A DNA stretch of 38,739 nt from Chlamydiia bacterium. GTDB lineage: Bacteria; Chlamydiota; Chlamydiia; Chlamydiales; JAAKFR01. The notes below the pieces were generated by a model that worked only from the letters and a program-made list of their open reading frames with translations, searched no databases and was not told where the DNA came from. Location of the stretch: contig JAGRNW010000003.1 of NCBI GenBank assembly GCA_020440555.1, positions 1 to 38,739 of the forward strand. The letters run 5' to 3'. A program made the position numbers and the translations under genes. Below are positions 1 through 38,739 of this stretch, piece after piece (within the stretch, counting starts at the first letter, position 1; every line of letters begins with the position of its first letter).

Positions 1-65
1 TTTGTGTCAAAAAAAATTAATGTTTCATTTTCAAATACTTGGAAAATAAAGAGCAAAAAAAAGGG

Positions 66-117
66 GGAACTTCCGTTGTATTGCAGACACTCGATAGAAA
101 ACCGCGGAACTTCCGTT
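66..117. repeat. 12-bp direct repeat pair GGAACTTCCGTT
   Basis: GGAACTTCCGTT occurs at 66-77 and again, identical, at 106-117, an exact 40-bp period. The core GGAACTTCC is itself nearly palindromic (GGAA-C-TTCC), so each copy could be a half-turn-spaced protein-binding site. Nothing else in 1-220 looks like a gene: the only long reading frame there (4-258) starts at a GTG, has low-complexity lysine-rich content and runs into the 3' end of the phosphodiesterase gene. Function unknown. Confidence 0.5.
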
Positions 118-180
118 AAAAAGCATAAAGAGGTGCAAGCAAACTCACTGAATCCGAGGGAGAAAAACCCAAAACTCAGG
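116..180 (-). repeat. Dispersed stem-loop repeat, copy A
   Basis: On the minus strand this reads from CCTGAGTTTTGGGTT (ending at 180 on the plus strand) through a hairpin-forming centre. It shares AACCCAAAACTCAGG with the copies at 9884 and 38669, and GAATCCGAGG with the copy at 38669. It also shares a TGCAAGCAAACT block with the copy at 9884. It begins about 40 bases downstream of the phosphodiesterase stop codon, in the same orientation as that gene. Confidence 0.75.
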
Positions 181-220
181 TTTATAGTTTCGTTTCAAAT
201 ACTCTTGATAAAAGTCTCAA

Positions 221-1144
221 TTAAAAGTTTATTCTCATCCCCTGCTGGGGATAGATGAGTTGAATCCCAAGATCATTCGTGGTGTTAAGTTCAAGGCGGA
301 TGATGGTGCGCGCATCAGGAGAAGCGGCAAGTTCAGCTTTCATATGAGTGACTACCACTTTCAATCCATTCAATGCATCAAAAGGCACCTTTGCTTTTAG
401 CAGATGCAACTCTTCAAAAAATAATTGTGTATCAAGATGGCCATAAAGCTGCTTGTGAGCAGGATGTTTAGGAAAGGAACACTCAAGAAGCATCCCTTTT
501 AATTTTCCCGCTGCAAGAAGGGGAGCGATTCTGTTCCAAATTGTGTCGAGATAATTGACTTTTTCTAATTTATCCGAGCCAGTATCTCCAAAATAAAGAA
601 GATATTCATCATTGTATTCGATCAAGAAAGCTGTTGAAGGATACTTGTGATGGGAGAGGTGGAAGGGCTCAACTTTCATTTTTGTATCAGGAATCAAAGT
701 TTGCTCTCCCACTGTAAGTCGAAGATACTTATAAAGGGGAACTTGAGGAGAGTTCCCCTCGTTACCATAGTTGGGCCATACTTTCCAATTAAACAAATGA
801 TCTCGAATCACATCAATTGTTGTATCAAGACCAAGAATAGTTTTAGGGGCATCATTCTGAGAATTAACCACCAACCCTGCAATATGATCAAGATGAGGAT
901 GAGAGATTACATAGGATTTGATTTGATGAATGAAAATATCTTCAGCCTGAGAAAGTTTTTTCCCATCCTCCGTTTCAATATCAGCAAAAGCCTGCTGTTC
1001 AACGGCTTTAAAGATTCCGCTGAGAAGAGTGCCCGCATCTAGAGCAATAAAATTGGCTGAAGTTGAGGGTGCCAAAAGATAGCCTGAAAGGTTATTTTCT
1101 GCAGGACCACCAGAACATCCCAAGACAATAAGCCTAAAACCCAT
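221..1144 (-). CDS. Class II 3',5'-cyclic-nucleotide phosphodiesterase (metallo-beta-lactamase fold)
   Basis: This 307-residue cytoplasmic protein has the metallo-beta-lactamase metal-binding motif SHPHLDHIAG (H82, H84, D86, H87). Downstream it has HLSHHKYPS (H162, H165, H166) and LLYFGDTGSD (D187), the layout of the PDEase_II family typified by yeast PDE1 and Vibrio CpdP. Family members hydrolyse cAMP or cGMP to the 5'-nucleotide with a two-metal centre. All metal ligands appear intact and there is no signal peptide. It starts 5 bases after the pckG stop, so it is the last gene of the helicase-mreB-pckG block. No adenylate cyclase is visible nearby, so the physiological substrate is open; another MBL-fold hydrolase is the main alternative. 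Confidence 0.85.
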   Translation of the reverse strand: MGFRLIVLGCSGGPAENNLSGYLLAPSTSANFIALDAGTLLSGIFKAVEQQAFADIETEDGKKLSQAEDIFIHQIKSYVISHPHLDHIAGLVVNSQNDAPKTILGLDTTIDVIRDHLFNWKVWPNYGNEGNSPQVPLYKYLRLTVGEQTLIPDTKMKVEPFHLSHHKYPSTAFLIEYNDEYLLYFGDTGSDKLEKVNYLDTIWNRIAPLLAAGKLKGMLLECSFPKHPAHKQLYGHLDTQLFFEELHLLKAKVPFDALNGLKVVVTHMKAELAASPDARTIIRLELNTTNDLGIQLIYPQQGMRINF

Positions 1145-1149
1145 CGTAT

Positions 1150-2949
1150 TTATCCTTGCAGTCTTCTTTCAATCCGGGTGCATTGATCAGAGATTTCTTG
1201 AGGAAGATGAGGGCCGAATAAAGAAAAATATTTCCGGGCTCCTTTGATCTCTTGGAGCCATTCCTCTTTTGAAACCTTCAGCAGGGAGGCCATAGCATTT
1301 TTATGAAGATTGAGACCAGATAAATCAAGAGCTGCTTGAGAGGGGAGAATTCCAATGGGAGTTTCTTCTCCTTTTCCTTTGCCATCTATTCGTTCGAAGA
1401 TCCATTTGAGGATACGCACATTCTGACCGAACCCTGGCCAGAGGAATTCATGATCTTCTCCTTTTCGGAACCAGTTGACTGAATAGATACGAGGGAGTTT
1501 GTCGGGAGTGGTTTTTGTTCCCATGTAAAGCCAATGTGCAAAGTAATCTCCCATATTGTAACCGCAAAACGGAAGCATTGCGAATGGATCATGCCTGAGT
1601 TCTCCTACTTTGCCAGTAGCAGCTGCCGTTTTTTCCGAGTTAACCATACATCCCATCAATACTCCATGGTTCCAATCAAGAGCCTCAAACACAAGAGGAG
1701 TCGTTGTGGAGCGCCTCCCTCCAAAAATGAGAGCAGAGATCGGAACACCCTCAGGGTCTTCCCAGTTAGAATCCATAACAGGACATTGATTTGCAGGAGC
1801 TGTGAACCGTGAATTAGGATGAGCAGCAGGGTTAGGAGAATCCGGTGACCACTTCTGCCCCAACCAATTTGTTAACAGGGGAGGTGTCTCCTTTGTCATT
1901 CCCTCCCACCAAATGTCTTGGTCAGGTGTCAAAGCTACATTGGTGAAAATCGAATTGCGGGAACAAGTGACCATTGCATTGGGATTTGATTCCTCTGATG
2001 TTCCTGGTGCAACACCAAAAAATCCGGACTCGGGATTGATCGCATAAAGACGACCATTATCGGCAAATTTCATCCAAGCGATATCATCACCCACTGTTTC
2101 GATGCTCCAGCCAGGAAGCACAGATTGCATCATCGCAAGATTTGTTTTGCCACAGGCACTAGGAAAGGCTGCAGCGATATATTTTTTTCTCCCTTCCGGA
2201 TTGGTAAGTCCCAGAATCAACATATGTTCTGCCATCCATCCATCATCACGTCCCATGCGAGAGGCGATGCGAAGGGCAAAGCATTTTTTTCCAAGAAGAG
2301 CATTCCCTCCATATCCGCTTCCAAATGACCAGATGCTCCTTTCTTCAGGAAAATGAACAATTCTTGTTTCTTCGGGACGACAAGGCCAAGGAACATCTTT
2401 TTCCCCAATTTTTAAAGGAGATCCAACAGAATGAAGACCTTTAATGAAAGGACCATCTTCCAAAATGGCTAACACATCTTCCCCCATACGGGTCATGATT
2501 CGCATATTGACGACAATATAAGGAGAATCAGTGATTTCAATTCCAATATGAGAGATACTAGATCCAAGGGGACCCATACTATAGGGAATGACGTAAAGAG
2601 TACGCCCCCTCATGCATCCACGAAATAGCTTTGTCAATGTCTCTTTCATTTCATTAGGATCTGCCCAATGATTGGTGGGACCTGCTTCTTCTTTTGTTTT
2701 AGAGCAAATGAATGTTCGGTCCTCTACACGAGCAACGTCCTTAGGGTTAGAGCGAGCTAAAAAACTATTTGGGCGTTTTTCATCATTAAGCGGAATGAAT
2801 GTGCCATTTTTTACCATTTCTTTGCAGAGGGAAGCTGCTTCGAGTTCGCTTCCATTACAAAAATGCACTCGATTCGGTTGACAAAGTTCGACAACTTCTT
2901 CGATCCATTGCTTTAATTGTTGATTGAATAAGGTTTCAATTCGTAACAT
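1150..2949 (-). CDS. pckG: Phosphoenolpyruvate carboxykinase (GTP)
   Basis: This 599-residue cytosolic enzyme has the full length of the GTP-dependent PEPCK family. It interconverts oxaloacetate plus GTP with phosphoenolpyruvate, CO2 and GDP. The kinase-1 P-loop [12 protein letters not shown] contains the reactive cysteine of the family (C266) and lysine K268. Other family blocks present are MRIMTRMG near residue 149, [28 protein letters not shown] and the C-terminal [16 protein letters not shown]. The gene lies 2 bases downstream of mreB and 5 bases upstream of the phosphodiesterase, all on the minus strand, so co-transcription is likely. The mreB-pckG adjacency is, from memory, conserved in Chlamydia trachomatis (CT709-CT710). 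No oddities seen. Confidence 0.97.
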
Positions 2950-2951
2950 TT

Positions 2952-4049
2952 TTAAATCATCGCCTTTCGTTTTTTGAACTTATCAAGGTGTTCTAAAGCC
3001 TTTCCTGTTCCTAAACAAACAGCAAGGAGAGGATGAGGCGCTTGGATCACAGGAAGACCTGTATCTTTTGTGAGCGCCTTATCGAGTCCCTTGATGAGTG
3101 CGCCTCCACCTGCTAAAACCATCCCCCGTTCAACCAGATCGGCAGAAAGCTCGGGAGGACACTTTTCCAAAGTGAGACGAACGCATTCGACAATTTGTTG
3201 AATCGGTTCGGCAAGGCATTCTCGGATCTCTACAGAATTAATACGTTTTGTCACAGGTAAACCTGCCACTTGGTCTCGTCCCTTGACCTCCATTTCAAGC
3301 TCCTTATCTCCAAGAGGAAAGGCGGAACCGATCGTGATTTTAATTTCTTCAGCTGTCCTTGGTCCAATCATTAAGTTATAAGTGCGGCGCATATAGTTAA
3401 TGATGCACTCATCAAACTCATCACCGGCAATTCTCAATGAGCGAGATTCAACAATCCCTCCAAGAGAAATGATAGCTATTTCTGTTGTACCACCTCCGAT
3501 ATCAATAATCATTGATGCTGCGGGGTCATGGACAGGGAGGTCAACACCGATCGCTGCGGCCATTGGTTCTTCTATTAAGATGACCTCTTGAGCACCAGCG
3601 TGAAGGGCTGAATCTTCAACGGCTCTTTTTTCAACTCCGGTGATCCCAGAGGGGACAGCGATGAGGATTTTTGGTCGAAAAAGACTCCGTGTGGGAGTCA
3701 CTTTTTTGATTAACGCTTTGAGCATTCCCTCAGCAATCTCAAAGTCGGCGATTACTCCATCTTTCATGGGACGGACTGCATGGATTTTTCGAGGGGTTTT
3801 TCCAAGCATTGCTTTGGCTTTGTGCCCCACCGCCAGAACATCGTTTGTCACAGAGTCGATCGCAACAACCGAAGGTTCACTTAAAACAATTCCCTTACCT
3901 CGTACAAAAACCAACGTATTGGCTGTCCCCAAATCAATCCCAATATCATTGGAGAAAAATCCAAAAAACTTGTCGAGTCGATGAAAGGGGAGCTTTCTGA
4001 TTTTTAGGGTTTCAATAATTGATTTTAACCCTGATAAAGATTTACTCAT
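2952..4049 (-). CDS. mreB: Rod-shape actin homologue MreB
   Basis: This 365-residue protein belongs to the MreB/actin superfamily. The phosphate-1 loop [10 protein letters not shown] lies at about residues 36-45, the phosphate-2 loop [10 protein letters not shown] at 181-190, [10 protein letters not shown] at 159-168 and the C-terminal [15 protein letters not shown]-binding block is intact. An amino-terminal extension of about 35 residues precedes the actin fold, containing an amphipathic LDKFFGFF stretch that could bind membrane. In Chlamydiae, which lack FtsZ, MreB organises the septal peptidoglycan ring at division (family knowledge). The ATG at 4049 follows a GGAAAAG ribosome site. It sits between the SNF2 helicase (16-base gap) and pckG (2-base gap). 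Confidence 0.97.
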
Positions 4050-4065
4050 AAAACTTTTCCATTAT

Positions 4066-7000
4066 TCATACCTGTAATAATTCCAATACCTCTTCCCATG
4101 TGAGCTTAGTATAAGCTTCATCGTCACACGAGACGACCTTTTTCACGAGCTCTTTTTTTCTGTTTTGCAAGCTAAGGATTTTTTCTTCAATTGTGTCGAG
4201 AGTAATAAGCTTATAGGAAGAAACTGATCTTGTTTGTCCGATTCTGTGAACTCGATCTGTTGCTTGATTCTCAACAGCTGGATTCCACCACATATCGTAG
4301 TGAATCACAGTATCGGCTCCCACAAGGTTAAGCCCCGATCCCCCCGCCTTTAATGAAACGAGAAATACAGGTATTTCAGAACTTTCATTAAATTTATTGA
4401 CGATTTGAATTCGATTTTTACTCGATCCATCAAGATAGGAGAATTTAATTCCCCTTGTCTGAAGATCATCTCGCATGATAGAAAGCATGCGCGTATATTG
4501 ACTAAAAATCACCGTTTTATGTCCGCTTTCGATGAGAGAAAGAAGGAGCTCGATCAACATATCATATTTAGCAGAATCCCCCTCTTCCACAGCTTCCTTG
4601 GCAAAGATGGCAGGATGGCAACAGATCTGTTTTAACCGAGTGAGAGTTGCAAGAACGTGGATTTGAACCTTATCAAATCCCTCTTTTTGAACGAGTCGAG
4701 AGAGCTCCTCTTTGGCCGATGCGGCGTAGGATTGATAGAGTTTTTTTTGTTCATCGCTGAGATGACAATGGTAGACAATTTCAGACACAGGGGGAAGGTC
4801 ATCCAATACATCCTCTTTCATTCGACGAAGAATGAAAGGGCCTATTTTTTTTCTTAGATTTTCGAGATTCGTCACTTCTTGAGAACTGTACACGCCACAG
4901 TTACGGATATATTTTTCGACAAATCGATCGTAGCTAGAAAGAAGTCCTGGCATTAAAAAATCAAACAATGACCAGAGTTCTTCTAAAGAATTTTCGATCG
5001 GCGTTCCAGTGAGAATCAGTTTGTGGGTAGCTCTGATTTGTTTCACCGACTTCGCATTCCGAGTTCCTCGATTTTTGATGTGTTGCGCTTCATCGAGAAT
5101 CACATAATTAAAGGTATATTCCTCATAGGTTTCGATATCTTTTTGTAATAGATTATAAGAAGTGATGAGCACATCATCCTCTTTGGCCGATTTAATGAGT
5201 TTTTTTCTCGTCTGAGGAACACCATCTACGACCAATACTTTTAAAGAGGGGTTAAATTTAGAAAATTCCTCTTTCCAATTATAGACGAGCGATGTTGGAC
5301 AAACAACTAAAGAAAGGCTCCTTTTATCCTCACGCATGGCCTGCGTTATGGCCGTGATAGCTTGCACCGTTTTTCCAAGCCCCATATCATCAGCCAAAAT
5401 CCCACCAAGATACATGGTTCTGATCCGCTCAAGCCATTTAACCCCTTCAATTTGATAGTTACGAAGACTGGCATTGATCTGAGACGGAATTTCAGAAGCA
5501 TGCATCGGTTTATCCCCCATCATCTGCTTTTGGATCTCTCTAAGCTTGGAAGATAGAGAAAATTTGACTGGAAGGCCTTTGAATTGATCAGGAGTCAGTG
5601 TAGTTAAGCTCCAGAGGGGAGATGAACTTCTGTGAGTAGAAAGCGTTTTAATCCCAATTTCGTCAAAAAGTTGAACAATGGGCCCTAACTTTTCGAGGTC
5701 CAACACAAGAATGCGAGGCAGTTTTCCTCCTTTTCCCCTCTTGCTGGCAGCATTTTGAGAAGAAAGCTCCAGATAGGTTTTATTGGCGGCTAGGCATTCC
5801 CATAAACGATCAACCGCCACTCCCTCAAGATAACCATTAACTTTGAAATCAACCTCATAATGAGAAATCATTTTTCCTTCTTTGAGTCTAAGTTCGAAGG
5901 AAGTCTCGTCATAGATGAATTGCTCGGAGAGATTTTCTGGACAATCAAAATCGACTCTGTCGGAATATTTAGGGATTATTTCGGTCATAAATTCAACGAT
6001 CTTTTTCTCACTTTTGACCTTGAATAGCCCTTCTGTCTCGTTGTAAACAAAGTCTTGAAAAATCGCTTCTAAAAGCTTTTTTTCTTCCACAAGATTTCTG
6101 GCGAGTATCCCATCTTTGGTCTCAAAAAGAGAAAGATGATTGTACTTGAGTTCACTAAAGGCAGCAGGAACTTCGGCATCCCCATAGAGAAAATAGAAAG
6201 AGGCTTCAAGTTCTCCATTAAGATAGTGCATTTTACACTTGGCTTTAAGAGGTTCGACATAAGGAAGCGTGACAATTTTTTTGATTTTACCCGGATTTTT
6301 TACGGTGGCATATGAACGCAAAACGGGCATCCCATTTTCGATGAATGTTCCAAATAGAGGTTCTGGAATGGTACAATGTTCGAAAGCTTTGATCTCACGC
6401 AAATGAATACGATGGATTTTGTCTAAAAATCGATAATAAGTATTTTGATAGATGATGCCAGGCCTGGTTGATTCAAAAAGAATTCCTTCGCCGGGAGAAA
6501 CATTGATATCATCGAGAACAATCATCGGTTTGAGTAACATCGTAGGAGCTGGAGTTTCGATTGTATCGATCTCAAACTCGATTTTGGCTGGAATGGTTGC
6601 AAAACAAACAGGCTCTTCAAGATTGCCACAATAAAGAGAAGGAAGGGGCAACGATTCTTTGATTCTTCCAAGTGGTGGAGACGAGCCTGTCACAAATTCA
6701 TAGCTTTTAGCTAAAATGGCCCCGAGGATTTCCTTGTCAAGCTCTGCAACTCGAAGATATTTTTCTTCCGGACTGCCATAGAATTTCGCATGATCGGCGA
6801 TCAGTTTTAAAATCTCCCATTCGTTGCTGCTGAACGAACGAGGAGTGAAGAGATATTTTTTTCCTGAAATTTTAATAGGTTCATGGTATTTAACAGCATC
6901 GATGAAGGCCTTGAGATTAGGTAAAGAGAGAGGCTTTGAACGGGAAGGGAGACGGAGTACCAGTTGGATTTGAATAGGGTTTTCTGCAGTAAAAATTTCT

Positions 7001-7548
7001 AAATCATTACCTATAAAAATCACAGCCAACTGAGCATGATCCTCCTCAAGAGGATCTTCCGGAAGAAAGAAAGGAGAAGAACCAAGCACCTTGGCTGCTT
7101 GGATATATTCTGCAAGTATTTCTTTTTGAAAGGCATGTCCATATCGCTCTTTTTCTTTTGTAACTGCCTCCTCAATGGTTTTCTGCAATTCTTCTTTTTC
7201 TTCTTCTTCTAATTTTTCCAAAGGGTCATCAGTCTCCTTCGAATAGTTGACAACAATCTTGTTCAGGTGTTTCTCTAAATAGAAGATCAGTGCGGCGATG
7301 TGTTGACAGTCATAGGTATAGGTACAGTCGCAGTTAGAATCAACGGCAGCAGATTCGTTCCTATCGATCTCAAACTCACACTCGTAAGTATTTTCAAAAG
7401 TTCCCTGCACCTTAGCGGCAAGACGAATAGTTCCAGAATCAAGATAAATGATCTTGGCGCTGATTCCATTTTCTTTTTCGAAGAGTTCCTTTCCTTCTTT
7501 TAAAACTGAAGAGGAAAAGTCTTGTTTGAGTTTACGAAAATTGAGCAT
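4066..7548 (-). CDS. SNF2-family helicase with SWIM zinc finger
   Basis: This 1160-residue protein has an N-terminal SWIM zinc finger (C73, C75, C81, H83) followed by a long family-specific middle region. The SNF2 ATPase occupies roughly residues 690-1150: ILADDMGLGKT (Walker A, near 720), VILDEAQH (motif II, near 813) and LTGTPIENS (motif III). The C-terminal helicase lobe ends with DRVHRIGQTRSVSSYKL. It belongs to the bacterial SNF2/RapA-like ATPases that translocate on double-stranded DNA; partner and substrate are unknown. It heads the block helicase-mreB-pckG-phosphodiesterase. From memory, C. trachomatis has the same helicase-mreB-pckA order (CT708-CT710). The 205 bases upstream hold the MOMP terminator and presumably this operon's promoter, which I could not assign confidently. 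Confidence 0.95.
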   Translation of the reverse strand: MLNFRKLKQDFSSSVLKEGKELFEKENGISAKIIYLDSGTIRLAAKVQGTFENTYECEFEIDRNESAAVDSNCDCTYTYDCQHIAALIFYLEKHLNKIVVNYSKETDDPLEKLEEEEKEELQKTIEEAVTKEKERYGHAFQKEILAEYIQAAKVLGSSPFFLPEDPLEEDHAQLAVIFIGNDLEIFTAENPIQIQLVLRLPSRSKPLSLPNLKAFIDAVKYHEPIKISGKKYLFTPRSFSSNEWEILKLIADHAKFYGSPEEKYLRVAELDKEILGAILAKSYEFVTGSSPPLGRIKESLPLPSLYCGNLEEPVCFATIPAKIEFEIDTIETPAPTMLLKPMIVLDDINVSPGEGILFESTRPGIIYQNTYYRFLDKIHRIHLREIKAFEHCTIPEPLFGTFIENGMPVLRSYATVKNPGKIKKIVTLPYVEPLKAKCKMHYLNGELEASFYFLYGDAEVPAAFSELKYNHLSLFETKDGILARNLVEEKKLLEAIFQDFVYNETEGLFKVKSEKKIVEFMTEIIPKYSDRVDFDCPENLSEQFIYDETSFELRLKEGKMISHYEVDFKVNGYLEGVAVDRLWECLAANKTYLELSSQNAASKRGKGGKLPRILVLDLEKLGPIVQLFDEIGIKTLSTHRSSSPLWSLTTLTPDQFKGLPVKFSLSSKLREIQKQMMGDKPMHASEIPSQINASLRNYQIEGVKWLERIRTMYLGGILADDMGLGKTVQAITAITQAMREDKRSLSLVVCPTSLVYNWKEEFSKFNPSLKVLVVDGVPQTRKKLIKSAKEDDVLITSYNLLQKDIETYEEYTFNYVILDEAQHIKNRGTRNAKSVKQIRATHKLILTGTPIENSLEELWSLFDFLMPGLLSSYDRFVEKYIRNCGVYSSQEVTNLENLRKKIGPFILRRMKEDVLDDLPPVSEIVYHCHLSDEQKKLYQSYAASAKEELSRLVQKEGFDKVQIHVLATLTRLKQICCHPAIFAKEAVEEGDSAKYDMLIELLLSLIESGHKTVIFSQYTRMLSIMRDDLQTRGIKFSYLDGSSKNRIQIVNKFNESSEIPVFLVSLKAGGSGLNLVGADTVIHYDMWWNPAVENQATDRVHRIGQTRSVSSYKLITLDTIEEKILSLQNRKKELVKKVVSCDDEAYTKLTWEEVLELLQV

Positions 7549-7697
7549 CTATCGCTATCCAGTTAACAACTCCTTCTGTTTTTACTTTAGTTTTGAGGAC
7601 AAAGCAATGAAAAAATCACCTTGTTTTTTAGTTTTGCAATTCCCTCTGAAAGTTATCCTTTTAATGACTCATATCACATCCTGAAAATTGGGACAAA

Positions 7698-7734
7698 AAA
7701 AAAGCCGAAGGGCGCTTTGCCCTTCGGCTTTTTT
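7698..7734 (-). terminator. Strong rho-independent terminator after the MOMP-like gene
   Basis: A perfect 16-bp stem runs from AAAAAAGCCGAAGGGC at 7698-7713 to its complement at 7719-7734 around a 5-base loop (GCTTT). On the minus strand it is followed by a T-run from the A tract at 7695-7703, about 20 bases after the MOMP-like stop codon. The A/T arms make it potentially bidirectional, but no plus-strand gene reads into it. Confidence 0.93.
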
Positions 7735-7753
7735 AGTCACATCATCTCAAAGA

Positions 7754-8797
7754 TTAGAAGGTAACCTTTGCACGGACAAACAATCCATCAAAACCGAGGC
7801 TTTGCATGTTACGATTGATAGTAATCGTCTCGCCTTGGTTAATATAGTCTACGAAATCAGACACATTAAACCAATGTTGGAACTCATACCCAATCGCTAG
7901 ACTGAGATCAGCGCACCAGCAATCAGAAAAGATATTATCCCATGAGAAACCAAAACGGTAATTAAAGACACTGACCATTCTCCAGCAATTATCTTCACAA
8001 AGCTTAGCTCTTACATCATTTACTCCGCCTGTATCAATGGTTGTATAACAAGTACGTCGATCAAATTTTCCTAAAAGAACATCGTAAGAAAATTCTCCAA
8101 AGAAACTTAGGCAGCACCAAAGATCATAAGATGCTCCGAAACCAAGATCCACTCCATATGCAGACATATCAACCTTTTCTTTCACACGAACACCCCCCGT
8201 TGAGAATGGAGTGATACTTGTTGAGTAGTCAGTATTGTACTTTTGATCAATGTAAGCAATCTTTAGTCCGCCAAAAAAGTAGGGATCGATGCAATTGCAC
8301 CAATTTGGACGATAACCAGCAAGCAAATCAACAACATTGTAGTCGAGCTCATACTTGCCTCGTGCATAAGCAAGAGCACCCTGAGTGACTTGTCCAAAAT
8401 CACCAACAATTCGTGTCCCCGCTAGACCACCAGCAGAGTTTGTAGTTTTACTTGATTGACAATTTCTGTAGTAAGTATAACGAAAATCAAAATACAGATC
8501 GCACCAATCCTTAAGAATTCCTACTCTAAAACCACTTTGGTAGTCAGGACAAACATGAGAAACTTTACCAATTGAATCTGCTTGATTCCAAGGCACTGCG
8601 TAATCAAGATCTGCTCTTCGGGTATTCCAATAAAGATAGTCTGCATAGACTCCCCAATCAGAACAAAAAGAAGGACAACAATCGTCATAACAACAATCAT
8701 TCGATGGACAAGGAGAACAATTCGTCCCCGCTCTCAGACTTCCACATAGCACTAGCGGAAGCAACAAACAAAAAAGAGAAATTTTTTTCAATGACAT
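7754..8797 (-). CDS. Cysteine-rich MOMP-like outer-membrane protein (Legionella_OMP type)
   Basis: This 347-residue predicted beta-barrel begins with a clear signal peptide (KKISLFCLLLPLVLCG) and ends in F, as outer-membrane proteins do. Just after the signal peptide it has a cysteine-rich stretch (CSPC, CC, CC, FC) and then ADYLYWNTRRADLDYA, which resembles the start of the Legionella major outer-membrane protein family found in many copies in Simkania and Waddlia. Aromatic-rich alternating strands fill the rest, and paired cysteines (WCNC, WCCL, CWC) recur to the C-terminus. That pattern suggests disulfide cross-linking in the chlamydial envelope. I chose the ATG at 8797 over an in-frame ATG at 8812 because GTAGG lies at ribosome-site distance and the signal peptide then starts cleanly. 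It has its own promoter and terminator. Confidence 0.9.
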   Translation of the reverse strand: MSLKKISLFCLLLPLVLCGSLRAGTNCSPCPSNDCCYDDCCPSFCSDWGVYADYLYWNTRRADLDYAVPWNQADSIGKVSHVCPDYQSGFRVGILKDWCDLYFDFRYTYYRNCQSSKTTNSAGGLAGTRIVGDFGQVTQGALAYARGKYELDYNVVDLLAGYRPNWCNCIDPYFFGGLKIAYIDQKYNTDYSTSITPFSTGGVRVKEKVDMSAYGVDLGFGASYDLWCCLSFFGEFSYDVLLGKFDRRTCYTTIDTGGVNDVRAKLCEDNCWRMVSVFNYRFGFSWDNIFSDCWCADLSLAIGYEFQHWFNVSDFVDYINQGETITINRNMQSLGFDGLFVRAKVTF

Positions 8798-8831
8798 ATG
8801 GCAACCTACCATTTTTAGTTCAATACCCCCA

Positions 8832-8860
8832 CGTATATGATATAGGTGGAATTTTGTAAA
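8832..8860 (-). promoter_or_regulatory. Sigma-70-type promoter for the MOMP-like gene
   Basis: On the minus strand TTTACA (855-860) and TATACG (832-837) are separated by exactly 17 bases, 35 bases upstream of the chosen start codon. This is consistent with a housekeeping (sigma66) promoter for a highly expressed porin. No experimental support. Confidence 0.55.
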
Positions 8861-8903
8861 TAGAATTTGATGTTATTTTCATAATTTTTTATCCTCTCGT
8901 TTT

Positions 8904-9818
8904 ATGAAACCAAGAGCTTCGCTCGTTTATCTCGCACGCCCCAAAAAGTTTGAGAAACTGAATGATTTAAAAAAGAGTCTGGTTCATCTTGACCGTCATT
9001 TTAACGAAGCACACAACTACCCCATTACTATCTTTCATGAAGATTATGAACAAAAGGAGTTTGATGCTATTCGATCTACCTCTTCTTCAACTATCGAATT
9101 CATCAAGCTCCCCAATTTTCTAGAGCTTCCTTCTTATCCAGGTTTGACTCAAGAACAAGTAGAAAGATGGATCAGCGGAGAGGACTTTGGAAGGCCTAAG
9201 GCTCCATTGGGTTATCGACACATGTGTCGTTTTTATGCTTATCCAATTTTTCATCATGAAGCTCTTGCTTCTTACGATTATTACTGGCGTTTTGACGATG
9301 ATTCTTATCTACTAGGAGACGTAAAAGAAGACCCTTTTGCTTTCATGGAAAAGCATGGGTATGTTTATGGATATCGATCCGTTGAGTATGAAAATTTGAG
9401 TGCGGATGGGATTGGCCTCGACAGGCTTTGGAAGTTGACCAAGCAGTTTGCTAAAAAACACCGCTTATCACTCAAACAAGTTAAAAAAAGGGTAGCCAAT
9501 TGGAAGGGGCGCTACACAGGAATCTATTATTACAATAACTTTGAAATCAACAAGATTTCCTTTTGGCGAGAGAGTTCTTTATATACAGAGTATTTCAAAA
9601 TGTTAGATCGTTCGCTTGGTTTTTTCCAATTTCGATGGGGAGATTCTAGTGTACGGATCCTAGCAGCCAATCTATTACTCAAGAAATCTCAGATTCATCA
9701 TTTTGATGACATCCCCTATAGACATAATCATCACTATTCCCTACTAAGAAGCGAGGAAGTGCGATACGTAAAACATGAAAATCCTGATGATCTTCTCTCT
9801 GTTCTTTCGAACCTTTAG
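8904..9818 (+). CDS. GT15-family (KRE2/KTR-like) alpha-1,2-mannosyltransferase homologue
   Basis: This 304-residue protein matches the catalytic core of the fungal Golgi KRE2/KTR/MNT1 mannosyltransferases (GT15): GYRHMCRFYAYPIFHHEAL, then YDYYWRFDDDSYL (D131-D133) in place of the fungal WRVEPD block, FMEKHGYVYGYRS, then NNFEI with E214 at the place of the proposed nucleophile glutamate. LGFFQFRWGDSSVR and HFDDIPYRHNHH follow. It lacks the fungal N-terminal signal anchor and is probably cytosolic or secreted by another route. The family transfers mannose from GDP-mannose; the acceptor here is unknown. The ATG has no obvious ribosome site. GT15 is mainly eukaryotic, so acquisition from a host is a reasonable inference. 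The stop codon lies inside a small hairpin. Confidence 0.82.
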   Translation: MKPRASLVYLARPKKFEKLNDLKKSLVHLDRHFNEAHNYPITIFHEDYEQKEFDAIRSTSSSTIEFIKLPNFLELPSYPGLTQEQVERWISGEDFGRPKAPLGYRHMCRFYAYPIFHHEALASYDYYWRFDDDSYLLGDVKEDPFAFMEKHGYVYGYRSVEYENLSADGIGLDRLWKLTKQFAKKHRLSLKQVKKRVANWKGRYTGIYYYNNFEINKISFWRESSLYTEYFKMLDRSLGFFQFRWGDSSVRILAANLLLKKSQIHHFDDIPYRHNHHYSLLRSEEVRYVKHENPDDLLSVLSNL

Positions 9819-9829
9819 AAGGTCTAGTG

Positions 9830-9892
9830 AATTTCATTTAATGAAATTTTCAGTCGAAGCAAATGACCAAAGGTCATTTACAAGACTGAAAA
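9830..9892. repeat. Cluster of perfect hairpins between GT15 gene and ggt
   Basis: Two palindromic structures abut. AATTTCATT (9830-9838) and AATGAAATT (9840-9848) form a 9-bp stem. TTTTCAGTC (9847-9855) pairs with GACTGAAAA (9884-9892) and encloses a second perfect stem, AAATGACC (9861-9868) with GGTCATTT (9872-9879), on a 3-base loop. None is followed by a T-run, so these are not ordinary terminators; they look like mobile-repeat termini or RNA-processing structures. Confidence 0.75.
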
Positions 9893-9949
9893 GCACAAGA
9901 GATGCAAGCAAACTTCCTGAAGATGAGGAAGTAAAACCCAAAACTCAGG
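9884..9949 (-). repeat. Dispersed stem-loop repeat, copy B
   Basis: Read on the minus strand this starts CCTGAGTTTTGGGTT and ends TTTTCAGTC. The centre forms a perfect 7-bp hairpin: ACTTCCT (9912-9918) with AGGAAGT (9926-9932). It shares AACCCAAAACTCAGG with the copies at 116 and 38669. It lies directly upstream of the ggt ribosome site, inverted relative to the copy at 11703. Confidence 0.78.
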
Positions 9950-9965
9950 ATAGGAGAATAAAAAA

Positions 9966-11702
9966 ATGTATAGTCTTTTGAACACATTGTTGTTTGTTTT
10001 TATTTTTTCTTCTCTTTTTGGCAAACAACAGAGGGAACAACAGCCCGAATTTTCTTCTGGCTGGAAAGGCAAAAACCCTGTTTATACGCATCAAGCGATG
10101 GTAACAACTGCCAATCCCTTTGCCACCAAAGTCGGTGTCGCGATTCTCAAAAAGGGGGGGAATGCAATCGACGCACTCATAGGAATCCAAGCTGTTTTAA
10201 CTTTGGTTGAACCCCAATCTTCTGGAATCGGAGGAGGTGCATTTCTACTTTACTTTGCAAAAGAAACAGGAAAAATTGTTGCTTACGATGGTCGAGAAAC
10301 AGCCCCGCTTGCTGCTCATGAAACTTTTTTGACCGCTACGGGAGAAACCCCAGTGATAGGAGGACAGTCTGTAGGAGTTCCAGGTGTTCTAAAAATGCTA
10401 AACTGGGCCCATAGAAAATATGGAAAACTCCCCTGGAAAGAGCTCTTTGCCCCAGCCATTGAGCTTGCAGAAAACGGATTCCCCATTTCAGAAAGGCTCG
10501 CGATTCTCATTCAAAAAACACCTGGCCTTGATACTTTTCAAACAACTCGAGATTACTTTTTCACGAAAAATGGAGAACCGAAACCTGCTGGAATAATTTT
10601 GCAAAATCCCCGACTAGCTAAGACATTAAGACTCATTGCTGACAAGGGAATCTCTCCTTTCTATCACGGAAAAATCGCCGAGGAGATCGTCGATGCCGTT
10701 CGTCATGCATCTGTCAATCCTGGACGACTCACTCTCAAAGATCTCGCTCAGTACCGCCCCATCATCCGGCGTCCCTTGTGTTTTGCTTATAAAAACTATT
10801 GGATCGCCACAATGCCCCCACCCTCATCCGGCGGCATCACCCTTGCTCAAATCATGGGAATGCTCGAGGATAAAGATTTGTATCAACTTTCTATGGATGC
10901 CCCAAAATTTATTAGTCTTTTTTGTCAAGCCTCCCAACTCGCTTATGCTGATAGAAACACCTATCTTGCTGACCCTGCCTTTTTTGAGGTTCCGGAAACT
11001 GCGTTGATCTCTAAAACCTATCTCAAGCACCGAGCCAAACAAATCGACCCTTCTCATCCAATTTTTCATGTGAAGCCGGGCAAATGGCCTTGCCTTACTA
11101 TGATTTCTACTGCATGCCCTCAACCAAATGGGGATGTGCTAGAGCTTCCTTCAACAACACACATTTCGATTGTGGATCAATTTGGAAATGGAGCGTCGAT
11201 GACATCAAGTGTTGAAAATGCTTTTGGATCGACCCTGATGGTAGGTGGTTTTTTACTCAACAATCAACTCACAGATTTTTCATCTATCTCCACCGAAAAA
11301 GGAAAGGAGGTAGCCAATCGCATGGAACCAGGGAAAAGACCTCTGTCGTCAATGACTCCTACCTTTGTTTTTCATCAGGGAGGGGAAGAACTTTTTTTAT
11401 CTTTGGGTTCAGCCGGGGGATCTCGCATCATTGAATACGTTGCCCAAGCTCTATTTGGCGTTCTCGATTTTGGGTTAAATATTCAAGAAGCCCTCTGTTT
11501 TCCCCATTTTGCTTCGATCACGCCGATCATTGAATTAGAGCAAGGAACCTTTATCGTAAATCAAAAGAGTGTGTTAGAGAAAATGGGATACGAAGTCAAG
11601 GTGACTCCTCTCAATAGTGGAAGTTGTGGAATTGAAGTGACCTCTCATGCATTAATTGGAGGGGTAGACCCCCGCCGAGAGGGACTCGCTTCCGGTTTTT
11701 AA
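9966..11702 (+). CDS. ggt: Gamma-glutamyltranspeptidase precursor
   Basis: This 578-residue exported enzyme has a signal peptide in its first 20 residues (LLNTLLFVFIFSSLFG). The N-terminal part has VTTANPFATKVGVAILKKGG and QSSGIGGGAFLL. The autoprocessing site is at STTHISIVDQFGN, with T397 as the expected catalytic threonine that becomes the N-terminus of the small subunit. NNQLTDFS and KRPLSSMTPT follow, matching small-subunit substrate-pocket blocks. The family cleaves gamma-glutamyl bonds of glutathione and glutamine in the periplasm. The start is fixed by AGGAG at 9952-9956, nine bases upstream. The gene is bracketed by inverted copies of the dispersed repeat, one starting immediately after the stop codon. 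It may serve scavenging of host glutathione or glutamine; that is inference. Confidence 0.95.
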   Translation: MYSLLNTLLFVFIFSSLFGKQQREQQPEFSSGWKGKNPVYTHQAMVTTANPFATKVGVAILKKGGNAIDALIGIQAVLTLVEPQSSGIGGGAFLLYFAKETGKIVAYDGRETAPLAAHETFLTATGETPVIGGQSVGVPGVLKMLNWAHRKYGKLPWKELFAPAIELAENGFPISERLAILIQKTPGLDTFQTTRDYFFTKNGEPKPAGIILQNPRLAKTLRLIADKGISPFYHGKIAEEIVDAVRHASVNPGRLTLKDLAQYRPIIRRPLCFAYKNYWIATMPPPSSGGITLAQIMGMLEDKDLYQLSMDAPKFISLFCQASQLAYADRNTYLADPAFFEVPETALISKTYLKHRAKQIDPSHPIFHVKPGKWPCLTMISTACPQPNGDVLELPSTTHISIVDQFGNGASMTSSVENAFGSTLMVGGFLLNNQLTDFSSISTEKGKEVANRMEPGKRPLSSMTPTFVFHQGGEELFLSLGSAGGSRIIEYVAQALFGVLDFGLNIQEALCFPHFASITPIIELEQGTFIVNQKSVLEKMGYEVKVTPLNSGSCGIEVTSHALIGGVDPRREGLASGF

Positions 11703-11762
11703 CCTGAGTTTTAAAAACCTGTCTTCCTCGCATTCAGAGAAGTTTGTGTCACAGATTTTGCG
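11703..11762 (+). repeat. Dispersed stem-loop repeat, copy C (overlaps recD 3' end)
   Basis: It begins CCTGAGTTTT directly after the ggt stop codon and continues GTCTTCCTCG-ATTCAGAG-AGTTTG, matching the copy at 38669 with a 3-base insertion and scattered substitutions. It is inverted with respect to the copy at 9884. It overlaps the last codons of recD on the opposite strand, so it supplies part of that protein's C-terminal tail. Confidence 0.72.
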
Positions 11763-13177
11763 TAAGGCGAGTCATTAATCCCAGACAGACGACCCGTCTT
11801 CTGAGAAATTATCTTTTTGATCAACCCCTCTTCCCCGTAAAGCACTACCCGTTTCCGCGCTCGTGTCACCGCCGTATAGAGCATTTCTCGGCCAAACAAC
11901 TCCGATCCCTCTGGCAGTAAAACATGCACTTCATCATACTCGCTTCCCTGACTCTTGTGTACCGACAAAAAATACGCCTCTTCATAGGAGGGTAACAACA
12001 CCAGTGGCAGAGGTTCTTTCCCAAGAAAATAGGCCCGGTCTCCTTCAATCAATCCAAAATCTCCATTATAAAAATCCATTTGAGGTTCATTTTCACGAAT
12101 CAAAATAGGAATAATTCCTTGTCTCGGAATTTGTCTGGATAACGCACTCACGCCATAGGGACCCCGCCTAAGAGGAGTCAAATAACGTGTTCTTTCAAAC
12201 GCCTCAAAGGCTTCTTCGATAGAAGTTGGGCATTTGACTTTCTTTGCTAAGATTTCTTTTTTAGGAATAGGTTGAAAATCAAGAACTTGAGGATACTTCT
12301 TCACAAAAGGGAGCACTTGCTCACTTTTACCTTCTTTGATGAGTTTAGCAAGCAAAATGATCTCGTGAAGCTCTGTTCTGTGACAAGTTTTCAAAAAAAC
12401 CCCCTCTCGTTTGGCCAGATCGGCAAAAAGATTTCCAGAAGAAACGGGAGGAAGTTGATCAGGATCTCCTAAAATTACCAAACGAGCCCCCGTTTTTACG
12501 GCTGTAAGAAGATGTGCAAAAAGACGAGCATCGATCATCGACCCTTCATCCACCACCACCAGATCGGCTGTAAGATAAGGTATTTGTGGGAAAGGATGAT
12601 AAACTTTTAAGATCGAATGCAGGGTTCCGATGGTGAGTCGATGTGACTGAGATGAAAGTCGATTGCGAATTCCCTGGGCCGCCTTTCCTGTTGGGGCCGC
12701 TACCACCACCTCTTGATCCAAACAAGCTTCAATTAAAGTGGATGCAAGATGCGTTTTGCCAGTTCCTGGCCCTCCACACACAAAAGTGACCGTTTGCTTT
12801 TCAATGATGTCGAAACATTTGCCTTGTTCTGTAGATAGCTGTGAAGCGGAAAGGCGGAGCGGACGACCTGGTTCTTTACTTTTCAGTCGAGCCAATTGAA
12901 CCATGACTTTCTTTTCTCCTATAAAATTGCGCGTAAAGTACCAGAGTCCTTTTTCATGAACTACAAAGTCGGATGTGGCCTGTCCTTTTTCAACTTCCTC
13001 TCTTAACACTGAATCTGAAATCTCATCCGTTGAAAAACAAAGATGCCCTTCCCTTGATGATTTGAAAAGAAAGGCAAGAAAAAGTTGCTCCTCTTTATTT
13101 TTCCCCATTCTTTGAGCAAATTCAACATCGATTGGAGAGAGAATATCCGCTGCTAAAAGATTGGCTAGGCGATCCAC
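11711..13177 (-). CDS. recD: RecBCD enzyme subunit RecD (5'-3' helicase)
   Basis: This 488-residue superfamily-1 helicase is shorter than E. coli RecD (608). Walker A is GGPGTGKTH at residues 135-143, and motif II is VVVDEGSMIDA with DEGS at 210-213. VILGDPDQLPPVSSG (motif III) and the C-terminal FLSVHKSQGSEYDEV and YTAVTRARKRV (motifs V-VI) are intact. The start is GTG at 13177, preceded by a strong AAGGGGGAG ribosome site inside the recB 3' end; the genes overlap by 13 bases, so translation is coupled. The family-like part ends at GRLSGI. The remaining 21 residues are encoded largely within the dispersed repeat at 11703. It acts with RecB and RecC in double-strand break repair. Confidence 0.94.
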   Translation of the reverse strand: MDRLANLLAADILSPIDVEFAQRMGKNKEEQLFLAFLFKSSREGHLCFSTDEISDSVLREEVEKGQATSDFVVHEKGLWYFTRNFIGEKKVMVQLARLKSKEPGRPLRLSASQLSTEQGKCFDIIEKQTVTFVCGGPGTGKTHLASTLIEACLDQEVVVAAPTGKAAQGIRNRLSSQSHRLTIGTLHSILKVYHPFPQIPYLTADLVVVDEGSMIDARLFAHLLTAVKTGARLVILGDPDQLPPVSSGNLFADLAKREGVFLKTCHRTELHEIILLAKLIKEGKSEQVLPFVKKYPQVLDFQPIPKKEILAKKVKCPTSIEEAFEAFERTRYLTPLRRGPYGVSALSRQIPRQGIIPILIRENEPQMDFYNGDFGLIEGDRAYFLGKEPLPLVLLPSYEEAYFLSVHKSQGSEYDEVHVLLPEGSELFGREMLYTAVTRARKRVVLYGEEGLIKKIISQKTGRLSGINDSPYAKSVTQTSLNARKTGF

Positions 13178-16100
13178 ATCACTCCCCCTTCAGGTAATCC
13201 CCGCAAAAAAACATAGTAGCTCCCTCCAAATTGATCGGAAGAGAAAAGAGCGAGATATTTTAGTAAAGCCTCCCGATAGATTTTTTCTTGTAAAAAATAA
13301 TCATGCCGCTCCATTGTTTCCATCATCATTTCTTGAGAATACGAGGATAAAAGATTGGATTTCCAATCAATCAGATAATAGTTTCCTTGATATTCAAAAA
13401 AAAGATCGATCACCCCTTTTAAAGGTTGTCCAGCGTCTGAAATATATAAAACTTCCATCTCACGCAATATTTTATTAGGTTCCACTTGATTTAATGAAAA
13501 CCCTCCTAGGTTCGCATGGAGGGCTGCGTAACAAAGATGAACGATGTGGTCGATATAGAGGAGATAAGAAGTCTGGGAGACAAAAGGTAGGATTAATGTT
13601 TTAAGTTCTTGTGGAGATTGGCAAATAAAAGCCGTGTTAAAATCAAGTGTTTCCAAGATATGGTGAAGCAATAATCCTGTTTTTACTCCTGAAGGAAGCT
13701 CTCCTTCTTTAAGACTTGAAGGGTCACTCTTCTCTAAAGAGAATTCTGAAATTGTCGAAAAAGAATGAATTCTACGCATGGGAAATAGATCGTTGAAGAA
13801 AACATCTTCTCGCTTATCTGTCTGCACGGGTGGGATGTAAATGCGATCGACCTTTTCTGGACACGATGAGAGACTAAGTTGGGAATGTTCATGAACTAAA
13901 TCTGCTAATGAAGCAGAAGCGTGCGCATGAATAAGCTTACTTAAAAATAAATTGGCTATTGATTCGTCAGCCTGATCATCGATGGGAAAATAAAGTCTCT
14001 TTCTTGCACGCGTGATTGCTACATAAAAGAGGCGCATCCTCTCTGCTTCAAGCTCTTCTTTTCCAAGATGTGCCATGTCTGGATCCCCGATAGGAGGGAT
14101 CAGAGTTTTTCTGGAAGTCAAACTCAATGTTTTTGCTGAGGAAGGAGAAGAAATAAGTCCCAATGGAAAGACAATATCATATTCAAGCCCCTTGCTTGTG
14201 TGAATAGTTTGAACTTGCACAGCTTCTTGAGAGTACTGTTGCCGTCGCTTCAGCTCTTCTTTTTCAGGGTCTTGTTTTTTAAGCGATTCTAGGTAAGGAA
14301 GGTAACCATCGAGAAAAGAAACGTGAGCAGAGGTTAGTTCAATGAGTTGAAGAAGATCGAAAAAGAGAGGACTGGCTCGGTCAAGATGGGAAGACCATAA
14401 CATAAAAAACGGAAGAATTCCTTCGTTTTCAAGACACTCTTTGTAGAGATAAAATGTCTTAATTGTTTCTCGTTTCTTCTCCCCTGAATGAATCACTTCT
14501 TTTAACTCAGATTCATTTTGAAAAAAAAGAGGACCTCCCAAAACCCGAAGGAGAAGAGAGAGATCTTTGGGATTAAGGGTAGCCTCAACTATTTCGATTA
14601 AGAGATCAAGAGCCTCTGATTCAATAAGGGAAGAAGTCCTTTTTAAAGAAACGGGAAGTCTGCCCTTACAAAAAGTTAAAAATCGATTTGCTTGAAATCG
14701 ATCGCTCACTAAAACTGCACATTCACTTAAAGAAATCTGTTGTTCTTGGTTTAAAGTGAGAATCTCTTGAACGATAAAAGTGAAGAGAGATCTTTCACCT
14801 CTCTCATCAGCAACAAAAAAATGAAGAGAACCCCTTTCATCATCGAAAAGAGAAGGACCAGCCTTGGGATTAGGATAGACTTCAGGAAACCCAAGATAGC
14901 GTTTTTCTTGAGGAAGATAGAAAAGATTAGTGATCGGCATTAGAAGCCTATTTAAAGCCTTAATGAGCTCTTTCGTACTGCGATAATTCACATTCAAACT
15001 GAGGAGAGATTCATCATCAAAACATTGTTTTGCTTTAAGATAAGTGTAAATGTCTGCCCCACGAAACCGATAAATTGCTTGTTTAGGATCCCCAACTAAA
15101 TAAAGAAGTCCCTTATATTTTTTGTCACAAAAAAGATGGGAAAAAATTTCCCATTGTAATTCATCAGTATCTTGAAATTCGTCGATCAAAACAGCCTGAT
15201 ATTGCTTTTGAATTTGTTCTGATACCTTTTCTTGTTTGACAAGCTGGGAACATTTGATGACTAAATCTTCAAAAAAGAAGAGCTCCTCCTCTTTGAGAGT
15301 GACATCTAAAGACTTTTTGATCTCCCCTGCTAACGTAGCCAAAATGGTAAGAGGATCGACTCCTTGCGCAAGTAAGCATAAAATTTTCCTGAGCGAAGAA
15401 TCGAGTGCATGATAACTCTTTTTAACTCTATTTTCCTGCGCCATCATGATGAGAAGAGGCTCTCCTTTTTCCAAAAATTGGGCTGCAGCAACAGAAAACT
15501 TCTCGGTTGTGGCAAGAGAAACACAAGCGTCAATTGCTTCTAGTACGGATTGCTTTGGCTCTTTTTGTCGATTGATCAACCCTTTATAATGAAAAACTGC
15601 CTCTAAGAGATAAGCTTTTAATTCCTCAGCTGAAAAATTAAGCTGAAAGACTTTCTGTCTAAGCTCAGCTTCAAAACTTGCAAAAGTGAGCCCCTTTTCA
15701 ATTTCCTTTCTAGAAGAGAGAATAGATACAATTTTTTTTATAAAACTATCAAAATCTCCCCGAAAAATCCCAAGGACCTTCTCAAATTGAATGGGCAGTA
15801 AAAGAGAAGGAGAAAGGTGTTGGCGTAAAAAATCTTTGCAAGCAGATTCCATTTCCTCAGCTGCTGATCGTTCGATCGGTAAATCGAGACTCACACAAGC
15901 ATCGATCGCAAATTCTTGAAGTAATCTACCACAAAAACTGTGGATGGTGTAAACCCCTAAGGCGTCGAATGAAAAGAGAGCCGATCGAAAATTTCGAACC
16001 GCTCGCTCTTTCCCGTTTTGAATGAGGGCATGCACCCACGGGGAGGTGGGCTTTTCGTTTTTAATCTCAAGATAGATACGTGAAACTGTTTCTCTGATCC

Positions 16101-16293
16101 GATTTTTTAAAGTCCAAGTAGCCGCTTTGGTAAAAGTGACCACCAAAATTTTTTCAAGAGGGACCTCCTCTTCTCCGATCAAACGCGCCACAAGCATTTC
16201 AATCGCAAAACTTTTTCCAGTTCCAGCCGAGGCTTCGATAAATGCAGAACTGCCGAGGGGGGATGAGGCAGACAAAACATCAAAACCAGGCAT
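13165..16293 (-). CDS. recB: RecBCD enzyme subunit RecB (3'-5' helicase/nuclease)
   Basis: This 1042-residue protein combines a UvrD-type helicase with a C-terminal RecB nuclease. The N-terminus has Walker A EASAGTGKSFAIE (residues 20-32). The helicase core has VLIDEFQDTDELQW, LVGDPKQAIYRFRGAD, VQTIHTSKGLEYDIVF and FYVAITRARKRLY. The nuclease has GVIDLFF (D963) and LIDWKSN (D976, K978), with the same D-13-D-2-K spacing as the E. coli active site, so it should be catalytically competent. It is about 140 residues shorter than the E. coli subunit. The ATG follows GGAG within the end of recC (14-base overlap). It binds RecC and RecD. Confidence 0.96.
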   Translation of the reverse strand: MPGFDVLSASSPLGSSAFIEASAGTGKSFAIEMLVARLIGEEEVPLEKILVVTFTKAATWTLKNRIRETVSRIYLEIKNEKPTSPWVHALIQNGKERAVRNFRSALFSFDALGVYTIHSFCGRLLQEFAIDACVSLDLPIERSAAEEMESACKDFLRQHLSPSLLLPIQFEKVLGIFRGDFDSFIKKIVSILSSRKEIEKGLTFASFEAELRQKVFQLNFSAEELKAYLLEAVFHYKGLINRQKEPKQSVLEAIDACVSLATTEKFSVAAAQFLEKGEPLLIMMAQENRVKKSYHALDSSLRKILCLLAQGVDPLTILATLAGEIKKSLDVTLKEEELFFFEDLVIKCSQLVKQEKVSEQIQKQYQAVLIDEFQDTDELQWEIFSHLFCDKKYKGLLYLVGDPKQAIYRFRGADIYTYLKAKQCFDDESLLSLNVNYRSTKELIKALNRLLMPITNLFYLPQEKRYLGFPEVYPNPKAGPSLFDDERGSLHFFVADERGERSLFTFIVQEILTLNQEQQISLSECAVLVSDRFQANRFLTFCKGRLPVSLKRTSSLIESEALDLLIEIVEATLNPKDLSLLLRVLGGPLFFQNESELKEVIHSGEKKRETIKTFYLYKECLENEGILPFFMLWSSHLDRASPLFFDLLQLIELTSAHVSFLDGYLPYLESLKKQDPEKEELKRRQQYSQEAVQVQTIHTSKGLEYDIVFPLGLISSPSSAKTLSLTSRKTLIPPIGDPDMAHLGKEELEAERMRLFYVAITRARKRLYFPIDDQADESIANLFLSKLIHAHASASLADLVHEHSQLSLSSCPEKVDRIYIPPVQTDKREDVFFNDLFPMRRIHSFSTISEFSLEKSDPSSLKEGELPSGVKTGLLLHHILETLDFNTAFICQSPQELKTLILPFVSQTSYLLYIDHIVHLCYAALHANLGGFSLNQVEPNKILREMEVLYISDAGQPLKGVIDLFFEYQGNYYLIDWKSNLLSSYSQEMMMETMERHDYFLQEKIYREALLKYLALFSSDQFGGSYYVFLRGLPEGGVMWIA

Positions 16294-19200
16294 CTATCAT
16301 ATCTCCGTAAAGCCACTTGGTTAAACCGTGATATTCCTCTATCAGTTGCATGGAATCTGCGTCCCATCCCCGTCGACTGAGCCACTTCATGGCGGGGTCA
16401 AAAGAAACGCTTTGCGATATCGCCAAAGCGAGTTTTTTTTCATCTTTTTTAATCAGAGGAGCGACCCATGCAGGAAGAAAAAGATAAGGGTGCTTTTTTG
16501 TTCTAATGGAAAATTCTAATAATTTTCGTAATAATGGGAAGGGATCGTTAAAAAAGGGGCTGCATACTTTATGATCCCTCCCAAAAATCAACTCTTTTGA
16601 ACCAAAAGATGGCAATGCAGAGAAGATTAAAAAATTTGGCCAAGCTGCGACGGCCTCTTTAACCCCTTTTTTTTCAGAAATATATAACCCTTCTGAAGTG
16701 ATGGGACCGACTTTGCCTACAATTGACACGACACACCGAGGTGACAGCTCAATTTTAAGGGGGGGAAAAAGCCAGTGGTTGGGAGAAATCTTCTCCGGTT
16801 GAATAGCTATTTCTGATAGCTCACCGACGATCATTTTTTCAGAATGAGGAATTTTTAATCCCTCCACCTCCTTTCGCAGCTTAAATTCTGCATAGTCACC
16901 AAAAGGTCCCACAGGGAACATTCCCCTTCTTTTGGCCTCTTCTTTGACCTTTTCTTGGTCGAAAAGGAGGAGATCTTTACGCATTTTTGCCAAAAGGTAG
17001 GGTGTTAAAACAAATTCTTCTTCTTCTTTGATCTCTTTTTTGTCTTTGAAGTGAATGTGCAACGTTTCCTTAAAATAATGACGAATAGGAGAGCGAGAAA
17101 GCCAAGTGAGTTCTTGAAGAGTGAACCGATAATCCCCTTCTAATTGCATAAGATGGTCATTTTTCTGTAAAAATGCTCTCTTAGATTTAGGGTTTCCTGT
17201 TCCGATAGGTCCTGGAGGAAAAATTCTTTCTTTAATGATTTGGCCATACCGATCAGCGACAATTGATTGAAGTTCTGAAACGAGAGGAGAAGGGGGAATT
17301 AAAGTCCCATCGACTGGATTTTGTCCCACATAACTGATCAACAATCGAGATCTTGCCGAAAGGAGCGCCTCTAAAAAAAGATATTTATCAAAGTCAGATT
17401 GGGTGGGATAATAATCAGCTTCTTCTTGATCCAAGAGATCAAGAGAAAAAAAAGTGTCTGTACGTGGAAAGGAATGATCCATTCCCAGCAAACAAATCAC
17501 CTTGGCTGGTATGGAACGCATAGGAAACATCGACGAAAAGGTAACACATCCCAAAAGATTTCGTCCAACGGTTACACTCTCTTTGCCCAGCTCTTTTTCT
17601 ACTAAGGGGAACAGGACGTTGAAAGGAAGCGGAGGGTAGTCTCCTCCGAGTTCTTCAAGTTTTTTAATTTCATCAGGAAGAAACTCAAAATAAGTTTCAA
17701 CTAAATGAACAAGTCTCTCCCGCCACTCAGTGAGTGTTTTTCTCGTTCCATCAAAAAAGGGGGTGAGATCTTGTTCTAAATGTTTGAGAATCAGGATTAA
17801 TTTTTCAAGAAGATCGACATGAGTGATATCAATCACAACCTGGTCTTCCCAGGTGCACAGAAGGAGAAATAATTTATCAATCCCATCCCTCCAGCTACAT
17901 TTTTGATCACCAGACTCAAGACCCCATCTAATCCCCGTCTCTTGTACCCACTTCCGAATAAGACTCACTTCTTCGTCGGTAATTCCCTGCTTCTGTCGAA
18001 ACAAGGGATGATCAAATAGCTCTAAAATAGCCAAGCTACTCCATTTTCGCTTGGAAAGCGAAAGGAGGATAAACAGACCGGCCACTGTTTGATTTTTTTT
18101 TCCAGACGGAAGATCGGTGATCTTGTAATGTTTAAAATGCGCTTTAATAAAGGGCTCATAAAGCGCAATATCTTTAGCTAATACGAGAACTTCCCCTGGA
18201 TTTTCCCCCTGCAACCTTTCAGCAAGATTTTCGATCTCACGGTGGAGGGTCGAGTGGCTATGAATTTCAATGGAATCATCGTTTGGGCAGATCTTAGAAT
18301 GTGATTCCAGAAGAAGGATATCTCTTTGAATGAGACCTAAAAGCGTAGGTTTTATTTTTTCATCGTACAGCTCATGGGTAGGATATTCTCTCTCTTCCAC
18401 CTGATACGCAAATTTTTTTCCGATCTTTCCTAAATTAGCTAAAAGAGGGTGAGCTTCATCCAAAGATTCTAGCAAAGCTAACAAAGAGGCTGAACTCACT
18501 TCTTTTTTTTTATAACGGGCAACAAGCCACCTTTTCCCTTTTTCAGAAACAGAGTCTGTCCAAAAGATTTCACAGGGAGAAAAATGATACAAAAAAACAG
18601 GAACCTTCGTGGCGATTTTTTCAAAAAGAGAAAAATAGGGACGAGGAAGATGACTGAAAGAGAAAAGATGGATCGAGAAGTCGAAAGGAAATTTTTCTTT
18701 AAAGGCCGCCGATGCAATTTCTTCGGAAAGTGGAATCTTTTTTTCAAAGAGAGTTTTGTAAATGGATTCTTGCCAATTTTTTGGTTCCTTCATCCATTTC
18801 TTCACCATTTCCTCCCCGTAAAGAGGATAGCGTAAAAAAAGAGGAGCCAACCTAGAGGCTAACCCAAATAGACGTTCTTCTTTTTTTTTCTGCGACCCCT
18901 GATTCAAATACGTTTTCAGAGGATTGAAAAGAGGGTCGGTCGACGTGAGTTTCCCTGAGAGAATCTCAAAAAGTTTTAATATGAGAAGCGTCTCCGTATC
19001 CGAGCGAGTCAAGGGTTTTTCAAATAAAATGGCCGTGAGCTTGGAGATACCATGAGATAAAAAAGAAAAATTTATCCCAGCTGAAATTTTAATTCCTTCA
19101 TCACTTGCAAGTCTCCAAGAGAGCCATTCCTCCATCTGCATCGAGGGGACTAGAACCCATCTTTGAGAAAATGGAGAAGAATTTAAAAAGAGATTTGCTC

Positions 19201-19321
19201 GAATTGCTGTATATAAATTTTCAAGTTTATTGCTGAGATAGACCTGAACTTGCTTTTGGAAGGGAATATGAGGTAAACTGCCTCGCATGACTTTGTTTTC
19301 ACACAAACTATTATCACCCAT
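16280..19321 (-). CDS. recC: RecBCD enzyme subunit RecC
   Basis: This protein of about 1013 residues opens with VQVYLSNKLENLY and SMQMEEWLSWRLA, comparable to the N-terminus of E. coli RecC (VYHSNRLDVL, MAQWL). The middle contains VLVLAKDIALYEPF, FSSMFPMRSIPAKVICLLGM and LLDQEEADYYPTQSDFDKYL, typical of the inactive helicase-like lobes that hold the Chi-recognition channel. It is the first gene of the recC-recB-recD operon. Start choice is uncertain: a TTG at 19333 gives four more residues, ATG 19321 is chosen here, and ATG 19288 would remove eleven residues and share the CATG tetranucleotide with the divergent flippase start. Confidence 0.9.
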   Translation of the reverse strand: MGDNSLCENKVMRGSLPHIPFQKQVQVYLSNKLENLYTAIRANLFLNSSPFSQRWVLVPSMQMEEWLSWRLASDEGIKISAGINFSFLSHGISKLTAILFEKPLTRSDTETLLILKLFEILSGKLTSTDPLFNPLKTYLNQGSQKKKEERLFGLASRLAPLFLRYPLYGEEMVKKWMKEPKNWQESIYKTLFEKKIPLSEEIASAAFKEKFPFDFSIHLFSFSHLPRPYFSLFEKIATKVPVFLYHFSPCEIFWTDSVSEKGKRWLVARYKKKEVSSASLLALLESLDEAHPLLANLGKIGKKFAYQVEEREYPTHELYDEKIKPTLLGLIQRDILLLESHSKICPNDDSIEIHSHSTLHREIENLAERLQGENPGEVLVLAKDIALYEPFIKAHFKHYKITDLPSGKKNQTVAGLFILLSLSKRKWSSLAILELFDHPLFRQKQGITDEEVSLIRKWVQETGIRWGLESGDQKCSWRDGIDKLFLLLCTWEDQVVIDITHVDLLEKLILILKHLEQDLTPFFDGTRKTLTEWRERLVHLVETYFEFLPDEIKKLEELGGDYPPLPFNVLFPLVEKELGKESVTVGRNLLGCVTFSSMFPMRSIPAKVICLLGMDHSFPRTDTFFSLDLLDQEEADYYPTQSDFDKYLFLEALLSARSRLLISYVGQNPVDGTLIPPSPLVSELQSIVADRYGQIIKERIFPPGPIGTGNPKSKRAFLQKNDHLMQLEGDYRFTLQELTWLSRSPIRHYFKETLHIHFKDKKEIKEEEEFVLTPYLLAKMRKDLLLFDQEKVKEEAKRRGMFPVGPFGDYAEFKLRKEVEGLKIPHSEKMIVGELSEIAIQPEKISPNHWLFPPLKIELSPRCVVSIVGKVGPITSEGLYISEKKGVKEAVAAWPNFLIFSALPSFGSKELIFGRDHKVCSPFFNDPFPLLRKLLEFSIRTKKHPYLFLPAWVAPLIKKDEKKLALAISQSVSFDPAMKWLSRRGWDADSMQLIEEYHGLTKWLYGDMIDAWF

Positions 19322-21041
19322 TTCTTGTCTCAATTTGACTCAATTTTTTTCGGCCTTAAATGATAATATCTATAAATTACTGCTTATCTTCATGCTCATT
19401 CATGTTAAAGGTTCAGAACATAGCAACACCATTCTGGCTTTAGCCGGCGCCATCTTTGTCATCCCTTTTTTACTTTTTGCTTCAACAGCGGGATCGCTGG
19501 CTGATCGCTATTCAAAAAAAACCCTCGTATTTGTAACCCGCATTGCCGAGCTCTGCATTGTTTTCATTGGTGTGATCGCCTTTGCCCTCAAATCAGCTTT
19601 TTTGGGTTATAGTGTCCTTTTTTTGATGGCTACACAAAGTTCAATTTTCTCACCCGCGAAATATGGCATTATTCCAGAGATCGTTAAAAAACAGAAGATT
19701 TCTCATTATAATGGAGTGATCACAGCAACGACCTATCTTGCCATTATCATTGGTACATTTTTAGGTTCATTTTTAACTGATATCACCGCTAAAAATTTTA
19801 TCTTAGCCTCCTTCTCGACAGTGATCATCGCCATTTGTGGATTCTTATTTAGTTTTGGAATCCCTAAAACAAAACCTCAGGCGAGAGAGAAAAAAGTGTC
19901 GACCAAATTTTTATCCGATATCTATAGAAGCCTCCGCAAATCTCTTGAGACACGTTACCTCTTTTTTGTTCTTATCTTTGGGGCCTATTTTCTTTTCTTG
20001 GGTTCCTACACACAACTAAATATTATTCCCTATGCCATGCAATCCCTTGGTCTCTCCGAGATCGAAGGAGGATATCTTTTTTTAATGACCGCCATAGGGA
20101 TCGGAATTGGTTCTTTTTTGGCTGGTCGATTGAGTGGGAGGGATGCAGAGTTGGGGTTTATCCCTTTGTCTGCTTTAGGCATTACTTTTTTAACACTCTT
20201 TTTGTTTATCTTCTCCTTTTCTCTTCCCTTTGTTGTTTTACTTCTCGTTTTAATGGGTTTTCTTGGCGGATTTTATATCGTTCCAGTGGATGCCTTCATC
20301 CAAACGGCCAGTCCTGATGAAGATCGTGGCGCAAATGTAGCTACTAGTAATTTTTTGAGTTTTACTGGAGTTGTTCTGTCTTCAGGGCTCCTTGCTCTCT
20401 TAGGAAATGGTTTTGGACTCACCGCCGCTCAAGGATTTTTGGTGATCGGTATGATCACATTTTTGCTTACAATCATTCTCTGCCTTGCGATGGCCGATCA
20501 AGTTCTTCGTTTAATCGTGTCTTCAGGAGCCCATTTTTTTTGGAAACTTACAATTAAAGGGAGAAAAAATCTTCGTTTACTCCCCCCCGCCCTGTTAATT
20601 GGGGAAAGAACATCTTGGCTTGATACCATTATTGTCATGGCCACCCTTCCTCGAATGATCAGATACATCGTTCCCATCTATGGTCGGTTTGTGAAGGGGC
20701 GTTCTTTTATTTACCGTCTGCTTAGGCTTATTCCCATCGACATCAAACATTTTTCCCTTCTAGGAGATGAGACCCTGGAAGAGGTAAAAAAAGAACTCAA
20801 AAAAGGACATTCTGTCTGTTTGATGTTACCCGTGGAACTTGCTACAGAAGAACTCAACGAGTGGGAAGCAAAAATTGAGAGCCTTTTGGAAAGGGCTGAT
20901 TTTTCGATCATTCCGATTCATATTATTAGAACTCCTCCAAAAGAGAACGCAACCCTCTATCAACAACTCAAGACTCTCTTTGATTTTCCCATCACAGTTG
21001 CATACGGTAACAAGCAAGAGTATACCCATTCCACTTCATGA
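19287..21041 (+). CDS. LplT-type lysophospholipid flippase fused to degenerate PlsC-like acyltransferase domain
   Basis: This 584-residue inner-membrane protein has two parts. Residues 1-415 are a major-facilitator transporter starting TQFFSALNDNIYKLLL, with GSLADRYSKKTLVF, as in LplT and the N-terminal half of Aas. Residues 420-584 resemble a lysophospholipid acyltransferase: the block GERTSWLD aligns with NHxSWLD, but the catalytic histidine of HX4D is arginine (R441; D446 kept). The FPEGT motif is replaced by LPVEL at 514-518. No AMP-binding synthetase domain follows. I infer that transport of lysophospholipid is retained and acylation in this domain is probably lost. The start overlaps the divergent recC 5' end. 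Its stop lies one base from the convergent corA stop. Confidence 0.85.
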   Translation: MTLFSHKLLSPISCLNLTQFFSALNDNIYKLLLIFMLIHVKGSEHSNTILALAGAIFVIPFLLFASTAGSLADRYSKKTLVFVTRIAELCIVFIGVIAFALKSAFLGYSVLFLMATQSSIFSPAKYGIIPEIVKKQKISHYNGVITATTYLAIIIGTFLGSFLTDITAKNFILASFSTVIIAICGFLFSFGIPKTKPQAREKKVSTKFLSDIYRSLRKSLETRYLFFVLIFGAYFLFLGSYTQLNIIPYAMQSLGLSEIEGGYLFLMTAIGIGIGSFLAGRLSGRDAELGFIPLSALGITFLTLFLFIFSFSLPFVVLLLVLMGFLGGFYIVPVDAFIQTASPDEDRGANVATSNFLSFTGVVLSSGLLALLGNGFGLTAAQGFLVIGMITFLLTIILCLAMADQVLRLIVSSGAHFFWKLTIKGRKNLRLLPPALLIGERTSWLDTIIVMATLPRMIRYIVPIYGRFVKGRSFIYRLLRLIPIDIKHFSLLGDETLEEVKKELKKGHSVCLMLPVELATEELNEWEAKIESLLERADFSIIPIHIIRTPPKENATLYQQLKTLFDFPITVAYGNKQEYTHSTS

Positions 21042-21042
21042 T

Positions 21043-22014
21043 TTACTGTAACCAACCCTTACGTTTGAAATAAAGGTAAGGGAAAACAGCACTTAATATC
21101 ATGAATACCAAGGCTAAAGGATATCCAGCAGCAACCTTTAATTCAGGCATGAAAGCAAAATTCATCCCGTAGATGCTTGCTAATAGTGTAGGAGGAAGAA
21201 AAATCACGGCAACCACTGAAAAGATTTTGACAGTCGCATTCTGTTCGATATTGATGAGTCCCAAAGTGGCATCAAGCAGAAAATTTATTTTATTCACTTG
21301 AAAAGCAATATGGTCCATGATGGAGTTTACATCCTGCTGCAAGATCGTGAGAGAATCTTCATAATGAGCTACAGTTTCTTCATCAAATACTTTTCCCCTA
21401 ATAAACTTAAGAAGTCGGTTGATATTATCTACACTAAGGCGTGCATTGGAATTAAGATCTCCTTTTTTTCCGATATGGGAAAGAATTTCTTTCATGGCTC
21501 TCTGTCTATCATTTTTAGAATGATTGAGACAAAAAATCTCTTTTGATACAAAATCAACCTCATTTCCAATTTCTTCAACGATATCGGCGATCCTATCAAC
21601 AATCATTTCAAGAAGTGATAAAAATAAAGCTGCTGGAGAAAGTTCTTTTTTAAAGTTTTTTTCAGCCTTTTTCGAAAAAGTGAGAAATGGCTTGGGATCC
21701 ACGTAGCGAATCGTGACGAGTTCATGTTCTCTTAAGATAAAAGTAACAGGGGAAGAAATGGGATTTTGAGAATCTGAGCTGGCGATCAAATTAACAGTCA
21801 TGTAAAAAGAACGATCTTCTTGAAAAAACCGACTCGATGTTTCAATGGCGTGCATTTCATCGAGTGTTGGAATCTTCAGAGCTAAACAGTTTTCGACCCG
21901 AGCGATCTCCTCTGGCTGTGGGTTATACAAATCATACCATACACCTTTCACATCGATAGTATCACCAGAGGCGACAATTTTTATTTCCCTAAGAGGTGAA
22001 AAAACACGCAGCAT
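21043..22014 (-). CDS. corA: CorA-family magnesium/cobalt channel
   Basis: This 323-residue protein has the soluble N-terminal alpha/beta domain and long helical stalk (about 130-260) of CorA. Two C-terminal membrane segments follow, with the signature YGMN (G283-N285) at the end of the first and the family's acidic MPE loop (FAFMPE) after it. The tail ends in basic residues (FKRKGWLQ). CorA forms a pentameric Mg2+ uptake channel in the inner membrane. It is transcribed convergently with the flippase and divergently from the porin at 22154, with 139 bases between their starts. Confidence 0.96.
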   Translation of the reverse strand: MLRVFSPLREIKIVASGDTIDVKGVWYDLYNPQPEEIARVENCLALKIPTLDEMHAIETSSRFFQEDRSFYMTVNLIASSDSQNPISSPVTFILREHELVTIRYVDPKPFLTFSKKAEKNFKKELSPAALFLSLLEMIVDRIADIVEEIGNEVDFVSKEIFCLNHSKNDRQRAMKEILSHIGKKGDLNSNARLSVDNINRLLKFIRGKVFDEETVAHYEDSLTILQQDVNSIMDHIAFQVNKINFLLDATLGLINIEQNATVKIFSVVAVIFLPPTLLASIYGMNFAFMPELKVAAGYPLALVFMILSAVFPYLYFKRKGWLQ

Positions 22015-22153
22015 GAATGTCTGAACCGGTGATTTTGAGTAGAATTCTCAAACCTATCACAGAAAAATATACCTCACAAGAGTTCTTTCTTTTTTGTTCC
22101 TTGATTTTTACTTCTTTAACTTAAAGTGGTTGTCTGATAAAGTCACCGGGGTC

Positions 22154-23524
22154 ATGAAGAATTTCATTCGTTCCACTCTTTTTGTTCTATTGCTTTCTAG
22201 TTTTCCCCTTTTTTGTGAGGAGGAGGATGAAAGTGGTGATAAGGTTCCCAGCGTAGCTCAGGTTGTGAAAGACAACGAGCTCATTGCAGCCTCCAGCAAT
22301 CTAGGCCCCTCAGCTGTTGGGTTTCCTCCTGATGTTGACTTTGGTCCTCAAGATGAGGATTTGATCGATCCACGCGTTCTACGGGATTTTATAGAAAGTC
22401 GAGGCCTGATCCGAGCACGAAAATGTGATGGATGTTTGACAATTGCAGGGGATGTCCGTGTGCGATGGCTTGCCCAAGCTGAAACGGTGAATGGAACCCG
22501 CGTCCGAGGCTCCGGCTCTGACGTAGCTCGCAACACTTATCGCAGTGAAGTGAATCTCTTTTTTGACTATGTTGCCCCTAAGAGTTGGGTCTCGACCAAA
22601 CTCAAGTGGGCCCAATTTGATGGTCAGGATGGGGGAACGATGACCAAAGTTTCAGTAGATCGAGCTTTTTTAGGATATGATGTTTACCATAATGGAGATA
22701 CCGATTTTTACATCGAAGCGGGTCGTAGCAAACTCAATTCCATCTACGATTCCAGAGTTCAGTTTGCCGCTAACTTTGATGGTATTCATATCTACTATAC
22801 AACCCAATTTCCTGAGGTATGTGAATTTATAGTCCATGGAGGCCCTTTTCTCGTCGATAGTTTTACAAACGATTATGCTTGGGTTGCTGAATTAGAATTT
22901 TTGGGATTGGGAGGCACAGGTTTTTCAGCCAAATATAGTTATACCGACTGGTTGAAAAAGGGATCCACTCTCGATTATGGTAATCTCGCCAACTCGGGTA
23001 AAACCAATATCAAAAACAATCCTCGTTACAAATTTAGAGTGTCTCAGGTTCTTTTGGGATACCAATGTAAGCCCTCATGGCTGTGGTGTAAAACTCTCAA
23101 CCTCTTTGGGGCCACACTGATAAATCATGCAGCGGAGCCCTCTAAGACTTCCGACTGGAAAAAACTCAATCGAGCGTGGTATGTAGGTTTTGTTTTAGGA
23201 CGTTTGTGTAAAGCATGTGATTGGTCTCTTGAGTTTAACTACCAAGCTGTGGGAGCCCAGGCAGTGCCAGAGTTCGACCTTTTAGGAATTGGACACGGAA
23301 ACGCTGCAGACACTCTTTTTTCCGATGCGATTTTACAAGATTTTTTTCCCGCGCGAGCGCGTGGTTTTACCAACTATAGAGGGTATGCGGTGCAATATTT
23401 GTTTGCGATGACAGAAAGTTTATCCTTGAAAGCCCTATTTCAGAGAACAGTTCCTCTGAATAAGAATGTGGGGGGAAATTTTCGGTTTAAGTATTTTGAA
23501 CTCGCAGCCATCTACGCTTTTTAA
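22154..23524 (+). CDS. Probable outer-membrane porin
   Basis: This 456-residue protein has a signal peptide (IRSTLFVLLLSSFPLFC) followed by an acidic linker and a beta-barrel-like body. Alternating aromatic strands such as DVRVRWLAQAE, EVNLFFDYVA, TDFYIEAGRSKLNS and FDGIHIYYTT run to a final FELAAIYAF, the terminal phenylalanine of outer-membrane barrels. Paired cysteines (CDGC, CKAC, WLWC) resemble other chlamydial envelope porins. I cannot assign it to OprB/AaxA, PomS or another named family from sequence alone. The ATG at 22154 is preferred over a TTG at 22094 because it puts the signal peptide at the very N-terminus. Confidence 0.75.
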   Translation: MKNFIRSTLFVLLLSSFPLFCEEEDESGDKVPSVAQVVKDNELIAASSNLGPSAVGFPPDVDFGPQDEDLIDPRVLRDFIESRGLIRARKCDGCLTIAGDVRVRWLAQAETVNGTRVRGSGSDVARNTYRSEVNLFFDYVAPKSWVSTKLKWAQFDGQDGGTMTKVSVDRAFLGYDVYHNGDTDFYIEAGRSKLNSIYDSRVQFAANFDGIHIYYTTQFPEVCEFIVHGGPFLVDSFTNDYAWVAELEFLGLGGTGFSAKYSYTDWLKKGSTLDYGNLANSGKTNIKNNPRYKFRVSQVLLGYQCKPSWLWCKTLNLFGATLINHAAEPSKTSDWKKLNRAWYVGFVLGRLCKACDWSLEFNYQAVGAQAVPEFDLLGIGHGNAADTLFSDAILQDFFPARARGFTNYRGYAVQYLFAMTESLSLKALFQRTVPLNKNVGGNFRFKYFELAAIYAF

Positions 23525-23533
23525 CTCAAGTTA

Positions 23534-26431
23534 TTAAAGACCATATTCGTGAGGGAAAGTGTAGAGTCCCCATTGCTTATGCTCGGTTCCATTGACCCAT
23601 TTCTTCCAAATTGACATTGGCCTTCCCTCACATCCGCTTGTATCAAAACGCCACAACTCCACTTTTCCTGTTCCAGGGCCTACCATAAATCCGAATAAAT
23701 TCCTCACCCAATTCGTATCAGCAAATAGCATGGGACGGGGAGAACTAAGTCCTTCCTTTTGCATGACCTTCACAATTTTCTTATGAAAGGGAATCCGACT
23801 CGCTGTCTCATCAAGAGTTAACACCAGCAAAGCCTTAGCTATATTTCTTAATTCCACGGATGTTAATATTTTGTACCGCCCTATGCTCTCTTCCAGTTTC
23901 TCAAACTCAGAAAAAATCCTTTCATAAAAGGATTTGTCCACTTCATCTATGTTAGAAAAAATCAATTCCAATCTCTCTCTAAGCTGATATTCGGGAAAGA
24001 GGGGAAGCTGATTAAATAAGATTGCATCCAACTCTTCTGCAAAATAAGCCAAAGAAGACTGGGTCCACCTCTCATAACTAAGGGCTTCCAAGACATGTTC
24101 TCGGTAATCCTGAGGATTAAGTGAAAAAGAAAAAGGTCCTACAGCTTTTTCAAAAAAATGATGATAAGCAGGTGGAATTGCTTTTAAGATCTCTTGGTTA
24201 AGTCGATCCAACATTCGGGTATCCAAAAGGAGCCCATGATAAAAATTCACGGCAGGAGCTGACCAAGTATCTCGAATCCAAGTATAAGTGTATTCATCAG
24301 ATTGCCATCCATCAACAAAAGGTTTTCTTCCGGGCTGAATCAAAAAAGCATGAGTAGGAGAAAAAGCCAAAAGAGGTCTTGTTTCGTTATCAAGATATTT
24401 TTTTTTAATTTTTTGAGGAAGATCCTTCATTGTATCAAGCAGAAAAGCAAGGAGCTCTGTTTCATTTTCCACCCATCTACTCTCCTCATGCGGTGTCCCC
24501 GTCATTCCCCAGTAAGAACTCACAAGAGTGTTCATTGTTCCTCCCGAGGTGTAGGCCCAAGGCTTTCTTTGAACCTTATCTAAATTTTTTAAAGGTTGCT
24601 TCACAAGGGGTTCACCATAGGCTTCAGCCAATCGATAAATGGAATGTTCTAAAAAATCCTCTCTTTTAATCAGAGACACAGCTCCTGTTACCAATTCCCC
24701 GATTAGAGGCTCGATTCCTTCTGTTTCTGGGAGATGGGAAAGTTCTCCTTCGGTTGCGATAAAAAAAGCACTGAGAGCCTCGACATATTCAGCCGCATTG
24801 TTAATCATTGTCCAAGCAGAAGTATTGCTTCGTCCATGCTTATATAAAAGACGAAAGCCAGCAGGACTATCATCGTAAAGGCCCGTTTCAACATCCAGCA
24901 TTGAAGCATCATACACCTCTTGAAAAAACTCTCTGAATTTATTTTGGTAAAACGCTCCCAAAAAAGGAGCCAGGGATCCCACGCGTCGACCTCTATCATA
25001 AGCTTCGTCCCGAAAATTTAAAACTCGATTGAGTTCGTGCATCCTCATACGGTATTCAGCGTGGATCCACTGAGCTTCTCGATCATCTTTGGCATTTTTT
25101 AAACGCCCTTCCAATGTTTTTACTTGGGCAAAAAGATGGTCATAGTTCGATTGATTCTCTTCGATCTCATGATTGGCCTGATCCACTTGCCGCTTGAGTA
25201 TCTCATGGATCAAACTCCCAATGCCCAAAACAGAATCGGTATTGAGCCCCAAACTTGCATGCAAATTCCATCTGGCAAAATCAGCCTTTGTTTCGGCAAA
25301 TGAAGCCACAGTGAATTCCCAGCTCTTGAGCAAAGCGTTATCAGTGATCGCTTTAAAACTTTCTTTTGCTTTTCCAAGTGCCATGAAATAGGCTGAACAT
25401 GACTCCCTTTTGTTCGAGCGAGGACGTTTGTGCAAAATTGTCATAGGGGACAAGAAAAAATCCTTCGGACGATGAGCATATTGCTCAATATCTTTATCAG
25501 TGATTCCATAGTGAGTTTTTAAAATCGAATCGATTACTTTCTCGGCCGTCAGAAGGGCAAACGGTTCCTCTTGTTGCGCACGGAGAGGAGTTTTGGCAAG
25601 GTAATCATAGAGTTCATGCATTTTCTCTTCCTCTGTGATCGATGAGCTGATGAGCCCAGCACCACTTAAAGCCGCGATCAACCCAGGCGCCTTGGCAAGC
25701 CTCTTCCACGGCTTTGGTCCAAGAGTCGCAAGATAAAAAGGACGTCGAAGATCCCCCAAGCCCCAACTTTGACTTAAAGGAACCACATGTTCAATTCCAT
25801 AAAAAGTACGCGATAACCTCCCTGTGGCAATCAGCTCTCCCATATCAAGAAAAAATTGCTCAGGCAAACACTGCTGGATTAAGATGGCCGGGGCTGTGGC
25901 AAAGCAGGAACCCACATTTTGTCTAAGAGAAGTGAAAAGAGCAGCAAGAGCAGCCCTTCGTGTATCCACGTCCGTGAGCAACACTCCTGGTGAAAGTCCT
26001 AAAGTCTCCCGTATCAAAGTCTCAACTAAAGGATTGTTCATGGGTTTTGAAATTTGCTTGAGACGGATGCGTATCAATTTATTTTCAGCAAAAGCATTGA
26101 GCATATTAAGAAGATGCTGTTTTCTCTCATCATCGTGAAAAGCATGGGTCCCAAGGGAATAGAGGCGGTCTTTCACCGTTTCTTTGGCGATCTTGATTTT
26201 TTTATCACTTATTTCTCCGTTGTCATCAACAAGAAATTGGGCGAGGATCTGAGCCTCTCTTCTATTTCTCCAAGACCAACTATCTTGAATATAGGTAATA
26301 TCAAGATCATGACTTATCTTCGCATGTTCTTTCGAATAGAGCTCCTCTAATCCAACAGGAACTTTGATTTCATCATTCAAAGTTTTGACAAATGTCTCTT
26401 CCAAAAAAAGGGGGTCATCTAACGCTCTCAA
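23534..26431 (-). CDS. Large conserved chlamydial protein with papain-like signatures (CT590-type by context)
   Basis: This is a 965-residue protein with no signal peptide or membrane segment. By position (behind rsbU-type genes, in the neighbourhood of eno) it matches what I recall of C. trachomatis CT590, a conserved hypothetical protein. Sequence features suggest a papain-like fold. RQNVGSCFATAPAIL (Q171, C176) resembles the papain QGSCGSCWAF block, and LPEQFFLD resembles LSEQxLVD. Far downstream, SPTHAFLI (H694) and YTWIRDTWS (D721) resemble the HAVxxVGY and YWIxKNSWG blocks, with Asp replacing Asn. About 500 residues lie between the Cys and His blocks. A helical, charged segment near 430-480 may be a coiled coil. 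The start overlaps the stop of the preceding phosphatase by 4 bases (ATGA), so the two are translationally coupled. Confidence 0.8.
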   Translation of the reverse strand: MRALDDPLFLEETFVKTLNDEIKVPVGLEELYSKEHAKISHDLDITYIQDSWSWRNRREAQILAQFLVDDNGEISDKKIKIAKETVKDRLYSLGTHAFHDDERKQHLLNMLNAFAENKLIRIRLKQISKPMNNPLVETLIRETLGLSPGVLLTDVDTRRAALAALFTSLRQNVGSCFATAPAILIQQCLPEQFFLDMGELIATGRLSRTFYGIEHVVPLSQSWGLGDLRRPFYLATLGPKPWKRLAKAPGLIAALSGAGLISSSITEEEKMHELYDYLAKTPLRAQQEEPFALLTAEKVIDSILKTHYGITDKDIEQYAHRPKDFFLSPMTILHKRPRSNKRESCSAYFMALGKAKESFKAITDNALLKSWEFTVASFAETKADFARWNLHASLGLNTDSVLGIGSLIHEILKRQVDQANHEIEENQSNYDHLFAQVKTLEGRLKNAKDDREAQWIHAEYRMRMHELNRVLNFRDEAYDRGRRVGSLAPFLGAFYQNKFREFFQEVYDASMLDVETGLYDDSPAGFRLLYKHGRSNTSAWTMINNAAEYVEALSAFFIATEGELSHLPETEGIEPLIGELVTGAVSLIKREDFLEHSIYRLAEAYGEPLVKQPLKNLDKVQRKPWAYTSGGTMNTLVSSYWGMTGTPHEESRWVENETELLAFLLDTMKDLPQKIKKKYLDNETRPLLAFSPTHAFLIQPGRKPFVDGWQSDEYTYTWIRDTWSAPAVNFYHGLLLDTRMLDRLNQEILKAIPPAYHHFFEKAVGPFSFSLNPQDYREHVLEALSYERWTQSSLAYFAEELDAILFNQLPLFPEYQLRERLELIFSNIDEVDKSFYERIFSEFEKLEESIGRYKILTSVELRNIAKALLVLTLDETASRIPFHKKIVKVMQKEGLSSPRPMLFADTNWVRNLFGFMVGPGTGKVELWRFDTSGCEGRPMSIWKKWVNGTEHKQWGLYTFPHEYGL

Positions 26432-28356
26432 GGCTCTTCCTCTATTCTCATTGCCAGAATTGTGATATCATCCATTTGCGGAGCTCCTTTCTTGAAAGCT
26501 CTCACCTCATTGGTGAGTCCTGTCACGACCTCTTTGGCTGTTTTCCATGCCCTTTGTTGAAGAAGACTCTGCAAATAAGAAAACGTGAATTTCTGATTTT
26601 TACGATTAACCGCATCAGTTAATCCGTCCGTATAGAAAAGAACAACATCGCCAGGATACAGATCAACCCGTTCTGATTCAAGTTTAGATAGTTCTTTAAG
26701 TCCCATCGCCATCCCTGTGTGAGAAAGGGTGATCAAATGTCCATTTGCCCGTCTTACGATCCCGGGGACATGACCACAAGAATAATAATCAAACCAATGA
26801 GTGTCTGGATGATAGATCCCCATTAAAACGGTCACAAACATCCCTGTATCCCCAGTATCATTAAGAAAAAGATTGTTGGATTTCTCCATCAATTTCGCTA
26901 CATCCTCGTATCGAGTTGCGTAAGCTCTCAAAATACTTCTCAATCCAAGAGCGTAAATGCAAGAAGAGACCCCTTTTCCTGCAGCATCGGCAATCGTAAG
27001 GATGAGTTCCTCCTTGGACTGAGAATGAAAGCTGGGACGAGAAAACACATCATAGAAATCTCCACTCACCTCTTGGGCAGGAATGTAAGCTTCAGCAATC
27101 TCGACTCCTTTAATCGAAGTGATCTTTTCAGGAAAAAGATTTCTCTGAACTTCCTGTCCAATCGCGAGCTCCTTGCGATAGGTTTCTTTCATCACGCGCT
27201 CGTCTCCCGCGTCCTTAGTATTTTTAAGAAGAGTTTCCAAGGTTTGATTAAAAATATTTCCTAGAATATTGATTTCAAAACCGAGAGGCTCTGGTTTGAA
27301 ACGGACTTCATAATCCCCTCCACCGACACGTCCCATCAAATGAGAAAGCTGTCTAAGCGGCCGACTCATCCACAAGGTGATCCAGTAAGTGATCCCTCCT
27401 CCAGCAATCAAGATAAAACCATAGATGGAATAGATGATCACAAAATGACGAATTGCCTCTCCAAAAATCAATGATTTGGGGGAATAGGCGACCAGTGAGA
27501 TTCCTGCCCTAGGACTAGCAGCACGGTACCCAATTTGAACCTGACCATCAAAGAGAAACTGAAAGTAGGAAGAGTCCTCATCTTTGATAATCGGAATGAT
27601 TTGACTTGCTAAAGGATAATCCCCTAATTGACCCGAATTGATGATCTCTTCTCGCCTTACGTAAGAGATAGGTTTAAAAATCTGCCTTTCAAATCGAGGA
27701 TCGGTGGCAGCAAAAACAATCCCTTCTGAATCGACAAGAGCAAATTGAATCTCTCTCTTTTCTCCCCCTTTTTCAAGCATTGGTTTGATCCGTTCCTCAA
27801 TATTGGATCCCACCATGACAATCCCGAGGGGGGTTTTGTTCTGAGAATAAATCGCTCGCGCAACAAACAAGGTAGGGACAAGTTTTTTTTCCTTATCCGA
27901 ATAGATGTAACGAAAAAAATCCCCCTGTCCCCAAAGGATGACATCTTTTAGTTGCACATAACTCAAAAATTCTCTTCCGATCTCCTCTTGATGAGTTGAT
28001 GCAAGCACATGGTAATTGACATCAGAACTCACATCAAGAATATAAATTGTATATTCAAGATTCAAAACATCAAGACCTAAAAGCTGCTGCTGTACCGTTT
28101 TCAAGTCCTTATCATTTAAAGCTTTTTCTATAGCCAAAAGATAAGAAAGTTCATCAAGCAAAACAAATTTGACCGGTTCGAGTTCCGTGATTGAATACGC
28201 GCGATAATTGGCCAATTCTTGCAGTTCTTCCTTTGCATCTTCAATCGAAACTTCGTAAGTATGCTGAAAAAATAAAAAAGAATCGATGAGTAGGGGAAGC
28301 GCCAAAATGATAAAACTCATCGCAAGAACCCGCATCGGAAAAGATTTTCTTAACAT
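26428..28356 (-). CDS. rsbU: RsbU-like membrane PP2C phosphatase (sensor-HAMP-SpoIIE), copy 1
   Basis: This 642-residue protein has one membrane segment at about 8-30, a periplasmic sensor region of about 270 residues, a second membrane segment near 304-325, a HAMP domain to about 380 and a PP2C/SpoIIE phosphatase to the end. Metal-binding blocks are intact: VSGDFYDVF, TIADAAGKGVSSC, VLFYTDGLTDAV and MDDITILAM. RsbU proteins dephosphorylate an anti-anti-sigma factor (RsbV type) and so release sigma factor; the Chlamydia homologue has a periplasmic ligand-sensing domain. It abuts the paralogue at 28357 with no gap (stop codon directly followed by ATG) and overlaps the 965-residue gene by 4 bases. 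Confidence 0.93.
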   Translation of the reverse strand: MLRKSFPMRVLAMSFIILALPLLIDSFLFFQHTYEVSIEDAKEELQELANYRAYSITELEPVKFVLLDELSYLLAIEKALNDKDLKTVQQQLLGLDVLNLEYTIYILDVSSDVNYHVLASTHQEEIGREFLSYVQLKDVILWGQGDFFRYIYSDKEKKLVPTLFVARAIYSQNKTPLGIVMVGSNIEERIKPMLEKGGEKREIQFALVDSEGIVFAATDPRFERQIFKPISYVRREEIINSGQLGDYPLASQIIPIIKDEDSSYFQFLFDGQVQIGYRAASPRAGISLVAYSPKSLIFGEAIRHFVIIYSIYGFILIAGGGITYWITLWMSRPLRQLSHLMGRVGGGDYEVRFKPEPLGFEINILGNIFNQTLETLLKNTKDAGDERVMKETYRKELAIGQEVQRNLFPEKITSIKGVEIAEAYIPAQEVSGDFYDVFSRPSFHSQSKEELILTIADAAGKGVSSCIYALGLRSILRAYATRYEDVAKLMEKSNNLFLNDTGDTGMFVTVLMGIYHPDTHWFDYYSCGHVPGIVRRANGHLITLSHTGMAMGLKELSKLESERVDLYPGDVVLFYTDGLTDAVNRKNQKFTFSYLQSLLQQRAWKTAKEVVTGLTNEVRAFKKGAPQMDDITILAMRIEEEP

Positions 28357-30288
28357 CTAAAGCACCTTTATCACCAGCAACGTGATATCATCATGCTGAG
28401 GGGCCCCTCCCGCAAATGCGTGCACATGCGCAACAATACGACGGGCAATCACGGAGGCCGTGTGATCTCCTTCTTCTTTTAAAATCTCCCGCAGCCGCTC
28501 CTCAGAAAATTGAACAAACTGTTGATTATGAGCCTCAGTGATGCCATCCGTATAGAAGAGAACAACATCTCCACCTTCTAGCGTCACTGTATCTGAAATT
28601 GCCGAGTCTAAAAATTCAACCCCCATCGCCATATTCTGATTTTTCATATCCTGAATTTGGCCATTTTTTCTTCGTATAATCCCTGGATTATGCCCAAAAG
28701 AAGAGTAACTTAATGTTTTTGTTTTGAGATCGAAGATTCCAACGAGCATGGTCACAAACATCCCTGAATCACTGGTGTCTTTGCAAAAAAGATTATTCGT
28801 TGCAAGCATCACATCTTCCACTTTCTCATACTCATGATAAAACGCTCTTAGCAAACTTCTGACACCGACAGAGTAAAAACACGCCTGAACTCCCTTTCCA
28901 GAAGCATCGGCAATGGTAAAATATATTTTACTTTTTTCTTTTTCATAATGAACACCATAAAAATCTCCTCCCACGTCTTTTGCAGGGATATAAATCTCCC
29001 CTATGTCAATATCAAGTCCAGGAAACTCATGAAACAACTGAGGAAGAAGATTTCTTTGAACCTCCTGACCAATGAGGAGTTCTTTGGAGAGAGTTTCTTT
29101 TTTGATCCGCTCTTTTTCGGCAACCGCTCGTTCGGCGAGAAGAGCATCCACCATGTCATTGAAAATATCTCCAAGGAGGTTAATTTCAAACCCCCATTGA
29201 TCATACCTATAGCGAGAAGAAAGATTCCCCCTTTGGATCTCGATCATTGTCGAAGAGAGTTTTTTAAGTGGCCGTGCCATTAACCGCGTCATCATATAGG
29301 CGATCAATCCCCCTATAATGAGAATAGCTGCATAACTTCCATAAATGGCAACAAATTCGTGAAGAGGAGCAGCATAAATGGCATTTTTCGCCGAGTAAAC
29401 AAGAAGAGAGTAATCTGTGGTAGCTATTTTGTGTATATAACCAATCTGTCGCTTCCTATTCCAAGTAAATTCAAAGAAAGGGTACCCAATTTTATAAGAG
29501 ACTTTTAAATTCGATTTGGGAAGAAGGAACTCAGCAAAAGGAGCTTCTGAAATCAACCGATCCCGATGAGTTTCAGACATGGGCTCAAAATATTGATATT
29601 GCAAGGAGGGGTCGCTAGAAGCAAAGATCACAGTGTCTGGAAGAAGAAAAGCAAAATTGACCGCATACAGATCCGTATCTGGTTGCAAAAATTTGTCAAG
29701 TTTTTGAGTAATTTCTTGAGAAACAATGATCACTCCAAGGGGTTTTGATTCTTTTTCTTTTGAATACACCACCCTCCCTACAATAAGAACGGGAACGGGT
29801 TGGGGGGTTCGATACTCGTAAGAAATATAGGTGAAATACCCCCGCTGGCGCGCTTCGGGGGAAAAAATATTCGAAAGCATGATAAGATTTGTGTCATTGC
29901 GCCCAATCAAAAAGGGATTAGAGGAATCGACAACAATAAACTCTTTGTTAGATGTAATCTTGATGAAAGAAATTCCCGCAAAACCTCCTTTATTTTTCAT
30001 TTCTAATAATTTCTCTTGAGTCTTAGGATCAGATTGTTGGGGAAAAGCTTCTCTTAAATTAAAGGCATATTCAATTAGAACTAATAGGGGGCGTTTGATG
30101 GGTTGAATTTGGGAAAGAGGCATCTCTCTGGTTTTAGCCAGCTCAACGAGACGCCCTTTCGCATCTGAAATAGCATTCCGGTAACTTTTTTGAACAATGA
30201 CAAAGGAGTCCACTAAAAGGGGAAGAGCGAGTAATATAAAGCTAATAGCAAGCAAACGAAAAGCAAGTGATTTGCGAAATGGAATCAT
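28357..30288 (-). CDS. RsbU-like membrane PP2C phosphatase, copy 2 (tandem paralogue)
   Basis: This 643-residue protein has the same architecture as its neighbour: membrane segment at about 10-31, periplasmic sensor, membrane segment near 310-332, HAMP and SpoIIE/PP2C. The two N-termini are clearly related (AISFILLALPLLVDSF here, AMSFIILALPLLIDSF in copy 1), so this is a tandem duplication. Phosphatase blocks are GGDFYGVHY, TIADASGKGVQACF, VLFYTDGITEAH and HDDITLLVI. The second aspartate of the usual GDFYD block is glycine here. The periplasmic sequences have diverged strongly, implying different ligands. It is the first gene of the three-gene operon, with its start 45 bases from the divergent SpoU gene. 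From memory, C. trachomatis has CT589 at the equivalent place. Confidence 0.92.
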   Translation of the reverse strand: MIPFRKSLAFRLLAISFILLALPLLVDSFVIVQKSYRNAISDAKGRLVELAKTREMPLSQIQPIKRPLLVLIEYAFNLREAFPQQSDPKTQEKLLEMKNKGGFAGISFIKITSNKEFIVVDSSNPFLIGRNDTNLIMLSNIFSPEARQRGYFTYISYEYRTPQPVPVLIVGRVVYSKEKESKPLGVIIVSQEITQKLDKFLQPDTDLYAVNFAFLLPDTVIFASSDPSLQYQYFEPMSETHRDRLISEAPFAEFLLPKSNLKVSYKIGYPFFEFTWNRKRQIGYIHKIATTDYSLLVYSAKNAIYAAPLHEFVAIYGSYAAILIIGGLIAYMMTRLMARPLKKLSSTMIEIQRGNLSSRYRYDQWGFEINLLGDIFNDMVDALLAERAVAEKERIKKETLSKELLIGQEVQRNLLPQLFHEFPGLDIDIGEIYIPAKDVGGDFYGVHYEKEKSKIYFTIADASGKGVQACFYSVGVRSLLRAFYHEYEKVEDVMLATNNLFCKDTSDSGMFVTMLVGIFDLKTKTLSYSSFGHNPGIIRRKNGQIQDMKNQNMAMGVEFLDSAISDTVTLEGGDVVLFYTDGITEAHNQQFVQFSEERLREILKEEGDHTASVIARRIVAHVHAFAGGAPQHDDITLLVIKVL

Positions 30289-30333
30289 GGTGTTACATAT
30301 CCGTATAAATTTGCATCATATGAAAGTAGATAA

Positions 30334-31038
30334 ATGATCTCTAGTCTTTACAATCCAATTGTCAAACATCTCGTTAAATTGAGACAAAATCACGACTACC
30401 GAGAGGAGCAGGATTCTATCTTAATCTGTGGAGCCACTCTCATTGATGAGTTGTCAAAAACATTTACCCCCAAACTCGTTCTTACTAAAAAAGAGGTGAC
30501 GGAAGAGATTCTGCAAAAAATCTCTGGACTCAAAACTTTTAGTGATGCCGTTGCCGAGTTTTCTCTCCCAAAACCCAAGCAAATTGAAAAGCAGAAGTGG
30601 ATCTTAGTTTTTGATGCAGTTTCAGATCCAGGAAATATGGGGACCCTTCTTCGAACAGCTCTCGCCTTCGGTTGGGAAGCAGCTTATTTTCTCGATCACA
30701 CCGTCGACCCTTTTAATGATAAAGTGATTCGCTCCTCAAGGGGTGCCCTTTTTTATCTTCCCTTTTCCCATGGAACACTTGATGACCTTAAAAAATTCTC
30801 GCACCATCACAATCTTCCCATTTTAGTGGCTGATACAAGAGGTAAGCCTCTCTTGAAAAGCCAGCCCAAAAAAGGAGCTTTACTAGTGGTTAGTAATGAA
30901 GCTCATGGTCCCTGCAAAAAGCTGAGCCATCTTGGAGAAACGATTTCCATTCCTATGACAAATAATGTGGAATCGCTCAATGTCGGGGTGGCAGGATCCA
31001 TTTTACTCTATCACCTCAAGCATGCCCATGAGAGATGA
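30334..31038 (+). CDS. SpoU-family (TrmH/RlmB-like) RNA 2'-O-methyltransferase
   Basis: This 234-residue protein has an N-terminal substrate-binding segment (about 1-85) and a SPOUT knot domain. Motif 1 is DPGNMGTLLRTALAFG, motif 2 is LLVVSNEAHGP and motif 3 is IPMTNNVESLNVGVAGSILL. The family methylates ribose 2'-OH of rRNA or tRNA using S-adenosylmethionine. The exact target (23S rRNA or tRNA) cannot be read from the sequence. It overlaps the start of rsgA by 11 bases, suggesting translational coupling and a shared ribosome-maturation theme. Confidence 0.92.
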   Translation: MISSLYNPIVKHLVKLRQNHDYREEQDSILICGATLIDELSKTFTPKLVLTKKEVTEEILQKISGLKTFSDAVAEFSLPKPKQIEKQKWILVFDAVSDPGNMGTLLRTALAFGWEAAYFLDHTVDPFNDKVIRSSRGALFYLPFSHGTLDDLKKFSHHHNLPILVADTRGKPLLKSQPKKGALLVVSNEAHGPCKKLSHLGETISIPMTNNVESLNVGVAGSILLYHLKHAHER

Positions 31039-32083
31039 TCCCGATCATTACTTGACACGAAAGGAGCGTCGACATGAAAAAAAACGTGCAGGGGCCAAAG
31101 ATCGTTCCAAATTTAAAAAAACAGATCGTGATAAAAGAGAAAAAAAAACTGCCCTTGATATGCATGCTCGTCTAAAGAAAAAAGAACTTAAAAGAGGCCG
31201 TGTCCTCGCTATTACCCCCGAAGGGACAGAAGTTGATCTTGAAGGGGAAAAAGCGCTTGTCACTCTTCGGGGAAGTTTGAAAAAAGAGCAAGGGAAACAG
31301 AAAAATCTCCTTATCGTAGGAGATTTTGTGTGGATTGAACCCGACTATGCAATCGCTCACGTGGAACAGCGACGGTCGGTTCTTTCTCGTAGAGGGCATA
31401 TTCACTCTCACAGACAACAGTTAATCGCAGCAAATATTGACCAGGTGTTGATCACAGTCTCTGTGGCTTCCCCTCCTTTAAAACCTTCTCTTGTTGATCG
31501 TTATATTATAGCTGCTCTTAAAGGAAAGATGGACTTAGTGATTGTGGTGAATAAAATTGATCTTCTCAAAGAAAAAAAAGAAGAGAGATTTTTTTTTGAT
31601 GCCTTTGTCAATCTCTACAGTGCGCTTGGATTTCGCGTGTTGGGAGTGAGCGCAGAGAAGAACCAAGGACTGACTGCACTCAAAAAGGAAATGACGGGGA
31701 AGGCTTCTGTTTTTTCTGGTCAATCAGGAGTGGGAAAATCTTCTCTTATTAATGCTATAACGGGTCTCGGTCTAGCTACAAAAGAGGTGATCAAGAAAAC
31801 TCAGAAAGGGGCCCATACAACAGCGCAGGCACAACTGATCCCCTTAACATTTGGAGGATGGTGCATTGACACACCGGGGATACGAAGTTTTGGAATATGG
31901 GATTTAGAAAGAAGAGATTTGGTGGTTTACTTTCCAGAAATCACGGAGGGAGCAAAAGAATGTCGCTATCCTAATTGTACCCATTTGCACGAACCTGGGT
32001 GCCATGTTCAAAAAATGGTGGAATCAGGAGCAATTTCTGCACTGCGATTTGCTTCCTACAAAAAACTAATCCATGAACTCTAG
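31028..32083 (+). CDS. rsgA: Small-ribosomal-subunit biogenesis GTPase RsgA
   Basis: This 351-residue protein shows the circularly permuted GTPase order of RsgA/YjeQ. A basic N-terminus (KERRHEKKRA) leads to an OB-fold, then G4 VVNKIDLL (N175-D178), G1 GQSGVGKSS (231-239), G3 DTPGIRSF and a C-terminal zinc finger with ligands C312, C317, H319 and C325. RsgA binds the 30S subunit late in assembly and hydrolyses GTP. The in-frame frame opens at 30965, but the upstream part lies inside the methyltransferase gene. The MRDD start at 31028 (or the ATG at 31022) is far more plausible. A long lysine-rich N-terminal extension precedes the OB-fold. Confidence 0.95.
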   Translation: MRDDPDHYLTRKERRHEKKRAGAKDRSKFKKTDRDKREKKTALDMHARLKKKELKRGRVLAITPEGTEVDLEGEKALVTLRGSLKKEQGKQKNLLIVGDFVWIEPDYAIAHVEQRRSVLSRRGHIHSHRQQLIAANIDQVLITVSVASPPLKPSLVDRYIIAALKGKMDLVIVVNKIDLLKEKKEERFFFDAFVNLYSALGFRVLGVSAEKNQGLTALKKEMTGKASVFSGQSGVGKSSLINAITGLGLATKEVIKKTQKGAHTTAQAQLIPLTFGGWCIDTPGIRSFGIWDLERRDLVVYFPEITEGAKECRYPNCTHLHEPGCHVQKMVESGAISALRFASYKKLIHEL

Positions 32084-32176
32084 CTCAAATGCGTGGTATT
32101 GTTATCATCTCGACTTTAGTCAAGAACCTGTGTCATTACTTTTGAAAAAATTTAAATCTAATAAAAAAGTTTTGGA

Positions 32177-32719
32177 CTATTTACAAAGATATCGTTTGGC
32201 ATAATGAAGACGAGAACGGGATGTTCCATAGGGTATATTCAACTTTTGTGAAATATCTCTATGAGATTTTCCTTCAAAAACGTACATTCTAAACACTGTT
32301 TGATGTGCCAACGAAAGATTGGATAGTTTTTCCTCAATAAATTCTTTGATTTCTTCCAAATTTTCCCCTTTGGCTGAAAAAAGCCTCAGAAGTCGTTGAT
32401 GCTCTTTTCCTCTGATTTTTTTTATTTTGTTTTCCTCTCGTTCTCGTTTTTTAAGAACATTGAGAGAACAATTTTTTGCGATTGCGTACAACCAGGTATA
32501 GAATTTTGCTTCCCCTCGAAACTCATGCAAATGATGAAAAGCATGTAAAAAAGTTTCTTGAGTTAAATCTTCAGCAAGCTCTTGATCATGAATAATCCCA
32601 TAGCAAAGATGGTAAATCCCTGGCCGATAACAAGTCATGAGAGAGGTGAATGCTTTTTCATCACCTTTTTGCGCAGAGAGTAATAATTGTTTTTCAGATT
32701 CAGGAGAAAGTCTTTCCAT
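32177..32719 (-). CDS. ECF-type RNA polymerase sigma factor
   Basis: This 180-residue protein has only sigma regions 2 and 4. Region 2 spans about 12-95, with DQELAEDLTQETFLHAF and GEAKFYTWLYAIAKN; region 4 spans about 125-180, with ALLSLAHQ-like LSNLSLAHQTVFRMY and the helix-turn-helix SHRDISQKLNIPYGTSRS. The linker is lysine- and glutamate-rich. This is the ECF (group 4) layout. Core Chlamydia genomes carry only sigma66, sigma28 and sigma54, so an ECF factor is an accessory regulator here. No anti-sigma factor lies beside it; both neighbours (rsgA, eno) are housekeeping genes in the opposite direction. No clear ribosome site precedes its ATG. Confidence 0.9.
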   Translation of the reverse strand: MERLSPESEKQLLLSAQKGDEKAFTSLMTCYRPGIYHLCYGIIHDQELAEDLTQETFLHAFHHLHEFRGEAKFYTWLYAIAKNCSLNVLKKREREENKIKKIRGKEHQRLLRLFSAKGENLEEIKEFIEEKLSNLSLAHQTVFRMYVFEGKSHRDISQKLNIPYGTSRSRLHYAKRYLCK

Positions 32720-32762
32720 TTTGGATGATTTGTTTTAGAGTCAAACATCATGATGAGAATAA

Positions 32763-34214
<1,452 letters not shown>

Positions 34215-34339
34215 CACACCCCTCCCCCTAAATAAAGAGACTAATATTTTATTGTTAATTCAATATAAATAAATAAAAAGTAATTCACTTTTTTTGTAAA
34301 ATTACAATTATAGTTTTAACCAAGAAAGAAATTAAAATT
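34215..34339. promoter_or_regulatory. AT-rich divergent intergenic region with short inverted repeat
   Basis: This 125-base, very AT-rich gap separates the antisense micro-ORF (-) from the hypothetical gene (+). It contains TTGTAA (34294-34299) and TTACAA (34302-34307), an inverted repeat with a 2-base spacer that could bind a small dimeric regulator. TATAGT just downstream is a possible -10 element for the plus-strand gene. Assignments are tentative. Confidence 0.35.
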
Positions 34340-34726
34340 ATGTCTCATACAGTAGCATTATTTGGTGAAGCTGAACTAGGAAGCTTCAAAACAGCTTATT
34401 TTTGTGATTCTCTTTCGCAACTTTCGGATATCTTCGGAGAAGCTCCTTCCGACAGTTTAGGTTTGGAGTTTGCCGTACAAGCGCTTTTATATAATCGAGG
34501 ACTGGTCTTTTTCCGCGTTCATGAAGAGGGATTCAGCGTACAGGACTATCTCCTCGGACTTAATTTTTTAGAAAATAAAAACTATATCCAACACCTCTCG
34601 GCCATCTGCCTACCAGGTGTGGGATGCAAAGAAATCATCAAAGCAACGGAACCCGTTTGCGAACTGCATAAAAGTCTTTTGATTTTAACCGAGAGAGATC
34701 TTTATGATCATCTGACAGCTAGTTAG
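34340..34726 (+). CDS. Conserved-looking hypothetical protein beside ahpC
   Basis: This 128-residue acidic soluble protein has no signal peptide or membrane helix: MSHTVALFGEAELG at the start, VQALLYNRGLVFFRVHEEGF in the middle, LSAICLPGVGCKEII later. I do not recognise a domain. C. trachomatis has, from memory, a small hypothetical gene (CT602) next to its thioredoxin-peroxidase gene (CT603), and this may be the equivalent; that is unverified. Its stop codon overlaps the convergent ahpC stop region by 8 bases. The ribosome site is weak (AAGAAAG). Confidence 0.7.
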   Translation: MSHTVALFGEAELGSFKTAYFCDSLSQLSDIFGEAPSDSLGLEFAVQALLYNRGLVFFRVHEEGFSVQDYLLGLNFLENKNYIQHLSAICLPGVGCKEIIKATEPVCELHKSLLILTERDLYDHLTAS

Positions 34727-35312
34727 CCGACACAGCAAAATACTCGATCAACCCTTCTTGCGTTGCTTTCATCGATTTTGCCCCCGGCCTCCAGTTAGCG
34801 GGACAAACTTCTCCATAATTTTCAAAAAAAATAAGCGCATCAATCATGCGCAGGGCTTCATCGACAGAGCGACCAAGGGGAAGATCATTCACTACCTGAT
34901 GACGGACAATCCCCTCTCTATCGATCAAAAAGAGGCCGCGATAAGCAATCCCCTCGTCTTCTTTTAAAACATCGTAACTTTTAGCCATTTGCTTGTTGAG
35001 ATCGGAGACTAGGGGATAACGGACTCCCTCAATGCCCCCCTTTATGCGAGGAGTATTGAGCCAAGCAACATGAGAAAAATGGCTATCAACTGAGCAGCCC
35101 ACAACTTGAGCCCTCCGTTCTTCAAATTGGGAAAGCTTCTCCTGAAAAGCGTGGAGCTCTGTTGGACAGACAAATGTAAAATCGAGCGGGTAGAAAAAAA
35201 GAACAACATATTGCCCCTTTAGAGAAGAAAGCGAAAAATTGTTTTTAATTTTCCCGTCAATCACTGCTTTTAGATTGAAGTCGGGGGCTTTTTTACCTAC
35301 TAACACAGCCAT
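34719..35312 (-). CDS. ahpC: AhpC/Prx1-type 2-Cys peroxiredoxin
   Basis: This 197-residue cytoplasmic peroxidase has the peroxidatic cysteine in FYPLDFTFVCPTE (C49) and the resolving cysteine in EVCPANWRPG (C170), with VGCSVDSHFSH between them. It reduces hydrogen peroxide and organic hydroperoxides, normally with thioredoxin or AhpF/AhpD as reductant; none is encoded nearby. The ATG at 35312 follows AAAGGTGG at ideal spacing. A GTG at 35351 would run into the tRNA and is rejected. The gene lies 34 bases downstream of tRNA-Arg on the same strand, with no terminator between them. Confidence 0.95.
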   Translation of the reverse strand: MAVLVGKKAPDFNLKAVIDGKIKNNFSLSSLKGQYVVLFFYPLDFTFVCPTELHAFQEKLSQFEERRAQVVGCSVDSHFSHVAWLNTPRIKGGIEGVRYPLVSDLNKQMAKSYDVLKEDEGIAYRGLFLIDREGIVRHQVVNDLPLGRSVDEALRMIDALIFFENYGEVCPANWRPGAKSMKATQEGLIEYFAVSAN

Positions 35313-35346
35313 AGCAACCACCTTTTTATTATTTCGATCTTCATTT

Positions 35347-35420
35347 CGCACTGGAGAGGATTCGAACCTCTGACCGCCCGGTTCGTAGCCGGGTACTCTA
35401 TCCAGCTGAGCTACCAGTGC
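35347..35420 (-). tRNA. tRNA-Arg (ACG)
   Basis: A complete cloverleaf on the minus strand: 7-bp acceptor stem GCACTGG/CCAGTGC, D arm GCTC...GAGT, anticodon stem CCCGG/CCGGG with loop CTACGAA (anticodon ACG), and T arm AGAGG-TTCGAAT-CCTCT. The discriminator is G and no 3' CCA is encoded. ACG is the inosine-modified anticodon reading CGU/CGC/CGA. Confidence 0.97.
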
Positions 35421-35434
35421 AATAGAACCAAACC

Positions 35435-35464
35435 AGTCTACCTAAGAAATCTCTTTGTGGTCAA
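35435..35464 (-). promoter_or_regulatory. Probable sigma-70 promoter for tRNA-Arg and ahpC
   Basis: On the minus strand TTGACC (35459-35464) and TAGACT (35435-35440) are separated by 18 bases, and the -10 element lies 14 bases upstream of the mature tRNA 5' end. The spacing suits a start a few bases before the tRNA. Confidence 0.55.
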
Positions 35465-35545
35465 GGTTTCGAAAATGGTATACACATTCTCAAGTAGCTC
35501 GGACATGCCTATGCGTACGAAAATTTGGAAGATTCAAGGTGTCAT

Positions 35546-36928
35546 ATGAACATTGTGATTATAGGAGCGGGGGATATTGGCCTCCATTTGGCCTCCATTT
35601 TTTCGAAGGTTGAGTATGGAGTGACCCTCATTGATAACAACTCTGATAAGCTTGAGCGAGCTTCCCGCGACCTCGACGTAGCAATCAAGCACGGATCGGC
35701 CACCGATTGGGAACTGTTGGAAGAACTTTTAGAACTCTCACCTGACTTTTTGATCGCATTGACCAGAAATGATGAGATTAATCTCGCTTCATGTCACATT
35801 GCCAAAAATTTAGGTTATCCACAAACAATTGCCCGTGTCCGCTCGATCAAATATCTCAATACAACTCGTTTGAATTTTGAACGCCTTTTTTCCACTGATC
35901 ATTTCATCAGCCCAGAAAAATTGACAGCTGATTCGATTGCTAATATGATTTTGATCCCTGGGTCGATTGCCATTGAAAATTTTGCTAATGGAGCTGTCGA
36001 ACTTAGAACGATTAAAATCCCCCCCAAATGGAAAAAAGGGGGGATCCCTCTCAAAAATCGAAGTGCGTTGGAGCTTCCTCGTCAATCGATGATAGGCCTT
36101 GTTCGCCGACCTGGGAAAAGGGGAGAAAAACCTCGTGAATGGACGAAGGAAACAATCCTCTTTCCACACGGGGATGATACGATAGAGGTAGATGATGAGG
36201 TGACTTTCATTGGAGAGACTGATGAGATCAGAAAACTCCATAAAATGATTGGACTCCATCCCAAAACCCCCAAATCTGTAGTGATTGTAGGGGGGTCCTT
36301 GATTGGGATTTATCTGGCAAAAACCTTGCTCGAAAACAACATCAGAGTGCGCATCATCGAAAAAGACTTTGCTAAATGCACGATGCTCACAGAAATGCTT
36401 CCCCATGCTACTGTGTTGCTTCATGATGGAACAGATTACCGTTTGCTTCAATCGGAAAGGGTAGGAAGCACCGATGTTTTTGTTGCTTGCACACGCAATG
36501 ATGAAGTCAATTTCCTTTCAGCCTGTGTTGCTAAAGATCTGGGATGTGAAAATACGATCATTTCTTTGTCTGATATCAGTTATTGTCCTCTGGTTCAAAA
36601 TTTAGGAATCAAACATGCTGCCTCTCCCCGCCTCAATGCGACAAATCGGATCCTTTCGATCTCTCGAGAAAAAACAATTGCTTCGATGGTGTCGATGTAC
36701 AACAGCCAGGCCGAAATTATGGAAGTTAAAGTTTCCATGGACTCTAAGATTGCAGGGATCCCTATTCACGAACTCGGCCCTCAGCTACCCCTCGATTTTT
36801 TGATTGTTGTGATTCAAAGCCGAGGACGCGTCTTTATTGCCGATGGAACACGTGTATTGACACCAGGAGATACAGTCATTGTAATTTCTCATCCTAAACA
36901 TATTAACGAAATTAAGAAATTGTTTTAA
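35546..36928 (+). CDS. trkA: Trk potassium uptake regulatory subunit TrkA
   Basis: This 460-residue cytoplasmic protein has two RCK (TrkA-N plus TrkA-C) repeats. The first Rossmann motif is MNIVIIGAGDIGLHLA at the N-terminus; the second, VVIVGGSLIGIYLAKTLLE, begins near residue 245. Conserved NDEINLASCHIAKNLG and NDEVNFLSACVAKDLG segments lie at equivalent places in each half. TrkA binds NAD(H) and nucleotides and gates TrkH. The start is ATG 35546, preceded by AAGGTG; a TTG at 35525 is rejected. The stop codon TAA is immediately followed by the trkH ATG, so the pair is an operon. Confidence 0.95.
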   Translation: MNIVIIGAGDIGLHLASIFSKVEYGVTLIDNNSDKLERASRDLDVAIKHGSATDWELLEELLELSPDFLIALTRNDEINLASCHIAKNLGYPQTIARVRSIKYLNTTRLNFERLFSTDHFISPEKLTADSIANMILIPGSIAIENFANGAVELRTIKIPPKWKKGGIPLKNRSALELPRQSMIGLVRRPGKRGEKPREWTKETILFPHGDDTIEVDDEVTFIGETDEIRKLHKMIGLHPKTPKSVVIVGGSLIGIYLAKTLLENNIRVRIIEKDFAKCTMLTEMLPHATVLLHDGTDYRLLQSERVGSTDVFVACTRNDEVNFLSACVAKDLGCENTIISLSDISYCPLVQNLGIKHAASPRLNATNRILSISREKTIASMVSMYNSQAEIMEVKVSMDSKIAGIPIHELGPQLPLDFLIVVIQSRGRVFIADGTRVLTPGDTVIVISHPKHINEIKKLF

Positions 36929-38587
36929 ATGCTCTATCGAGATATCTGCCGCACCCTTTCATTTTTTCTGTGGATCCTTCTGATCCCTCTTACTTTTCCC
37001 CTTGGAATTGCTGTTTATTGTCAGTGGATTGCCGGTCCCGAGGTTTATCCCCAACACCCCTCTCTCTTCGCTTTTTTTATCACCATCATCATCACAGCTC
37101 TTTTAGCTTTCTTATGTCATTTGATCGGAAAGAGCGGAACAGGGCATCTCTTCCGTCGAGAAGGATTATTGCTTGTGATCGTGATTTGGTTTCTTACCCC
37201 ATTGATTGGAGCCCTCCCTTTTTGGATCAGTCAGACTCTCACCAATCCCTTTGACGCCTACTTTGAGGCCGTTTCTGGCTTCACAACTACAGGGGCTGGA
37301 ATCATGTCAGCTAAGGAATATGATGCTTCGGGAAATGAAATTCCCATTAGAAAAACATTTTTAGTGGGAAAGGCAAAAACTTACGAATACTATGGAAATA
37401 TCTCTCCCATCCGCGATCCAAAAACTCATGAAATTCTCCTAACTGGTATCGACGCCGTCAGCCCAGCCCTCCTATTCTGGCGAGCTCTTACACAGTGGCT
37501 TGGAGGAGTGGGTATCATTGTTCTCTTTGTTGCCATCCTTCCAGCACTGGGAGTAGGAGGCAAAGTTCTCTATCAATCGGAGGTGACGGGACCCACGAAG
37601 GAATCCATAGCTCCTCGCATCAAAGATACGGCTAGTCAACTCTGGAAAATCTACCTTGGACTCACATTGCTTCAGATTTTTCTTTTGATGATCACCAATG
37701 CAAAAATGAGTTTCTTTGACGCGACAACCATCACTTTTTCTACCTTATCGACAGGAGGATTTACACCGAATAACGGAAGCATCGCCGCATACAACAACGC
37801 TTATACCGATTGGATTATCGTCGCCTTTATGATCATGGGAAGCATCAGCTTCTCGACCTATTTTTTTATTATGCAAGGAAAATTCGGTCGCCTCAAAGAA
37901 CCTGAATTGCGTGTCTTTCTTGCCATTCTTTTGATCACAGCTCTCTATGCTTCTTTCTCTTTAGTTGGCATGAAAAAAACCCTCTTTGCAGGACGTCTTC
38001 CTGGCGGTCCAAGCGATACTTACACCTTTTGGGAAGCGCTTAGGTATGGCACTTTTCAAGTGGTTTCGATGCAAACATCAACGGGCTTTGCCATCGCCAA
38101 CTATCAATGGTGGCCTTTTTCCGTTCAAACAATGATGCTTGTTCAAATGTTTATAGGCGGAATGGCAGGTTCGACGGCCGGTGGTCTCAAAGTGGTTAGA
38201 CTTCAGATGTATTTTAGAATCCTTGTCAATAAAATCGAACAGATTTTTCGTCCCGACACCATCAGAACCTATCGTGTAGGAGCCGCGCAAATCGATCAAA
38301 ATGTAGCAATCACAGTGCTCTGTTTTATTTTGATTGCCGCTACTCTGACAATCATTGGGACATTTGCTCTTGTTATGGATGGACTGGATCCAGAAACCAG
38401 TCTCACTTCAATTGCTAATTTTCTCAATAATGTAGGGCTCGCCTTTCGCATGGCCGGTCCCGACTATTCATTTGCTTTTTTATCTAATTTTGGAAAAATT
38501 CTCTCTTCGGTCTGGATGATTGCGGGGAGATTGGAATATTTTGCATTATTGATTATTTTTGTTCCCGATTTTTGGCGCACAAGATAA
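36929..38587 (+). CDS. trkH: Trk potassium uptake channel subunit TrkH
   Basis: This 552-residue inner-membrane protein has the four pseudo-repeated pore loops of the TrkH/KtrB superfamily. Filter-region sequences are SGFTTTGAG, STLSTGGFTPNNGS, MQTSTGFAIA and FLNNVGLAF. MAGSTAGGLKVVR marks the family block before the last repeat. About 45 extra polar residues (roughly 127-174) are inserted between the first pore loop and the FWRALTQWLGGVGIIVL helix, where E. coli TrkH has a short link. It starts directly after the trkA stop, so translation is probably coupled. A GC-rich repeat and the dispersed stem-loop repeat follow its stop. Confidence 0.94.
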   Translation: MLYRDICRTLSFFLWILLIPLTFPLGIAVYCQWIAGPEVYPQHPSLFAFFITIIITALLAFLCHLIGKSGTGHLFRREGLLLVIVIWFLTPLIGALPFWISQTLTNPFDAYFEAVSGFTTTGAGIMSAKEYDASGNEIPIRKTFLVGKAKTYEYYGNISPIRDPKTHEILLTGIDAVSPALLFWRALTQWLGGVGIIVLFVAILPALGVGGKVLYQSEVTGPTKESIAPRIKDTASQLWKIYLGLTLLQIFLLMITNAKMSFFDATTITFSTLSTGGFTPNNGSIAAYNNAYTDWIIVAFMIMGSISFSTYFFIMQGKFGRLKEPELRVFLAILLITALYASFSLVGMKKTLFAGRLPGGPSDTYTFWEALRYGTFQVVSMQTSTGFAIANYQWWPFSVQTMMLVQMFIGGMAGSTAGGLKVVRLQMYFRILVNKIEQIFRPDTIRTYRVGAAQIDQNVAITVLCFILIAATLTIIGTFALVMDGLDPETSLTSIANFLNNVGLAFRMAGPDYSFAFLSNFGKILSSVWMIAGRLEYFALLIIFVPDFWRTR

Positions 38588-38611
38588 TAGACATCTTGCA
38601 TCAGTCAGTTT

Positions 38612-38643
38612 CGTGCCCGTGAGCGTGCCCGTGCCGGTGCCCG
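38612..38643 (+). repeat. Short GC-rich tandem repeat CGTGCCCGTGnn
   Basis: Two 12-base units (CGTGCCCGTGAG at 38612, CGTGCCCGTGCC at 38624) and a partial third (GGTGCCCG) stand out as GC-rich within an AT-rich gap after trkH. Each unit contains GTGCCC plus GTG, a six-base periodicity. It could be a small microsatellite. Confidence 0.7.
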
Positions 38644-38668
38644 AAAAAATTATACTTTACACTATCAA

Positions 38669-38739
38669 CCTGAGTTTTGGGTTGTCTTCCTCGGATTCAG
38701 AGGAGTTTGCTCCGCAAATCTTGGGATTTTCAGACGAAG
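38669..38739 (+). repeat. Dispersed stem-loop repeat, copy D (cut by window end)
   Basis: It begins CCTGAGTTTTGGGTT and continues GTCTTCCTCGGATTCAGAGG, sharing long identical blocks with the copies at 116, 9884 and 11703. It contains TTTGC (38706-38710) and GCAAA (38714-38718), a perfect 5-bp stem on a 3-base loop, and CTTCCTC/GAGGAG around GGATTCA. It ends in TTTTCAGACGAAG, matching the end of the 9884 copy, and probably continues past the window. It lies downstream of trkH in the same orientation. Confidence 0.78.

What the first reader, a model, noticed from the sequence alone, without database searches (positions are those of the whole stretch)
23534..26431. Possible papain-fold cysteine peptidase in a large chlamydial protein
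Seen: RQNVGSCFATA with Q171 and C176, followed by LPEQFFLD; then, about 500 residues later, SPTHAFLI (H694) and YTWIRDTWS (D721). Known: papain-family enzymes have Q...GSCWAF, LSEQ-LVD, HAV--VGY and YWI-KNSWG in that order, and YopT-type effectors use a Cys-His-Asp triad. Inference: this protein keeps the same four blocks in the same order with Asp replacing Asn, so it may be a divergent clan CA peptidase or pseudo-peptidase with a large insertion. I know of no such description of this family.
Basis: partly seen in the sequence, partly recalled or inferred. Interest (0 to 1): 0.72.

Follow-up and report, generated by a model that had tools for sequence, protein, structure and literature searches.

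The report
Chlamydia-wide papain-like cysteine enzyme (CT590)

Summary
The 965-aa protein (minus strand, 23534-26431) matches C. trachomatis CT590, a Chlamydiales signature protein with no Pfam, NCBIfam or PDB relative. The Asp (D721) does not. In 129 chlamydial orthologues and 26 far more distant paralogues (15-22% identity), conservation points to Q171, C176, H694 and N907-W908 as one site. Of 123 orthologues covering all five positions, 121 keep all five. The other two, on different branches, lost all five and kept D721. D721 is absent from 10 orthologues with an intact site and present in 2 of 26 paralogues. The five residues are kept in 24-25 of 26 paralogues, and the one paralogue without the Gln lost the other four too. 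Gln...Cys...His...Asn-(x)-Trp is the papain-clan order. This is best read as an undescribed, probably cytosolic papain-like cysteine hydrolase family of Chlamydiota. Both AlphaFold models were too poor (pLDDT 48 and 55) to test the geometry, and profile comparison with C1 peptidases found nothing significant. Fold and activity are therefore inferred. Published CT590 insertion mutants grow poorly, and CT590 was not secreted in two assays.

The parts
23534..26431 (-). CT590 orthologue, 965 aa, predicted papain-like cysteine hydrolase; TTG start overlaps the stop of the upstream gene
   Evidence: no TM segment or signal peptide by hydropathy
25898..25924 (-). Cys block RQNVGSCFA (residues 170-178): Q171 predicted oxyanion Gln, C176 predicted nucleophile
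   Evidence: Q171 and C176 each in 123 of 125 covering orthologues and 25 of 26 paralogues
24533..24562 (-). PWAYTSGGTM (residues 624-633), predicted substrate-pocket loop; G630 and G631 lost in both degenerate orthologues
   Evidence: G630 in 24 of 26 paralogues
24344..24361 (-). His block SPTHAF (residues 691-696): H694 predicted catalytic base
   Evidence: H694 in 123 of 125 covering orthologues and 25 of 26 paralogues
24269..24286 (-).
   Evidence: absent in 10 orthologues with intact site, present in both degenerate ones, 2 of 26 paralogues
23708..23725 (-). FADTNW (residues 903-908): N907 predicted third catalytic residue, W908 predicted shielding Trp, D905 accessory
   Evidence: N907 and W908 each in 24 of 26 paralogues, co-lost with Q, C, H in three degenerate proteins; D905 in 18 of 26
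26428..28356 (-). upstream HAMP-SpoIIE/PP2C protein, CT589 position
   Evidence: synteny with CT588-CT589-CT590 (PMC4552016)
28357..30288 (-). HAMP-SpoIIE/PP2C protein, RsbU (CT588) position

Best explanation
The protein is a large, probably cytosolic, papain-like cysteine hydrolase (most likely a peptidase). Q171 would form the oxyanion hole, C176 be the nucleophile, H694 the base, N907 orient the histidine and W908 cover that pair, as in papain's Gln/Cys/His/Asn with the following Trp. The SGG loop (629-631), D508 and the AGFR segment probably line the pocket. The coiled-coil hairpin and other inserts are accessory. D721 is structural in most lineages, not catalytic. Shown here: residue conservation, joint loss, dispensability of inserts. 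Inferred: fold, chemistry, peptidase activity. The substrate is unknown, presumably a bacterial protein because CT590 was not found secreted.
For: 73 homologues: Q171, C176, H694, N907, W908 in 72 each. Census of 129 orthologues: of 123 covering all five positions, 121 intact; the other two (L041, L143) lost all five and sit on separate branches. 26 paralogues at 14.6-22.4% identity: Q 25, C 25, H 25, N 24, W 24, G174 26; D721 2; the paralogue lacking Gln (L136) also lacks C, H, N, W. In a 20-sequence superfamily alignment Q, C, H, N, W are among only 12 invariant columns. Most paralogues show QGxxG[SD]CF with Gln-Cys spacing 6. A1 and A4 are homologous over 727 columns. Natural variant L063 brings His to Asn within 43 residues, others to about 106.
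Against: No significant sequence or profile similarity to a known papain-clan family. Joint loss in L143 is weak on its own because that protein lost 28 of 42 conserved columns (hypergeometric p 0.12; L041 p 0.0035). No activity data exist in the papers read.
Confidence: 0.75

Rival explanations
1. Papain-like fold and site used for other acyl chemistry (transglutaminase, deamidase, amidase or acyltransferase) on a protein or small molecule.
For: The same Cys-His-Asn/Asp site serves several chemistries in papain-like folds (general knowledge); the protein appears cytosolic and not secreted (PMC13251465).
Against: A Gln before the Cys with His and Asn-Trp after it is the peptidase arrangement (C1, C2); nothing here separates chemistries directly.
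Confidence: 0.15
2. One reading: Cys-His-Asp with D721 as third residue, as in YopT-type enzymes.
For: D721 is in 115 of 121 orthologues with a residue there and follows H694 by 27 residues, near papain-like spacing.
Against: Lost in 10 orthologues with an otherwise intact site, retained in both degenerate orthologues, 2 of 26 in paralogues.
Confidence: 0.05
3. Not an enzyme: the conserved residues form a metal site or structural core and the papain resemblance is convergent.
For: Only one fully conserved Cys and one fully conserved His; no fold evidence; degenerate versions persist as full-length ORFs.
Against: Gln-6-Cys with G[SD]C, joint loss of Gln, Cys, His, Asn and Trp in three proteins, and their preservation at 15-22% identity fit an active site better than a core.
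Confidence: 0.1

Closest known systems
Chlamydia trachomatis CT590 / CTL0853 (conserved hypothetical)
   Same: Orthologous family: Chlamydiales-only, 954 aa, next to rsbU (CT588) and CT589 (PMC1403754, PMC4552016)
   Different: No function, domain or active site has been described in the papers found; this report proposes the site
Papain family C1A (and C1B, bleomycin hydrolase / PepC)
   Same: Ordered Gln, Cys, Gly-Gly, His, Asn-(x)-Trp; C1B also cytosolic with a large insert between Cys and His
   Different: No profile similarity (hhalign probability 0.3% or less, versus 100% for C1A against C1B); Asn-Trp instead of Asn-Ser-Trp-Gly; Asn 43-213 residues after His; about 600-1000 aa
Calpain family C2
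   Same: From memory: QGxLGDCW, HA(Y/F), N-P-W; paralogues read QGPVGDCF, HAF, TNW / DPNW
   Different: No Peptidase_C2 hit in the family or in 180 Chlamydiota genomes (the control search rang nowhere, so absence is not proven); no calpain accessory domains seen
YopT-type C58 peptidases
   Different: Asn rather than Asp is the conserved third position; CT590 was not secreted in published assays; not compared directly, no effector sequence was fetched

Membership tests
Clan CA / papain-like cysteine peptidase (superfamily level) | Ordered Gln (oxyanion), Cys, His, Asn/Asp | tested here: met
   Q171, C176, H694, N907 conserved in orthologues and paralogues
Clan CA / papain-like cysteine peptidase (superfamily level) | Papain fold with the residues in one site | tested here: inconclusive
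   AlphaFold pLDDT 48 and 55, active-site regions below 50; coevolution mostly noise
Clan CA / papain-like cysteine peptidase (superfamily level) | Thiol-dependent hydrolysis | not testable with these tools
   needs recombinant protein
Peptidase family C1 (C1A/C1B) | Sequence or profile similarity to PF00112 / PF03051 | tested here: not met
   No Pfam hit; hhalign probability 0.3% or less
Peptidase family C1 (C1A/C1B) | NSWG motif at the Asn | tested here: not met
   DTNW, DSNW, FTNW or DPNW instead
Peptidase family C2 (calpain) | Match to PF00648 | tested here: not met
   No hit in family members
   Dissociates from the site
CT590 orthologue group | Full-length similarity across Chlamydiota, synteny with rsbU/CT589 | tested here: met
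   188 of 234 genomes; PP2C genes upstream in the window's family and Chlamydiaceae

The most novel reading that the evidence does not exclude
A Chlamydiota-specific superfamily of giant papain-like cysteine hydrolases: one near-ubiquitous member probably acting inside the bacterium and affecting growth or development, encoded with the Rsb sigma-66 switch in two families, plus many lineage-specific paralogues, some with apparent signal peptides, and repeated independent decay into pseudoenzymes.
Probability: 0.4. Interest if true: 0.75.

Novelty: new variant of a known kind. Interest (0 to 1): 0.6.

Why it matters
CT590 is one of the larger core proteins of unknown function in chlamydiae, and its insertion mutant makes almost 100-fold fewer progeny at 24 h (PMC6686042). 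A named nucleophile (C176) and partners turn it into a testable enzyme and a possible internal drug target, and give a first lead on a peptidase encoded beside the RsbU module. The correction of the third residue prevents a misleading mutagenesis test.

Tried and rejected
Homologues from the genome search were not handed to the structure tool, because its stated rule names other sources. Profile searches of PDB with A1, A4 and A5: only coiled-coil or repeat noise. Viral contigs, plasmids and phages: no relatives. PHROGs: nothing useful. D721 as third residue: rejected. LPEQ block: rejected as not conserved.

Full report
What is there. The finding's coordinates hold one long minus-strand ORF of 965 aa with a TTG start at 26431 that overlaps the stop of the upstream gene (TTGA), with AGGA a few bases before it. 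It has no Pfam match, no NCBIfam match and no PDB sequence relative. It has no signal peptide or transmembrane stretch by hydropathy. The two genes upstream on the same strand are HAMP-SpoIIE/PP2C proteins, the arrangement CT588 (RsbU), CT589, CT590 of C. trachomatis (PMC4552016). CT590 is a 954-aa Chlamydiales signature protein of unknown function (PMC1403754). Orthology to CT590 rests on the match to the Chlamydia-like genomes (genomes here are unnamed), the length and the synteny; the CT590 sequence itself was not fetched by name. Homologues occur in 188 of 234 Chlamydiota genomes, 192 with a profile. No relatives were found in viral contigs, plasmids or phage records.

Conservation. In 73 homologues Q171, C176, H694, D905, N907 and W908 are each kept in 72 and D721 in 71; C176 is the only conserved cysteine. 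All exceptions at Q, C, H, D905, N907 and W908 are one protein, L041 (genome G028, in the same family as the Chlamydia-like genomes), which still has D721. Short natural homologues (about 610-720 aa) show that the insert after E214 and the helical insert between YTWIRD and FADTNW are dispensable; in L063 His and Asn are 43 residues apart.

Widened census. With 129 orthologues, 123 cover all five positions Q, C, H, N, W: 121 keep all five, and L041 and L143 lost all five while keeping D721. Ten of the 121 lack D721 by alignment; an eleventh, L059, has a D in that column but no YTWIRD motif. A FastTree analysis places L041 at the base of the Chlamydiaceae clade and L143 elsewhere, so the losses look independent. 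In L041 the five fall among 15 lost of 42 columns at 97% or more (hypergeometric p 0.0035); in L143, which lost 28 of 42, the test is not significant (p 0.12). Positions lost in both are R170, Q171, G174, C176, F177, D508, G525, G630, G631, H694, N907, W908, which I take as the likely active-site neighbourhood (inference).

Paralogues. Profile searches uncovered distant paralogues in environmental chlamydiae. The first six form a profile homologous to the orthologues over 727 columns at 100% probability. Across 26 paralogues with 14.6-22.4% identity to the window protein, the best-kept columns include G174 (26), Q171, C176, H694 (25 each), N907, W908 and G630 (24 each); D905 is kept in 18 and D721 in 2. 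The one paralogue without the Gln, L136, also lacks Cys, His, Asn and Trp at those positions. In a mixed 20-sequence alignment only 12 columns are invariant, and they include Q, C, H, N and W. Most paralogues carry QGxxG[SD]CF with six positions from Gln to Cys, the spacing I recall for papain and calpain; orthologues have five. Several paralogues appear to carry signal peptides.

Reading. Gln, Cys, then His, then Asn with a nearby Trp, in that order, with a conserved Gly-Gly segment between Cys and His, is the layout of papain-like (clan CA) peptidases (general knowledge; papain and calpain motifs recalled from memory, not tested as alignments). The function of D721, YTWIRD and D905 is not settled; D905 is absent in some paralogues with an intact site. 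I therefore assign the site to Q171, C176, H694 and N907 with W908.

What is not shown. The fold is untested: with the four sequences allowed for structure prediction the models had pLDDT 47.9 and 54.7 with the active-site regions below 50. Profile comparison with chlamydial C1A and C1B peptidases gave 0.3% probability or less, against 100% for C1A versus C1B; the best local match of the superfamily profile to C1A falls on the Cys block but is not significant (P 0.24). The protein is therefore not filed as a member of family C1 or C2, only as working like a papain-type enzyme.

Biology from papers. Transposon insertions in ct590 are viable, and the mutant studied gave almost two logs fewer progeny at 24 h and smaller inclusions at 42 h (PMC6686042). 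A first secretion test was uninformative because of low expression (PMC3931295). A later study scored CT590 as not secreted in two assays (PMC13251465). An internal role is therefore more likely than an effector role. In most non-Chlamydiaceae the neighbour on the divergent side looks like threonyl-tRNA synthetase, followed by a ParA-like gene (identified by reading the sequences). Linkage with the two PP2C genes was seen only in the window's family and Chlamydiaceae, so a link to the Rsb switch is only a lead.

Noticed in passing
window 8904-9818 (+): 304-aa ORF matches Glyco_transf_15 (E 1.7e-44), named glycolipid 2-alpha-mannosyltransferase, a family I know mainly from fungi; possible gene acquired from a eukaryote.
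   Followed up: no
window 26428-28356 and 28357-30288 (-): Both tandem HAMP-SpoIIE proteins score as full PP2C domains; the CT589-position protein appears by eye to keep Asp residues of the kind that C. trachomatis CT589 is reported to have lost (PMC4552016).
   Followed up: partly
window 22094-23524 (+): Porin-like protein (weak Porin_5) converging on the gene; relatives lie beside the CT590 orthologue in many Chlamydiota loci, often in the same orientation instead.
   Followed up: partly
window 19287-21041 (+): MFS transporter fused to an acyltransferase, matching the first half of acyl-[ACP]-phospholipid O-acyltransferase fusions.
   Followed up: no
L041 3226-6096 and L143 2778-5528: Full-length CT590 orthologues with the whole predicted active site lost, in two separate lineages: apparent pseudoenzymes.
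   Followed up: yes
L197-L203: Very large ORFs (about 850-1626 aa) carrying a distant version of the domain; no confident Pfam domain in those scanned; function unknown.
   Followed up: partly
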